A stretch of 64,000 bases of DNA. Origin: Lachnospiraceae bacterium (GTDB lineage Bacteria; Bacillota; Clostridia; Lachnospirales; Lachnospiraceae). A program made the translations under genes and the position numbers. Under the pieces are notes generated by a model, which saw nothing but the letters and a program-made list of their open reading frames with translations, was not told the origin of the DNA and did not search any database. The stretch lies in contig JAQXLY010000028.1 in assembly GCA_029012365.1 (NCBI GenBank), positions 62,001 to 126,000 of the forward strand, in the 5' to 3' direction. Every line of letters starts with the position of its first letter. Within the stretch, counting starts at the first letter, position 1. Below are positions 1 through 64,000 of the stretch, piece by piece.

Positions 1-1390
1 TCTGCTTTGCAATATTCATAATGCCGTCTGCCATCTTGTTAATTTCTACAATCGCTTCCATGCGTTTCATGGTTTCCGCTACGACAGTCTTGGTTTCTTC
101 AAAGGTGGAAGAACTGCTCGCATATGCTTCCTTCGACTGTTCCGTCATCTTATCTGAGCTCTCAATCAGATTTTCACTGGACTCTACACTCTTCTTCATG
201 GTTTCAAGAAGCAATTCCATACAATGGTCGATATGTTCCACATTGTCTTTTACATTTTCCATGAAATTATCCGTACTTTCAAGACTTGCGGATAATTCCT
301 CCACTGTTGCCGTATTTTCTGTCACACTCTCAACTAAGTGATCCGAATGACCATATAATTCTTTGGTTTTTTCATTAATCGTATTACAACATAAACCAAG
401 CATATTTACCATCTTCTGTAATGATTTCAAAAGATAATTAATAAACAGACTGGTAAATACGGTTAAAAGCAATACGCCGGCAACACAGATAACAGCAAGC
501 TGTACTTTTACTGTTTTCAATGCACCAAATACTTCAGCGGATGGGTCTGTTATAATAAATACCCAGCCCCTATCCTTCATATAGTTATAAGATGCGATGT
601 ATTCCTCTTTGTTCGTTTCATCCTCGTATACCAAAGAACCAAATTGACGATTTTCATCATTATTTATTTCCTTGATAATATCCTGTACGTACTTTTCCTC
701 TGCTACCGTATTGATTAGTTCTTTATCATCATGAAACAGGTATTCACCTGTTGCTATATTTACCATACAATACTGAAGCTTTTCCATTCCTTCCGCAGGC
801 AGCTTGTTAAGCGCATCAACCAGACCCTGGGTAAAAATGCCACCGCCTACAAAGCCAATCGGATTATTGCTTTCATCAAAACAGGCACGGTAAATCGAAA
901 TAACCTGTGCACCGCTCGCAGGCGAAGTGATAATTCCCGTATTATATACTCCGTCAGCAGCCTTCATTGACTGCTGTAGTGACTGCAATGACTCGTCTTT
1001 TCTGGTATAAATTCCCACTACACCTGCGTTGGTATGAGTAAGTACATGAGAGTCCCACTCACTGATGTAAATACCTTCTACATTTTCTCTGTCCTTGCTG
1101 AAAGTTTCTGTATATTTCTGCGCCATTTCCGTTGCAGCTTTGTCTTCCGGATGCTTTAATAACTCTTCCACCTCTCCGCCACGACTAAATGCTGTCAGAT
1201 AGCTTTCCGTCTCCAACATGTAGTTTTCAATAATTTCTGAACGTTCCTGTGCTATCGTTTCCATGCTTTTGATTGTACTGTTTTTAATATTCGATGTGAT
1301 CGAGGAATTCACAAACAAATAAACAACCGCCATTACAACCATTTGCAATACTAAGATTGCAATAATCATTTTTAAACCACGCTTTTTCAT
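1..1390 (-). CDS. Methyl-accepting chemotaxis protein, partial (3' end beyond window edge)
   Basis: Minus-strand frame starts ATG at 1388-1390 (MKKRGLKMIIAILVLQMVVMAVYLFVNSS...), with an N-terminal TM, a large extracellular Cache-like region, a second TM and coiled-coil MCP signalling sequence running off the left edge. Confidence 0.85.
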   Translation of the reverse strand, partial: MKKRGLKMIIAILVLQMVVMAVVYLFVNSSITSNIKNSTIKSMETIAQERSEIIENYMLETESYLTAFSRGGEVEELLKHPEDKAATEMAQKYTETFSKDRENVEGIYISEWDSHVLTHTNAGVVGIYTRKDESLQSLQQSMKAADGVYNTGIITSPASGAQVISIYRACFDESNNPIGFVGGGIFTQGLVDALNKLPAEGMEKLQYCMVNIATGEYLFHDDKELINTVAEEKYVQDIIKEINNDENRQFGSLVYEDETNKEEYIASYNYMKDRGWVFIITDPSAEVFGALKTVKVQLAVICVAGVLLLTVFTSLFINYLLKSLQKMVNMLGLCCNTINEKTKELYGHSDHLVESVTENTATVEELSASLESTDNFMENVKDNVEHIDHCMELLLETMKKSVESSENLIESSDKMTEQSKEAYASSSSTFEETKTVVAETMKRMEAIVEINKMADGIMNIAKQ

Positions 1391-1493
1391 CTGCACCTCA
1401 TCCCTTTCATTTTTGGTAATAGCCTACACATTATTAGTGTAACAAATTCATTACAAAAATACAATTATCTTATATTGCGCAGCAGAGCATTCT

Positions 1494-1693
1494 ATAACAT
1501 TTCAGCCTTACTTATACGGGATAAGTTGTTGCGAAGGAGTATTCTAAAGAGAACCATAAGGCAACGTCAGTACTTAGCGAGGTGGTTTCGAGCTTAGTAC
1601 TGCTGCGTTGCTGCATGAGCGAGAGCGGGTTCTCTTTATGGAAACGCTGATCCGTCGCCACAACGATTACACACTAAAAGGGTGCACTGTTAC
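1494..1693 (+). mobile_element. MITE-like palindromic element, copy 1
   Basis: About 200 bp. Ends ATAACATTTCAG.. / ..CACTGTTAC. Flanked by AGCATTCT (1486-1493) and AGCATTTT (1694-1701), a 7/8 direct repeat. Interior closely matches the reverse complement of 28766-28960. Confidence 0.8.
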
Positions 1694-1704
1694 AGCATTT
1701 TGCC

Positions 1705-4377
1705 CTATATGCTGTAATAAGAAATTCCAATGGTCCCCAAGCCGGAATTGCATGCCACCGAGAAGGATGCCTTTTGCACGATGACACGTTCAAACGGTAC
1801 ATAACGTAACACTTCTTTTCTTATCCATTCTAACTGCTCTACACTGCAGCCGACATGTGAAATAATAACCAAAGAAGGATTTATTTTATTTTTACGGCGC
1901 AGATGCCAGTAGATTCCCACTTTCCATGCCCGCTCCATAGTGCCTCCCAGAAACGCAGATAAAACAACTTTTTTCTGGCGCATTCCCGCATACGGATGAA
2001 GCTGTAGTAACCGGCAGAACATAAGTGTCAGAGCGTTGGTTCGCTTATTTTGGAAAAAAATATCCGCCGACGGAAAAATAAATCTGGACTGCACACCCGA
2101 CTTCATTTTTTCCACAGCACTGCATATCTCACTGGCTGTTTTTCCCTCCTTTGCAAGCTTTGCCGCAAAAAGGGTAATAATACTTTGACCACATGAAATC
2201 TGACAGGAATCTATGACCGCCACATGGTCAAACCCCTTCGCAGCCGTCATTGCAATCTGATAGCTGATACCCACATTGGATGCCATGGAAATATGCACCA
2301 CCTGCTCAGCCCGTGTCAGTACATCAGCAAAGAACTCTTCATATTCCTCTACTGTCACACTGTCCACATAGGCAGTGCTGTTGGTGGAAGAGATATACTG
2401 TGTCAGACTATCCGAATCAATTTCCTTTGTATCTGCAAACCGTCCATGTGGCGTTATGATGTACAGATACATCACCTCAATATCATACTGTTCCAACAGT
2501 TCCACAGGAAGATCACACACGCAATCTGTTGTAATACATACTTTTTTCCGCCACTGCAACGGAACCTTCTGTACCGGACTGCTTTCCTTCCATACACTTT
2601 TCACCGCTGCCTGATACTCTATCAAATCAGGCGGCAGAAATTTTAACAGCTCTGCTTCCAGTACTTTTCCGGATATAGGCTTTTCCAGATAACCGTCAAA
2701 TCCAAGTTCACGATATTTCTGCTCTGCTCCTGCCATTACATCGGCCGTAAGTGCAATCACTGTAGTATCCCTGCACAGACCGTTCTCCTGACTTCGAACT
2801 GCCTGTAACGTCTCAGCACCATTCATCTTTGGCATCATATAATCCATGAGAATTATATTGTATTGCTTTTTCTTTGTCAGTTCCAGACAATCCGGACCAC
2901 TGTTTGCAATATCTGTCTTTACCTTGGTATTTGTTAAGAGCCTGCTCACCACCATGGAACTTATGGGATTATCGTCCACAACCAGAATTTTCGCCTCCGG
3001 TGCTTCAAAGCTTGACTGATAGACTGGCGTCTCCTCCGTCTCTCTTTCCAACAGGTTGATGTCCCCGATTGTCTTTGCATCCACAACCTTTTGTCTGATG
3101 CTTATGGTGAAGACGGTTCCTTTGGTATAAATACTGTCAACAGCAATTTCTCCCTGCATCATATCCACCAGCTGTTTGGTGATTGCAAGACCGAGACCGT
3201 TTCCAACGATTCCCATATGACTTTTTTCATCCACCCGGCTGAAGGAATCATAAATATACGCTAAATCTTCCTTCCGGATTCCTATTCCGGTATCCGCTAC
3301 CTTCACCTGAAGCAGGACTTCCTCCCCTTCACTGCTTTCTGCATTTACCGAAAGTGTAACCGAGCCTTCCTCCGTATATTTCACGGCATTATCCAGAATG
3401 TTAAGAAATATCTGTTTTAACCGCCTTTCATCTCCAAACAGAACAGACGGCAGATTACGGTCAATTTCCAGATAAAACTCCAGCTCTTTGTTTTTCATCC
3501 GAATCCTAACCATATCTACAAGCTCGCCAAACAGCTCTTTTGTACTGTATGGTGCCGGAACAAGGCTCATCTTCTGCATTTCTAGCTGTGATAAATCCAA
3601 AATATCATTAATCTGGTTCAGAAGAAGCTTACTTGCCTGCTCAATATCTTTGGCATATTCCAGTGTATTACCCGAAGCGTTTTCACGCATAATCATTTCA
3701 TTCAGTCCGATGATTGCCGTAATCGGTGTTCTGATTTCATGACTCATATTGGCAAAAAAGACATTCTTTGCATTACTGCTTTTCTCTAATGCCTCTTTCT
3801 GCTCCATATTCAACTTATGCTCCTTCTCAAATACCTTCATTTGTGTCTTTAAGATGATTCCCACCAAAAGACCAACCACAATTACCGAAAAATATGAGTC
3901 CAGGTAAGCAAATTCTTCCGATGCCATCGGAACCAGATATTCCGGAAAACGAAGTGCAAAGAAGTAGGTTCCCCCATACACAGCTACACATAATATTAAG
4001 AAGAAAATCTGGCGTCTTCCGGTAAACATAATGAATATGTATGCAAAACCAAGCGCCAGCCAGACATCTGCCCCACTGTTCAGACCTGCGCTCAAAATAA
4101 ACATTACAGGAAAAATGACTGCGATTATAAAAAATCCAAGGACAATAGCCGCAATATCATACCTGCTGTACCGGAATGTGGCAAACAGGCAGATTCCCAT
4201 AGCAATAAGGAGCAGGAAAAGCATGAAAACTATCATTGCACTGATTTCCATGACAAGCAGAATTTCTATCATTGCGACAATGGCTGCTGCTCCTCCGGCA
4301 AGGATTACGGTACGGAACATTCTTTCCCTGAATTCACAATTCTTTCCGGATAACTCATCTAGTAATTTTTTCCACAC
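1705..4377 (-). CDS. Membrane hybrid histidine kinase (TM region-HisKA-HATPase-REC) with C-terminal DegV-like domain
   Basis: H-box NMSHEIRTPI, ATP-binding DTGIGI/GNGLGL, REC ILVVDDNPIS..ILMDYMMPKMNG, then ITTDCVCDLPVELL...ISMASNVGISYQIA...VIDSCQISCGQSI...SGLGTIGI, which is DegV-like. Confidence 0.9.
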   Translation of the reverse strand: MWKKLLDELSGKNCEFRERMFRTVILAGGAAAIVAMIEILLVMEISAMIVFMLFLLLIAMGICLFATFRYSRYDIAAIVLGFFIIAVIFPVMFILSAGLNSGADVWLALGFAYIFIMFTGRRQIFFLILCVAVYGGTYFFALRFPEYLVPMASEEFAYLDSYFSVIVVGLLVGIILKTQMKVFEKEHKLNMEQKEALEKSSNAKNVFFANMSHEIRTPITAIIGLNEMIMRENASGNTLEYAKDIEQASKLLLNQINDILDLSQLEMQKMSLVPAPYSTKELFGELVDMVRIRMKNKELEFYLEIDRNLPSVLFGDERRLKQIFLNILDNAVKYTEEGSVTLSVNAESSEGEEVLLQVKVADTGIGIRKEDLAYIYDSFSRVDEKSHMGIVGNGLGLAITKQLVDMMQGEIAVDSIYTKGTVFTISIRQKVVDAKTIGDINLLERETEETPVYQSSFEAPEAKILVVDDNPISSMVVSRLLTNTKVKTDIANSGPDCLELTKKKQYNIILMDYMMPKMNGAETLQAVRSQENGLCRDTTVIALTADVMAGAEQKYRELGFDGYLEKPISGKVLEAELLKFLPPDLIEYQAAVKSVWKESSPVQKVPLQWRKKVCITTDCVCDLPVELLEQYDIEVMYLYIITPHGRFADTKEIDSDSLTQYISSTNSTAYVDSVTVEEYEEFFADVLTRAEQVVHISMASNVGISYQIAMTAAKGFDHVAVIDSCQISCGQSIITLFAAKLAKEGKTASEICSAVEKMKSGVQSRFIFPSADIFFQNKRTNALTLMFCRLLQLHPYAGMRQKKVVLSAFLGGTMERAWKVGIYWHLRRKNKINPSLVIISHVGCSVEQLEWIRKEVLRYVPFERVIVQKASFSVACNSGLGTIGISYYSI

Positions 4378-4390
4378 TGGTTATCCCCCC

Positions 4391-7153
4391 TTAGTTTCCT
4401 TCCACGTTATCAAGTGTCTTTTTCAGTTTGGCAAGTAGTTCAACCGCTGAAATATAAGAGGCTCCGTCTACCTTCTTCTGTATAGGCCCAAGCGCTGTAT
4501 GCAATGCCACGTTTCGATACAGATATGACTTCAGCTCATGAAAAATTGCGAGGAACGTCTCTTCATCGAGCGAATATACGGCGTTTTCCATCTGCTCTAT
4601 TTTCTGTTCAAATGCTGCTTCGTCCAGTTCCTCTAATGCGGCATCCGGAACGGAATCGACCGCAGCCACGGTATCCTCAGGGCACAGCCATTTCTCACTT
4701 TGCAGACCTTCAAGCAGCTTTCGGTATTCCTCAATCATCCTTGCATGATGTCCTGTGATAAATGCAATTCGTCCCTCACGTCCTGCAAACTCCAATTCCT
4801 TTGCAAGTTCGGAAACCTTATTGGCTCCAATGCTGCGCATTGCCCCTTTGATTCCATGCACTGCAATGGTATATTGGTTCCAGTCCTGCTCACGGAATAA
4901 TCGCTCGACGAGCTCGGCGGAATCTCCGGCTTCCTTACAGAAGTTTTGAAGTATTTTGATATAATGCTCTTTTCCGTTGCAATATAAAAGTCCACTGTTG
5001 GCATCCAGATCGTATCTGCTTAATATCTCTTTCAGTTCCTTAACCTCCGGCATTTCCGCATCGTCCTTCGGTTCCTCCATTACATCTTCCTGTAAAATAA
5101 TTTTTTCTGCCGGGATTACTCTCTTAAGCAGCCGTTCCAGTACGGAACATTCTACCGGTTTTTCTATGAAATCCTGAAATCCTTCCGTCAGGAACATTTC
5201 TCTTACTCCGGCTACCGCATTGGCAGTCAGGGCAATGACAGGTACTCTCCGGTAATAGCTTCCCACCAGATGACGGATACGATGCAGTGTTTCCACTCCG
5301 TCCATCTCCGGCATCATATGATCCATAAATACACAGTCATAATTCTCCGATGTTATTTTTGTCAATGCTTCTGCTCCGCTAAGGGCAGTCGTAACTTTAA
5401 TCCGATAGTTGGCAAGCAGGGCTTCCATAACCATAATGTTCATCCGGTTATCATCCACAACAAGTACATGTACGTCTTTTGTTGTAAACCTTCCGCTGCT
5501 TAGTGGCATTCCGTCCTCCGAAGCATTGTACAACCCATTCAGTACCGATACAATTGTAAGAATATATAACGGTTTATATATCTTCAAAACCTTCGGATTT
5601 GTCACATGCACTGCTTCTGCCCGGTCAAGCATAACAACCAGTTTGGTCTTATCGGCAAGTGTGTCAAAATAATCCCTGTCCGATAAATACTCTGTTTCAC
5701 TGACGAAGACATGAGAAAGCTCTTCTCTTTTTTCCCTTCTTTGCAGCTCCGCAAGATTGCGGCAGATATGACACCTTCCTTTTAACTGTTCTACCATGTG
5801 GGTGATACAGCGATCGTATTCATCACGTACCATCTCCATCATATACTTTTCCATATCAACATAAACGGCAACATTGATTTCATCCCTGTTACTGATAGTT
5901 GCAATCGGTCTCTCATCCAGAACCTTAAGTGGCACTGTGAATCGGATACAGGTACCTTTGCCAAGACGGCTCTTTACCATTATGGCACCGCCCATCTTTT
6001 GTACCAGTGCCCTGGATATGGCAAGTCCCAGACCAACACCTTCCTTCTGGCGGTTTCTTCCGGTATCCGCCTGATTAAAGCCGGCAAACAATTTATCCTG
6101 GCTTTTCTCATCCATACCGATTCCGGTGTCCTTCACTGCAACCATCAGATTGATTCCATAGCTTTCCCTGCGATATCCTATCAAAAGGCTGATACAGCCT
6201 TCCTCTGTAAATTTTATAGCATTGTCTATCAGATTCATTATTACTCTGCGGAGCTTTTTCTCATCTCCGTACAAAGCGCATGGAATATTCGCATCACAAT
6301 CCACAATCAGCTCAATCGGCTTGTTTCCTCTGCGTGCCGATGTCATATTTATCACATCATTAATCGTTGAAGTAATACTGTATGCTTCCTCCTCAAGTTC
6401 TATTCTGCCCGAAAGAAGCTCTGAAAAATCAAGAATATCGCTGACAACCGACATCAGCATCCGTCCGGAGGTCTGGATACTCCGGATATCCTCCTGTACG
6501 GAATCCGGAAGCTCCTTTTGCAGTAACAGTTCGCTCATACCACAGATGGTATTTAACGGTGTCCTGATTTCATGGCTGACATTAGCGAGGAAGTCATCCT
6601 TACTCTGTTCTACTCTCTCCAGTTCGTCAATGACCCCGAGCAGCTGCTCACTTCCCGCCTTGTTCATTCTGGTAGAGGTATACATCACCCGTTCCAGAAG
6701 TCCTGCATTCAACAGCAGTGCAATTGCCGTATAAACGGTTTCAGGACTTACATCCGCATAGCTTTTTATGAAAAATACATGAATTATAAATACAATCAGT
6801 ATACCCACCGTCGGAATATAAATCAGTTCCGCTATGCCATACAGACTGACCATTACAACAAATACCAGCAATACCGGAAGTGCACGCGTAAAATCCTCCA
6901 GCTTTGACGCATGCAGTATCAGTATCGACTGCATAACCACAACATAAAACGCCGCCCGGAACACATAGGTTCTGAATTTTCCCACATACACAATCCACGC
7001 CAAAAGTATTCCGCAGGTCATTAATATGCCGTCCCACGGACTTCCTTCTCTCCTGACAGACAGTATTACCAGTGTAATCGTATAAAGACTGTAAATAATT
7101 ACGGAATACGTCTCTATTTTCTTCTGATTACTGTCTGAATACGTGCAATTCAC
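4391..7153 (-). CDS. Membrane hybrid histidine kinase (HisKA-HATPase-pseudoREC-REC-HPt)
   Basis: H-box NVSHEIRTPL, GVGLGLAI, REC VLVVDDNRMN..VFMDHMMPEMDG, HPt AVHGIKGAMRSIGA. Confidence 0.9.
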   Translation of the reverse strand: MNCTYSDSNQKKIETYSVIIYSLYTITLVILSVRREGSPWDGILMTCGILLAWIVYVGKFRTYVFRAAFYVVVMQSILILHASKLEDFTRALPVLLVFVVMVSLYGIAELIYIPTVGILIVFIIHVFFIKSYADVSPETVYTAIALLLNAGLLERVMYTSTRMNKAGSEQLLGVIDELERVEQSKDDFLANVSHEIRTPLNTICGMSELLLQKELPDSVQEDIRSIQTSGRMLMSVVSDILDFSELLSGRIELEEEAYSITSTINDVINMTSARRGNKPIELIVDCDANIPCALYGDEKKLRRVIMNLIDNAIKFTEEGCISLLIGYRRESYGINLMVAVKDTGIGMDEKSQDKLFAGFNQADTGRNRQKEGVGLGLAISRALVQKMGGAIMVKSRLGKGTCIRFTVPLKVLDERPIATISNRDEINVAVYVDMEKYMMEMVRDEYDRCITHMVEQLKGRCHICRNLAELQRREKREELSHVFVSETEYLSDRDYFDTLADKTKLVVMLDRAEAVHVTNPKVLKIYKPLYILTIVSVLNGLYNASEDGMPLSSGRFTTKDVHVLVVDDNRMNIMVMEALLANYRIKVTTALSGAEALTKITSENYDCVFMDHMMPEMDGVETLHRIRHLVGSYYRRVPVIALTANAVAGVREMFLTEGFQDFIEKPVECSVLERLLKRVIPAEKIILQEDVMEEPKDDAEMPEVKELKEILSRYDLDANSGLLYCNGKEHYIKILQNFCKEAGDSAELVERLFREQDWNQYTIAVHGIKGAMRSIGANKVSELAKELEFAGREGRIAFITGHHARMIEEYRKLLEGLQSEKWLCPEDTVAAVDSVPDAALEELDEAAFEQKIEQMENAVYSLDEETFLAIFHELKSYLYRNVALHTALGPIQKKVDGASYISAVELLAKLKKTLDNVEGN

Positions 7154-7242
7154 CCCGCTCTCCTCCTTCTCTCTCCCTGCATGGGAAAAAAACGCATACC
7201 GACGTCACAGACAACGCCTCTGACGCCAGTATGCACTCTGTA

Positions 7243-8604
7243 TTAATATTTACCAAAATTTCCTTTTAAGGAAATAATCTGTTCATTTCTGTCCGCATGA
7301 CTGTCATAGCGGTGCGACTCATTTAAGGTGCCGGTGCCCGCAACTCCAAAGGTATCGTTGTCCAGTCTGTATACAGAAACAAGTTCACGTACTCTGCTTG
7401 CCTGACTGGCCAGTTCCTGACTGGCAGCAGCACATTCTTCACTGGTAGCGGAATTTGTCTGTACTACCTGGGATACCTGTTCGATTGCCTGGTCAATCTG
7501 TGCAATTGCAGTTGCCTGATAATTGGAAGCCTCTGCAATATCCATAATAATCTTTTCGCTCTGCTGTACTACCTTTGTGATATCCTCCAGTGCCTGTGCT
7601 GTTTCGTTTGCGATTCTGGAACCTACCTCCACCTTCTGGATGGAATCCTCAATCATATCTGCTGTCTCTGCGGCTGCGGAAGAACTCTTTGCCGCAAGGT
7701 TTCTTACTTCCTCGGCTACTACGGCAAAGCCCTTGCCTGCCTCGCCTGCCCTTGCTGCCTCAACTGCCGCATTGAGGGCAAGAATGTTTGTCTGAAATGC
7801 AATGTCGTCAATTACCTTGATAATTTTTGAAATGCTCTCGGACGCTTTATTAATATCCTGCATGGCTACTACCATTGCTCTCATTTCTTCATTGCCCTTC
7901 TTCACGTCTGTAATTGCACTTGTCACCAGCTCTGCTGCCTCGTTTGCCTGGGAAGCATTCTGTCTTGTCTTTTCCGCCACATCTATAATGGAAGCTGTAA
8001 TCTGTTCAATTGCACTTGCCTGCTCTGTAGAACCCTGAGCCAAAGCCTCACTTGCACTTGCAACCTGAGACGAGCTGGTTGTCACCTGATAAGCTGCATT
8101 TCTGATGTTACCAATGGAATTCTGGTTCTGCCATATCATTTTCTGTAAAGCAAGTCCCATGATATCTTCTTCCGACCTAGGCTTTACCTCTACCGAAAGG
8201 TTACCTTCTGCAACCTCCTGTGCAATCTGTGCCTGATAACGGGTAGCATCAATCATCTGCTGGAAGCTGTCGATTAACACGCCGAACTCATCATTGTTCG
8301 CCTTTTCTAACGTTACATCGACCTTTCCGAGCTTCATTTCCTCTGTTGCCGTCATAATTTGTGCCAAAGACAATCGGATTCCCCGGATGACATAAATTGA
8401 AATAACCGTAGAGGCAGCAACTGCCATCAGCAACAGAAAAATTGTAAATATCGCATAGGAATGCAGGTATTTCTCCTGATCGTCTTTTGTGATAATTGTT
8501 TTCGCCGTAGAATAGCCGGCAAACTGGCTAAATAAAACAAACAAATCCATAATAAAAAAGCCTATGTACAGTTTTGTTACCATCTTAATGTTTTTCATAA
8601 TCAT
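7243..8604 (-). CDS. Methyl-accepting chemotaxis protein with a very short extracellular loop
   Basis: HAMP and conserved MCP hairpin tip [40 protein letters not shown]. Confidence 0.95.
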
Positions 8605-9110
8605 TACTCTCCTTCTTCTGTTATTTCTTCTGTCATCTGCTCTAAAACAGACCAGTCTTCATCTTTAATCAGTTTCTCCGGGTCCAGCAGAAGCTTTACA
8701 TTTTCTCCTACCTTACCGATTGCATAAACATACTTGTTCTGGTTTTTATCCACGTTTCCGAGTGACGGTGAATCCAGAATATTGTCTTCCGTAATCTCCA
8801 CCACCTCTGCAACCTTTTCTACAATCAGACCTACCACCATATCCTTCACATTGATAACAATGATGCAGGTTCTGTCATTGTACGCAAGCTCCGGCTGCTT
8901 AAACCGCACTCTTACGTCAATGACAGGAATAATTTTCCCCCTAAGGTTAATCAGGCCCTTGATATAATCCTCACTTTCGGGTATTTCCGTAATTTCCTGA
9001 AAGACGATTATCTCATTGACGTATTCGATTTTTAAGGCGAAGTACTCATTACCCGACTTAAAAGTCACATACTTGTTATGTTGTGTAACAAGTTCACTCA
9101 TATAGTTCAA
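8604..9110 (-). CDS. cheW: Chemotaxis coupling protein CheW
   Basis: CheW fold: [29 protein letters not shown]. Confidence 0.93.
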
Positions 9111-9124
9111 GCTCCTTTCTGTAT

Positions 9125-11275
9125 TTATTCTACCAGTCCGGCTACATCAAGAATCAGGGCAATGCTTCCGTCTCCAAGCTGTGTACAGCCTGTTAACCCT
9201 TTCACCTTTTTGATATAATCCGGAATCGGTTTTACAACTATTTCCTGATTTCCTATCAACCGGTCTACAAACAGGCAAATGGTCTTCTTCTCAGCCTCCA
9301 CCAGTACTAACATACCTTCTTCGACATCTGCCTTGTAATCATGCAGCTTGTACCATTCTCCAATTCTGAGAACGGGATAGCCTTCACCGCGTATCATGAC
9401 AAACTCCCTGCCGTTCGGCTGCTGAATAAGTCTGTTTTCACGGATGCTCACAAATTCCTTCACGGCACCCGTTTCCAGTACAAAGTAGGACTTGCCGACA
9501 CCCATAATGATTCCGTCAATAATTGCAAGTGTTAACGGTATTTTTAACAGCATAAGGCTTCCCTGCCCCGGAGTGCTTTCTATTTCCAGACTTCCGCCGA
9601 TGGACTGGAGATTCGAAACTACAACGTCCATTCCGACTCCTCTTCCCGAATACTCCGTAACCTTCTCATTCGTGGAAAAGCCCGGAAGAGTAATAAACTG
9701 ATAGACTTCCTTATCGGTATAGTCACTTTCTTCCTTTGCGCTGTCTAAAAGTCCCTGCTTTCTTGCTTTTGCCAGTATCTTTTCACGGTCCAGTCCTTTA
9801 CCGTTATCCTGTACGCCAATCCATACCTTTCCGGACTCCGTCTTTGCCCACAGGGTTACCTTGCCCTTTTCCGTCTTGCCCTGAGCAATACGTTCTTCCT
9901 CGGTTTCAATACCATGATCTACCGCATTTCGGACAAGGTGCATCAGCGGGTCGGAAATATGCTCGATGATATTTTTATCAACTTCTGTGTATTCTCCGGA
10001 CATTTCAAATTCAATGTCCTTTCCGAGCTTTCTTGATACATCAAACACAATCCGGTTCATTTTCTGGAAGGTATTTGTCAAAGGCATCATTCTCATGCTC
10101 ATAATGACGTTCTGAAGATCCGTGGATATCTTGGTCATCTGCACTGCGGCCTTATTAAAATTATCCAGCTTTAAGCCCGGTACCTTTAAATCCGAATTTT
10201 GAAGCACCACTGATTCGGAAATAACAAGCTCTCCGATTAAATCCATCAGCATATCCATCTTCTGCACATCCACACTGATAAAAGCTGCCTTTTCCTGCTT
10301 TTTCGACTTGTCCTTTGCCAGCTTTTTCCCTTTGCCGGGCTCCTTTGACTCAATGACAAAGTCACCGGGTGCTATTTCCTTTTTCGCTGCTTCTTCCTTC
10401 AATTTAGCAGCTTCTGCCACATCGGCCTTTGCCTCAATCTCTTCCACACTGGATTCCAGATCAATTCTGATTTCCGTACCGAAGCTGTCAAAGCCCTGCT
10501 GAAATTCCTTTGCGTTACATTCATAGATTTCTACTTTTTTAATGTCGTAGCCTTCTTGGATGATGCCACGCAGGTCCTGTTCGCTGCACTGTGCCTGCAA
10601 TAGGATTTTAAACCCATTTTCCAGAATTTCGTCTGCACTGGATTCATCCGAAATAATATCCTCCGGATAATGCAGTAAATCCTCTGCGATTTCCTTCATG
10701 GAATATATTATTTTGTAGGCATGTACATTCGCAAGAGGAACATCCGGATTAAAAGTCACGTAAATCTTAAAAAAACGGCTTGCACTTGTAGCCATCGGTG
10801 CAATATAAAACTGCTGCGGTTCCTCATGCACATTTTCCTTGATATCCTTTTCCTTCTCGCCGTCTCCGTTTTTTATTGAAGTTAAAAACCGGTCAATATC
10901 ATCCACCAGTTCTCCGGCAACCCCGTCCGCTGCTTCACCGTCCTGAATTTTATCCATCTCTGCATTAATAAAATCAGATACCTTCAGAACATATTCCACT
11001 AATTCCATATGCGGAACATTTTGTGGTTTTGATTCTCTCAGGTAATAGAACACATCCTCCAATTTGTGCGACAGCTTCGTAATCTCATCAAACATCATGA
11101 CACCGGAAGAACCCTTGATGGTATGCATCGTACGGAAGATTTCGTTGATGCTCTCCTCATCAAAGCACTCCTCATCCTTTTGTTCTAACACGATCTCCTG
11201 AAGCTTTTCCAGCAGCTGTCTGTTTTCAAACAGGTAGATGTCCAACATTCCCTGTGTATTAAACTCCTCTGCCAT
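9125..11275 (-). CDS. cheA: Chemotaxis histidine kinase CheA
   Basis: P1 HPt FRTMHTIKGSSGVMMF, dimerisation and HATPase (LVRNAVDHGIE, GRGVGMDVV), C-terminal CheW-like domain. Confidence 0.95.
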   Translation of the reverse strand: MAEEFNTQGMLDIYLFENRQLLEKLQEIVLEQKDEECFDEESINEIFRTMHTIKGSSGVMMFDEITKLSHKLEDVFYYLRESKPQNVPHMELVEYVLKVSDFINAEMDKIQDGEAADGVAGELVDDIDRFLTSIKNGDGEKEKDIKENVHEEPQQFYIAPMATSASRFFKIYVTFNPDVPLANVHAYKIIYSMKEIAEDLLHYPEDIISDESSADEILENGFKILLQAQCSEQDLRGIIQEGYDIKKVEIYECNAKEFQQGFDSFGTEIRIDLESSVEEIEAKADVAEAAKLKEEAAKKEIAPGDFVIESKEPGKGKKLAKDKSKKQEKAAFISVDVQKMDMLMDLIGELVISESVVLQNSDLKVPGLKLDNFNKAAVQMTKISTDLQNVIMSMRMMPLTNTFQKMNRIVFDVSRKLGKDIEFEMSGEYTEVDKNIIEHISDPLMHLVRNAVDHGIETEEERIAQGKTEKGKVTLWAKTESGKVWIGVQDNGKGLDREKILAKARKQGLLDSAKEESDYTDKEVYQFITLPGFSTNEKVTEYSGRGVGMDVVVSNLQSIGGSLEIESTPGQGSLMLLKIPLTLAIIDGIIMGVGKSYFVLETGAVKEFVSIRENRLIQQPNGREFVMIRGEGYPVLRIGEWYKLHDYKADVEEGMLVLVEAEKKTICLFVDRLIGNQEIVVKPIPDYIKKVKGLTGCTQLGDGSIALILDVAGLVE

Positions 11276-11292
11276 GTAACACTCCTTTCTAT

Positions 11293-11685
11293 CTATACCA
11301 GACCAAATTTTTTCAATACCTGTTCAAACTTTTCCTGGTCAATCGGTTTTCCCGAGTAAACCGTGCACCCCAGTTCAAATGCCATTTTTACATTCTTCTC
11401 TTCGTTCAATGCGGTTGTCATGATAACCTTCGCTGCCTTTTCCTTCGGAATGCTGCGTTCCTTTTCCAAATTACGGATTCCGACAAGTGCCTGATAGCCG
11501 TCCATTACCGGCATCATGATATCCAGGCAGACCAAATCATATGGGTTATCCTCCTCCAGTGCCATCATAAAAGCATCCACTGCTTCCATGCCGTCCACTG
11601 CGACATCACATTCACCATACTTTCCCAAAAAATTTGTCATAAACTTTCTTGTTACAAAATCATCCTCTGCTAACAGTATTCTCAT
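11293..11685 (-). CDS. Single-domain response regulator (CheY-like)
   Basis: REC: ILLAEDDFVTRK...LVCLDIMMPVMDG...SGKPI. Confidence 0.88.
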   Translation of the reverse strand: MRILLAEDDFVTRKFMTNFLGKYGECDVAVDGMEAVDAFMMALEEDNPYDLVCLDIMMPVMDGYQALVGIRNLEKERSIPKEKAAKVIMTTALNEEKNVKMAFELGCTVYSGKPIDQEKFEQVLKKFGLV

Positions 11686-11703
11686 AATACCTTCCTTTCC
11701 GCT

Positions 11704-12732
11704 TTACATTTTACTCAGTATCGTATAGGTTTTCCTGGCGATATCCGACAGTTTTTCCTGATACTCTACTGCGCCTATCTCGTATGCCACTTTCGGCATG
11801 CCATAAACAACGCAGGTAGATTCATCCTGTCCGATTGTCCTCGCGCCTGCTTTTCGCATAGCAAGAAGCCCTTTTGCACCATCCCCTCCCATTCCGGTTA
11901 AAATAATGCCTATTGCCCTGCTTCCTGCAGCCTCCGCTACAGAATGAAACAAAACATCAACGGACGGACAATGTCTGTTTACCTTCTCTCCTTTTCGGAT
12001 GACTACCTGATACCCCCCGTTCCTGTTCACCAGCTGCATATGGGCGTCACCGCCCGGCGCAATCAATACCTGTCCCGGCACAACCGGATCACCGGATTTT
12101 GCTTCCTTTACCTGTACCCTGCACCTTCCATTCAGCCTGTTTGCATACATTTCCGTAAACCCGGCAGGCATATGCTGCACGATAACCACTCCCGGAATAT
12201 CGGTACCGAATTGCTCCAATACGGCCGCAATAGCTTCCGTACCTCCTGTGGATGCACCGATTGCTACAACCAGATTATGGTTTTCATTTGAAAGTACCTG
12301 ACCGACTGCCTGCGCCTGTGTTCTTTTCCAGCTTCCGAGTTTTGCAATGGAAGCTATTTTAATTTTTGCCGGAATTTCATTCTTCATAAACGCTTCCAGC
12401 TGTGCCCGCGTTGCACCGGACGGCTTTGCCACAAAATCAACCGCCCCTGCATTCAGGGCATCAAATACTTTATCGCTCAGGGAGCTGATGACTACAACCG
12501 GTAACGGATACTGCGGCATCAGCTTTCGTAAGAATTCAATTCCGCTCATATGCGGAAGTTCAATATCCAGTGTCATGACATCCGGCTGATACTGAATAAT
12601 TGCATCCCTCGCTTCAAAAGGGTCTTTCGCCGCTGCCACCACCTGAATTTCCGGATCTTCATTCAGCTTTTGAATGAGAAGCTCCCTGAATACCAGAGAA
12701 TCTTCTACCACTAATACCCTTATCTGACGCAT
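11704..12732 (-). CDS. cheB: Protein-glutamate methylesterase CheB
   Basis: REC plus CheB methylesterase: VAIGASTGGTEAI, VIVQHMPAGFT, LTGMGGDGAKGL. Confidence 0.95.
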   Translation of the reverse strand: MRQIRVLVVEDSLVFRELLIQKLNEDPEIQVVAAAKDPFEARDAIIQYQPDVMTLDIELPHMSGIEFLRKLMPQYPLPVVVISSLSDKVFDALNAGAVDFVAKPSGATRAQLEAFMKNEIPAKIKIASIAKLGSWKRTQAQAVGQVLSNENHNLVVAIGASTGGTEAIAAVLEQFGTDIPGVVIVQHMPAGFTEMYANRLNGRCRVQVKEAKSGDPVVPGQVLIAPGGDAHMQLVNRNGGYQVVIRKGEKVNRHCPSVDVLFHSVAEAAGSRAIGIILTGMGGDGAKGLLAMRKAGARTIGQDESTCVVYGMPKVAYEIGAVEYQEKLSDIARKTYTILSKM

Positions 12733-12734
12733 TT

Positions 12735-13553
12735 TTATTTCATCTCCTCCTGCTTACGGAAAATTGAGGGTTGTACCAGCTCAAAAGGAACGCTCTCCCG
12801 GTCGATGGTTTCCGTTCTTCCTATAAATAAATATCCTCCCGGCTTCATGACATGATACACCTTTTGAAGCAATTCATTTTTTGTATTCTTATCAAAATAT
12901 ATCATAACATTTCTCAAAAATACAATATGCATTTTCCGCTTAAACGGAAAGACATCCATCAGATTAAACTGACGGAACAGTACTTCATCCTTGATTTCCT
13001 TTGTAACCTCAAAATTCTCTCCATGATCCGTGGAATGCAGAAAACGGCGTTTCCATGCATCCGGAAGTACTTCAATCTGCTCTGCTGTGTATCGTCCTTC
13101 CATCGCCTGCCGCAATACCTGTGTTGAAATATCTGTCGCCAGTACCTTGGTATCCCAAAGCTGATGCTCCAACCCGAAAAAGTCTTTTAAGAGCATTGCC
13201 AGCATATAGGGTTCCTGTCCTGTAGAGGCTGCACCGCACCAGATGCATAAATCCTTTGCTTTGTCTTCCCTTTGTTTCAGTTCCGGAAGTACAACCTTTC
13301 TCAGAAAATCAAAATGTTCAAACTCTCTCATGAAGAAGGTATGATTTGTGGTCATAAGATCGACCAGCTCTCTTTCAAGCGTACCCGTGTAATCTGTTTC
13401 TACGGAATTCATATATTCATGATAGCTTCCAAAGCCCTTGATACGAATATAGTTTTCCAGTTTTCCCTGCATAATTTCCTTTTTGCGGCTCATATCAATG
13501 CCGTATTTGCTCTTTAAAAAGCGGCAAATCCGCAAAAACTCTTCTTCTGTCAT
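12735..13553 (-). CDS. cheR: Chemotaxis protein methyltransferase CheR
   Basis: CheR: TTNHTFFMREFEHFDFL, IWCGAASTGQEPYMLAM, FLRNVMIYFD. Confidence 0.95.
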   Translation of the reverse strand: MTEEEFLRICRFLKSKYGIDMSRKKEIMQGKLENYIRIKGFGSYHEYMNSVETDYTGTLERELVDLMTTNHTFFMREFEHFDFLRKVVLPELKQREDKAKDLCIWCGAASTGQEPYMLAMLLKDFFGLEHQLWDTKVLATDISTQVLRQAMEGRYTAEQIEVLPDAWKRRFLHSTDHGENFEVTKEIKDEVLFRQFNLMDVFPFKRKMHIVFLRNVMIYFDKNTKNELLQKVYHVMKPGGYLFIGRTETIDRESVPFELVQPSIFRKQEEMK

Positions 13554-13581
13554 ATTTCCCCCGTATTTTCCGGCTGCCGCA

Positions 13582-14667
13582 CTAATGAAGCTGCCTCATT
13601 ATTTTTTTCAAAATGCAGAATATTTCAGGACAAAATTTTTTATTTTCATCCTTTTCCATAATTTGAAACGCCTCTTCTCTGCTAAAGGATTTACGGTATG
13701 TCCTGTGTTCCGTCAACGCGCAGAAAATGCCTGTCACTGCAACAATCTGTGCCGAAAGCGGAATTTCATTTTCCTTTCTTCCTTCCGGATATCCGCTACC
13801 GTCCCAGTTCTCATGATGATAATTTGCGATATCCACCGCCATCTGAAGCATTCTGTTATCCGTGCCGGCTCCCTTGATATCGCGCAGAATTCTTGCTCCG
13901 ACAGTTGTGTGGGTCTGCATAATTTCCTTTTCTTCCTGCGTAAGCTTTCCCTGCTTCTGCAGTATGTTGGTCGGGATTGCCAGGTTTCCGAGATCACAAA
14001 GAGGTGCTGCAAGCTCTATCGTATCTATGTAGCTGTCGGAAATCAGATGTTCATAGTTTTTTGACAGTTGCATTGCCTCCGCCAGTACACGGCAGTTGTA
14101 GCTGAACCGTTCCATATATGCCTCATTATAACAGGCATTTTCCCTTGCCACCCTGAGTAAAGCATATAATACACTTCTTCGCTCCAATTCCATTTTTTGC
14201 AGCTGCTCTCCGATGGATATCTGCAGCTGCCGGTTCATTTCCGTCATCCGGTGGTTAGCTTCATATAATTTCAGATGCAGCCCGACTCTTGCCTTAACGA
14301 CCTCCGAAATAAAGGGCTTAACAATATAGTCCTCACCGCCGAGCGAAAAGCCACGCACAATATCGTTAGGTTCATCCAGTGCAGAAATAAATATAACCGG
14401 AATTTCCTTTGTATCCGTGTCCTCCTTTAGCCTTCTGCATGCTTCATAGCCATCCATTTCAGGCATCGCGACATCCAGAATAATCAACTGGGGCCTGATA
14501 TGCTGTGCCAGTTTAAGTGCCTGTATCCCGTTTTCGGCAAGTACCGCCTGATATCCCATTTCCGAAATGATGTCCTTTAACACCAGTCTGTTTGCCTCCA
14601 CGTCATCTGCAATCAGAACTATGGGAACTATACTATTTATCTTCCGTTCCATCCGATTTTCCTCCAT
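13582..14667 (-). CDS. Response regulator with degenerate HD-GYP-like output domain
   Basis: REC VLIADDVEANRL...LIILDVAMPEMDG, then HD-GYP family sequence with HHENWDGSGYP but LCDLGN in place of LHDIGK. Confidence 0.88.
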   Translation of the reverse strand: MEENRMERKINSIVPIVLIADDVEANRLVLKDIISEMGYQAVLAENGIQALKLAQHIRPQLIILDVAMPEMDGYEACRRLKEDTDTKEIPVIFISALDEPNDIVRGFSLGGEDYIVKPFISEVVKARVGLHLKLYEANHRMTEMNRQLQISIGEQLQKMELERRSVLYALLRVARENACYNEAYMERFSYNCRVLAEAMQLSKNYEHLISDSYIDTIELAAPLCDLGNLAIPTNILQKQGKLTQEEKEIMQTHTTVGARILRDIKGAGTDNRMLQMAVDIANYHHENWDGSGYPEGRKENEIPLSAQIVAVTGIFCALTEHRTYRKSFSREEAFQIMEKDENKKFCPEIFCILKKIMRQLH

Positions 14668-16147
14668 GGTCCATGATTATGCCCTGCAACAATTCAAATG
14701 TCTCCGTGGTTTTCCCGTAATCCCCCTTTTGTACTGACATCTTCAGCCGGAGTGCTGCACTCTTTACTTCTCTTGGTGCATCCTCTAACAGCTTTTTGAC
14801 CGACTCTGCAAACATTTCTGCTTTTTCCCAGTTCTCCATCTCAACGCTGAGAATCAGCTTAGACATTTTTTTCTTAACTTCATTGTTGTTTTCTGTTGTT
14901 CCATACTGCCAGATTTTTTTGCTTACTCTTTCTTCTGATATATTCTGCAGCTTTTTTAGCAGACTCTGGGTATCCACATCAACGGATGGCTCCGATACAC
15001 TCTCTGCCCCCGCTTCCTCCTCGGGAATCTCTACCCAGATATGAAATGTGAAGGTACTTCCCTTTTCATATTCGCTTTCCACATGAATGCTTCCCCCCAT
15101 CAGCTCTGTGAGCTGCTTGCAGATATTCAGACCGAGCCCTGTTCCTCCGTATCTTCTGGAAATGGAAGCATCCGCCTGCACAAAGCTCTGAAACAGCTTA
15201 TCCTGCTTGTCCTTCGGAATACCGATTCCGGTGTCTATCACCATAAAGAATAATTCTATCCGGTTATCGGTCTGTGCGGTTTTTACTACTTCCACATGGA
15301 TGCCTCCGACGGAAGTAAATTTATATGCATTGGATATCAGATTATTCAGTATCTGGACAATTCTTAACTTATCTCCTATCACATATACCGGAATCTTCGG
15401 AGAAACGGAAATTGTAAACTCCAGTCCTTTTTCGATGATTCGGTTGCTGTGGTTTTCTTTGACATATTCCATCATTTCCCGGAAATCAAACTTTCTTGGC
15501 TCCAGTGTAAATTTACCTGCTTCCAGCTTCGAAAAATCCAGAATACTGTTTATCAGTGTATTCATATCCTGACAGCCATGCTCTATCAGCTCCAGACGTT
15601 TTCTTTTTTCCTTATCCGTTTCCATCGCAAGAAGCTCCCTTGCATTTCCGGAAATACCGTTGACCGGTGTTCGGAGCTCATGCGTAACATTGGCAACAAA
15701 TTCGGATTTCACCTTAAGGGCATCCTCTGCCTCCTGACCGGCCTGACTTGCTTTTTTTTCAAGGAAGCTTTCATTCGAGATATTATAAGCAATACATACA
15801 TATTGCTTTTTTTCCCCCTGCTCACGATAAAGAAACAATCTGCCCTTCGCCGGAAAACAGGTTTTGTTTTTCCGGTATGCCATCATGTCCCGCAACACAT
15901 TCCCGGACTTCTGCAAAGGAACTGCTTTTTCACCCTCTGATTGAAATTCTGCAGGGAAAATTTCCTTTATCTGATGTCCGTAAAGTCCTTCCTCAAATTC
16001 CAGCTGCTGTTTTGCCGAAGGATTGGCATATGTAATAATTCCATTCTCATCGAAGCTGATGATAAGTTCCAATGCATTGTCTATCGAAAATCGAAATAAG
16101 CCTTCCAATTCCATTCTATCCTCCAAAGCATCAGACAGGGTCCCCAA
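14633..16147 (-). CDS. Soluble PAS-domain sensor histidine kinase with helical C-terminal extension
   Basis: PAS-like N-terminus, H-box NVTHELRTPVNG, HATPase DTGIGIPKDKQDKLFQSF..GGTGLGLNI, no predicted TM. Confidence 0.88.
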   Translation of the reverse strand: MGTLSDALEDRMELEGLFRFSIDNALELIISFDENGIITYANPSAKQQLEFEEGLYGHQIKEIFPAEFQSEGEKAVPLQKSGNVLRDMMAYRKNKTCFPAKGRLFLYREQGEKKQYVCIAYNISNESFLEKKASQAGQEAEDALKVKSEFVANVTHELRTPVNGISGNARELLAMETDKEKRKRLELIEHGCQDMNTLINSILDFSKLEAGKFTLEPRKFDFREMMEYVKENHSNRIIEKGLEFTISVSPKIPVYVIGDKLRIVQILNNLISNAYKFTSVGGIHVEVVKTAQTDNRIELFFMVIDTGIGIPKDKQDKLFQSFVQADASISRRYGGTGLGLNICKQLTELMGGSIHVESEYEKGSTFTFHIWVEIPEEEAGAESVSEPSVDVDTQSLLKKLQNISEERVSKKIWQYGTTENNNEVKKKMSKLILSVEMENWEKAEMFAESVKKLLEDAPREVKSAALRLKMSVQKGDYGKTTETFELLQGIIMDHGGKSDGTEDK

Positions 16148-16283
16148 AAGAATTACCTGTTTCTCTTTATTTGTATAATGTCGTTAATTCTTCAAACTTT
16201 TCTTAGGCCTTACGCTCTAATTATAATACAATTTTTCAATATTTGCAACAAATTTACTCTTGAGTTTTAAATAAGTAAAAAAA

Positions 16284-16328
16284 GGACTTTCACATCTGTG
16301 AATTCTTCACTCACAAATGTGAAAGTCC
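16284..16328 (-). terminator. Rho-independent terminator downstream of xylB
   Basis: GGACTTTCACAT..ATGTGAAAGTCC stem followed on the minus strand by a T-run. Confidence 0.85.
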
Positions 16329-16344
16329 GTTCTTCTTTTCTCTC

Positions 16345-17820
16345 TTATACCGTTGCTACCGCATCAAAGCTGTCCTTTAATGCCGGGTAAAGCTTCTTAA
16401 ATACCTGATACTTTGCCTCATACTTTGCAACAAGCTCGGCATCCGGCTCAGTGGTATCTACGACGGTAATAAACTTGTCTGCCGCTTCCTCTACGGATGC
16501 ATATTCACCACAGCCTACTGCCGCAAGGATAGCTGCACCATAACCCGGTCCCTCTTCGCTGTTGATGATATCTACCTTTACATTCATGATATTGGCAAGC
16601 ATCTTTCTCCAGAGCGGGCTCTTTGCACCGCCGCCGGTTGCGCGGATACGGTCAATCTTCACACCGAGGCTTCTTGCGATTTCAAGGGAATCGCGAAGCG
16701 CATAGGTAACACCCTCAAGCACAGCCTGAGTCATATCGGCTCTGGTGGTGTCCATGGTTAAGCCGATAAAGCAGCCTCTTGCATTCGGATTGTTGTGCGG
16801 TGTCCTCTCACCCATTAAATACGGCAGATAATAAACATGATTCTCGCCAAGGGTGGTAATTGCCTTCTGCTCGCCTGCGTAATCCTTTGTTCCGATAATT
16901 TCATCCATCCACCACTTGTTGGAGGATGCAGCGGAAAGCATACAGCCCATTAAGTGGTACTTTCCGTTTGCATGAGCAAACATATGTAATGCGTTCTGAT
17001 CGTCTACCGCAAACTTATCACAAGCTACAAATACCGTACCGGATGTACCGAGGGATACAATACACATACCGTCCTTCGTTGTACCGGTTCCGATTGCACC
17101 TGCGGCGTTATCACCCGCACCCGCAATAATCTTTACACCTTCAGGAAGTCCGAGACGTTCCGCCATTGCCTTCGTCAGTGTACCGACTACCTCGTAGCTG
17201 TCAAAAATCTTCGCAAGCTGCTCTTCCTTAATGCCGCAGATTTCAAGCATCTCCTTAGACCAGCACTTATGCTCCACATCCATTAAAAGCATACCTGCCG
17301 CATCGGAAGCATCCGTGCAGTGTACACCGGAAAGAAGATATGCGAGATAATCCTTCGGCAGCATAATCTTCTTAATCCTTGCAAAATTTTCCGGCTCATG
17401 CTTCTTTACCCAGAGAATCTTTGGTGCGGTAAAACCGGTAAGTGCCATATTTGCGGTATAAGAAGAAATCTTCTCACGGCCGATTGTTTTATTTAAGTAA
17501 TCGCACTCCTCCTGAGTTCTTCCGTCATTCCAGAGAATTGCCGGACGAATTACTTTATCGTTCTCATCTAACATAACAAGACCATGCATCTGTCCGCCGA
17601 AGCTGATACCTGCAAGCTTACTTTTATCAAGGCCGTCAAAAATCTCGGCAACACCGCTCTCAAATCCTGCAAACCAGTCCTCCGGATTCTGCTCTGACCA
17701 GCCCGGCTTCGGGAAAGACAACCCATACTCGCGGCTTGCGGTCTTTACAATCTTACCATCACTCTCCATCAGCACAAGCTTTACGGAGGAGGTTCCTAAA
17801 TCTACACCTAAATAATACAT
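16345..17820 (-). CDS. xylB: Xylulokinase (FGGY family)
   Basis: MYYLGVDLGTSSVKLVLME..., GISFGGQMHGLV, TGGGAKSPLWRKMLANI. Start chosen at the ATG with upstream GGAGAAAAG; the ORF-track start is upstream. Confidence 0.93.
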   Translation of the reverse strand: MYYLGVDLGTSSVKLVLMESDGKIVKTASREYGLSFPKPGWSEQNPEDWFAGFESGVAEIFDGLDKSKLAGISFGGQMHGLVMLDENDKVIRPAILWNDGRTQEECDYLNKTIGREKISSYTANMALTGFTAPKILWVKKHEPENFARIKKIMLPKDYLAYLLSGVHCTDASDAAGMLLMDVEHKCWSKEMLEICGIKEEQLAKIFDSYEVVGTLTKAMAERLGLPEGVKIIAGAGDNAAGAIGTGTTKDGMCIVSLGTSGTVFVACDKFAVDDQNALHMFAHANGKYHLMGCMLSAASSNKWWMDEIIGTKDYAGEQKAITTLGENHVYYLPYLMGERTPHNNPNARGCFIGLTMDTTRADMTQAVLEGVTYALRDSLEIARSLGVKIDRIRATGGGAKSPLWRKMLANIMNVKVDIINSEEGPGYGAAILAAVGCGEYASVEEAADKFITVVDTTEPDAELVAKYEAKYQVFKKLYPALKDSFDAVATV

Positions 17821-18008
17821 CTTTTCTCCTTTCTTCGCACCTGCATTTTCCACGTTTCGCGCCCTGTGATATTTCGGAAACAAACGCAAAGCACCTTAAA
17901 TTAATGATAGCAATGAAGCCCTGACATGTCAACCTTTTTCGATAAACTCATCTACCTTTTTCCAAAGAATTCGACATCCGCCCCACCGCATTATACCTTA
18001 CATTACCA

Positions 18009-19532
18009 TTACAGTTCAGCCAGAAGACGCGGATAGAATTCATCCTCCCTTTTTGCGATTTCCCGCAGCTTATTGCATACCCTTTCCGGTAAAACCCCAC
18101 CCGATTTGCTTTTCATTAAAAGCAGCTTTAACTCCTCGGATTTCCGGCAGATTATCTCAAAATCACGTTCCAGAGCTTCCCCCTGTTCCTCTCCGATATA
18201 CCCCCGCCGTATCAGGAAACGAATTCTCTGCCGCATCACCCTGTTATGCTCACAAATCAGATATCCGACGCGGATATCCTTCAGAAGCAGAGTTACTCCC
18301 TTTTCTGTTTCCGTCAAAAAATCATATATCTTTCTTCCGTAAATGCCCTTCTTCATCGTCAGCAGATTAGCAGTATGTATGCTACTGTCAATTCCATGCA
18401 GATACTCATACAGCATTTCCTTAAACTTAGCCGGGCAAAAAGCAAACGGTGTGCTGTTCGGATGGTAGGATATGCTGCAAACCTTTCCTTCATATCTTTT
18501 CAGGTTCAGCGCTGCATCAAACTCGGCTGTATCCAGTTCTCCCTGCTCCGCCCGGCTTCCGTAGCCGAGCATCAATAGTTTATCCTCCTCATAACCGAAA
18601 ATCAGATTTCCGTGCTCATAATGCTTTTTTCGAAAAGACGCCCGCCCCCGTATATAAAACTCATCCAGCCAAAGCTCCACATATTTTCCGCAGCGAAGCT
18701 TCCATTTTACATACTCCAATACACTTCCGAAACCGCTGATTGCATCCGCATAATCTTCGTGCTGATATTCCAAAAACTGATTGGCATATTGTGTATTGTA
18801 ATTTCGATTCGGCAAATTATAATAATCCATGGAGAGCATCCAGCCTACTATCTCCTCGGTACTGTTACAATATAATTGTACAAAATTTGAAAAATACCAG
18901 TCATAAAACTGGTTGTATTTCCCGTCCGCCGAAATGCCGATATAACAATTTTCTCCGTAAACCTCGCTTAATTCCTGACGCATAACGAGCTGCCACTTTC
19001 CTTCCTCATACCCAAGAAAGGCCTTTACTTCCCGTCCGTTACGCTCTATCTTCAGCCACACCGGATAGGTCCCTGTCTTCCACGAAACCTGCTTTTCGTT
19101 GCAAAACACACTGTCGTTTACAACAAACATCCCGTTTCTCCTTACCAGACTCACTACAAAAAGAGGATTCCTCATCCGTTCTGCCTCTGCAAAATCTCCC
19201 GGTGAAAGCGAAAGTGAAAATACACTGTCCCCCTGCGAATACAACTGTTTCTCCAGCTTCACGGAAATGACATCCTTTTCTTTGCACCGGCGATACAAAA
19301 GACCCTTCACGCTCATTGCATATTCCGTTCCGTATAATGACAGACTTCCTGTATCCTGACTGTGAAATTCCGCATTCTCAAGTTCGGTCTCCCACATATC
19401 GTTTCCGTATTCCTCGATTCGGAAACGAAAATATTCCTCCCCTGTATGCTCCTCATTTTCTAAAATCGCAAGCATAAAGGCATGATGCGCATACGCCTGA
19501 ATGCTTGGATTTTTTTCTATCGAAAGCCGCAT
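18009..19532 (-). CDS. Uncharacterised 507-aa protein with LamG/DUF1349-like segment, possibly natural-product-associated
   Basis: Intact ORF; middle VWLKIERNGREVKAFLGYEEGKW..CYIGISADG resembles a concanavalin-like fold; lies ~20 bp downstream of the truncated ABC exporter. Confidence 0.55.
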   Translation of the reverse strand: MRLSIEKNPSIQAYAHHAFMLAILENEEHTGEEYFRFRIEEYGNDMWETELENAEFHSQDTGSLSLYGTEYAMSVKGLLYRRCKEKDVISVKLEKQLYSQGDSVFSLSLSPGDFAEAERMRNPLFVVSLVRRNGMFVVNDSVFCNEKQVSWKTGTYPVWLKIERNGREVKAFLGYEEGKWQLVMRQELSEVYGENCYIGISADGKYNQFYDWYFSNFVQLYCNSTEEIVGWMLSMDYYNLPNRNYNTQYANQFLEYQHEDYADAISGFGSVLEYVKWKLRCGKYVELWLDEFYIRGRASFRKKHYEHGNLIFGYEEDKLLMLGYGSRAEQGELDTAEFDAALNLKRYEGKVCSISYHPNSTPFAFCPAKFKEMLYEYLHGIDSSIHTANLLTMKKGIYGRKIYDFLTETEKGVTLLLKDIRVGYLICEHNRVMRQRIRFLIRRGYIGEEQGEALERDFEIICRKSEELKLLLMKSKSGGVLPERVCNKLREIAKREDEFYPRLLAEL

Positions 19533-19552
19533 CCTGTCCCTCCTTCTTCACT

Positions 19553-20476
19553 CTATGCCCTCTGTTCCGCCATTTTGTAGCGTTCTGCCTGAAGTGTAAA
19601 CATTTTATAATATTCTGCCTTTCTCTCAAGAAGCTCTTCATGGCATCCGTCTTCAATCACCCTGCCGTTTTCCAGCACAATAATACGGTCCGCATAAGTC
19701 ACATTGGACAGACGATGGGTAATAAAAACCGCTCCCTTCTTCTCACAAAGTGCAAGCATATTTCGAAATACCTCTTCCTCTGCCTTTGCATCCAAGGCAG
19801 CCGACGGTTCGTCCAGAATCAAAAACAGCGAATCCCCGAAATAGGCTCTTGCGATAGCCAGCTTCTGCCATTCTCCGCCGGAGAGCTCCTGTCCCGAAGA
19901 GTCAAACTCCCTTGTAAGATAGGTTTCGATTCCGTTCGGAAATCTTTTCTCCGAAATCATAAAACCGGCCCGCTCACAACACTTCTTTATTTCTTCCTCC
20001 GTCGCGTTTTTTCCTTTACTTAAATCAGATAAAATTATGTTTTCCTTTAATGTAAGCGCATAATTGCAGAAATCCTGCAGAAGCACCCCGAACGCACGCC
20101 GGAGTGAAGTTACATCATAGTCCTTAATGTTATATCCGTTGATTCTGATTTCACCTACGGTCACATCATAGAACCGGAGTAAAAGCTTTACAATAGTTGA
20201 TTTCCCCGCTCCGTTTACCCCCACCAGAGCTACCCGCTCCCCCGATTGTATACAAAAGGAAAGATTTTGCAAAACCATGCGTTCTGTCTGCGGATAGCAA
20301 AAGCTCACTTCACGAAACTCGATTTCGTCTCCCTTTTCCAGTTTGCGTGCTCCTTCGTCCTTTCGTATCGGTTTCCACTGCATGAATTTTCTGTAATTTT
20401 CTAATTTCATTTCATTTTCGTATACCTGTGAAAAGGAAGAAAGCACCACGCCGCATGCCCCGATAAACTGTGCCAC
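19553..20476 (-). pseudogene. N-terminally truncated ABC exporter (ATPase domain intact, TM domain missing)
   Basis: Walker A GVNGAGKST, signature LSGGEWQ, Walker B LILDEPSAALD. Reading upstream in frame reaches a stop (TGA TGT TAT TCA AGC ATC GTG) with only the end of a TMD-like segment left. Confidence 0.7.
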
Positions 20477-20674
20477 GATGCTTGAATAACATCAAAATAA
20501 GAGAGCACACCCGTTTTATCAACCGAAAAGGTATGCTCTCTTTCCTTAAATTCCCAAATAGCATCTGACAATTCGCCCATAAGCTCCTCCCTGTGTCCAC
20601 GTTTTCTTTATTTGAGCTTATCACTTTTCCCAAAAATTGTCAAATGCTTTTTTTCTAAATATATAAAACCTTTT

Positions 20675-22291
20675 TTAAATTTTCATCGGTTCGGGTTTGG
20701 CTTTACCGATGATACCCTCATATAAATCCAGACCGTAGCTTGTAAGCTCCGGCTCCTGTTCCACCATGCGGAAGGTACGGTGTCCGTCCGTTTCGCGCTC
20801 TGCCGATAAAAAAACAGCATGCTCAAGGCTCTTTGCATAACAGTTCCTTGCAAACGCCATCAGGTGCGTTACCATCATAACCCGTATCCCCCGCTCATAC
20901 AATGCGTCTGTAATATCCTCCGCAATAACAGAGCCTTCTTTTTCTGTAGTCGTTGCAAAGGATTCGTTTAAAAACAGGATAGAGTCTTTGGTCAGATTGT
21001 CTACAATTCTTTCCATCCTGCCAAGCTCCTCATCCAGACGTCCGCTGTTCATGGCACTGTCCTCACGTCTTGTAAAATGAGTAAAAACATTGCGGTACAA
21101 ACCGCTCGAAAAGCTTTTTGCCGGCACAAACATACCACATTGCAGCAGCATCTGTGCAATACCGATACTTCGGAGATAGGTTGATTTTCCTCCCTGATTC
21201 GCACCGGTAACCACCATAAGATACTTCCCGTTTGCGTTCAGACTGTTATCAACCGGACATCTTAGGCTGTTTATGGCAAGACTCATTTCAACAAGCCCCT
21301 CAAAGCAGATATTCTCCCTGTCCGTAATTTTCGGGAAACACACATCTACGCCGATTCGCCGTATTCTTCGGTAAAGATTCGCCGCCCCCATCAAAAAGGC
21401 CGTCTGTGCATACAGCTGCTTAAAAAAATTCTCCTTTTCCTCTAAGAAAACCTCGAAATAGCGCATAATTGCCCCCAGAGCAGCGTTCTTAATCTCACCG
21501 ATATCCTGCAGAAGGTTTTGATTCTCCCCCTCCAGAGTCATGCCGTCCGTTTCGAACAGGCTCTTATAAAATTCACCGATTTTTCCTGCGGTATTTCGTA
21601 AGAAGCCTGTTTTTTCCTTTTTCGCCGGCTCTCTCAAATCACATAGTACCATAGGTGACATAGAAAGCCCCGGTCCGAGAGCTGCCGTTACCTCTATAAT
21701 CCCATCCATGGCAGAAGTACGAAGGTCCTTTACAACCTTGCCCAGACAAAGCTTGTACTCCGGTCTGTACTCATCTGAAAAGTTATCCGCAAATTCTGCC
21801 ATTTCCTCTGTCACAAAGGTATCCCTCCAGTGTCCAATCGCCGCTTCCACCATGTCCAGATGATACACCATATGCTCCAGATACTCTATATTGGCGACAT
21901 TCCTGCGTCCCTGGTCCGTACTGCCGCCATAGCCCTGCTTTTTCTTTGCAACCGAAAACTTTGTAATATCCTCCATTGCCTTCTTTGCAACCTGATAAAG
22001 CTCTGCCGTCCGGTCATAAGAAGTGACCGCTTCCTTTATTATCTGCTGTCTGTAATGCACTTCTTCAGGGCTCATAAGCGGCACAAGCATTACACGCTTT
22101 ACCATCTCACTCACATAGTCATCCCGCTCGTTTCCTACCTTAACGGTTTTTCCGCCGTCCTCCTCATCATAAAGACTCCCTGCCGCGCGAAACAAAATAT
22201 GTAGATTTAAATCCTTACAGATTTCTTCCTTGTCAAAATAACTATTCTCTTTTCCCCATTCTCTGTCCCGATACAGTAATGTTACCTTCAT
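20675..22291 (-). CDS. MutS-like ATPase (domain V type), second of tandem pair
   Basis: VVTGANQGGKSTYLRSIGIAQMLLQCG..., LFLNESFATTTEKEG. Start MKVTLLYRD overlaps the upstream gene's stop (ATGA). Confidence 0.85.
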   Translation of the reverse strand: MKVTLLYRDREWGKENSYFDKEEICKDLNLHILFRAAGSLYDEEDGGKTVKVGNERDDYVSEMVKRVMLVPLMSPEEVHYRQQIIKEAVTSYDRTAELYQVAKKAMEDITKFSVAKKKQGYGGSTDQGRRNVANIEYLEHMVYHLDMVEAAIGHWRDTFVTEEMAEFADNFSDEYRPEYKLCLGKVVKDLRTSAMDGIIEVTAALGPGLSMSPMVLCDLREPAKKEKTGFLRNTAGKIGEFYKSLFETDGMTLEGENQNLLQDIGEIKNAALGAIMRYFEVFLEEKENFFKQLYAQTAFLMGAANLYRRIRRIGVDVCFPKITDRENICFEGLVEMSLAINSLRCPVDNSLNANGKYLMVVTGANQGGKSTYLRSIGIAQMLLQCGMFVPAKSFSSGLYRNVFTHFTRREDSAMNSGRLDEELGRMERIVDNLTKDSILFLNESFATTTEKEGSVIAEDITDALYERGIRVMMVTHLMAFARNCYAKSLEHAVFLSAERETDGHRTFRMVEQEPELTSYGLDLYEGIIGKAKPEPMKI

Positions 22292-23847
22292 GCCATACCC
22301 CCCTCTTCCAATCGCCTGCAAAGGTCTTCATAGCCCAAACGATGCTTCTCCACAATATCACCCGCATAGCCGATACCTTCTGCTTCCTTTCGCACAATCC
22401 GGAAAGTACGCTTTCTATGGTCGTTTTCGTCCGCAAGTGCCACAAGACTCACTACTCCTCCGCCCGCCTTCGTTAATTCCGCAATATGCGTCACATAAAC
22501 ACCGAGGTACCCCTGCTCCGTAAAATGCTTCAGCACACGTTGTCCCATAACAAAGGCATCATAGGTGGCCGCCGTGGTAAAAAGCTCATTTAAAATCACA
22601 AAACGATTTCCCGGCTTTTCAGCCATCATCGGCGCAAGGCGTACCAGCTCCTCCTTTAATTTTCCTCTGCCGCTCTCTAAGCTTTCCTCCACGGAAAAGT
22701 GCGTAAGAAGGTCTTCAAAATACGGCAGCACTGCCGATTCCGCCGGGACCGTAAGCCCCATCATGGCAAAATATACCAGCTGTCCGAGACTTCTGGCAAA
22801 GGTAGTCTTTCCGCCCTGATTCGGTCCTGTTACCACAAAAAAGCGTTCGCCCTCTCTATACTGCACCGAATTACTTACGACATCCTTTTCCGCCCATCTG
22901 TTTTTCCGTGCCAGTGCCAGGTCATATACCTGCCGCACCGAAAATTCGCCTCCCACCTGTACCTCAGGCTCACAGAACACACAGCCGTGGGCTTCCATAT
23001 CGGATTGAAATGCCGAAAACACAAGATAAAACTGCAATTCCTCTTCCACACGGTACACATCGGTGTCAATTACCTTTTGATAATGCTTATAGAACTTTGC
23101 GAGTGCATTAAAAAAGTCCGGACGCACCTTACGGTACATCTTAACAATTTCCGTCTCAAGAAATCCGAGCTTCTCATTGGTTACAAACGGACTCGCGATC
23201 AGGTAATCCTGCGGAATTCCAAGCATTCCCTTTTTCTCGGAGAACTTGTCCGGAAACAGCTTTTTCAAATTGTCAAAGTAATATTGTTCATGCAAAACAG
23301 TACGCACCTTTAAGCCTGCACCGTCTATACTCAGTTCAAAACGAAGTCCCGAAAGCATATCCTTGATTTTTTCGATATCCTCTCTGCACTCCTGCCACAA
23401 TGTCTTTCCGCAAATCTCATTCAAATATTCAAAAAGTCCGAAGAGTCCCTCCGATTCCGTTTTTGTCTCCGAAAGAGCCTCCCTCAGAAGGTCAACTCCT
23501 TCCACGAACCGGCTCACCGCATCGAAGAAATACATCCGTTGCTGCTGTGTGTCCTCTACACTCTTTGAGCGTTCCAGATACCATCTTGTTTCTCTCATCC
23601 TCTTTGAAAAGAGAGCAAAGGCCGGCTCCAGCTTCTTCCGTCTGATTTCTCCGTAAATTGCCCTCCGGTAGCAGACCGTTTCATAATCCCCCGGAAAATG
23701 AAAATACATTTTCCGGATATCGTAGTCCTTTCCCTTCTCCTGCAACTCCTTAATAATCTGATTCAAATTCAGGTCAAGGAAAAAATCAGGCATTGCTGCT
23801 TCTTCCTGTTTTCCTGTATACACCCGTTCCAATACACCCGAATACAT
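22288..23847 (-). CDS. MutS-like ATPase (domain V type), first of tandem pair
   Basis: FVVTGPNQGGKTTFARSLGQ, FVILNELFTTAATYDAF. Alternative start MPDFFLDLNL at 23793. Confidence 0.85.
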   Translation of the reverse strand: MYSGVLERVYTGKQEEAAMPDFFLDLNLNQIIKELQEKGKDYDIRKMYFHFPGDYETVCYRRAIYGEIRRKKLEPAFALFSKRMRETRWYLERSKSVEDTQQQRMYFFDAVSRFVEGVDLLREALSETKTESEGLFGLFEYLNEICGKTLWQECREDIEKIKDMLSGLRFELSIDGAGLKVRTVLHEQYYFDNLKKLFPDKFSEKKGMLGIPQDYLIASPFVTNEKLGFLETEIVKMYRKVRPDFFNALAKFYKHYQKVIDTDVYRVEEELQFYLVFSAFQSDMEAHGCVFCEPEVQVGGEFSVRQVYDLALARKNRWAEKDVVSNSVQYREGERFFVVTGPNQGGKTTFARSLGQLVYFAMMGLTVPAESAVLPYFEDLLTHFSVEESLESGRGKLKEELVRLAPMMAEKPGNRFVILNELFTTAATYDAFVMGQRVLKHFTEQGYLGVYVTHIAELTKAGGGVVSLVALADENDHRKRTFRIVRKEAEGIGYAGDIVEKHRLGYEDLCRRLEEGGMA

Positions 23848-23857
23848 AACTACCTAC

Positions 23858-26320
23858 CTATATCCTTTCCCAGAAATTTTGTAAATGCCCGGACAGTGTC
23901 GTCAACGTGACCGTTTCATACGGATACCATTCCTTCGGAAAAAGGGATACATACTGATTTCCGGCAAAACGGTCATCCAACAGAAGTATTGCACCCTTGT
24001 CCTCCATCGTCCGAATCACCCGCCCCGCTGCCTGCTGTACCTTATTCATTCCCGGATACAAATATGCGCGTTCAAAGCCGCTTCCACTCTCTCCCGTTTT
24101 TTCGTCATAATACCTTCGGAACAATTCACGTTCTTCGCATACAAGCGGAAGTCCCGTTCCGACAACAACTACCCCTATCAGCCGTTCTCCTTTCAGGTCT
24201 ATTCCTTCACCGAAAATGCCACCCAGCACGCAAAGTCCGATGTGCGTCTCCACAGCTTCATCCGTAAATTGTGCAAGAAACTCTTCCCGTTCCTCCTCTG
24301 TCATATTGGTCTTTTGCTTATGGAGAATCACGCTCCTTTCAGACTGCAGCTTTTCTTCGAGTACGGCACCGATATCCTGCAGCATCCGATACGACGAAAA
24401 GAACACAAAATAGTTCCCCCTCTTTGCCGCTGTAAACATTAATATATATTCCGCTGCCTTCTCATACATTCTTCGTCCGCGGTTTGCATAACGAAAATTC
24501 ACGTCACACCCAACCGACACAAGACGCCGTTCCCTGAAAAAAGGAGACGGTACATAAATTGCATAATCTTCCTCCGTTCCTCCGAGCTCCTCCATATAAT
24601 ACCGTACCGGTAACAGTGTAGCGGAAAAAAAAACGGCACTTTTTCCCTTCTTCAGCTGTTCCGACAGAGCTCTCGCGGGCTGCATGCACTGAACTCTTGC
24701 ATAAAAGGAGCCGTCCTCCTCATAAGAGGTATAATAACGGTAATCCGTATCCGAAAAATCATACATCGCCAAAAAATGCCGCACTTCAAAATACAGATTT
24801 AAAACCGCATCCCGCTCGGTTCCGGAACGTTTTTCATCCTTTAAATATTCTTCACATTCCGTCGTCAGACGTGTTAAAAGAAGTGCAAGCGTGCCGAACT
24901 CCTTCTGCTCCGTAAAAGAATCACATTCACGCTTTAACCTCAGCATTTCTTTATTGCATGCCTCCAGCTTCTTCGTAAGCCCGGACATCTGCTTTCCCAA
25001 AAGACGCTTCACACTTAAGAATTCTTCTTTTCTAAGAGTCGCGCTGTACATTTCTCTTGCACGTTCCGGCAGATTATGTGCCTCATCTACCAGAAATACA
25101 TAATTATTTTTTGTTTCTCCCGAAAAAAAGCGTTTTAAGGATACCGTAGGGTCAAACACATAGTTATAATCACAAATTACAGCATCTGCCCAGAGTGTCA
25201 GATCAAGACAGAACTCAAACGGACAGACCGTGTGCTTTTGTGCATAGGCTTCAATCAGTTCACGGGTAATATTCTTCTCATTTGTAAGCATATCAAACAG
25301 TGCATCGTTTACCCTGTCAAAATGCCCCTTTGCTCTGGGACAGGCAAACGGATTACACTCCGGTTTCTCTAAAATGCAAATCTTATCCTTTGCCGTAATC
25401 GTTACAGTCTTAAACATCAGTCCCTGCCCGGAAAGAAGCGAAAATGTTTCCTCTGCCACAGTCCTTAGCATCGTCTTTGCCGTCAGGTAAAACAGTTTCT
25501 CAACAATTTCCTCTCCTACTGCCTTTACCGAAGGGAAAACGGTAGCAATCGTTTTTCCGACACCGGTGGGTGCCATAGCAAACAGCTTCTTTTCACGCAG
25601 AATTGAACGATACACTCCGGCGGTAAAATCCCTCTGCCCCTCTCTGTACGGAAACGGAAACTGTAATTCCTTTGCGGAAGCATTCCGGAGCTTTCGCCAG
25701 CGTCTCTCCCATACCGCCCACTTGGCATATTCCTTTATCAGGGCATCAAACCATTTCGTAAGCTCCTGTGCGGATAGTTCCTCCTGAAACCGCCTGACCT
25801 GCTCCGTTTCGATATTGCAGTAGGTCAGCTGTATGCCGAAAACCGGACCGGCTGTATTTTCCGGTTCGGTAAAAGCAAGCATATATGCATAGCATCTCGC
25901 CTGGGCAAGATGTACCTGTTCCGCTTTCTCCAGTTGCATGACATCCCGGTACGTACATTTGATTTCATCGATGATAAAGGTATCATCCGGGTTCCGGATA
26001 ACACCGTCTGCTCTTCCCTCAATCACAAGAAAAAAGCTTTCCTCCCCATCCTTTAAAGGTATCGAAATTGTAAGAGGCACTTCCGAAGTATAATCGCTTC
26101 CCATGCTCTTTTGAAGCTTTCTATGCAGCCTGGTTCCCGCCTGCATGGCATCACTGTCCATACGACCGCTTCCGCTCTCCAAATCACCGGAGCGCATAAT
26201 AAATTCAACAAGCGTCCGCACAGACACCTTTACCGTATCCGCTGTCGGCATCCTGCTTATTTGATCCTCATCCTGCGCTTTTGCCTGCACAACGGTCTTT
26301 TTTTCTTCCAACCGATTCAC
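23858..26320 (-). CDS. XPD/DinG-like helicase with N-terminal RecB/Cas4-like PD-(D/E)XK nuclease domain
   Basis: GTRLHRKLQ...EGRADGVI...IIDEIKCTYR...AQARCYAYML (nuclease-like); APTGVGKT; VDEAHNLPERAR; Fe-S-like cysteines CILEKPECNPFAC...CPFEFC; AAGRVIR. Confidence 0.88.
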   Translation of the reverse strand: MNRLEEKKTVVQAKAQDEDQISRMPTADTVKVSVRTLVEFIMRSGDLESGSGRMDSDAMQAGTRLHRKLQKSMGSDYTSEVPLTISIPLKDGEESFFLVIEGRADGVIRNPDDTFIIDEIKCTYRDVMQLEKAEQVHLAQARCYAYMLAFTEPENTAGPVFGIQLTYCNIETEQVRRFQEELSAQELTKWFDALIKEYAKWAVWERRWRKLRNASAKELQFPFPYREGQRDFTAGVYRSILREKKLFAMAPTGVGKTIATVFPSVKAVGEEIVEKLFYLTAKTMLRTVAEETFSLLSGQGLMFKTVTITAKDKICILEKPECNPFACPRAKGHFDRVNDALFDMLTNEKNITRELIEAYAQKHTVCPFEFCLDLTLWADAVICDYNYVFDPTVSLKRFFSGETKNNYVFLVDEAHNLPERAREMYSATLRKEEFLSVKRLLGKQMSGLTKKLEACNKEMLRLKRECDSFTEQKEFGTLALLLTRLTTECEEYLKDEKRSGTERDAVLNLYFEVRHFLAMYDFSDTDYRYYTSYEEDGSFYARVQCMQPARALSEQLKKGKSAVFFSATLLPVRYYMEELGGTEEDYAIYVPSPFFRERRLVSVGCDVNFRYANRGRRMYEKAAEYILMFTAAKRGNYFVFFSSYRMLQDIGAVLEEKLQSERSVILHKQKTNMTEEEREEFLAQFTDEAVETHIGLCVLGGIFGEGIDLKGERLIGVVVVGTGLPLVCEERELFRRYYDEKTGESGSGFERAYLYPGMNKVQQAAGRVIRTMEDKGAILLLDDRFAGNQYVSLFPKEWYPYETVTLTTLSGHLQNFWERI

Positions 26321-26482
26321 CCCCTGCCGATATCCGCCTTACTCCGTTCTTCTCCCGAATATATAATCACATCCGTGTTTTTTTCTTAACCATGCAAATA
26401 TTTTACCACATCGGAGGGCAGAACGCAAACCGTTGTTCGGAACAACCACGAAAAATTCCAAAGGATTGTCGTATCGGCAAAA

Positions 26483-26532
26483 GAATGCCCGTTGCCTTAC
26501 TATAGTCTGACTATCGCATGCAACGGGCATTC
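26483..26532 (-). terminator. Terminator-like hairpin downstream of flotillin gene
   Basis: GAATGCCCGTTGC ... GCAACGGGCATTC inverted repeat followed on the minus strand by TTTT. Confidence 0.65.
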
Positions 26533-26556
26533 TCAAACAAAAACTATATTTACTTC

Positions 26557-27954
26557 CTACTCTTCATTAACCTGCTTAGCATTCCCGGTCTCAGTTTCCT
26601 CTTCCTTCTCTTTTCCAAGGAAACCCGGAAGCTCCATACCTACCTGCTTAAATACTTCGTTAAGCGGCGGCACTGCCTGCATCATACCGGAAAGGAAGCC
26701 GGAGGTAGCAGTCTTGCCGTCAGCGTTCTTTCCGCCGTCCCAAACCGTAACCTTATCAATCTTAATATTCTTGATTGCGTCAACCTGAATCTGAAGGAGC
26801 TGCTCCATCTTATCCGCAATGATAAGCTTCACCGCATTATCGGAATCTCCGCCGGCAGCCTCTACGAGCTTACGCATACCTTCTGCCTGCTTTTCCAACA
26901 GCTCCTGTGTACCGCGTGCTTCTGCGGACATCTTTGCAAAAATGGCATCCGCTTCACCCTGTGCCTTACGTCTTGCAACTTCTGCCTCTGCATCAGCCTC
27001 AATCTGTGCCTGCTCTTTTGCAATCTGTGCCTTTACGATAACATCTGCCTGCTGGGTTGCCATTTCAAGCTGTGCACGGGTCTGCTCTGCTTCCTGCTGT
27101 GCAATATAAGCCTCCTGCTTTGCCTTTGCAGCCTGTACTGCCTCGGCAGCGGTTGCGATACGAAGTGCCTCTGCCTCTTTTTCACGACGGTTCGCCTCAG
27201 ACTGTGCCACTTCAATCTTCGCATCGTTTTCACCCTGAATCGCACTCGCATCCGCAGCAGCTACCTGAATACGCTGATCCTTTCTTGCAAGTGCCTGACC
27301 GATTTCACCGTCTCTGTCCTTTTCCGCAACGTTCTTCTTCGCATCGTTGATTGCCTTTGCGGCCGCTTCCTTACCGAGTGCCTCAATGTAGCCGGATTCA
27401 TCGGTAATATCCGTTACATTTACGTTGATAAGTCTGAGACCAATCTTCTTTAACTCGATTTCTACATTTTTGGAAACCGCCAATAAGAATTTATCACGGT
27501 CCGTATTGATTTCCTCAATTTCCATAGTAGCAATAACAAGACGCAGCTGACCGAAAATAATATCCTTGGCAAGCTCCTGAATCTCGTTTAGCTTAAGACC
27601 CAGCAAACGCTCCGCCGCATTCTGCATGATGCCGTCCTCCGTAGAAATACCTACGGTAAACCGGGACGGTACATCTACACGGATGTTCTGTTTTGAAAGT
27701 GCATTTCTTAAATCTACATTTAATGAAATCGGTGTTAAATCCAGATACTGATAAGACTGGATAACCGGTACTACGAAAGCAGCTCCGCCGTGAATACACT
27801 TTGCGCTTCTCGGCTGTCCCTCCTTATCCGTGCCTACCTTACCGTAGATAACCATTACCTTATCCGACGGACACTTACGGTAGCGTGATAACACCCCGGC
27901 GATTACAGCAAATATCAAAAGTGCAATCGCAACGACAAGCATCATTGTTTCCAT
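26557..27954 (-). CDS. Flotillin / SPFH-domain protein
   Basis: SPFH region followed by Ala/Glu-rich coiled coil (EAEVARRKAQGEADAIFAKMSAEARG). Confidence 0.9.
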   Translation of the reverse strand: METMMLVVAIALLIFAVIAGVLSRYRKCPSDKVMVIYGKVGTDKEGQPRSAKCIHGGAAFVVPVIQSYQYLDLTPISLNVDLRNALSKQNIRVDVPSRFTVGISTEDGIMQNAAERLLGLKLNEIQELAKDIIFGQLRLVIATMEIEEINTDRDKFLLAVSKNVEIELKKIGLRLINVNVTDITDESGYIEALGKEAAAKAINDAKKNVAEKDRDGEIGQALARKDQRIQVAAADASAIQGENDAKIEVAQSEANRREKEAEALRIATAAEAVQAAKAKQEAYIAQQEAEQTRAQLEMATQQADVIVKAQIAKEQAQIEADAEAEVARRKAQGEADAIFAKMSAEARGTQELLEKQAEGMRKLVEAAGGDSDNAVKLIIADKMEQLLQIQVDAIKNIKIDKVTVWDGGKNADGKTATSGFLSGMMQAVPPLNEVFKQVGMELPGFLGKEKEEETETGNAKQVNEE

Positions 27955-28006
27955 TGTTAAATCCTCCTTTAATCATCACATTTATTGCCACATTATTCTG
28001 CCGCAA

Positions 28007-28654
28007 TTATAACTCCTTCTCTACGACTACCACATCTCCACGCACATCGACAATCCGGACTGTGCTTCCGCTCGGAATCGCCTGATTTCCTTCGGTAATC
28101 GCATCAACCTCCGTAAAACGTGAAGCACTGCTTAAAGTTACCTTTCCGCCGCTTTCCCCCGACGGCAAGACTGTCAGATATACCTGCGCCGTCTCACCAA
28201 TCACCGACTTCAGCCGGAAAGTACCGTTCTCCGCAAGCCGTGCCATCAGTTGTAACAGCTTTGCAATAACATACATCATAGCCACACCGCACACCAGACC
28301 GATAAGTAATGCTGCCGCATCCGGCATTCCGGTCTTTACGCAGACCAGTGCAACCCATGAAAAGGTTGTTAAAAACGCAACTACGCCCTGCACGGTAAAC
28401 AGCTTTAGTGTACCTGCATCTGCCGGACTGAATTCACCTGCATCCACATCTGCCAAATCCCCTGCAGAAATGTCCTCAGGCATATCCATGTCAAGCCCTG
28501 ATGTATCACTTGGATTAAAATCACCGCCGCCTGCCCCGTCTCCGAATCCCATTATCACCAATACCGTCTGTAAAATCAGAATCAGTGTCGCAGGGATTGC
28601 AATACAATACAGTACCTTTTGCAGGACACTAAGAGCTTCCCACCAAGCATTCAT
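28007..28654 (-). CDS. NfeD-like membrane protein
   Basis: TM helices and C-terminal OB-fold-like segment (GKVTLSS...SGSTVRIVDVRGDVVVVEKEL); partner of the downstream flotillin. Confidence 0.75.
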   Translation of the reverse strand: MNAWWEALSVLQKVLYCIAIPATLILILQTVLVIMGFGDGAGGGDFNPSDTSGLDMDMPEDISAGDLADVDAGEFSPADAGTLKLFTVQGVVAFLTTFSWVALVCVKTGMPDAAALLIGLVCGVAMMYVIAKLLQLMARLAENGTFRLKSVIGETAQVYLTVLPSGESGGKVTLSSASRFTEVDAITEGNQAIPSGSTVRIVDVRGDVVVVEKEL

Positions 28655-28765
28655 ATTCCTTCCCTCCTTCTCCCCTCGTGAAGCATCGGGTAAATTTTAT
28701 TTACTTTATAATATCATGATCGTATAAAATTGTCAATGCTTTTTTGCTATTACTTTCCTGTTTAT

Positions 28766-28960
28766 GTAACAATTCAGTCTTCCGGTGTGTAATCGTTGTG
28801 GCGGCATAGTATTCTAAAGGGAACCCGCTCTCGCTCATGCGGCAACGTAGCAGTACTAAGCTCGAGACCACCTCGCTAAGTACTGACGTTGCCTTATGGT
28901 TCTCTTTAGAATACTATGCCGCCACAACTTATACTGCATAAGGAAGTCTGAACCTGTTAC
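28766..28960 (-). mobile_element. MITE-like palindromic element, copy 2
   Basis: 195 bp. Termini GTAACAATTCAGTCTTCC / GGAAGTCTGAACCTGTTAC. Perfect 8-bp flanking repeat CTGTTTAT (28758-28765 and 28961-28968). Internal 25-bp perfect inverted repeat GTTGTGGCGGCATAGTATTCTAAAG (28795-28819 / 28904-28928). Confidence 0.88.
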
Positions 28961-29061
28961 CTGTTTATCATTTTTTGTATTTATAATTTACTTGCTTTTT
29001 TGTTCTTTTATGCTATAATATACGTAAATTCTATTTACCTTTATTTACAGGAGGTGATTTT

Positions 29062-29628
29062 ATGGACTCCAAACTTCTCGGACAACGCATCAAAGAAGCG
29101 CGTCTGGCAAAAAAGATGACGCAGGCAGAGGTTGTCGGTTCGTTTATTACAAGAAATATGCTCAGTCAGATTGAAAGCGGCAATGCCGTTCCTTCCATGA
29201 AGACCTTAACCTATCTGGCAAAGGTACTGGAGCTGCCGCCGTCCGTTTTACTCCCGGATACTTCGGAAGATGCCGCCTGTTCTTCCGAACAAAGCGACAT
29301 CCGTCTGCCCGCTTTTGTTTCCGAAGACGCTTCTGTTTTTTATCATGCCAAGGAAGCCTATCTTTCCGGAAACAATAACATCGCTTACGAAGCTCTTTCT
29401 TCTATCCCGGAGACTTCCGTCCTGACCGATGAAGCACAGGCATTGTTTGCCAGAGTTGCGCTCCGCATGGCAGAAGCCTGTCACAACGCAGGAAACCATA
29501 CAGAAGCGCTGGAGTATGCAAAAGCTGCTGCCACCGCCGCTGCCAAAGGTATCTACGCTTCCCTGGAGGTAAAGTCCCAAGCCCTGCTTCTCCTGTCTGA
29601 TGCCGCAGCAAAGCTGGCAGAGATATAA
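29062..29628 (+). CDS. XRE-family transcriptional regulator with helical C-terminus
   Basis: N-terminal HTH LGQRIKEARLAKKMTQAEVVGSFITRNMLSQIESGNAVPSMKTLTYLAKVL. Confidence 0.88.
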   Translation: MDSKLLGQRIKEARLAKKMTQAEVVGSFITRNMLSQIESGNAVPSMKTLTYLAKVLELPPSVLLPDTSEDAACSSEQSDIRLPAFVSEDASVFYHAKEAYLSGNNNIAYEALSSIPETSVLTDEAQALFARVALRMAEACHNAGNHTEALEYAKAAATAAAKGIYASLEVKSQALLLLSDAAAKLAEI

Positions 29629-29633
29629 AAAAA

Positions 29634-29657
29634 GCCGTCGCAATTACTGCGACAGGC
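29634..29657 (-). terminator. Rho-independent terminator
   Basis: Minus strand GCCTGTCGCA..TGCGACGGC followed by TTTTTTT. Confidence 0.8.
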
Positions 29658-29725
29658 CATTGAACAATAGAAATCGAGGAGGGAAATTTAGAAATAAATT
29701 TCCCAACCTCTCACACCACTGTATG
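29634..29725 (-). ncRNA. Candidate small RNA (about 90 nt)
   Basis: Minus strand: TTGACA (29753-29758 on plus) with a weak -10 around 29730-29737; internal stem GAGG.GGGAAATTT/AAATTTCCC..CCTC (29676-29710); terminator GCCTGTCGCAGTAATTGCGACGGCTTTTTTT. Confidence 0.4.
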
Positions 29726-29834
29726 TCATATATAATACTGTGGTGCAGTCTCTGTCAATTGACAGAATAGACACAAAAAGGAGAAGCTCCGAACAAAGCC
29801 CCTCCTCCTGCAAATTGAATATAACCTCAAAATC

Positions 29835-30113
29835 CTATATATCGCGTCCTTTTTCGTCTTCTGATAATAAATCCACTAATACATCATGTTGCTTTACTGC
29901 TTTTTCGCATGTTGCCCATATTCTACAAAGAATCGTGCCCCCTAAAACAATATAGGCATACTTCCCTATTTTGAATAAAACAGTAAAAAAGCTTGATTCT
30001 AACGAAACACTAAGCAATGCTACAAGCAGGGTCAAAAAAAACAGAATGTAGAGTATTCTTAAGTATACCCTAATCTCCTTGTGAAATTTTTCAGTCATTT
30101 TTTGATATTGCAT
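29835..30113 (-). CDS. Small two-TM membrane protein of unknown function
   Basis: 92 aa ORF with hydrophobic segments (ILYILFFLTLLVALLSVSL; YAYIVLGGTILCRIWA) and a terminator-like stem just downstream. Confidence 0.65.
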   Translation of the reverse strand: MQYQKMTEKFHKEIRVYLRILYILFFLTLLVALLSVSLESSFFTVLFKIGKYAYIVLGGTILCRIWATCEKAVKQHDVLVDLLSEDEKGRDI

Positions 30114-30333
30114 ACGTTCCTCCTTAAACTACACGCATTACTTTAACAATACATAATCATTTTATACTTATTTGTACAATATGTCAATCTATTCCCTATA
30201 AATTAACTGTTACTCAAAACTAATTTCTTCGATTTGCTTGTGCAAAACATAATGTCTGCACGCCCCTCAACCCTCCAAATTACTTACCCTTTATGGCTCA
30301 TGAAGTTCTATTCTCATTCATAAGCAAAAAATC

Positions 30334-30364
30334 GGAGCCGTTGCCAAAACCTTGCAACGGCTCC
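30334..30364 (-). terminator. Rho-independent terminator
   Basis: GGAGCCGTTGC..GCAACGGCTCC followed by TTTTTT on the minus strand. Confidence 0.85.
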
Positions 30365-30408
30365 TTATTTATACATGAAACAACAACTATCTGCCCGCAA
30401 AAGAGGGT

Positions 30409-33354
30409 CTATTCACTTCTCAGTGCAATTACCGGGTCTTTCCTTGCCGCTACCTTTGCCGGGAATAAACCTGCGATAAAGGTAAGCAGCATACTAATCA
30501 ATACAAGAATCACACCAGCCACCGGCGGAAGTATTGCATTCAGATTTGCAATTCCTGTGACGGAATGCAGTATAATATTGATGATTACAATAAATCCGAG
30601 CGTCACTAAGATTCCGATTGCGCCGGAGGTAAATCCGACAATAATCGTCTCCGCATTAAATACGCGGGAAATATCCTTCTTAGAAGCACCGATTGCACGT
30701 AAAATACCGATTTCCTTTGTACGCTCCAATACGGAAATATAAGTAATAATGCCAATCATAATGGAGGATACCACAAGAGAGATTGCCACAAATGCAATCA
30801 GCACATACGAAATCGCATTAATTACCGTTGTAATGGAGGACATAAGAAGTGCTACATAGTCGGTATATTCTATCACATCTTCTTCCGCTGCATTTTCGTT
30901 ATACTTTTCAATCAGGTCAGCAATCGTATCTTTGTTTTCAAAGGTATCCGCATAAATACTGATAGCAGAAGGGCTATTCGGATCCGCATACCCAAGCAGC
31001 TTTAGATTTTCCTCATAGGTAGACTCGGAATAGCTCTTCGGAAGGTACGTTTCATAAAATTTCACACACTCCTCCGTAGTAAACTGTGCGGTGTCAAACA
31101 TGGCCGCGAGCTGCTCTGCCGTCATAGTGCCGAGGTTTGCCTGTACACCCTTCGCATATTCCGCCGTCACCATTGCGGTAAGTACCTGAGTGACATAATT
31201 TTGCAGCTCAGCCGTTTCCATCTCTGCCACATACCCCTGTATCTGCTCTGCATCTACAGCCATCTGCTGTGAAAACGTCGTTACAAGCAGGACACGCATT
31301 TTTTCTTCATCCATCTGCGCCATCTGTGCACCTACCGCCTGCATCAGATAGTTTTCCGGCGGAGTTGCCATAATAGATTCGTACAGCTCTGCTTTCTTCG
31401 CGCTGTCAAGGTCTGCAAAATATGCCTTTACCGCTGCTTCCTTTTCTTCTGCCGAAAGCTCCTCTTCCTCACCGGTCTCAAACGGAAGTCCGGTAATAAC
31501 ATCTGTCGTTTTATTTTCAAGCTGTGCCGTCAAAATCTCGGAACTGTCGTTTTCCTTCATTACATGCTCGGTCAAAGCCGTGGTATATGCAATCGCACCG
31601 TCCATTGATACCGCCACCGCATCTTCATTCGGTCTTAAAATGCCTACCACCTTTATGTCAAACCCTGCCTTATCATACAGATAAGAAAGTCCGGCATCAC
31701 TGGCCGACAAATCCACATAACTTCCATCTGCCTGTTTTTGATACTTCTGCGCCGAAGGAATCACACGGAAGGTCATATTACAAAGCTCCTCATAGCTCCA
31801 CGGTCCGAGATTCTGGGAGATTTCCTCTCCGCTCATTGTAGCTTCCATAGAATCCATCAGGGTATCCATACTGGTCAGACCAAGTGCATAAAGAACCATA
31901 TCACTGATTTCATTTCTGCTGTTTACAAGGAGGACAACCTCATCATATGCCTCCGGCCATCTGCCGTATATCACGTCATACTGTTCCTTTACCACATTGC
32001 TGACCGGCTCTCCGTTTTCTCCGGCAAGCATTTCACTCCATACATCCATTCCCTTTGACATAGAGCCCATTGTTTCCATCATATTACTGGACATACCGTA
32101 TGAACTCATCATCTTCTTCATAAGCTCCATCACATCGGACTTCATTACCTTTCCGTCCACATCCTTGGTGTAAATGCTCAGATCCATGTCATAAGAATAC
32201 TGTACAGAAGATATATACTGTTTTATTTCCTCGTTTTCCTCCAGGAACTTCTTAAACGCTTTCAGGTTGTTCGTTTTTGTTTCCATATTGTTTAATGAAT
32301 TCAGCATATCATACATGGTAGAATTTGCATACACCTTATCCAGCTCATGAGGGTTTAAGGATTCACCTTCCTTATTTACCCCCATCATGGTAGCAAGAAG
32401 CACAGAGGAATCCACTGTTTCCGCCTCCATTGTAATAGGATAGCTGGAAAGCGTATCCCGCTGCACAGAATCAATATATGCCTGCACACCGGTAGACACC
32501 GATAAAATCAGCGCAATACCGATAATACCGATAGAGCCCGCAAACGCAGTCATAAAGGTACGCCCTTTCTTTGTAAGCAGGTTATTAAAGGAAAGGGATA
32601 ACGCGGTGAAGAAGGACATGGAGGTCTTCTTTGCCTTCTTCTCCTTCTTTGTCTGCTCTACCGGCTTTATCTCCTCCTCATACGGGTCGGAATCACTGAT
32701 AATCTTACCGTCTAAAAGCCGCACGATACGGCTGGAATACTGTTCCGCCAAATCCGGGTTATGTGTAACCATGATAATAAGCTTATCCTTGGCAATTTCC
32801 TTTAAAATCTCCATTATCTGTACACTGGTTTCGCTGTCAAGTGCACCCGTTGGCTCATCCGCAAGCAAAATATCCGGGTCATTCACCAGAGCGCGCGCAA
32901 TCGCCACACGCTGCATCTGACCGCCGGACATCTGGTTCGGCTTCTTATTCAGCTGGTCTCCGAGTCCTACCTTTTCCAAAGCCTCTATTGCTCTCTTTCT
33001 GCGCTCCGATTTGGAAACGCCGGAAAGCGTAAGTGCCAGCTCAACATTGGAAAGTACGGTCTGATGCGGAATCAGATTGTAGCTCTGGAATACAAAGCCG
33101 ATGGAATGATTGCGGTAGCTGTCCCAGTCCGAATCCTTAAACTTCTTCGTGGAAACGCCGTTGATAATCAAATCACCTTCCGTATACTGATCCAGACCTC
33201 CGATAATATTTAACAATGTGGTCTTACCGCAGCCTGACTGTCCCAAAACAGAAACAAACTCGTTCTTTCGGAACTGGATACTGACGCCTTTTAGCGCCGG
33301 GATGGTCATATCGCCTGTGCGATACTCCTTTACAATATTACGTAATGTAAGCAT
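30409..33354 (-). CDS. MacB-like ABC transporter with ATPase fused to FtsX-type permease
   Basis: MLTLRNIVKEYRTGD.., GQSGCGKTTLLNIIGGLD, MSGGQMQRVAIARAL, C-terminal FtsX permease (ERTKEIGILRAIGASKKDI). Confidence 0.92.
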   Translation of the reverse strand: MLTLRNIVKEYRTGDMTIPALKGVSIQFRKNEFVSVLGQSGCGKTTLLNIIGGLDQYTEGDLIINGVSTKKFKDSDWDSYRNHSIGFVFQSYNLIPHQTVLSNVELALTLSGVSKSERRKRAIEALEKVGLGDQLNKKPNQMSGGQMQRVAIARALVNDPDILLADEPTGALDSETSVQIMEILKEIAKDKLIIMVTHNPDLAEQYSSRIVRLLDGKIISDSDPYEEEIKPVEQTKKEKKAKKTSMSFFTALSLSFNNLLTKKGRTFMTAFAGSIGIIGIALILSVSTGVQAYIDSVQRDTLSSYPITMEAETVDSSVLLATMMGVNKEGESLNPHELDKVYANSTMYDMLNSLNNMETKTNNLKAFKKFLEENEEIKQYISSVQYSYDMDLSIYTKDVDGKVMKSDVMELMKKMMSSYGMSSNMMETMGSMSKGMDVWSEMLAGENGEPVSNVVKEQYDVIYGRWPEAYDEVVLLVNSRNEISDMVLYALGLTSMDTLMDSMEATMSGEEISQNLGPWSYEELCNMTFRVIPSAQKYQKQADGSYVDLSASDAGLSYLYDKAGFDIKVVGILRPNEDAVAVSMDGAIAYTTALTEHVMKENDSSEILTAQLENKTTDVITGLPFETGEEEELSAEEKEAAVKAYFADLDSAKKAELYESIMATPPENYLMQAVGAQMAQMDEEKMRVLLVTTFSQQMAVDAEQIQGYVAEMETAELQNYVTQVLTAMVTAEYAKGVQANLGTMTAEQLAAMFDTAQFTTEECVKFYETYLPKSYSESTYEENLKLLGYADPNSPSAISIYADTFENKDTIADLIEKYNENAAEEDVIEYTDYVALLMSSITTVINAISYVLIAFVAISLVVSSIMIGIITYISVLERTKEIGILRAIGASKKDISRVFNAETIIVGFTSGAIGILVTLGFIVIINIILHSVTGIANLNAILPPVAGVILVLISMLLTFIAGLFPAKVAARKDPVIALRSE

Positions 33355-33559
33355 ATTCGCCTCCTGCTTTACAGCTACACTTCCCAAATACAAATTCTTC
33401 GTAACACATCTTCTATTTCTATGTTACATAGCAAAAAATAACAATAAGAACATCTTCTAAAATAGCAGATTGCTATTTTTTCGTCAATATCCGGACAATG
33501 ATTTAATACTTTCTTTAGAAATTTCAGAGATAGGAAATAAAGACCGGGTATATATAAAG

Positions 33560-33593
33560 GAGGCTGTTCCGCAACACCCTGGGGAACAGCCTC
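33560..33593 (-). terminator. Terminator downstream of asd
   Basis: GAGGCTGTTCC..GGAACAGCCTC stem; T-containing tract on the minus strand. Confidence 0.7.
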
Positions 33594-33620
33594 TTTTATA
33601 CTCACTTTGTAACTCGGATT

Positions 33621-34703
33621 CTATTTTGCGGTAATATAGCCCTGTGCTTTAAGAAGCTCTGCACACAGTACAGCGCCGCCCGCAGCACCGCGAACCGTGT
33701 TGTGGGAAAGGCCTACGAACTTCCAGTCGTATACGGAATCCTCACGGATTCTGCCGACACTGATGCCCATGCCGTTCTCATAATCCACATCCAGCTTTAC
33801 CTGCGGACGATTGTCTTCCTCAAGGTACTGGATAAACTGCTTCGGTGCACTCGGAAGCGCAAGCTCCTGCGGAACACCCTTGAAGTTTACAAGCTTCTCG
33901 ATGAGCTGTTCCTTCGTCGGCTTCTTTCTGAACTTTACGAATACCGCTGCGGTATGACCGTTCAGTACCGGAACACGGATACACTGGCAGGTAATGACCG
34001 GAGAAGCTGCCGGAACAATAACGCCGTCCTTAATCTCGCCCCAGATACGAAGCGGCTCCTTCTCACTCTTTTCTTCCTCACCGCCGATATACGGAATAAT
34101 ATTCTCTACCATTTCCGGCCAGTCCTTAAAGGTCTTGCCCGCACCGGAAATTGCCTGATACGTGGTAGCCACTACTTCATACGGCTCGAATTCCTTCCAT
34201 GCGGTAAGCACCGGAGCGTAGCTCTGGATAGAACAGTTCGGCTTTACTGCTACGAAGCCTCTGGTCGTACCGAGACGCTTCTTCTGGAAATCGATAACCT
34301 TCATGTGCTCCGGATTAATTTCCGGCACTACCATCGGCACATCCGGAGTCCAGCGGTGCGCGCTGTTATTGGAAACAACCGGGGTTTCGGTCTTTGCATA
34401 AGCTTCCTCGATTGCCTTAATCTCATCCTTCGTCATATCTACTGCGCTGAATACGAAGTCAACGGTTGCAGCAACTGCTTCTACTTCATTTACATTCTTT
34501 ACAATCAGCTTCTTTACCGCTTCCGGCATCGGGGTAGTCATCTTCCAACGGTCACCCACTGCTTCTTCGTAGGTCTTACCCGCACTTCTAGGACTCGCAG
34601 CCACCGTTACTACCTCAAACCACGGATGGTTTTCAAGCAGAGCAATAAATCTCTGACCTACCATACCCGTTGCACCTAAAATGCCGACTTTTAACTTTGC
34701 CAT
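33621..34703 (-). CDS. asd: Aspartate-semialdehyde dehydrogenase
   Basis: MAKLKVGILGATGMVGQRFI, KPNCSIQSYAPVL, SGAGKTFKDWPEM. Confidence 0.95.
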   Translation of the reverse strand: MAKLKVGILGATGMVGQRFIALLENHPWFEVVTVAASPRSAGKTYEEAVGDRWKMTTPMPEAVKKLIVKNVNEVEAVAATVDFVFSAVDMTKDEIKAIEEAYAKTETPVVSNNSAHRWTPDVPMVVPEINPEHMKVIDFQKKRLGTTRGFVAVKPNCSIQSYAPVLTAWKEFEPYEVVATTYQAISGAGKTFKDWPEMVENIIPYIGGEEEKSEKEPLRIWGEIKDGVIVPAASPVITCQCIRVPVLNGHTAAVFVKFRKKPTKEQLIEKLVNFKGVPQELALPSAPKQFIQYLEEDNRPQVKLDVDYENGMGISVGRIREDSVYDWKFVGLSHNTVRGAAGGAVLCAELLKAQGYITAK

Positions 34704-34938
34704 CTTTCTATACCTCCACTTTATAATCAGACGCATTCCTTATGCCGCTATTTGTTTTTCTGCCGCGAACATTTGTCTTTCGCTATAATACACTCTTTTC
34801 CCAAAAAAGTCAACACTTATTTTAAATTCTTCTTATTTTTTGTAACTATTGCTCAGTTTTTACCTAAAATCAATTTGACTTTTGCCCATTCTGACGAAGC
34901 AAAAATGGGGTACTGTTCCCAAAGCACATATTTGTCCC

Positions 34939-35934
34939 TTATTCCTCGCATGGGATATGCTCTGTTTCTTCCACATACTCAGAAAGCAGTTTCGTAAGCT
35001 GCTCCATCGTCTCCACAGCATTTACCCTCACCCGAAGCTTTGCGGAATGCGGATAACCTGTCGTATACCATGCCACATGCTTTCGCATTTCTCTCATCCC
35101 CAGATATTCCCCCTTAAACTCAAGCTGTAGTCTTGCATGACGCAGGATTGTTTCAATCAATTCGGACATAGGCGGCTTAGGAAGAAGCTCCCCCGTTTCC
35201 AGATAGCGACCGACTCTGGCAAAAAGCCACGGATCCCCCTGCACGCCTCTGGCAAGCATAAGTCCGTCGCATCCGGTTTCGTCAAGCATCCGTTTTGCAT
35301 CCTGCGGCGTAAAAATATCACCGTTACCTATCACCGGAATCGATACGGTTTCCTTTACCTTTCGTATAATCTCCCAGTCTGCCTTTCCGCTGTAATACTG
35401 CTCTCTGGTACGTCCGTGCACTGCGACGGCCGCCGCACCGCACTCCTCGGCAATCCGTGCAAGCTCCGGTGCATTGGCATCCTCTTTTCCGAAGCCTTTC
35501 CGTATTTTTACGGTGACCGGCTTCTTTATCGCTTTCGCTATCGCTTCAATAATCCGCCCTGCCTTTTTCGGATCTTTCATTAGCGCGGAACCCTCTCCGT
35601 TATTTACTACCTTCGGTACCGGACATCCCATATTAATGTCCAGAATATCAAAGGGAAGCTCCTCAATCCGTTTTGCCACCTCACTCATAAGCTCAGCGTT
35701 TTCTCCGAACAGCTGCAATGCCACCGGTCGTTCACTGTCTGCTGTTTCTAAAAGATTCCCGGTGTTCTTATTATTGTAATGAATTCCTTTTGCGCTTACC
35801 ATCTCGGTGTAAATAAGGCTTGCGCCCTGCTCTTTACATAAACAGCGAAAAGGCAGGTCCGTTACACCTGCCATCGGTCCCAGAGCCAAAATGCCATCTA
35901 TCGTTACATTTCCTATCCGCAAGTCCTTCTTCAT
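34939..35934 (-). CDS. tRNA-dihydrouridine synthase
   Basis: [73 protein letters not shown]. Confidence 0.94.
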
Positions 35935-36716
35935 CGTTCCTTACCCTGTCCTTTGTGACGTCGAAAAATCAGATACAGCCCTTTCATGGTAAGCATCGGA
36001 TCATATTCACTGATACAATCCGTTTCCTCTGCTATAATACGCCCAAGTCCTCCGGTTGCTACTACCTTTACATTCGAAAATCCGGATTCCTCAATCATTT
36101 TCTTTACAATATATTCTGTCTGGCCGATTGTTCCGTACACAAGTCCTGCCTGCATGCTGGAAATGGTTTCCTTTGCTAAAATCGACTCCGGCTTCTTTAT
36201 CTCGATTTTCGGAAGCTTTGCGGCTTCATTCCAAAGGGCATTGGCAGAGATTGCAATTCCCGGACTCGTCACTCCTGCCACAAACTCCCCATCTGCCGTC
36301 ACCAAATCATATGTGGTAGCCGTACCGAAGTCAATCACAAGTACAGGTCCGCCGTACAGTTCATAGCCTGCCACGGCATCTACCACGCGGTCTGCCCCGA
36401 TTTCCTTCGGATTTGCCGTAGCAATCCGAAGCCCGGTCCTTGTTCCCGTACCTACAATAATCGGCTTACACTCAAAATATTTCAGCATGGAATTTACAAG
36501 TGAATGCATAACGTCAGGTACTACAGAAGCAATAATTACATCCGTTATCTGTTCCCGCTTTATCCCTCTGTTTTCCACAATGCCGCAGAACAGAAATCCG
36601 TACTCATCCGAGGTACGTTTTTCCTTCGTTGTAATCCGGAAGGTAGTAACTAATTCCTCTCCGTCAAAAATGCCACAGGTAAAATTTGTATTTCCCACAT
36701 CAACTGCCAGTAACAT
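35931..36716 (-). CDS. coaX: Type III pantothenate kinase
   Basis: [48 protein letters not shown]. Confidence 0.94.
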
Positions 36717-36804
36717 ATAACTCCTCCTTGCTCTTATTGTTTATTACAGAAAACGAGGGTACATAAAGCCTCCTGCCTATGTCCCTCGCACCGAATATCT
36801 TTTT

Positions 36805-37158
36805 TTAATATCCCGGAAACAAAAGCTGTCCGGCATCTTCACCCAAAAAGAATACTTTAAAATACAACTCCAAAGACTCTAACAGCTCTTTTTTCTCCTC
36901 CTGCAGACGCTTGATTACGAGTGCACTGCCGATTTCATCATATAGCAGATCTCCTTCATCCGCATCCACCTCAAATACCAGTGTACCGTCCTCCTCATAT
37001 ACAAGGGAAAGCACTCCTCCCACATCTTCCGTATAAAGCACACACATGATTTTCAGTTCATCCTTGATTGCCTGTGGAAGTGCTTCAAAATCTTCATTCA
37101 GATAATATTTCTTCTCGTAAGAATTGCTGACACACAACACCACTCGTCCCTCGTACAT
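36805..37158 (-). CDS. Conserved acidic small protein of unknown function
   Basis: 117 aa ORF in operonic context with good coding composition. Confidence 0.65.
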   Translation of the reverse strand: MYEGRVVLCVSNSYEKKYYLNEDFEALPQAIKDELKIMCVLYTEDVGGVLSLVYEEDGTLVFEVDADEGDLLYDEIGSALVIKRLQEEKKELLESLELYFKVFFLGEDAGQLLFPGY

Positions 37159-37176
37159 AAAAGCCTCCGCTTTTTC

Positions 37177-38004
37177 TTATTTTACTTCCACGCCGCCAAA
37201 CAGACAGGTGCCCTTGATGTAAACGGTAGGTGTATTCTCATCTGCGCCGAGCGGTGTCCTTGTTCCGTTTTCGACACCGCCTAAAATCGGTGTTACATCA
37301 ACCACTACACGTACATTAGGCGGCATAATGATATCGATTCCGCCAAAGATTGCCTTTACCTCAATCGATACATTTTTCCGGATTAATGCGTTCTTCAGAT
37401 TAAGGTCAATTCCACCGAACAGTGCGGAAAGATCGGCACCGTAGAAATAGGAATTGTCTACCCTGATATCCCTTCCGGCAAATACCGCGGAGCAAACCAC
37501 CTTATCTCCCGCATCCGCATTTTCTTTAAACTGCTCTGTCGGCTCAACCGTGATTGTCTGTGACTGTGCATATCCTTCGCTTTCTGCCCCGGTGCTTTCC
37601 ACCGTGACATCCTGTGCACGTTCAAAACGGTCTGTGCGGTCAAAGCGATCTTCATGTGAATAAAACTCCTGCGTATTCCTTTTTTTCTTCGGAAGAATCA
37701 GATTCACACCGATAAGTACAAAAATCGCTGCCACAAGCAGTGCCCACATCTTCTCTCCTCGTAGAATATCCTGTGCCGACAACAGCAGAAACAGACCGAT
37801 TGCAATTCCGATTAAATATCCTACTTTGTCACCGCTTTTTCCGAGTAACCCGCAGAAACACGGCACTATGATGAACAATGTCCACCAGCCGTCAAAAAAG
37901 ATGGTAAACTCCGGCAGGAGACCAACAGCTTCCGCCAGATATCCGGCACCGATTACTAAGAAGAACAATCCCAATATGATACCGACTGAATTATTTTTTT
38001 TCAT
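37177..38004 (-). CDS. LiaF-like membrane protein
   Basis: N-terminal TMs, then FAGRDIRVDNSYFYGADLSALFGGIDLNLKNALI.. repetitive beta-region; start chosen at MKKNNSVGII. Confidence 0.75.
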   Translation of the reverse strand: MKKNNSVGIILGLFFLVIGAGYLAEAVGLLPEFTIFFDGWWTLFIIVPCFCGLLGKSGDKVGYLIGIAIGLFLLLSAQDILRGEKMWALLVAAIFVLIGVNLILPKKKRNTQEFYSHEDRFDRTDRFERAQDVTVESTGAESEGYAQSQTITVEPTEQFKENADAGDKVVCSAVFAGRDIRVDNSYFYGADLSALFGGIDLNLKNALIRKNVSIEVKAIFGGIDIIMPPNVRVVVDVTPILGGVENGTRTPLGADENTPTVYIKGTCLFGGVEVK

Positions 38005-38154
38005 AGCCTCTACCTCTCTCGCATACATTTTGTTTTTGTATCTCTATCATACAAAAGGTTCTGCGAAAAAGCAAATTAGATTTCGATTAGAATTCTTAAA
38101 GAACTGCCGCACGCATTGCACGCGACAGCCCCTTAGAAAATGCCATAGGTCATC

Positions 38155-39099
38155 TTATCTTTCATATTCTCCGAGAGTCGCAACCATCACTGCCTTGATT
38201 GTATGCATACGGTTTTCCGCCTCATCAAATACCACATCGGCAAACCTTTCAAAAACCTCCGCCGTCACCTCGTTGCCTTTCACCGCCGGCAGACAATGTA
38301 AGAAAATCGTATCCTTCTTTCCCGTACGTTCCAAAAGCTCCTCATTTACCTGATACGGACGAAGAAGTGCCACACGTTCCGCAGCCTTGTCCTCTTCTCC
38401 CATGGAACACCATACATCGGTATAAACAGCATCCGCGTCTTTTACCTCCGCCAAATCCTCGCTAATGGTAATCACACTTCCGGATTCCTTTGCATACTCC
38501 TTACAGGTTTCCACAAGAGTTTCCTCCGGCCACAGCTCCTTCGGGGCAAGAATGGTGAAATGCACGCCCATCTTTGCGGAACCGATCATCAGGCTGTTTG
38601 CCATATTGTTGCGTCCGTCACCTACAAACACCAGCTTCTTTCCCTTTAATCCGCCGAGATGCTCCCTCATGGTTAAAAAGTCCGCAAGAATCTGCGTCGG
38701 ATGGTACGTATCCGTCAGACCGTTCCATACCGGCACCCCGCTGTATTTTGCAAGCTTCTCGACATTTTCCTGTGAAAAGCCGCGGAATTCGATACCATCA
38801 AACATTCTTCCGAGAACACGTGCCGTATCCTCCACGCTCTCCTTATAACCAAGCTGAATATCATCCTTACCGAGATATTCGGCATGACCGCCCTCATCGA
38901 TACAGCCTATGGTAAATGCACAACGGGTTCTTGTTGACGGTTTCTCGAAAATCAGCGCAATGTTCTTTCCCTTTAAGCTGTTCCCGGTAATGCCCTGCTT
39001 TTTCTTTGCCTTAAGCTCTGCCGCCAAATCCAGCAGATATGAAATCTCCTCCGGAGAATAATCCTTTAATGTTAAAAACGAACGCCCCTTTAAATTCAT
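38155..39099 (-). CDS. argF: Ornithine carbamoyltransferase
   Basis: [44 protein letters not shown]. Confidence 0.95.
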
Positions 39100-40229
39100 T
39101 ATTTTTCCCCCTTTTCGACAACACTGTCAAGTAAAAAGTTTAATGCGGACTCCATTAACATCGTCTGACGTACCGCATCTTCGCCCTGCTCTGCCAGAAA
39201 CTCCTCTAATGTCTCTCCATAGCTCTCTGCCAGCTCTGTGGCCGATGCGATAAACTCCTCCTCTGTCATTGTCATTTTTTCCGCTTTTGCAACGCAGTAA
39301 AGTACAACACGTTCCTGTTCCTCCCTGCGTATCTGCTCTTCCAATTCCTTCCAGAATGCATCGGCATCCTCTACACCATAATCCGACATAAACTCATTTA
39401 CATCGGAATACCCTAACATAGATGCGTAATACCGGTAATACTCCTTCATGGAGCTTAACATATTCTGAATGTAATCCTCATTCAGCATGGCAAATACGGT
39501 ATTTTCCACAAGATAATCCATTACCGCAAGATATTTCTTTTCCTCAAGTAAAAGTCCCCTTGTATACTCACGAAAGGTCTCTACACTGGTGTACTCATCC
39601 GCGGTTAAATCTGCAACAAATGCATCCGTAAGCTCCGGCAGCACATACTCCGCAACTGTGTTTACACTTACCTCGAACACAACTTCCTTCCCCGCCAAAT
39701 CCTTATTATTCTTATAGTCCTCAGGGAACTTCAGCCTTAATGACCTTGTTTCCCCTTTCTTTGCTCCAATCAGTCCTTCCTCGAATCCCGGAATAAAGGT
39801 GCCGGAACCGATTTCAAGCTGGTATCCGATGTCAGACCCGCCTTCAAATTCCTCACCGTCCAGATATCCCGTAAAATCGATGGTAGCAACATCACCGTTT
39901 TCGATTGCCCCGCTCTTAAGCTGTGTTTTTCTATTGTTCTCTAACACCTTCTGAATATACGCCTCAACCTCAGCATCCTCTACAGCTTCCACTTCGATAC
40001 CGACATAATTCTTCGGTAACATAGTCGTGGCAACATAATCCTCATAATTTGTAAACGTAATTTCTTCACTTTCCGCATCCGATGCAGCACCCGTCACGGT
40101 TGCCTGAGGTGTCGTATCCTCCGGCTGCGTGGTCGGTTTCGAGGAATCTGCCGGTGTCGTTTTGTTACATGCGCATACGGCCATACATAGTGCTGTACAA
40201 AGTGCAACAGCAAAAAATCTTTTTCTCAT
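39099..40229 (-). CDS. Trigger-factor-like FKBP peptidyl-prolyl isomerase lipoprotein
   Basis: Lipobox-like signal peptide ([21 protein letters not shown]), FKBP core ([36 protein letters not shown]), trigger-factor-like C-terminus. Confidence 0.85.
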
Positions 40230-40361
40230 ATTATCTCCTTATCTCCTCTTTCTCTAAAAGCGTGTTCCCGATACATCACCGGAAACACGCTTTATAGTAT
40301 ACCATGATAAAATTAAAATGGCAAGTAAAACACGGCTAAAATGCCCTTTTTCACCGTTTTT

Positions 40362-40721
40362 TCACGAATCCTTCATTCTTGATTTAAAAATAAGGGACGC
40401 AAGATACCCGAATACCAGTGCCGCACTGATTCCCACTGCCGAGGCTGTAAAGCCTCCTTTAAATATCCCAAGAAATCCGTTCTCATCCACTGCCTTCTTT
40501 ACTCCCTCAAACAGCGTATGACCGAATCCCGTCAGCGGTATGGATGCTCCCGCACCCGCCCATTCCTTAAACGGGGCATAAATACCGAATGCGCTTAATA
40601 CCGCGCCGCCGCAAACCAAAAGCACCATAATCCGTCCCGGCTGCAGCTTCGTCCGGTCCATTAAAATCTGAACAAGGGCGCAAATAGCTCCACCGACTGC
40701 AAATGCAATTACATAATCCAT
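40362..40721 (-). CDS. spoVAE: Stage V sporulation protein AE
   Basis: Small membrane protein immediately downstream of spoVAD; FAVGGAICALVQILMDRTKL..GAGASIPLTGFGHTL. Confidence 0.88.
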   Translation of the reverse strand: MDYVIAFAVGGAICALVQILMDRTKLQPGRIMVLLVCGGAVLSAFGIYAPFKEWAGAGASIPLTGFGHTLFEGVKKAVDENGFLGIFKGGFTASAVGISAALVFGYLASLIFKSRMKDS

Positions 40722-40722
40722 T

Positions 40723-41820
40723 TTACTTTTCCTCCCCCTTTCGCTCTAATACAATCGCATGGGCAATTCCCGGAATACTGCTTCCCTCATTGGCACTGAC
40801 AGGAGACAGCAGGGCTCCCGTAGGTACAAACAGAATACGGCTCCATTCCCCTTCGTAGAGCTTGTCCAATAAATATCCCGCTAACGTCACCGCACAGCAT
40901 CCGCAGCCCGAACCGCCGGAATGCGTATCCTGCAGCTCATTATCATAAATCAGCAGACCGCAGTCCTCCTGAACAGGCTCCACCTGAAAGCCCTTCTGCC
41001 CCAATATATCCGCAAAGATTTTTGCACCGATTTCTCCCAGATCACCTGTAATTATTTTATCATAATACTCAGGCATTCTGTGAAAATCCTTCAGATGTGT
41101 CTCCACCACCTCCGCCGCCGCCGGTGCCATGCAGGCTCCCATGTTTGCCTTGTCCTTGATGCCGAAATCCGTTACACGACCGATGGTACCACCGGAGATT
41201 ACCACTTCGACTCCCGCACACAACGCTCCGGCACATCTTCCTTTTTCCTCTTCCCTCTGTGCGCGGCATCGTTCCAGTGCAGCCCGGTTGCCTACTACCA
41301 GAGCACCGCTGCCGGTCACCGTCCAGGTTGCGGTCAGCGGCCGCTGATTTCCGTAACCGAGCGGAAAACGGAACTCCTTTTCCGCGCTCGCAAAATGACT
41401 GGAGGTTACAGCTTCCGTACAATCCGCAAAACCACCGCCTACTGCCATGGATGCCAGTAACAGACTCTCACCCATGGTAGAACAGGCTCCGTATACTCCA
41501 AGAAACGGAATCGGCAGCTCTCCGGCACCGAAGCTGCTTGCCAGAAGCTGTCCCAGCAAATCTCCGGCAAAGAGCATTCGAATCTGCTTTGGCGTAAGAC
41601 CCGCTTTTCGAATCGCAAGCGCCGCCGCCTTCTGCATCATGCGGCTTTCCGCGTCATTCCAGTTTTTTCCTTCGAACATATCCGTTTCATCAATTTCATC
41701 AAAAAAAGAACGTAGCGGTCCCTCGCCTTCCTTTTTCCCGACGATGGCCGCACGTCCCAATACATAAATATCTTCCGTAAAGCAAATACTTTGTGCACCC
41801 ACGTACCTCTGTTCGCCCAT
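40723..41820 (-). CDS. spoVAD: Stage V sporulation protein AD
   Basis: Thiolase-fold SpoVAD: FLGVYGACSTMGESLLLASM, SGGSGCGCCAV; start MGEQRYVGAQ. Confidence 0.92.
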   Translation of the reverse strand: MGEQRYVGAQSICFTEDIYVLGRAAIVGKKEGEGPLRSFFDEIDETDMFEGKNWNDAESRMMQKAAALAIRKAGLTPKQIRMLFAGDLLGQLLASSFGAGELPIPFLGVYGACSTMGESLLLASMAVGGGFADCTEAVTSSHFASAEKEFRFPLGYGNQRPLTATWTVTGSGALVVGNRAALERCRAQREEEKGRCAGALCAGVEVVISGGTIGRVTDFGIKDKANMGACMAPAAAEVVETHLKDFHRMPEYYDKIITGDLGEIGAKIFADILGQKGFQVEPVQEDCGLLIYDNELQDTHSGGSGCGCCAVTLAGYLLDKLYEGEWSRILFVPTGALLSPVSANEGSSIPGIAHAIVLERKGEEK

Positions 41821-41933
41821 TGTATGCCGCCTTTCCTTTCCATGCTTTTTTCTGCAACAAAGCTGCATCCGCCGTTGTTCTACGTAAAGTATCTGCTTTT
41901 TTTACTATTTTATTCTTTTTATTTCGCTGGTCT

Positions 41934-42539
41934 TCAGCTTTCATAAGGGCGTACCCTGAGTGTTGCCCCTACCGACTCGCATATTTTACGGCACTGCATT
42001 TGCTCCTCAGGTGTCGTTACCACATCCACAACAGTCATGACCACATTCGGTACATAATCGGTACAATCCTTTGTATAGGCTAACATTGCCTCATAGGATT
42101 CCATTCCGAATTTCGGACGTACCAGCTCATAGTAGGTTTCGCGATTTGTCGCATTAAGACTTACGGAAACCGTATCAACCAGTCCCTTCAGCTTATAAGC
42201 AGTCTTCTCCCCATGAATCAGGTCCGCCAGACCGTTTGTATTCACACGGATTTTGATGTCACATTTTCCTTTTACGTACTTTGCCACTGTAAGCAGGTCG
42301 TCCAGTCTCTCGGTAGGCTCCCCGTAGCCGCAGAACACCAGCTCGTCGTACTTTGTAAGCTCCCATTCGTCAATGCTGTCGCAAACCTCCCGCACCGTTG
42401 GCTCCCTGTCCAGCCAGAGAGGCTCCGAACCGAATACTCCCTCCCCGTTATGCCTGAGACAGAACGTACAGGCACAGGGACATCGATTCGTCATATTCAC
42501 ATAGATTCCGTTTTTTACCGGATACGTAATGGTCATCAT
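41934..42539 (-). CDS. Radical SAM protein (TatD-associated type)
   Basis: CxxxCxxC in NRCPCACTFCLR, FCGYGEPTERLDDLL. Confidence 0.85.
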   Translation of the reverse strand: MMTITYPVKNGIYVNMTNRCPCACTFCLRHNGEGVFGSEPLWLDREPTVREVCDSIDEWELTKYDELVFCGYGEPTERLDDLLTVAKYVKGKCDIKIRVNTNGLADLIHGEKTAYKLKGLVDTVSVSLNATNRETYYELVRPKFGMESYEAMLAYTKDCTDYVPNVVMTVVDVVTTPEEQMQCRKICESVGATLRVRPYES

Positions 42540-42541
42540 TT

Positions 42542-43051
42542 TTATCGCCCTCCCTGCAGCATGCGTTCCTTGAGCTTCAGCCTGTCCGCCGCCAGTCCGA
42601 GAAGTATAAACAGGATACTGCTCAGTACAGACTGTGTAATATATCCCGGTATTCCGGAAAGCGGTGCCGTGAAATTACCGGTTATCAGTGCCTCATACAG
42701 ATAGTAGCCTCCGATACATAAGCCGGAAGCCGGTATGAGCGCAATCAGATTTCTCGGTACAATCATCCTGCTCTTTTTGGAAGTAAACATAAATACCGCC
42801 GCTGCTTTGATAATCACAGACGCAGGGGCCCAGACGGCGAACCCCGTAAGACAGTCGGCAAGAAGCGCGCCTGCCGCTCCCACAAATACTGCATACGGAA
42901 GGGGCAGCAGACATGCGGCAAAATAAATAAATCCGTCTCCCACATGTGTATATCCTGTATGGCTAGGAACATGCAGATATGCGGTAAATACAAACACAAT
43001 GGCGGTAAATATCCCGGCCAGACACATAAACTTCAGCTTTCGGTTTTTCAT
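42542..43051 (-). CDS. ECF transporter S component, possibly B6-related by context
   Basis: Six-TM ECF-S-like protein (GDGFIYFAACLLPLPYAVFVGAAGALLADCLTG) next to a pyridoxamine kinase. Confidence 0.75.
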   Translation of the reverse strand: MKNRKLKFMCLAGIFTAIVFVFTAYLHVPSHTGYTHVGDGFIYFAACLLPLPYAVFVGAAGALLADCLTGFAVWAPASVIIKAAAVFMFTSKKSRMIVPRNLIALIPASGLCIGGYYLYEALITGNFTAPLSGIPGYITQSVLSSILFILLGLAADRLKLKERMLQGGR

Positions 43052-43071
43052 GCGTAACAGCTCCTTTTGCT

Positions 43072-43896
43072 TTACAATTCTTTTAAATACTCCTCAAAAC
43101 AGACTCCGTCGGTTTTCGGCAAATCAAGCTCCATTGCGCGTTGCAATGCTTTTGCGATAAATCCGGAGGCATGACGCACCGCACATACTAAATCTACCCC
43201 GTTCACAACATCCCCCGCAATCACCGACGAGAAAACATCCCCCGTTCCGGAACGGCACGGCCCTACCTTATGTTCCTTTACCGTTACAACAGGTTTTCCC
43301 TTTTCGCAGACAAAATTTACCAAATCATCGCCGCGCTCAAGACCGGAAATCACGATTCTCTCCGGTCCCATTTTGCATAATACCTCACACAGCTCTACCA
43401 GTCTGTCATCCGTCATATCCGGATTATAATCGGTTCCTGTAAGGATGCATGCTTCCGTCAGGTTCGGAGTCAGGACATCCGCATACGGCACAAGTGATTT
43501 CATCCGCTCCGCCAGATCGGGTGAATAGGTGGGATATAATTTTCCGTAGTCCCCCATGACCGGGTCCATAACCACAACTGTATTCTGTTTCTTAAACTTT
43601 TTCAGAAAACGCTCCACGATAGATGTCTGCTCCGGCGAACCTAAAAAGCCGGTCAGAATACCGTTAAACCGTAAATCCAGCTTTGCCCATTCATCCATAT
43701 ATGCATTCATGTGTTCCGTATAGTCTGTATAATAGAAGCTTTCAAACCCCGTATGATTTGAAAAAACAGAAGTCGGCAACGGGCAGCATTGAATTTTCAT
43801 TGCGGAAATAATCGGCAGCGATACAGCTATGGAACAGCGTCCAAAGCCGCAGAAATCATTGATAACCGCAATTTTTTTCTGATGATTGTGTGACAC
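43072..43896 (-). CDS. Pyridoxamine kinase / phosphomethylpyrimidine kinase-like protein
   Basis: INDFCGFGRCSIAVSLPIISAM, VVMDPVMGDYGKLY, GPCRSGTGDVFSSVIAG. Confidence 0.88.
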   Translation of the reverse strand: MSHNHQKKIAVINDFCGFGRCSIAVSLPIISAMKIQCCPLPTSVFSNHTGFESFYYTDYTEHMNAYMDEWAKLDLRFNGILTGFLGSPEQTSIVERFLKKFKKQNTVVVMDPVMGDYGKLYPTYSPDLAERMKSLVPYADVLTPNLTEACILTGTDYNPDMTDDRLVELCEVLCKMGPERIVISGLERGDDLVNFVCEKGKPVVTVKEHKVGPCRSGTGDVFSSVIAGDVVNGVDLVCAVRHASGFIAKALQRAMELDLPKTDGVCFEEYLKEL

Positions 43897-43933
43897 CTGT
43901 ATTCACCCTCCTTGCTTTTCCGGATTAATTGCT

Positions 43934-44926
43934 CTATCTCTCTTCTCTGAAATATGCCAGACCGAGACTTGCCGGAGGCTGACTTTCGCGCTTTTTGCGA
44001 AGACTTACCGCGATAAGCACGATTATGGTTACCACATACGGTATCATCTGAATTAAGTCTGTTACATAGTTCGGCACCTTAAGACCGAGCATCGACGGCA
44101 GAAACTGATACAGCCAGTAAAGGATACCGAATAAATAAGCTCCCCATATTCCGTTTAACGGACGCCATGTCGTAAAGATTACAAGGGCAAGAGCAAGCCA
44201 GCCGAGAGCTTCAATCTGCCCCGTTGTTGCCCAGATTCCCTGATTATAGTCTAACACATAGTACAGACCGCCGATACCGGAAATTCCTGCGCCGATACAG
44301 GTGGCAAGATATTTATATTTTGTGACGTTGATCCCCGCCGCGTCTGCCGTTGCCGGATTTTCGCCTACAGCACGGAGATTCAGTCCGACCTTGGTTTTAT
44401 TAAGTACAATGTGCAAAGCTATGGCAAGCGCAATGGCTGCATATGCGAGAAAGCCATAGCCGAACAGCATCTCGCCGACCGGTCCGAGCTTTTCGGAAAG
44501 AACCGGTATCTTTGCCGAAAATGCCTTGTTGGCAAGCGGTGCGGCAGTATAGCTGGCACCATTTAAAATATAGACACCGAAGAAATTCGCCACACCCATA
44601 CCGAAGGTCGTAAGAGCAAGTCCGGTTACATTCTGATTCGCCCTCAGGGTAATCGTCAGAAAGCTGAAAATCAGCCCGCCTGCCATCGAAGCCAGAATAC
44701 AACAAACGAGAGCAAGTAAAATGCACACAATTCCGCTTGGGTTTGTGGCATTCTTCTCATAAAAATAAGCACTGGCAAAGCCGGCAAAGCCGCCCAGATA
44801 CATAATTCCCGGAACACCGAGATTTAAATTACCCGACTTTTCCGTAACGGTTTCACCCATTGCACCATACATTATAATCGTACCGAAGGCTACGGCACGG
44901 AGAATCCAAGAAACAAACACGCTCAT
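43934..44926 (-). CDS. Nucleoside ABC transporter permease
   Basis: GETVTEKSGNLNLGVPGIMYLGGFAGF; BMP/Nup-type permease in an operon with ATPase and BmpA. Confidence 0.9.
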   Translation of the reverse strand: MSVFVSWILRAVAFGTIIMYGAMGETVTEKSGNLNLGVPGIMYLGGFAGFASAYFYEKNATNPSGIVCILLALVCCILASMAGGLIFSFLTITLRANQNVTGLALTTFGMGVANFFGVYILNGASYTAAPLANKAFSAKIPVLSEKLGPVGEMLFGYGFLAYAAIALAIALHIVLNKTKVGLNLRAVGENPATADAAGINVTKYKYLATCIGAGISGIGGLYYVLDYNQGIWATTGQIEALGWLALALVIFTTWRPLNGIWGAYLFGILYWLYQFLPSMLGLKVPNYVTDLIQMIPYVVTIIVLIAVSLRKKRESQPPASLGLAYFREER

Positions 44927-46038
44927 TATTCCTGTACCTCCTTTGCTTTCTTACCGCGGAAAATCAGCTTATAATTTGCAAAAAACTCACTTCCGAGAAT
45001 AAAGAATAATATAACACCGGAAATAATGTCCGCCACATAATCGTTCAGACCGAATGCCGAGGAAATCTCACCGGCACCCATCTCAAGGAAAATCAGCAGA
45101 AACGAGATTAATACCATGGTAAATGTGTTAAATTTTGCCAGCCACGCCACAATAATCGCGGTAAAGCCTCTGCCTCCCGCAGTAGACACCGAAATTGTCT
45201 GATCACGTCCGCACACAAGCAGAAATCCGCACAAACCGCATATAGCACCGGAAAGTGTAACCGTACGGATTATTACCTTTTTAACATTAATACCCGCGTA
45301 ACGTGCCGTATTTTCCGATTCACCGACAACGCTGATTTCATAACCCTGCTTCGTATATTTCAGATAAAAATACATCGCAAAGGTGAAAACAAGCACTACC
45401 AGAATATTAATCGTATACCGTTCTCCGAAAATCGCCGGAAACCATCCGATTTTCGTCTTCATATTCAGCTTACCGAGACTGGATGCCTGTCCGCGCAAAA
45501 TAGTAACGGCACAGGCAACAATGCTCGTAGCAACATAGTTCATCATAAGTGTAAACAAGGTTTCGTTTGTTTTCCAGTGAGCTTTAAAGAAGGCAGGCAA
45601 AAACGCCCACAACGCACCTGCCAGTATACTGGTTACAAGCATCACAAGAAACAGTACCACTGTCGGTACTTTATCCCCTACATACACCATAACAAGTGCC
45701 GTAGCCAGTCCCCCCATCAGAATCTGGCCCTCCGCACCGATATTCCAGAACTTCATCTTAAACACCGGTGCCAGTGCGATTCCCACTAAAAGCAGCCCCG
45801 CAATATCACGGATTGCCCAGGAAAAACGCATACGGTTTCCAAACGTACCTTGAAACATCACGCCGTAAACCGAAAACGGATTAAGTCCTGTTACGAGAAA
45901 GATAAACAAAGCATCTACAATGAGTGCCGCAAAAATTGATATCGCAATCGTTAACAATCGCGTGCTTCTCTTTACGCCGTCCCGCTTTACTATACGCAAA
46001 AACGGTTCTTTTACCGTCATCCCTTTACTCATTTGCAC
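44926..46038 (-). CDS. Nucleoside ABC transporter permease
   Basis: FWNIGAEGQILMGGLATALV, TNETLFTLMMNYVA. Confidence 0.9.
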   Translation of the reverse strand: MQMSKGMTVKEPFLRIVKRDGVKRSTRLLTIAISIFAALIVDALFIFLVTGLNPFSVYGVMFQGTFGNRMRFSWAIRDIAGLLLVGIALAPVFKMKFWNIGAEGQILMGGLATALVMVYVGDKVPTVVLFLVMLVTSILAGALWAFLPAFFKAHWKTNETLFTLMMNYVATSIVACAVTILRGQASSLGKLNMKTKIGWFPAIFGERYTINILVVLVFTFAMYFYLKYTKQGYEISVVGESENTARYAGINVKKVIIRTVTLSGAICGLCGFLLVCGRDQTISVSTAGGRGFTAIIVAWLAKFNTFTMVLISFLLIFLEMGAGEISSAFGLNDYVADIISGVILFFILGSEFFANYKLIFRGKKAKEVQE

Positions 46039-47569
46039 TACCTCCCGTCACCGTATTCACCGTGGTCATCAGCCTTCCCACTTCTTCCTTTGTTGTAGTG
46101 CGGCCATCCAGAAGACCTGTCACCTGACCGCCGCAGAGCACCAGAATACGGTCACACAGTGCCAGAAGCACGTCCAAATCTTCACCGACATAAATCACTG
46201 CAACTCCCTTTTCCTTCTGTTCGTTTAACAAATGGTAAATCGTATAGGAGGTATTGATATCAAGCCCTCTCACCGCATATGCCGTCATCAGCACTACCGG
46301 CGACTCCGCTATTTCACGTCCTACCAGCACCTTCTGTACATTACCGCCGGAGAGTCTTGATACCGGCGTGGAGATTCCCGGCGTTACCACTCCGAGACTG
46401 TCCTTAATCTGCTCCGCCAAAAGCTTAGGACTTTTCCTGTCTAACATAAAAAGCCTTCCGCTTTCATAGCTTTTCAGCATCATATTGTCGGCCATTCCCA
46501 TAGAGCCTACAAGTCCCATGCCGAGGCGGTCCTCCGGAACAAAGGAAAGGTGAACTCCTGCCTGTCTGATTGCCTTCGGCGTCTTTCCGAGAAGCTCTAC
46601 TCCGTCTGTCTCGAAAGGAGGGAAAAACTGCACACTGCTCCCGCCCTCGGTATGCTGCAGACCGGCAATCGCTTCTAAGAGCTCCTTCTGACCGTTGCCG
46701 GAAACCCCGGCAATTCCTAAAATCTCGCCGCCGTATACATCAAAAGACACGTTGTTAAGCATCTTGATTCCGTCGCTGTTTACAACCGTCAGATGATTAA
46801 TATCAAGACGTTTTACCCGGTTCTTTGCTTCCGGGCGTTCAATATTTAACTCAACCTTCTTCCCGACCATCATTTCCGTCAGCAAATCCACACTTGCCTC
46901 CGAAGTCGGTACAGCACCCACATATTCGCCCTTCCTGAGAATTGCCACACGGTCGGATACGGAAAGCACCTCCTGCAGCTTATGGGTGATAATAATAATA
47001 GCCTTGCCGTCCTTTTGCATATTCCGGATAACTTCAAAAAGCTTCTCCGTTTCCTGCGGCGTAAGCACTGCTGTCGGTTCATCCAGAATCAGAATATCAA
47101 CCTCACGGTACAACACCTTGACAATTTCCAGGGTCTGCTTTTGAGAAACACTCATAGTATAAACCTTCTGGTCCAAATCCAGTTCAAAATGATATCTGTC
47201 ACAGATTTCTCTTGCGCGTTCCTTTACCTTTTTTAAATCAAAGCGTTCCGATTTTTCAAGCCCAAGTGCAATATTTTCCGTCGCCGTGAAAACATCCACC
47301 AGCTTAAAATGCTGATGAACCATACCGATTCCAAGCTCAAACGCATCCCTCGGAGAATGAATCTCCACCGGTTTTCCGTCCACAAAAATCTGACCGGAAT
47401 CCTGATAATAAATACCTGCAAGCATATTCATCAGTGTGGTCTTACCGCTCCCGTTTTCCCCAAGAACCGATAATATCTCACCGCGGTAAACCTCCATTGT
47501 TACATCCTTATTTGCTACTACCTGTCCAAATGTCTTGGTTACATTTTTAAACTGAATCGCGCATTCCAC
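46025..47569 (-). CDS. Nucleoside ABC transporter ATP-binding protein (duplicated NBD)
   Basis: GENGSGKTTLMNMLAG, VHQHFKLVDVFTATENI, second signature LSGGNVQKVLVGREI. Confidence 0.93.
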   Translation of the reverse strand: MECAIQFKNVTKTFGQVVANKDVTMEVYRGEILSVLGENGSGKTTLMNMLAGIYYQDSGQIFVDGKPVEIHSPRDAFELGIGMVHQHFKLVDVFTATENIALGLEKSERFDLKKVKERAREICDRYHFELDLDQKVYTMSVSQKQTLEIVKVLYREVDILILDEPTAVLTPQETEKLFEVIRNMQKDGKAIIIITHKLQEVLSVSDRVAILRKGEYVGAVPTSEASVDLLTEMMVGKKVELNIERPEAKNRVKRLDINHLTVVNSDGIKMLNNVSFDVYGGEILGIAGVSGNGQKELLEAIAGLQHTEGGSSVQFFPPFETDGVELLGKTPKAIRQAGVHLSFVPEDRLGMGLVGSMGMADNMMLKSYESGRLFMLDRKSPKLLAEQIKDSLGVVTPGISTPVSRLSGGNVQKVLVGREIAESPVVLMTAYAVRGLDINTSYTIYHLLNEQKEKGVAVIYVGEDLDVLLALCDRILVLCGGQVTGLLDGRTTTKEEVGRLMTTVNTVTGGSANE

Positions 47570-47621
47570 TTAGGACATGTCCCCCTTTTCTCAAACTATT
47601 ACTTATTCCGTAAAGTAAGAC

Positions 47622-47644
47622 AAGGGGAGTCATAAACTCCCCTT
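47622..47644 (-). terminator. Attenuator-like stem-loop between bmpA and the ABC genes
   Basis: AAGGGGAGTttatgACTCCCCTT on the minus strand; probable partial terminator or mRNA stabiliser. Confidence 0.65.
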
Positions 47645-47690
47645 AGAAGTCCAGCTTCTGCTGAACATATCTTAATTTTCTTCTAAACAA

Positions 47691-48986
47691 TTATTCTGCC
47701 TGGGCAGCATCTTCTACAATGCCGTCGATACGAATTGAGAAGTACGGTGCACTACGGAAATCAGACTCTGCAAAAGCGCCATCCTTGATACACTCTACTA
47801 CTTCGCCCTCGTAAATTGCAGTCATGGTTGCAAAATCCATAAAGGACAAATCAACCTTACAGCTCGTCACCTTACCGTCTGCATCGGTCTCAACCGTGCA
47901 GGTATTCTGCGGAGCACTTACGGTAAAGCTGTTTGTATCAAACACCTTTAAAGAACCGTCCTTTAACTTAGCCTCAACATCAGCAACATACTCAGCGGTA
48001 CCTGCTGCACAGGAGGTACCGAGCTTCGTAATTCCAACGGCATCCTTTGTGTAGCCTTCTGACCAGTTTACCGGAACTTCCTTTCCGTCCATAGCTGCCT
48101 TGAATGCTTCGGTGTAGTAAGCAGCCCAGTTGTTTGTTGCAGAGGTCAGTGCCGCATTCGGAGCAGTCTCAAGCATATCAACGTTGTAGCCTACGGAATA
48201 GCAGATTCTACCGTTATTAAGAAGCTTCTCGGTTGCAGCCGGAGCACCGGTGGAGTCCGCATGCTGACCGATAATTACACAGCCGTTTGCGATGAGTGCT
48301 TCCGCAGCAGCAGCTTCCTTATCAATATCAAACCATGAATTAGTGTACTTTACTTCCATTACTACATTCGGCATTACACTCTTGATACCAAGATAGAATG
48401 CTGTGTAACCGGAAACTACCTCGGCATAGTTAAATGCACCGACATAACCGATCTTAATGTTGCCGTCTGCGTCAAAGCTGTCTGCCTGAGTAGAAGCGGT
48501 AAGCGTACCGTTCTCAACCAGCTCCTTTAACTTAAGACCTGCAACCACACCGGATACATAACGGGACTCATATATTCTGGTAAACGCATTTTTTAAGTTA
48601 TCAACACCGGAAATTGCTGCGAAGTCACCTGTCATGGCAATGAAGGTAACATCGGAAAACTCTTCCGCAGCCTGAACCATGTATGTCTGATGACCGTAGC
48701 TGTTGGAAACAATCACGTCACACCCGGATGCAACTAAATCGCTGGCTGCATCATAGCATTTGGAATCCTCTGTTACCTTATACTTCCAGATGATATCCTT
48801 TTCAGCGATGTTAAGGGACTTAGCAGCCTCCTTAATACCGTTCATATGTGCGGCGGTGTATCCTTCCGTATCGTCGCCGACCAAAATAACACCAACCTTA
48901 AAATCTCCGCCTTCATCCTTCTTGCCGCATGCGCCGATACAAAATACCATTGCGCAGATAAGCAGCAAACTCACTAATTTCTTCAT
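47691..48986 (-). CDS. BMP family nucleoside-binding lipoprotein
   Basis: Lipoprotein signal (LVSLLLICAMVFCIGACGKK), FKVGVILVGDDTEGYTAAHMNGI. Confidence 0.92.
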   Translation of the reverse strand: MKKLVSLLLICAMVFCIGACGKKDEGGDFKVGVILVGDDTEGYTAAHMNGIKEAAKSLNIAEKDIIWKYKVTEDSKCYDAASDLVASGCDVIVSNSYGHQTYMVQAAEEFSDVTFIAMTGDFAAISGVDNLKNAFTRIYESRYVSGVVAGLKLKELVENGTLTASTQADSFDADGNIKIGYVGAFNYAEVVSGYTAFYLGIKSVMPNVVMEVKYTNSWFDIDKEAAAAEALIANGCVIIGQHADSTGAPAATEKLLNNGRICYSVGYNVDMLETAPNAALTSATNNWAAYYTEAFKAAMDGKEVPVNWSEGYTKDAVGITKLGTSCAAGTAEYVADVEAKLKDGSLKVFDTNSFTVSAPQNTCTVETDADGKVTSCKVDLSFMDFATMTAIYEGEVVECIKDGAFAESDFRSAPYFSIRIDGIVEDAAQAE

Positions 48987-49084
48987 TTCTCATATCCTCC
49001 TGTTTTGTAAAAATGTCCTATGACAATTACACGTGCATTATATAATACTGCGTATAAAAATGCAAGCAAAAATTTCATACCGGC

Positions 49085-50449
49085 TTATTGTTGCCTTACT
49101 ACCGACTTTCCTTTCCAGCTTCCGCGCCTCCAGCGCACAAGCATAATAATTCCCCTCAGGCACTCATCCGCAGCGGTACCGAGGAAAACTCCTCCTATTC
49201 CGAGGGAAAGCAGGACACCGAAGCTGTAACCTACAGTGATTCCGCAGCCCCACATACTGACCAGCCCCATTAATACCGGGAACAGCACATCTCCCGCCGC
49301 CTTCATGCTTCCGATGACAACAAGATTTGTAGTTCTGCCGACTTCCAAAAGGATTCCGACTGCCAGTACCTGCTGCACAAGCGGCACTACCTCCGGATTC
49401 GGTGTAAAGATTTTTAAAGTCCACGGACAAAGCAGACAATTCAAAGCCGCGATACCGACCGCTACCGGCAATGAAGTACGAAGTGTCTTCATAACCCGCT
49501 TGTCTGCCGCATCCTCCCTGCCGGCACCTACCAGATGCCCCGTTACAATCTGGGTTGCCTGGGCGAGCGCATTTGAAAATACGACCGAGAAAGACATCAG
49601 CGTATTGCTGTACACCTTTGCATTGGAGGCAAGAGGTCCCATCGGAGTAATAAAAGAAAGCAGCACAAGCTGGTACATGGAATATGCCATGTTCTCTCCC
49701 GCAGACGGAATACCGATTTTCAGCATACGGAACAATATCTGACTCGGAAACGGATGAAGCGTTTTAAGTGATAATTTTCCTATTTTGTAACGGAAGAAAA
49801 TGAACAAAGAAACGGTAAGTGCCAGGACTCTCGCCGTAACCGTAGAAATCGCTACACCTGCCACTCCGAGGTTCAAAAACTTAAGCGGTCCGTATAAGAA
49901 CAGGTAATTTCCTATAATATTTACTCCATTGACCGCCAGTGAGATATACATGCCGACTCTTGTGTAGCCGTGACAGCGAAGAATCTGAACCATTACATTG
50001 TAACCGGCCTGTAAAAACAAAAATCCGCCTACAATCTTCATATATTTCACTGCATCCTCCACCTGACTGGCATCTACCTTTAACAGTCTCACAAACCCGT
50101 TGCCGAAGAAGCATACAATGAGACTGAGTATTATGCCTAACGTCAGATTGAATACAAATGACAGCGTATAAATCTGATTCATATTATCTGTTTTCTTCGC
50201 GCCCAGGTATTGTGCAACAACAACTCCGGTTGCTCCTGCAATTACATTAAACATAATAATAAATAAGAACATCATCTGATTGGCGATTCCTACCGCACCT
50301 ACCGCATTCTCGGAATAGCGGCTTAACATTACTGTATCTACATTATTTAAAAGAATATTTAACAGCAGTTCCACAAAAATCGGTCCTGCCAGCAATAACA
50401 TCGGTGTCTTTTCGTTTATCTCCAGTGTCCTTTGCTTTCCATGATTCAT
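49085..50449 (-). CDS. MATE family efflux transporter
   Basis: MATE-like: LLLAGPIFVELLLNILLNNVDTVMLSRYSENAVGAVGIANQ. Confidence 0.93.
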   Translation of the reverse strand: MNHGKQRTLEINEKTPMLLLAGPIFVELLLNILLNNVDTVMLSRYSENAVGAVGIANQMMFLFIIMFNVIAGATGVVVAQYLGAKKTDNMNQIYTLSFVFNLTLGIILSLIVCFFGNGFVRLLKVDASQVEDAVKYMKIVGGFLFLQAGYNVMVQILRCHGYTRVGMYISLAVNGVNIIGNYLFLYGPLKFLNLGVAGVAISTVTARVLALTVSLFIFFRYKIGKLSLKTLHPFPSQILFRMLKIGIPSAGENMAYSMYQLVLLSFITPMGPLASNAKVYSNTLMSFSVVFSNALAQATQIVTGHLVGAGREDAADKRVMKTLRTSLPVAVGIAALNCLLCPWTLKIFTPNPEVVPLVQQVLAVGILLEVGRTTNLVVIGSMKAAGDVLFPVLMGLVSMWGCGITVGYSFGVLLSLGIGGVFLGTAADECLRGIIMLVRWRRGSWKGKSVVRQQ

Positions 50450-50721
50450 ATGTATCCGTCCTCCAGACCTTCCAATCCTTCACCTTCTGTCTTAAATCAG
50501 ACATGGTACGTTTATTACTCTTTCCGTTCATTTTCATTAATATACCGCAATTTGCATCTATATGCAAGTAAAAATATGCAAATATTTATATTATGCAGAT
50601 TTGTTCATTTTATTATATTTCAAATATTCCGCTGTTTCCCGGACTTTTTTTGTTATGCTTTTTCCTCGGCTTTTCGTTCATTTTCTTATGCTGTATCAAT
50701 TTATAAATGCACAAGAAAAAA

Positions 50722-50763
50722 GCGTCAGTGCACTTTCAGCTTACATTTTCTCTGTACACCGCG
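50722..50763 (-). terminator. Terminator-like hairpin
   Basis: Minus strand GCG..GTGTAC ... GTGCAC..CGC followed by TTTTTT. Confidence 0.55.
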
Positions 50764-50821
50764 CTTTTTCGGTTTAAAATCATTTTCCGTATGCCGTATC
50801 TATTCGTATCTTCATAATCGT

Positions 50822-50944
50822 TTATTCAAAATTATTTCCCGGATTTGTAATAAACCGTTCCATATCTTCTCTGGTATGCTGATTTCTGCTTGTTTCGATT
50901 ACCGCACGCTTCTCCTCATCGCTCATGGCGGCAAAACATTCCAT
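50822..50944 (-). CDS. Small 40-aa hydrophilic protein, not in the ORF track
   Basis: MECFAAMSDEEKRAVIETSRNQHTREDMERFITNPGNNFE*, preceded by AAAGGAGG and followed by a terminator-like hairpin. Confidence 0.5.
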   Translation of the reverse strand: MECFAAMSDEEKRAVIETSRNQHTREDMERFITNPGNNFE

Positions 50945-51108
50945 TGCCCTCCTTTCCATTATTCCATGTCCGCAGAAAACTATTCCGAATCCTTAAAATA
51001 AAAAATCACATTTATCCATATCGTATCAACATTTTCCCATAGCAAAACACAGTAAAAGCAGATATACTTGAGGTATACTATCAACCCTTTCCTGAAAGGA
51101 GAAAAAGA

Positions 51109-52374
51109 ATGATTGCAAAAACACCGCCTATGGGCTGGAACAGCTGGGACTGCTACGGAGCAGCCGTAACCGAAGATATTGTAAAAGCAAATGCCGACTT
51201 TATGGCAGCCAATTTAAAGCAATACGGATGGGAATATGTCGTTGTTGACATCCAGTGGTACGAGCCTACCGCAGAGAGCCATTTCTATCACAACTTTACC
51301 GAGCTCTGTATGGATGAATACTCCAGACTTTTACCTGCCGTAAACCGTTTTCCGTCCTCTGCGGACGGGAAAGGCTTTGCCCCGCTCGCGGACTATGTCC
51401 ATTCTCTCGGATTAAAATTCGGTATTCATATTATGCGTGGTATTCCGCGTCAGGCAGTACACCAAAACACCGCTGTGAAAGGCAGCACCGTAACCGCCCG
51501 TCAGATTGCCGCACAAAGCAGCATCTGTGACTGGAATACGGACATGTACGGTGTAGACTGCACAAAGGACGGCGGACAGGCGTATTATGACAGCCTGTTC
51601 GAGCTGTATGCCTCATGGGGTGTCGATTTTGTAAAGGTAGATGACATCTGCCGCGGTTATCCGGTTGCGGAAGTGGAAGCCATCGCAAAGGCAATCAGGC
51701 ACTGTGGCAGAGACATTGTCCTTTCCCTCTCTCCGGGTCCTGCACGACTTGATATGGCAGAGCATATGAAGCAGCATGCCAATATGTGGCGCATCACCGA
51801 TGATTTCTGGGACCGCTGGGACCTGCTCTACAATATGTTCGAGCGTGCCGAAAAATGGTGCATCCATTCCGGTATCACAAGCGACCACGGGCATTGGCCG
51901 GATGCTGATATGCTGCCGATTGGACCGATTAATCAGGTATACGGAAAAGATAACCGCACAAAATTTACGAAGGATGAACAACGCACCATGCTTACCCTCT
52001 GGTGCATCATGCGTTCGCCTCTTATCATCGGCGGTGACATGACCGGATTTGACGACTTCACCATGAGCCTGTTAAACAATTCCGAATTGATTGAAGTATT
52101 ACAGCATTCCCACTCCGCTCATCCGCTCTTCCGTAAGAAGACGGAAACAGCCGAGACCTGTGCATGGATTTCTACTTATGAAAACGGAGACTTCTGCGTG
52201 GCTCTCTTTAACTTAGGTGAGTCGGAAGCAAACGTGACCGCCGTGCTTCCGTTCGGTGATGCCTACGATTGCTTTGATATCTGGAGCAGGCAAAAGACAG
52301 TTTCCGTAAACAAAGAAATCGGTACGGTTCTGCCGCCTCACGGATGTGCGATGTACCGCCTGAGCCGTCAATAA
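51109..52374 (+). CDS. GH27-like alpha-galactosidase-type glycoside hydrolase
   Basis: TPPMGWNSWDCYG, VDFVKVDDICRG, MRSPLIIGGDMTGFDD; no signal peptide; RBS AAAGGAG. Confidence 0.9.
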   Translation: MIAKTPPMGWNSWDCYGAAVTEDIVKANADFMAANLKQYGWEYVVVDIQWYEPTAESHFYHNFTELCMDEYSRLLPAVNRFPSSADGKGFAPLADYVHSLGLKFGIHIMRGIPRQAVHQNTAVKGSTVTARQIAAQSSICDWNTDMYGVDCTKDGGQAYYDSLFELYASWGVDFVKVDDICRGYPVAEVEAIAKAIRHCGRDIVLSLSPGPARLDMAEHMKQHANMWRITDDFWDRWDLLYNMFERAEKWCIHSGITSDHGHWPDADMLPIGPINQVYGKDNRTKFTKDEQRTMLTLWCIMRSPLIIGGDMTGFDDFTMSLLNNSELIEVLQHSHSAHPLFRKKTETAETCAWISTYENGDFCVALFNLGESEANVTAVLPFGDAYDCFDIWSRQKTVSVNKEIGTVLPPHGCAMYRLSRQ

Positions 52375-52422
52375 CAAATCCGAAAAAATAACCTTTTTTG
52401 TAAAAATCCGAACATTAATTAG

Positions 52423-52494
52423 ATTTCTAATTGACTTTGAAATCAAGATGATTTATCATCAAATCAGCAAGATTCATTTCTAATGAACTTTGAA
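52423..52494. promoter_or_regulatory. Direct-repeat pair with central palindrome upstream of the GH43 gene
   Basis: ATTTCTAATTGACTTTGAA (52423-52441) and ATTTCTAATGAACTTTGAA (52476-52494), 17/19 identical and 53 bp apart, with GATGATTTATCATC (52447-52460) between them. Confidence 0.45.
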
Positions 52495-52537
52495 CCGGGT
52501 TTTACATTTTATAAATTTTAAAACGGAGGTATGAATT

Positions 52538-53950
52538 ATGGGAACAGCCCAAAAGAAATGTGCATTTAACCCTTATCTTCCGTCCTGGGAGTATATTCCG
52601 GACGGCGAGCCGTATGTATTCGGTGACCGTGTATATGTATATGGCTCCCACGACCTGTACAACGGACACGTTTTCTGTCTCGGTGACTATGTATGCTGGT
52701 CCGCACCCGTAGATGATTTAGACAACTGGCGCTACGAGGGTGTGATTTATCCGAAGACCGCAGACCCGTTGAACCGTGAAGGTAAGATGTGTCTGTATGC
52801 TCCGGATGTCACAGTAGGTCCGGACGGCAGATATTACCTTTACTATGTTCTGGACCATGTATCCGTGGTGTCTGTTGCTGTTTGCGACACACCGGCGGGA
52901 AAGTATGAGTTTTACGGCTATGTACATTATGAAGACGGAACTCGTCTCGGCGACCGTCCGGGTGACGAACCGCAATTCGACCCGGGTGTTCTGACCGAGG
53001 ACGGCAGGACCTACCTTTACACCGGTTTCTGCGGCAGAGGTGATAAGAGTCGTACCGGCTCCATGGTAACAGTTCTGGATTCCGATATGCTCACCATTTC
53101 AGAAGCTCCGAAGCTGGTGGTTCCGGGCTGCGAATACAGCACCGGCAGCGGATTTGAAGGTCATGCCTTTTTTGAAGCTTCTTCTATTCGCAAGATAGGA
53201 GCTACTTACTATTTCATTTATTCCTCCGAAGTAATGCATGAGCTTTGCTATGCCACCGCGAAAAGCCCGACGGATAAGTTCACATACGGCGGCGTGATTG
53301 TCAGCAACTGTGATTTACATATCGACACGTACAAGCCTGCGGATATGCCTGCGGCTTACGGTGCAAACAACCACGGAAGCATCGTTGAAATTAACGGTCA
53401 GTGGTATATCTTCTATCACCGTCAGACCAACGGTACATGGTATTCCCGTCAGGGCTGTGCCGAGAAGATTACTGTCCTGCCTGACGGTTCCATACCACAG
53501 GTAGAAATCACCTCCTGTGGCTTAAACGACGGACCGCTTCCGGGCGTTGGCGAATATGCCGGCTATCTTGCATGTAACCTGTTTACGGATGTGCGTCATC
53601 CGTTTGTCGGCGGCGAAGGCTTCCCGAAGGTAATGCAGGACGGCAGGGACGGTGACGAAAACCCGGGCTATGTAGGCAACATTACAAATAGCGCAACCGC
53701 AGGCTTCAAATACTTTGATTGTAAGGGTGTGAAGCGTTTTGCCGTTACCACACGCGGTTACGGAAACGGCACCTTTGAAATCAGAACCGCCTGGGACGGC
53801 GAGGTGCTCGGTTCCGTTACTTTACAGTACACCAACGTCTGGGAGCGTTACGAAGCCGAAGCAAACATTCCGGACGGTATCAACGCAATCTATCTTACTT
53901 ACCGCGGCGGCGGAAACGTAAGCTTAAAGTCTTTTGAACTTTTGAAGTAG
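52538..53950 (+). CDS. GH43-family glycoside hydrolase with C-terminal CBM6-like region
   Basis: YIPDGEPYVFGDRVYVYGSHD, CLYAPDVTVGPDGRYYLYYV, GHAFFEASSIRKIGATYYFIYSS, GANNHGSIVEINGQWYIFYHRQ. Confidence 0.9.
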   Translation: MGTAQKKCAFNPYLPSWEYIPDGEPYVFGDRVYVYGSHDLYNGHVFCLGDYVCWSAPVDDLDNWRYEGVIYPKTADPLNREGKMCLYAPDVTVGPDGRYYLYYVLDHVSVVSVAVCDTPAGKYEFYGYVHYEDGTRLGDRPGDEPQFDPGVLTEDGRTYLYTGFCGRGDKSRTGSMVTVLDSDMLTISEAPKLVVPGCEYSTGSGFEGHAFFEASSIRKIGATYYFIYSSEVMHELCYATAKSPTDKFTYGGVIVSNCDLHIDTYKPADMPAAYGANNHGSIVEINGQWYIFYHRQTNGTWYSRQGCAEKITVLPDGSIPQVEITSCGLNDGPLPGVGEYAGYLACNLFTDVRHPFVGGEGFPKVMQDGRDGDENPGYVGNITNSATAGFKYFDCKGVKRFAVTTRGYGNGTFEIRTAWDGEVLGSVTLQYTNVWERYEAEANIPDGINAIYLTYRGGGNVSLKSFELLK

Positions 53951-54034
53951 AAACCGGGTCATTTGTGCCCGGCACGCGGCTCAGGCGTGGCGGCGCAAAC
54001 ACCCGACAAAAATAAATAAGAAAGAAGGTTACTT

Positions 54035-55564
54035 ATGATTCGTAGGGCAAAAACAGAAAACGGTATTGTAAAGGGGTTACCGGCAGCAGATCCGAGGATT
54101 ACGGCATTCAAGGGAATTCCGTTTGCAGCTCCGCCTGTCGGAGAAAACAGATGGCGTGCACCGCAGCCATGTAAAAACTGGGAAGGCGAGCTTGAAGCGT
54201 ATCAGTTTGCTCCGATTTCGGTACAGGACACACCGGGGCTCGGTACAGACGTATACTGTAAGGAATGGCATGTTGACCCGGAGATTCCGATGGGAGAAGA
54301 CTGCCTGTACTTAAACGTGTGGACAAATGCAAAAAGTGTCGATGACAAGCTTCCTGTTCTCGTATGGTTTTTCGGCGGCGGTTTTCAATGGGGGTATACC
54401 GCCGAGATGGAATTTGACGGTGAACGTTTTGCAAGACGCGGTATCGTAGTCGTAACCGTGAACTATCGTTTGAATTTATTCGGTTTCCTTGCACATCCCG
54501 ACCTTACAAGAGAACAGCCGGATGCGCCTTCAAACTTTGGTCTTCTTGACCAGCAGGCGGGACTCAAATGGGTAAAACGTAACATAGCTGCATTCGGCGG
54601 TGACCCGGACAGCATCACAATCGCCGGTCAGTCCGCAGGCGGCGGAAGTGTCCTGCAGCAGCTTACCGCTCCGTCCAATAAGGGGCTGTTCCAGAAGGCT
54701 GTTATTATGAGCGGTGCAATCCACAGTCCTTACACAGGACCGAATCCGAATATTGCTCCTGTAACGCTTGAAGCATCACAGGCAAACGGAAAAGGTTTTT
54801 TTGATTTTATCGGTGCAAAATCACTTGAAGAAGCCAGAGCAATGGATGCAGCATGGTTACTTTCCAAATATAACGAGTATGTAACGGACCATATGCGTAT
54901 GTTCCCGTGTCAGGACGGTGTCTTTTCCGTCGGTGACCCGATACTGCTGTTTGCAAAAGGGGAACGTCTGGATATTCCGGTGATGGCAGGAAATACTACT
55001 GATGAGTTTCCGGACTTCATTCCGGCAAAGAATGAGGCAGAATTAAAGAAAACGGCTGCCGGCTGCTTCGGTGAAGATGCAGAAAAATTTCTCGAATTTA
55101 CCGACAGCAAAGTACGCCTGGGAGACTTTGCCTATGCGCCGGTCAGCGGCATCGAGTGCTCCGTAAAGAGTATTTTCTTAGATAGTCAGGAAGTAGGCAA
55201 TACAAAGGACTGCTACTACTACCGCTTTGATGCTGACATACCGGGGCCGGATCATCCGGGCACCTTCCACTCTGTAGACTTGTGGTTCTTCTTTGAGACT
55301 CTGGCAAAGTGCTGGAGACCGTTTACCGGAAAGCACTATGATGTGGCACGTCAGATGTGTAATTACATGACCAACTTCATAAAGACCGGCAATCCGAACG
55401 GTACAGACATAGACGGTACTCCGCTTCCTGAATGGAACAGCTACACGAAGGAGCACAGATCCGGTATCGTTTTCGGAAAAGAAACCTCTTATTCAGAGGA
55501 TGTATCCGACACTCCTTTTGTAGGCTTCTTAGTTGATCATCTCTGCAAACAATTTAAGGAATAA
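54035..55564 (+). CDS. Type B carboxylesterase
   Basis: FKGIPFAAPPVGENRWRAPQP, EDCLYLNVWT, ITIAGQSAGGGSVLQQL. Confidence 0.93.
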   Translation: MIRRAKTENGIVKGLPAADPRITAFKGIPFAAPPVGENRWRAPQPCKNWEGELEAYQFAPISVQDTPGLGTDVYCKEWHVDPEIPMGEDCLYLNVWTNAKSVDDKLPVLVWFFGGGFQWGYTAEMEFDGERFARRGIVVVTVNYRLNLFGFLAHPDLTREQPDAPSNFGLLDQQAGLKWVKRNIAAFGGDPDSITIAGQSAGGGSVLQQLTAPSNKGLFQKAVIMSGAIHSPYTGPNPNIAPVTLEASQANGKGFFDFIGAKSLEEARAMDAAWLLSKYNEYVTDHMRMFPCQDGVFSVGDPILLFAKGERLDIPVMAGNTTDEFPDFIPAKNEAELKKTAAGCFGEDAEKFLEFTDSKVRLGDFAYAPVSGIECSVKSIFLDSQEVGNTKDCYYYRFDADIPGPDHPGTFHSVDLWFFFETLAKCWRPFTGKHYDVARQMCNYMTNFIKTGNPNGTDIDGTPLPEWNSYTKEHRSGIVFGKETSYSEDVSDTPFVGFLVDHLCKQFKE

Positions 55565-55653
55565 TTTCTGTTTCATAAACACCTAAGAGCAGGGGGCTGT
55601 CACACGCATATGCCACGGTTTCGTCGCATAATTCGTATGGCAGCCCCTCTGAA

Positions 55654-56160
55654 CTACAAAATTCCTATTATCTTCAGTATCCAGTATCCAAACCCTAAAA
55701 CCCAGCTGGTAAAGATCCCGTACAAAATAACCGGTCCCGCAATGGTAAAAATCTTACATCCGATACCAAATACCTGACCTTCCTTGCTATACTCAATAGC
55801 AGATGCCGCTACAGAGTTCGCGAATCCTGTAATCGGCACTACACTGCCGGCACCCGCATATTTTGTTAATTTCTGATAAAGATTTAATCCTGTTGTCAAT
55901 GCAGACAAAAAGACAAGGCTGATTGTTACATACAATGCCGCATCTTCTTTACTCGCTCCCATATTTTGATACCAGTTCATTAATACCTGTCCGAGAGTGC
56001 AGATGGCACCACCTACTACAAATGCCCATGTAATATTCACAAAAGGGTTATGCTTCGGTGTTACTTTTTCCACATACTGATTGTACTTTTTGTCACGCTT
56101 TGTACTGTCTGTTTCGCTTACCACCTCATGTATCATACGCTTTCTTTGCTTTTCATCCAT
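55654..56160 (-). CDS. spoVAC: Stage V sporulation protein AC
   Basis: NPFVNITWAFVVGGAICTLGQVLMNWY...GAGSVVPITGFANSVAASAIEYSKEGQVFGIG. Confidence 0.92.
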   Translation of the reverse strand: MDEKQRKRMIHEVVSETDSTKRDKKYNQYVEKVTPKHNPFVNITWAFVVGGAICTLGQVLMNWYQNMGASKEDAALYVTISLVFLSALTTGLNLYQKLTKYAGAGSVVPITGFANSVAASAIEYSKEGQVFGIGCKIFTIAGPVILYGIFTSWVLGFGYWILKIIGIL

Positions 56161-56269
56161 ACCACGCAGCTCCCTTTCCTGTAAATCCTTCTTCTTTCCA
56201 TAGATTTTCTGATGCAGCAGCCGGAAATTCAGACAAGTTATTTCATCCGGTTATTTGCGGAATGATACA

Positions 56270-56698
56270 CTATTTCCCTGCTCCGAGAATCAGCTGATAC
56301 CATGACCCGAATCCTTTTCCCACGGCAAATGCAAGTACAATATACGGCAATCCCACTTTAATCCTGATTCTTCTTATCATTACCGGGAATACATTTACTA
56401 CTTCTGCCAGTGCCGCCGCAAGACACCCTACAAACACTCCCGAGAAAAAGCCTCCGGCAGTTCTGCATAACGTACCGCAAAATATTTCCCACCGGAAAAT
56501 ATCAAGTCCGTTTGCAAGCGTCACTCCGAATATTGCTATTGTTTCATACAGCATTGTATGTTTCGCTGTTTTCGTTCCTGCCGCAAGTCTTGTTACAACG
56601 CCCACCGTTGTAATAAATGCAAATAATCCTGCGGCTACCGCTACGCCAAAGGAAATTCCTGTAAAATAATAAAGTGCAATCCGTATTCCGTCAGACAT
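56270..56698 (-). CDS. spoVAB: Stage V sporulation protein AB
   Basis: Five-TM protein, start MSDGIRIALYYFTG overlapping the spoVAA stop; position in the operon. Confidence 0.82.
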   Translation of the reverse strand: MSDGIRIALYYFTGISFGVAVAAGLFAFITTVGVVTRLAAGTKTAKHTMLYETIAIFGVTLANGLDIFRWEIFCGTLCRTAGGFFSGVFVGCLAAALAEVVNVFPVMIRRIRIKVGLPYIVLAFAVGKGFGSWYQLILGAGK

Positions 56699-57326
56699 CT
56701 TCCTTCCTGCCCTCCCTTGATGCATTCTCAATAATCGTGGAATTTACATCTTTCTCATACTGTCGCATTTGTACCTGTAACGGTGTAGGGTCACTGTCAA
56801 TCTTCTTTCTCATAAAATGATTAAAAAACAGAATAATTCCAAGAGGAATCCCAATGCTGTATGCGATTTCAAGCTCACCCGGACCTCCCCGTTCCGCACC
56901 TTCCGTCAGCCGGTAAATCATCGAAAATATTTCTTCCACACTGGCATCTTTATTAAATGTCACAATGGTAAAGGCAGCACCGAAAAATACGGACAGACAG
57001 ACAAATGCCGTCTTACACCAGTCAAAAAGCTTTGCTTTATTTGCTTGTCCATCCGGCATATATTCTACAATAAAGTCCGATTCTCCTACTGGAGTAACCG
57101 ATACTTCAGGATAGCTGTTACCGACCAGCTCAATTACCTTTAGCACCGAAAATGCCTTCTTTTCTTTCTTCTCCTTCGGAAAACAATATAACTCAATCGC
57201 ACCGACCTTTTGCTGAACGACCGGATCTGTAGTATATACGGATGCCACGTCGGAAAGCACTACTCTCTTCTTATTTACAAGCCTGCTCTGATCAAAGTAA
57301 AGGAATACAGTTACCTGTTGTGGCAT
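56691..57326 (-). CDS. spoVAA: Stage V sporulation protein AA
   Basis: MPQQVTVFLYFDQSRLV.. soluble N-terminus, C-terminal TMs, genomic position downstream of sigF. Confidence 0.82.
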   Translation of the reverse strand: MPQQVTVFLYFDQSRLVNKKRVVLSDVASVYTTDPVVQQKVGAIELYCFPKEKKEKKAFSVLKVIELVGNSYPEVSVTPVGESDFIVEYMPDGQANKAKLFDWCKTAFVCLSVFFGAAFTIVTFNKDASVEEIFSMIYRLTEGAERGGPGELEIAYSIGIPLGIILFFNHFMRKKIDSDPTPLQVQMRQYEKDVNSTIIENASREGRKEDV

Positions 57327-57496
57327 AAACGTTCCCCCTGGCAAGGCTGATCCGCAATCCGCATATATGCCTCTTTATATACTAAAACACCCTCCGGCAT
57401 ATCCTCCGGTCTCTGCAGGTACCAGACAAAAAAGAAAACTATTGCCAAAAGTGCTAACGATGCCAGCGCTAACGCAACTCTTTGTTTCACCGTCAT
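57311..57496 (-). CDS. Short single-TM protein between sigF and spoVAA
   Basis: 61 aa: MTVKQRVALALASLALLAIVFFFVWYLQRPEDMPEGVLVYKEAYMRIADQPCQGERLCHNR; overlaps the spoVAA start. Confidence 0.6.
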   Translation of the reverse strand: MTVKQRVALALASLALLAIVFFFVWYLQRPEDMPEGVLVYKEAYMRIADQPCQGERLCHNR

Positions 57497-57552
57497 CTTT
57501 TCTTCACCGCCTTTCCCGATACTGACGGAAGTATATGCCGTTTTTGTACAAA

Positions 57553-58266
57553 CTATGCAAGAAGATTTCGCATTCGCTGCAATACCTTCTTTTCCATCCG
57601 GCTTACCTGCACCTGACTTACACCCAGAATCGCCGCAATTTCCGTCTGGGTCTTATTTTCAAAATAGCGCATCTCAATCAGCCGTCTTTCTTCCTGCCCC
57701 AATTCTTCTAACAGTTGTTTCATCACAAGATGATTCACGATTTTCTCCGTTGCATCCTCTTCCCCTGCAATCCGCTCCGCAAGAATACTTTCCGTTCCGT
57801 CCGCACGGTTCACCGGCTTTGACAAAGATTCCACCTCCGTGCAGGCTTCCATGGCAAGTACGATATCTTCCATACTCATCCCTGTATCTTCTGCAATTTC
57901 TTCAAGCGTTGCATCCCTCCCAAGCTTTGCCGAGAGCCTTTCTCCGGATGTTCGGAGCTTCATGTGATTTTCTTTGATTGTTCTGCTTACCTTTATCATA
58001 CCGTCATCCCGGAGAAAACGCTTGATTTCACCGCTTATCATCGGTACTGCATAGGTTGAGAATTTGACATCAAAGGTAATATCAAACTTATCGATTGCCT
58101 TGATTAATCCGATAATTCCGATTTGAAACAAATCCTCTGCTTCGCAGCCTCTTCCCATGAAACGCCTTACCATACTCCATACCAGACCGACGTTTTCGGT
58201 AATCAGCTGCTCCCTAGCCTGTCTGTCTCCCTCCTGCGAGAGACGTATCAGTCCGATTGTATCCAA
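57553..58266 (-). CDS. sigF: Sporulation sigma factor SigF
   Basis: RFMGRGCEAEDLFQIGIIGLIKAIDKFD, KFSTYAVPMISGEIKRFLRDDG, EIAAILGVSQVQVSRMEKKVL; followed upstream by spoIIAB/AA. Confidence 0.95.
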   Translation of the reverse strand: MDTIGLIRLSQEGDRQAREQLITENVGLVWSMVRRFMGRGCEAEDLFQIGIIGLIKAIDKFDITFDVKFSTYAVPMISGEIKRFLRDDGMIKVSRTIKENHMKLRTSGERLSAKLGRDATLEEIAEDTGMSMEDIVLAMEACTEVESLSKPVNRADGTESILAERIAGEEDATEKIVNHLVMKQLLEELGQEERRLIEMRYFENKTQTEIAAILGVSQVQVSRMEKKVLQRMRNLLA

Positions 58267-58282
58267 ACGCTCCTCCTCCCGA

Positions 58283-58708
58283 TTACCCGATTACCTTTTT
58301 CATATTTACAACTGTCCCTTCACCTACTGTCGATTCCACCGTCAATTCATCCGTAAATGCCTCCATAAAGGAGAAGCCCATTCCGGAACGTTCCATTTCC
58401 GGCTTTGTGGTATACATCGGCTCCATTGCCGCTGCAATATCCGCAATTCCGCTTCCGGTATCCGTAATCCGGAAAAAAACTTCTCTCCCTTTTCTCGCAC
58501 ACCATAGTTCTACCATTCCCCCGTTTTCTCCGTATCCGTGAATAATAGCATTTGTCACTGCCTCCGACACTGCGGTCTTCGCATCGGCAAGCTCCTCTAA
58601 CGTCGGATTAAGCGGTGTCAAAAAAGCTGCCACCGTCATTCGTGCCAATGCTTCATTACAGGATTTTGCCTGAAACACCAGCTGCATTTCATTATCAAAG
58701 CTGTCCAC
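58283..58708 (-). CDS. spoIIAB: Anti-sigma F factor SpoIIAB
   Basis: TAVSEAVTNAIIHGYG, DTGSGIADI, MERSGMGFSFMEAF. Confidence 0.94.
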   Translation of the reverse strand: MDSFDNEMQLVFQAKSCNEALARMTVAAFLTPLNPTLEELADAKTAVSEAVTNAIIHGYGENGGMVELWCARKGREVFFRITDTGSGIADIAAAMEPMYTTKPEMERSGMGFSFMEAFTDELTVESTVGEGTVVNMKKVIG

Positions 58709-58731
58709 TCTCCTGCCTCCTTTTCTCTCTT

Positions 58732-59097
58732 CTAATTTTGCTCTGCAAAATATTCCCTTGCCGGACGTATAAAGGCTTCTTCTACCGTTTCATACCGTTC
58801 CACAATCTTATATAGTCCGGAAAAGCCGAGGATTCGTTCCACATTTTTCCCGACTCCCGTTACACCGACACGTCCCCCTTGAAAAATAACATGACGGTAA
58901 CGCCCCATAATTACTCCTATACCTGAACTGTCCATAAAATCCACACCGGTAAAATCAAACAAAATATGTTTTGCCTGACTTCTTGCCAACAGCGTATCTG
59001 CTGTTTCCCTGACTGCCATGGCCGTGTGATGGTCCAAATCCGCTTTCAAATGAATAATCAGGATATTATCCCGTATCTCATACTCTGCTGCCTGCAT
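58732..59097 (-). CDS. spoIIAA: Anti-sigma F factor antagonist SpoIIAA
   Basis: STAS domain: ILFDFTGVDFMDSSGIGVIMGRYR; start MQAAEYEIRDN after GGAGGA. Confidence 0.94.
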   Translation of the reverse strand: MQAAEYEIRDNILIIHLKADLDHHTAMAVRETADTLLARSQAKHILFDFTGVDFMDSSGIGVIMGRYRHVIFQGGRVGVTGVGKNVERILGFSGLYKIVERYETVEEAFIRPAREYFAEQN

Positions 59098-59196
59098 GTC
59101 TCCTCCTTTCTTACAAAATCCGGACTGTGTAAGCACGCTTGCACCCTTTCCTCTCATCCGGCATCTTTGGCTCCGGGGCTTTGCACCTGCACAAAA

Positions 59197-59227
59197 AAAG
59201 AAGACACGACCCTGTCATGTCTTCTTT
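59197..59227 (-). terminator. Rho-independent terminator
   Basis: AAAGAAGACA..TGTCTTCTTT followed by a T-run on the minus strand. Confidence 0.85.
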
Positions 59228-59252
59228 GGTAACAGATTTTGTAGTTTTATTA

Positions 59253-60692
59253 TTAATCCAACCCGTCCATACATTGATGTGCCATTTCGGCACGCTCGCT
59301 GTCCGGGTATTGATTAACCAACATCTGCAAATAGATTCTGGCATTCTTTTCATCGCCGCTCTTCTGGTAAGAACGGCCTAAGAAATAAAGATTGTCCGCA
59401 CTATCTTCTCCCATATTGTAAGCAGCCAACAGATAGTTGACGGCTTCTCCGTATTTTGCAGCACCATATAAATCATGTCCGTAATCGAATCCGTATTTCT
59501 TTACCTTTTCGGCAACCTCATCCCTTATCTGCTTATAAACTGCCGCCGTTTTCGACCGCACCAAGGCAATATTCTCATTTTCAAGAAGTCTGTCCGCATA
59601 CGCAATCAAATCATCTAAAATATCCGATAAATCTTCTTCCTCTTCCGCCTTTATCAAGCGTTCCTTTAATTGCGGATATTCCGCAATCAACAGCAATACC
59701 TGTTCATATGCATCAGCATCAAATGCGGATACTTCCTCATTCTCCCGACGCAGCTCTATAATCCTGTTTTCCGCCTCTTTCAGCTTGTCCGACAGATTCT
59801 CCTTTTCTTTTTCCAACACAGAAATCGTTGTGGTATAAGATGCTATCTCTGCTCCGTAATCCCGTTCCTCATTTGCGTACTCTGCCTTTACATCCGAACG
59901 TACCGTAGGAACAATCAGCCAGTAAAGTACCGCAATTCCGATTAAAATCCCGGCAAAAAAAGTAATAAAGGCAATATAATTCGGCTTGTCCTCCTGATAA
60001 GAAACAGCAGACACCGCCGGCTGATAGGATACGCTCTCTATACTCCGCTCGGTATGTACCTTCTGACCGTCCGGATTCAGCACCCTTTCAATTTCCGCCA
60101 GATAAGCAAGCGTCGTTGTATTTGCCACATCGGTTTTCTGCGCCCTTAAAAGACACCGTTTCGCCTTTTCATATTCATCGTTTTTCATATAAAGCAGAGC
60201 CAGAAGCTGCAATGCACGTACATACCCCGGACGGGCACTGATTACCTTTCTCAACTGGAGCATTGCAAGGTCATCGCTCCCCTGTTTCGCATATGCAAGC
60301 GCCTGATTAAACTTCTTTACAGTCTGGTTCACAGCATCCAGCTTTGCCGGATTTGATTGTATCTTTTCTATAAAATAATCCGCAAGGTTATTTTCCGGTA
60401 TAAAGTGCTTGCTGATAATCCATTCGCTTAACGCCGCAACAGGCTCACCCAGTTCATGATATACCAGCCCCAGAAGATTCCGTGCCTGTATATTTCTTTT
60501 ATTGCATTCCAGACTCCTTTTTAACATCGTAACCGCACCGGACAAATCTCTCACCTGTGCTCTTCTAAGGCCTTCGTTATAATAACGGTTTGATAACCGG
60601 TATAACCGAATTGCAACAGCCGTATCCGTCCCACACTGTTCACAGTACCTCCGATTACGCCCTATTTCATATCCACACTTCGGACAATTCAT
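59253..60692 (-). CDS. Zinc-ribbon / TPR-repeat membrane protein
   Basis: N-terminal CPKCGYEIGRNRRYCEQCG, multiple TPRs, one TM (FITFFAGILIGIAVLYWLIV). Confidence 0.85.
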   Translation of the reverse strand: MNCPKCGYEIGRNRRYCEQCGTDTAVAIRLYRLSNRYYNEGLRRAQVRDLSGAVTMLKRSLECNKRNIQARNLLGLVYHELGEPVAALSEWIISKHFIPENNLADYFIEKIQSNPAKLDAVNQTVKKFNQALAYAKQGSDDLAMLQLRKVISARPGYVRALQLLALLYMKNDEYEKAKRCLLRAQKTDVANTTTLAYLAEIERVLNPDGQKVHTERSIESVSYQPAVSAVSYQEDKPNYIAFITFFAGILIGIAVLYWLIVPTVRSDVKAEYANEERDYGAEIASYTTTISVLEKEKENLSDKLKEAENRIIELRRENEEVSAFDADAYEQVLLLIAEYPQLKERLIKAEEEEDLSDILDDLIAYADRLLENENIALVRSKTAAVYKQIRDEVAEKVKKYGFDYGHDLYGAAKYGEAVNYLLAAYNMGEDSADNLYFLGRSYQKSGDEKNARIYLQMLVNQYPDSERAEMAHQCMDGLD

Positions 60693-60844
60693 CTCTCTCT
60701 CCTACCTTCTGTCCTTTTTCCCGTAATTACCTGTTCCAGCAAATCAGACAAATCCGTCAAATCATTGTTTAAAATTGCTTCCTCTGCCTGATCAATCTCC
60801 AAACTAGGCTGAAACTTTGCCAGCTCTTCCTCGTAATTTAACAT
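60689..60844 (-). CDS. Small acidic protein encoded upstream of the TPR gene
   Basis: MLNYEEELAKFQPSLEIDQAEEAILNNDLTDLSDLLEQVITGKRTEGRRER; RBS GGAGGAAAG. Confidence 0.7.
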   Translation of the reverse strand: MLNYEEELAKFQPSLEIDQAEEAILNNDLTDLSDLLEQVITGKRTEGRRER

Positions 60845-60985
60845 GCTCTTTCCTCCTGCCTTGTACAGCCTCCAAAACAGCCAAATCTGACTTTCTCTAT
60901 TCTTAACTCTACTTTCTATCATATAGACAAATGCGGCAAAAATCAATAGGTATGCTCTACTTTTTTTATTCTTATATGCAAAAAA

Positions 60986-61020
60986 GGCGATATTGCCCGT
61001 TTTTACGTGCAATATCGCCT
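60986..61020 (-). terminator. Rho-independent terminator of valS
   Basis: AGGCGATATTGC..GCAATATCGCCT with A/T flanks on both sides. Confidence 0.85.
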
Positions 61021-61073
61021 TTTCTTTTCCTTTTTTTCCCTAAAAGTCCCTGTTTCCCCGACTTCTTAAGCTT

Positions 61074-63770
61074 TTAACAATTCCCTGCAAGGTGTGCAAG
61101 GCGTTCTTCCACCTGTGCCATCATTGCGGTGTACTTTTCAAGCTTTGCCCGCTCCTCCGCAAGCTTAGCCTCCGGTGCCTTGTTCACAAAGTTCGGATTG
61201 GAAAGCATACCGTTAACACGCTTTAACTCACCCTCCAGTCTTGTCTTTTCCTTCCGAAGTCGTTCGATTTCCTTCTCAATATCTACCAAATCCGCAAACG
61301 GAATGTAAACAGTTGCGTTCGGAATTACCGCAGATACCGCATCGGCATCGATTCCTTCTTTCCCTGACTGAATCTTTACTTCACTAGCACCGCCGAGAGC
61401 CGCAAAAAATACCCTGCTGTTCTCAAAAATGTTACGAACACTGTCCTGTTCGGAAACTACATATACCATTGCCTTTCTGCTCGGCGGAACATTCATCTCG
61501 CTTCGAACGTTGCGGATGCCCTTTACCGCTTCCTTAATAAGCTCTACCGCTTCTTCCTCCGCGGCAAAGGAGTAGCTTTCGCTGTACTCCGGCCAAGAGG
61601 AAATCATAATGGATTCCTCTGCGGTATTGCCTTCCATTTCCTTTAAGGTACAGAAGATTTCTTCGGTTACAAACGGCATATACGGATGTAACAGCTTCAA
61701 CGCATCCGTTAATACATGACGAAGCGTCCAGATAGCCGCTGCCTTGCTCTTTTCATCGGAACCGTAAAGACGGGGCTTCACCATCTCAATGTACCAGTCG
61801 CAGAACTCTTCCCAGATAAAATCATAAATCTTCTGCGCCGCGATACCCATCTCAAACTTGTCTAAGTTCTCGGTTACTTCCCTGCAAAGTGTATTCGCCT
61901 TGGAAAGAATCCACTTATCCGCATCCGCAAGGCTGCCTGCCTCCGCTGCCTCTGCCCTTGCCGCGGCACCGTTTCCTGCCGCCTCCATCTGCTGCATATT
62001 CATCATAATGAAACGGCTTGCATTCCATACCTTGTTGGCGAAGTTTCTGCTTGCCTCCACACGTTCCATATAAAAACGCATATCATTTCCCGGTGCATTT
62101 CCCGTAATCAGGGTGAAACGAAGCGCATCTGCACCGTACTTATCAATAATTTCAAGCGGGTCGATTCCGTTTCCTAAAGACTTACTCATCTTTCTGCCCT
62201 GGGAGTCACGTACCAGACCGTGGAACAGTACCGTCTTAAACGGCTTCTCCTTCATCTGCTCATATCCCGAAAAAATCATACGGATAACCCAGAAGAAGAT
62301 AATGTCATAACCGGTTACGAGGACGTCCGTCGGATAGAAATATTTCAAATCCTCTGTCATCTCCGGCCAACCAAGCGTTGAGAACGGCCACAGCGCGGAA
62401 GAAAACCATGTATCCAGAGTATCCGGATCCTGTGTCAAATGGTCGTGTCCGCACTTCGGACAAATCTTTGGTGCATCCGCGGTCTTTGCTACGGTAATTT
62501 CCCCACACTTGTCACAATAATAAGCCGGAATACGATGTCCCCACCAGAGCTGTCTGGAAATACACCAGTCACGGATGTTATCGGTCCAGTTAAAGTACGT
62601 CTTTTCCATACGCTCCGGAACCAAAGTAATTTCTTTATTCTTAACCGCCTCTACTGCCGGCTTGATTAGCTCATCCATCCTTACAAACCACTGCTGTTTG
62701 ATTAACGGCTCTACCGTAGTCTTACAACGGTCGTGAGTACCTACATTATGGGAATAGTCTTCGATACGAACCAAAAGTCCCATTTCATCAAGCTCTTTTA
62801 CAATCTGCTTTCTTGCCTCATAGCGATCCATACCGGCAAACTTACCGCCTGCCGCATTAATCGTTGCGTCATCGTTCATAATATTGATTTCCGGCAGATT
62901 GTGGCGCTTTCCCACCTCAAAATCGTTCGGGTCGTGTGCCGGAGTAATCTTTACTACACCTGTACCGAAATCCATTTCAACATACTCATCCGCAATAATC
63001 GGAATCTCGCGGTCTACAAACGGAACCTTAACGGTCTTTCCTACCAGATGGGCATATCGCTCATCCTTCGGGTTGACAGCGACAGCGGTATCACCAAGCA
63101 TAGTTTCAGGACGTGTCGTAGCAAACTCCAGAAATTCCTGCGTTCCCACTACCGGATACTTGATGTGCCAGAAATGACCTGCCTGCTCCTCATATTCTAC
63201 CTCCGCGTCGGAAATGGAGGTCTTACAGACCGGACACCAGTTGACAATACGGGAGCCCTTATAAATCATCTTCTTTTCATAGAGCTTTACAAATACTTCC
63301 TCAACTGCCTTGTTACAGCCCTCATCCATAGTAAAGCGCTCTCTGTCCCAGTCACAGGAGGAGCCGAGCTTCTTTAACTGGCTGATAATACGCCCGCCGT
63401 ATTCCTTTTTCCATTCCCACGCACGCTTTAAAAAGCCCTCACGGCCAAGGTCATGCTTGTCGATGCCCTCTTTCTTCATCTGCTCGATTATCTTAACTTC
63501 CGTTGCGATGCTTGCATGGTCCGTACCCGGCTGCCACAATGCATTATAGCCCTGCATTCTCTTATAACGGATCAAAATATCCTGCATCGTATTATCCAGT
63601 GCATGTCCCATATGAAGCTGACCGGTAATGTTTGGCGGCGGAATCACAATGGTAAACGGCTTCTTTGTTTCATCCGGCTCGGCATGAAAATACTTCTTAT
63701 CCAGCCACTTTGCATACAATCTGTCCTCTATGTCCTTCGGATCATAGGTCTTTGCTAATTCTTTCTGCAT
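61074..63770 (-). CDS. valS: Valyl-tRNA synthetase
   Basis: [36 protein letters not shown]..., [13 protein letters not shown]; start [16 protein letters not shown]. Confidence 0.96.
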
Positions 63771-63875
63771 AGTTTTCCTCCTTACTCTCGTTCGCATGCT
63801 CTCTTTTTATTCCGTGCAGGCTCGTGCCCACTGCCGGTTTCCGTGCAGGCGGTACTTTGCACCTGCCCACATTGA

Positions 63876-64000
63876 AAACGGTCGGTTCATCCTATAAGGA
63901 CGAATCGACCGTGGTACCACCTTAATTCACAGCAAGCCATGCTGCCTCTTTTGTCTGTAACGGGACTCCCGGAAGCTCCTACTATCTCAAACCTGTTTCC
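63876..64000 (-). promoter_or_regulatory. T-box leader of valS (5' part outside window)
   Basis: Minus strand AAGGTGGTACCACGG (63909-63923) and terminator CGGTCGATTCGTCCTTATAGGATGAACCGACCG-TTTT (63879-63911). Confidence 0.9.

What the first reader, a model, noticed from the sequence alone, without database searches (positions are those of the whole stretch)
1494..1693. New-looking MITE family, two copies with 8-bp target-site duplications (copy 1 here, copy 2 at 28766-28960)
Two ~200 bp non-coding segments 27 kb apart are near-identical in opposite orientation. Both have GTAACA-type termini (GTAACA-ATTCAGTCTTCC / rc GTAACAGGTTCAGACTTCC in copy 2; ATAACATTTCAG / rc GTAACAGTGCACCC in copy 1). 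Each is flanked by an 8-bp direct repeat: AGCATTCT/AGCATTTT and CTGTTTAT/CTGTTTAT. Different flanking octamers at the two sites argue for transposition rather than duplication. The interior holds nested inverted repeats (AAAGAGAACC/GGGTTCTCTTT, GGCAACGT/ACGTTGCC, CAGTACT/AGTACTG), so DNA or RNA would fold into one long hairpin.
Basis: seen in the sequence. Interest (0 to 1): 0.78.

Follow-up and report, generated by a model that had tools for sequence, protein, structure and literature searches.

The report
IS66-type MITE with structured hairpin core
The two segments are copies of a small, gene-less jumping element that is common in gut bacteria of the family Lachnospiraceae; it most likely borrows the transposase of IS66-type elements and carries a conserved, RNA-like folded core that also sits on its own elsewhere in these genomes.

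Summary
In detail: elements at 1494-1693 and 28766-28960, inverted, 83-86% identical (not "near-identical"), flanked by 8-bp repeats (7/8 and 8/8). The genome holds about 25 copies, many breaking the assembly. The MITE interpretation is supported and extended. The consensus end GTAACAGTTCAGCC occurs in 83 of 397 Lachnospiraceae genomes, up to 156 exact sites per genome (control read backwards: 1 in all). Of 77 distinct elements, 34 have flanking octamers matching at 7-8 bases, against 0 of 77 after re-pairing. Elements run from 28 to 289 bp, with unrelated interiors. A likely partner was found in another genome of the family: an approximately 1.8-kb IS66-family element (one 487-codon frame, pieced from contigs) with the same 14-bp end; published ISDge4 (ISBst12 group) has a similar end. 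The window's own genome has no IS66 transposase, so its copies look stranded. Surprise: the interior of this MITE is a conserved three-way-junction fold (24 of 30 pairs with double compensatory changes; GNRA loop in 125 of 131) that also lies outside the MITE at fixed sites, with arms that differ between species yet stay complementary. It is not in Rfam. Transposition and any function of the core remain untested.

The parts
1486..1493 (.). left target-site duplication of copy 1, AGCATTCT
1494..1693 (+). MITE copy 1 (200 bp, degraded ends)
1543..1641 (+). three-way-junction core in copy 1 (model R1 match 97.0 bits, E=3.7e-20, G000:C28:63543-63641)
1694..1701 (.). right target-site duplication of copy 1, AGCATTTT (7/8)
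28758..28765 (.). left target-site duplication of copy 2, CTGTTTAT
28766..28960 (-). MITE copy 2 (195 bp); inverted relative to copy 1; lies between two divergently read frames (28007-28654 on -, 29062-29628 on +)
28812..28910 (-). three-way-junction core in copy 2 (model R1 match 99.5 bits, E=8.7e-21, G000:C28:90812-90910)
28961..28968 (.). right target-site duplication of copy 2, CTGTTTAT (8/8)

Best explanation
A miniature inverted-repeat transposable element of the IS66 type (ISBst12-like ends). A DDE transposase of an IS66-family element with the ends GTAACAGTTCAGCC recognises the MITE's ends, moves it and leaves an 8-bp duplication. Shown: ends, 8-bp duplications, copy number, spread over Lachnospiraceae, existence of an IS66-family element with the same ends. 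Inferred: that this transposase moves the MITE, and that in the window's genome the family is now immobile because no IS66 transposase was found. The interior is a module of its own: a conserved three-way-junction fold (long variable arms, a tip hairpin with T.T and tandem G.A mismatches and a 2-nt bulge, and a GC-GNRA-GC hairpin), which was captured by, or is shared with, the MITE. The compensatory changes and the GNRA loop point to an RNA fold (inference); template-switch mutation in long palindromes may help to keep the arms complementary (proposed for RNA hairpins in PMC8794818, abstract read).
For: About 25 copies in the genome, ends and octamers. End pattern in 83/397 family genomes, up to 77+79 sites, against 1 control site. 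Octamers >=7/8 in 34/77 elements, 0/77 re-paired; perfect 8-bp duplications on MITEs of several genomes. IS66 partner in G399: transposase end next to GTAACAGTTCAGCC on two contigs, left end starting with the same 14 bp on a third, Pfam DDE_Tnp_IS66 E=3.6e-19, NCBIfam IS66 E=1.9e-38 though below its cut-off, about 1817 bp with 487 codons; the same end sits just past the transposase in G334 and G347. A related 1984-bp IS66-like element has a perfect 8-bp duplication (L470). PMC12898284: ISDge4, ISBst12 group, end GTAACTGCTCAGCA, one frame, 8-bp duplication. Core: 24/30 pairs with double changes, covariation score 0.457 vs 0.166 shuffled and <=0.127 slid; GNRA in 125/131.
Against: No partner in the window's genome (92% complete), so present mobility there is not shown. 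The G399 partner is pieced from contigs that break inside it, and its own target duplication was not seen. IS66 presence does not track MITE number across genomes: G062 and G107, with the most ends, have no IS66 match. Several copies show an imperfect octamer match or none, as expected of old insertions. Some copies are shared at one site with sister species.
Confidence: 0.88

Rival explanations
1. The repeated unit is primarily a dispersed structured RNA (or regulatory hairpin) family; it spread as functional RNA copies and the IS66-like ends are incidental.
For: The core occurs without IS66 ends at fixed, orthologous intergenic sites, covaries strongly and is found in 23 of 246 genomes of the order, all in this family.
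Against: Most MITEs sampled with the same ends and 8-bp duplications from other genomes lack the core, and in this genome the whole 195-bp unit including the ends is what is amplified. Mobility follows the ends, not the core.
Confidence: 0.1
2. REP/REPIN-type palindromes moved as single-stranded DNA by a tyrosine (HUH) transposase.
For: Palindromic, intergenic, many copies; in G322 core matches come in inverted pairs about 200 bp apart.
Against: 8-bp target duplications and terminal inverted repeats are not expected of HUH transposases (established knowledge); an IS66-family DDE transposase carries the same ends.
Confidence: 0.04
3. Segmental duplication or recombination of one locus within the genome.
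For: Two similar inverted segments in one 64-kb window.
Against: About 25 copies whose similarity stops at the ends, with unrelated flanks and different octamers.
Confidence: 0.01

Closest known systems
IS66 family, ISBst12 group (for example ISDge4 of Deinococcus geothermalis, PMC12898284)
   Same: Ends GTAACTGCTCAGCA against GTAACAGTTCAGCC here (11 of 14 positions equal); 8-bp duplication; a single transposase frame in the partner (487 codons here, 449 aa there).
   Different: The window element has no gene and is about 200 bp. Canonical IS66 ends begin GTAAGCG (PMC11946415; L242, L283).
Bacterial MITEs such as MITEPsy1 (PMC3189936)
   Same: Short, gene-less, terminal inverted repeats, target duplication, presumed mobilisation in trans by an IS with similar ends.
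   Different: 8-bp instead of 4-bp duplication, IS66 instead of a possible IS5 relation, conserved structured core, interiors unrelated between genomes.
Enterobacterial intergenic repeats RU-1, RU-2, RU-3 (PMC2759123, abstract read)
   Same: About 100-170 bp mobile repeats in many intergenic sites, MITE-like.
   Different: Other taxon; here ends, target duplications and a candidate partner transposase are in hand. No sequence comparison with them was made.
IS66-like elements of Lachnospiraceae with ends GTTACTGTTCAG, GTAACTATTCAG or GTTACAGTTCAC (L462, L466, L468, L470)
   Same: Same transposase subfamily and related ends.
   Different: They carry the transposase; those measured are 1.8-2.3 kb.

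Membership tests
MITE | Short and without a transposase gene | tested here: met
   195-200 bp; no frame of 80 aa or more inside either copy
MITE | Terminal inverted repeats | tested here: met
   GTAACAGTTCAGCC...GGCTGAACTGTTAC in many copies, degraded in copy 1
MITE | Target-site duplication of fixed length | tested here: met
   8 bp; 34 of 77 elements >=7/8 vs 0 of 77 re-paired
MITE | Many copies at unrelated sites | tested here: met
   about 25 in G000
MITE | Empty sites with one octamer in relatives | not tested
IS66/ISBst12-type non-autonomous element | Ends begin GTAA, 8-bp duplication | tested here: met
   compare IS66 elements L242 and L283 and PMC12898284
IS66/ISBst12-type non-autonomous element | An IS66 element with identical ends exists | tested here: met
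   G399 contigs C62, C41, C31, pieced from contigs
IS66/ISBst12-type non-autonomous element | Partner in the same genome (usual, not required) | tested here: not met
   no PF03050 match in G000; genome 92% complete
IS66/ISBst12-type non-autonomous element | Mobilised by that transposase | not testable with these tools
   needs an experiment
Known structured RNA family (Rfam 15) | Match above a family's gathering score | tested here: not met
   none in the window; over copy 2 only a plant-miRNA hit far below its gathering score (30.2 vs 171 bits)
REP/REPIN | No target duplication, HUH transposase | tested here: not met
   8-bp duplications and DDE partner; a linked HUH gene was not searched for

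The most novel reading that the evidence does not exclude
The core is a new Lachnospiraceae-specific structured RNA family (three-way junction with a GNRA hairpin and fast-changing but complementary long arms) that has spread both as fixed intergenic copies and as cargo of IS66-type MITEs, with a function that keeps its fold, for example RNA processing, stability or protein binding.
Probability: 0.45. Interest if true: 0.8.

Novelty: new variant of a known kind. Interest (0 to 1): 0.62.

Why it matters
It points to the transposase family behind a MITE superfamily present in about a fifth of the Lachnospiraceae genomes sampled, gives a 14-bp handle to annotate it, and explains contig breaks in such assemblies. 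The core is a well-supported fold that Rfam does not hold, whose arms change quickly but stay paired: a natural test of selection on RNA structure against templated, palindrome-correcting mutation.

Tried and rejected
IS66 transposase in the window's genome: none. Ends of the first 30 IS66 loci: where ends could be found they were GTAAGCG or GTAAGTA, not the MITE end, so canonical IS66 is not the partner; a divergent subgroup is. Element pairs 1-5 kb apart with exact ends: none in the listed places. Viral contigs: the end pattern occurs only once per contig, as expected by chance, and the core tip not at all. Plasmid records: no match. Literature by sequence: the two papers holding the end pattern are unrelated, and the listed tip-motif hits are in unrelated papers. 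Rfam on the core and on the short tip hairpins: nothing.

Full report
Check of the observation. Copy 1 is 1494-1693 with AGCATTCT/AGCATTTT; copy 2 is 28766-28960 with CTGTTTAT on both sides. They are inverted and 83-86% identical, less than "near-identical".

The family in this genome. The window is G000:C28:62001-126000. A search of the whole genome gives about 25 copies plus smaller remains; about a dozen are full length and about a dozen more run into contig ends, so the repeat breaks the assembly. Similarity stops at GTAACAGTTCAGCC...GGCTGAACTGTTAC. Octamers differ between sites and match 7/8 or 8/8 in most full-length copies; a few match poorly. Several copies, including window copy 1, are shared at the same place with the sister species G001, and one also with G009, so part of the spread is older than the species. 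Core-less scars and solo ends exist.

The family in Lachnospiraceae. The exact 14-bp end occurs in 83 of 397 genomes of the family, up to 156 times in one, while the same pattern read backwards occurs once. Pairs of ends enclose elements of uniform length within a genome (163-165 bp in G012; 165, 137 and 100 bp in G316), but interiors are mostly unrelated between genomes. Over 77 distinct elements the flanking octamers agree at 7-8 positions in 34, against none after re-pairing; the 77 include chance pairings of neighbouring ends, so 34 is a lower bound. Some elements are only 28-42 bp long yet keep perfect duplications; deletion of the palindromic interior is the simplest reading (inference).

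The partner. Canonical IS66 elements of the family have other ends (GTAAGCG, GTAAGTA) with 8-bp duplications. Among 41 genomes, nearly all rich in the MITE end, divergent IS66 transposases in G399 lie beside GTAACAGTTCAGCC. Two contigs hold the right half (99.6% alike) and a third begins with the left end, which together imply about 1817 bp with one 487-codon frame; the 355-residue part matches DDE_Tnp_IS66 at E=3.6e-19. G334 and G347 show the same 12-bp end just past related transposases. Other members of the subfamily have ends GTTACTGTTCAG, GTAACTATTCAG or GTTACAGTTCAC, the last with a perfect 8-bp duplication. A published active member of the ISBst12 group, ISDge4, has the end GTAACTGCTCAGCA, one frame and an 8-bp duplication (PMC12898284). 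The window's genome itself has no IS66 transposase.

The core. The centre of this MITE is not MITE-specific. Its tip, YTTAGCGAGGTNNTNTYGAGCTTAG, is found in at least 119 contigs, nearly all labelled Lachnospiraceae or relatives (one record is labelled Bacteroides), and in no viral contig. About 130 loci share a larger fold: outer arms, a stem with T.T and tandem G.A/A.G mismatches and a 2-nt bulge, and a GC-GNRA-GC hairpin. In 53 diverse copies 24 of 30 pairs show double compensatory changes; the covariation score is 0.457 against 0.166 in shuffles and at most 0.127 when slid. The tetraloop is GNRA in 125 of 131, which favours RNA over DNA as the folded molecule (inference). A covariance model finds the core in 9 of 10 genomes of the genus (28 in G000, MITE copies included) and in 23 of 246 genomes of the order, all in this family (at most 16 candidates per genome were scored there).

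Fixed copies. Between a leuS-like gene (named from its reading, not by a family search) and the next gene, seven of ten genomes of the genus have the core, one of them (G006) broken by another insertion; G008 keeps arm remnants only, and G002 and G009 have a short spacer instead. The sister species G000 and G001 have clearly different arms there, each self-complementary. Over 119 copies the arms outside the core match their own partner (median score 18.5) and not those of other copies (median 6). Template switching in replication has been proposed to create and maintain such hairpins (PMC8794818, abstract); selection on the fold is the alternative, and both may act. Neighbouring genes show no constant orientation, so one simple cis-regulatory role for all copies is unlikely.

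What is shown and what is not. Shown: a MITE family with defined ends, 8-bp duplications, wide spread, an IS66-family element with the same ends, and a conserved fold inside. Not shown: transposition, empty sites for the window copies, expression or function of the core, and the direction of capture (core into MITE or the reverse).

Noticed in passing
L049, L096, L137, L161, L129, L078, L153, L160: The tip hairpin also occurs alone, as short dispersed hairpins (GAACACTTAGCGAGG...CGAGCTTAGTGTGAA type), often in tandem and in a few cases right behind a -10-like box; 49 of 118 tips lack the larger core by a strict test.
   Followed up: partly
L546 (G006), also L189, L192, L208: Another palindromic repeat...GCTCCGCAGGATGCGCA...CAGAGTTTCGCAAGCGAAACTCT..., is inserted inside the core: probably a second MITE family.
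   Followed up: no
L223:3139-3230 and L226 (G000, G001): A MITE end lies directly before a methyltransferase-like frame and seems to supply an AAAGGAG-like ribosome site; a second end lies behind the frame in direct orientation.
   Followed up: no
L405, L415, L421: Elements of 28-42 bp, little more than two ends back to back, with perfect 8-bp duplications.
   Followed up: partly
G322:C22, G322:C8, G293:C3, G293:C28: Core matches come in inverted pairs about 200-600 bp apart in some genomes.
   Followed up: no
L029:1719-1918 (-): A T-box leader (100.9 bits) lies next to a fixed core copy.
   Followed up: no
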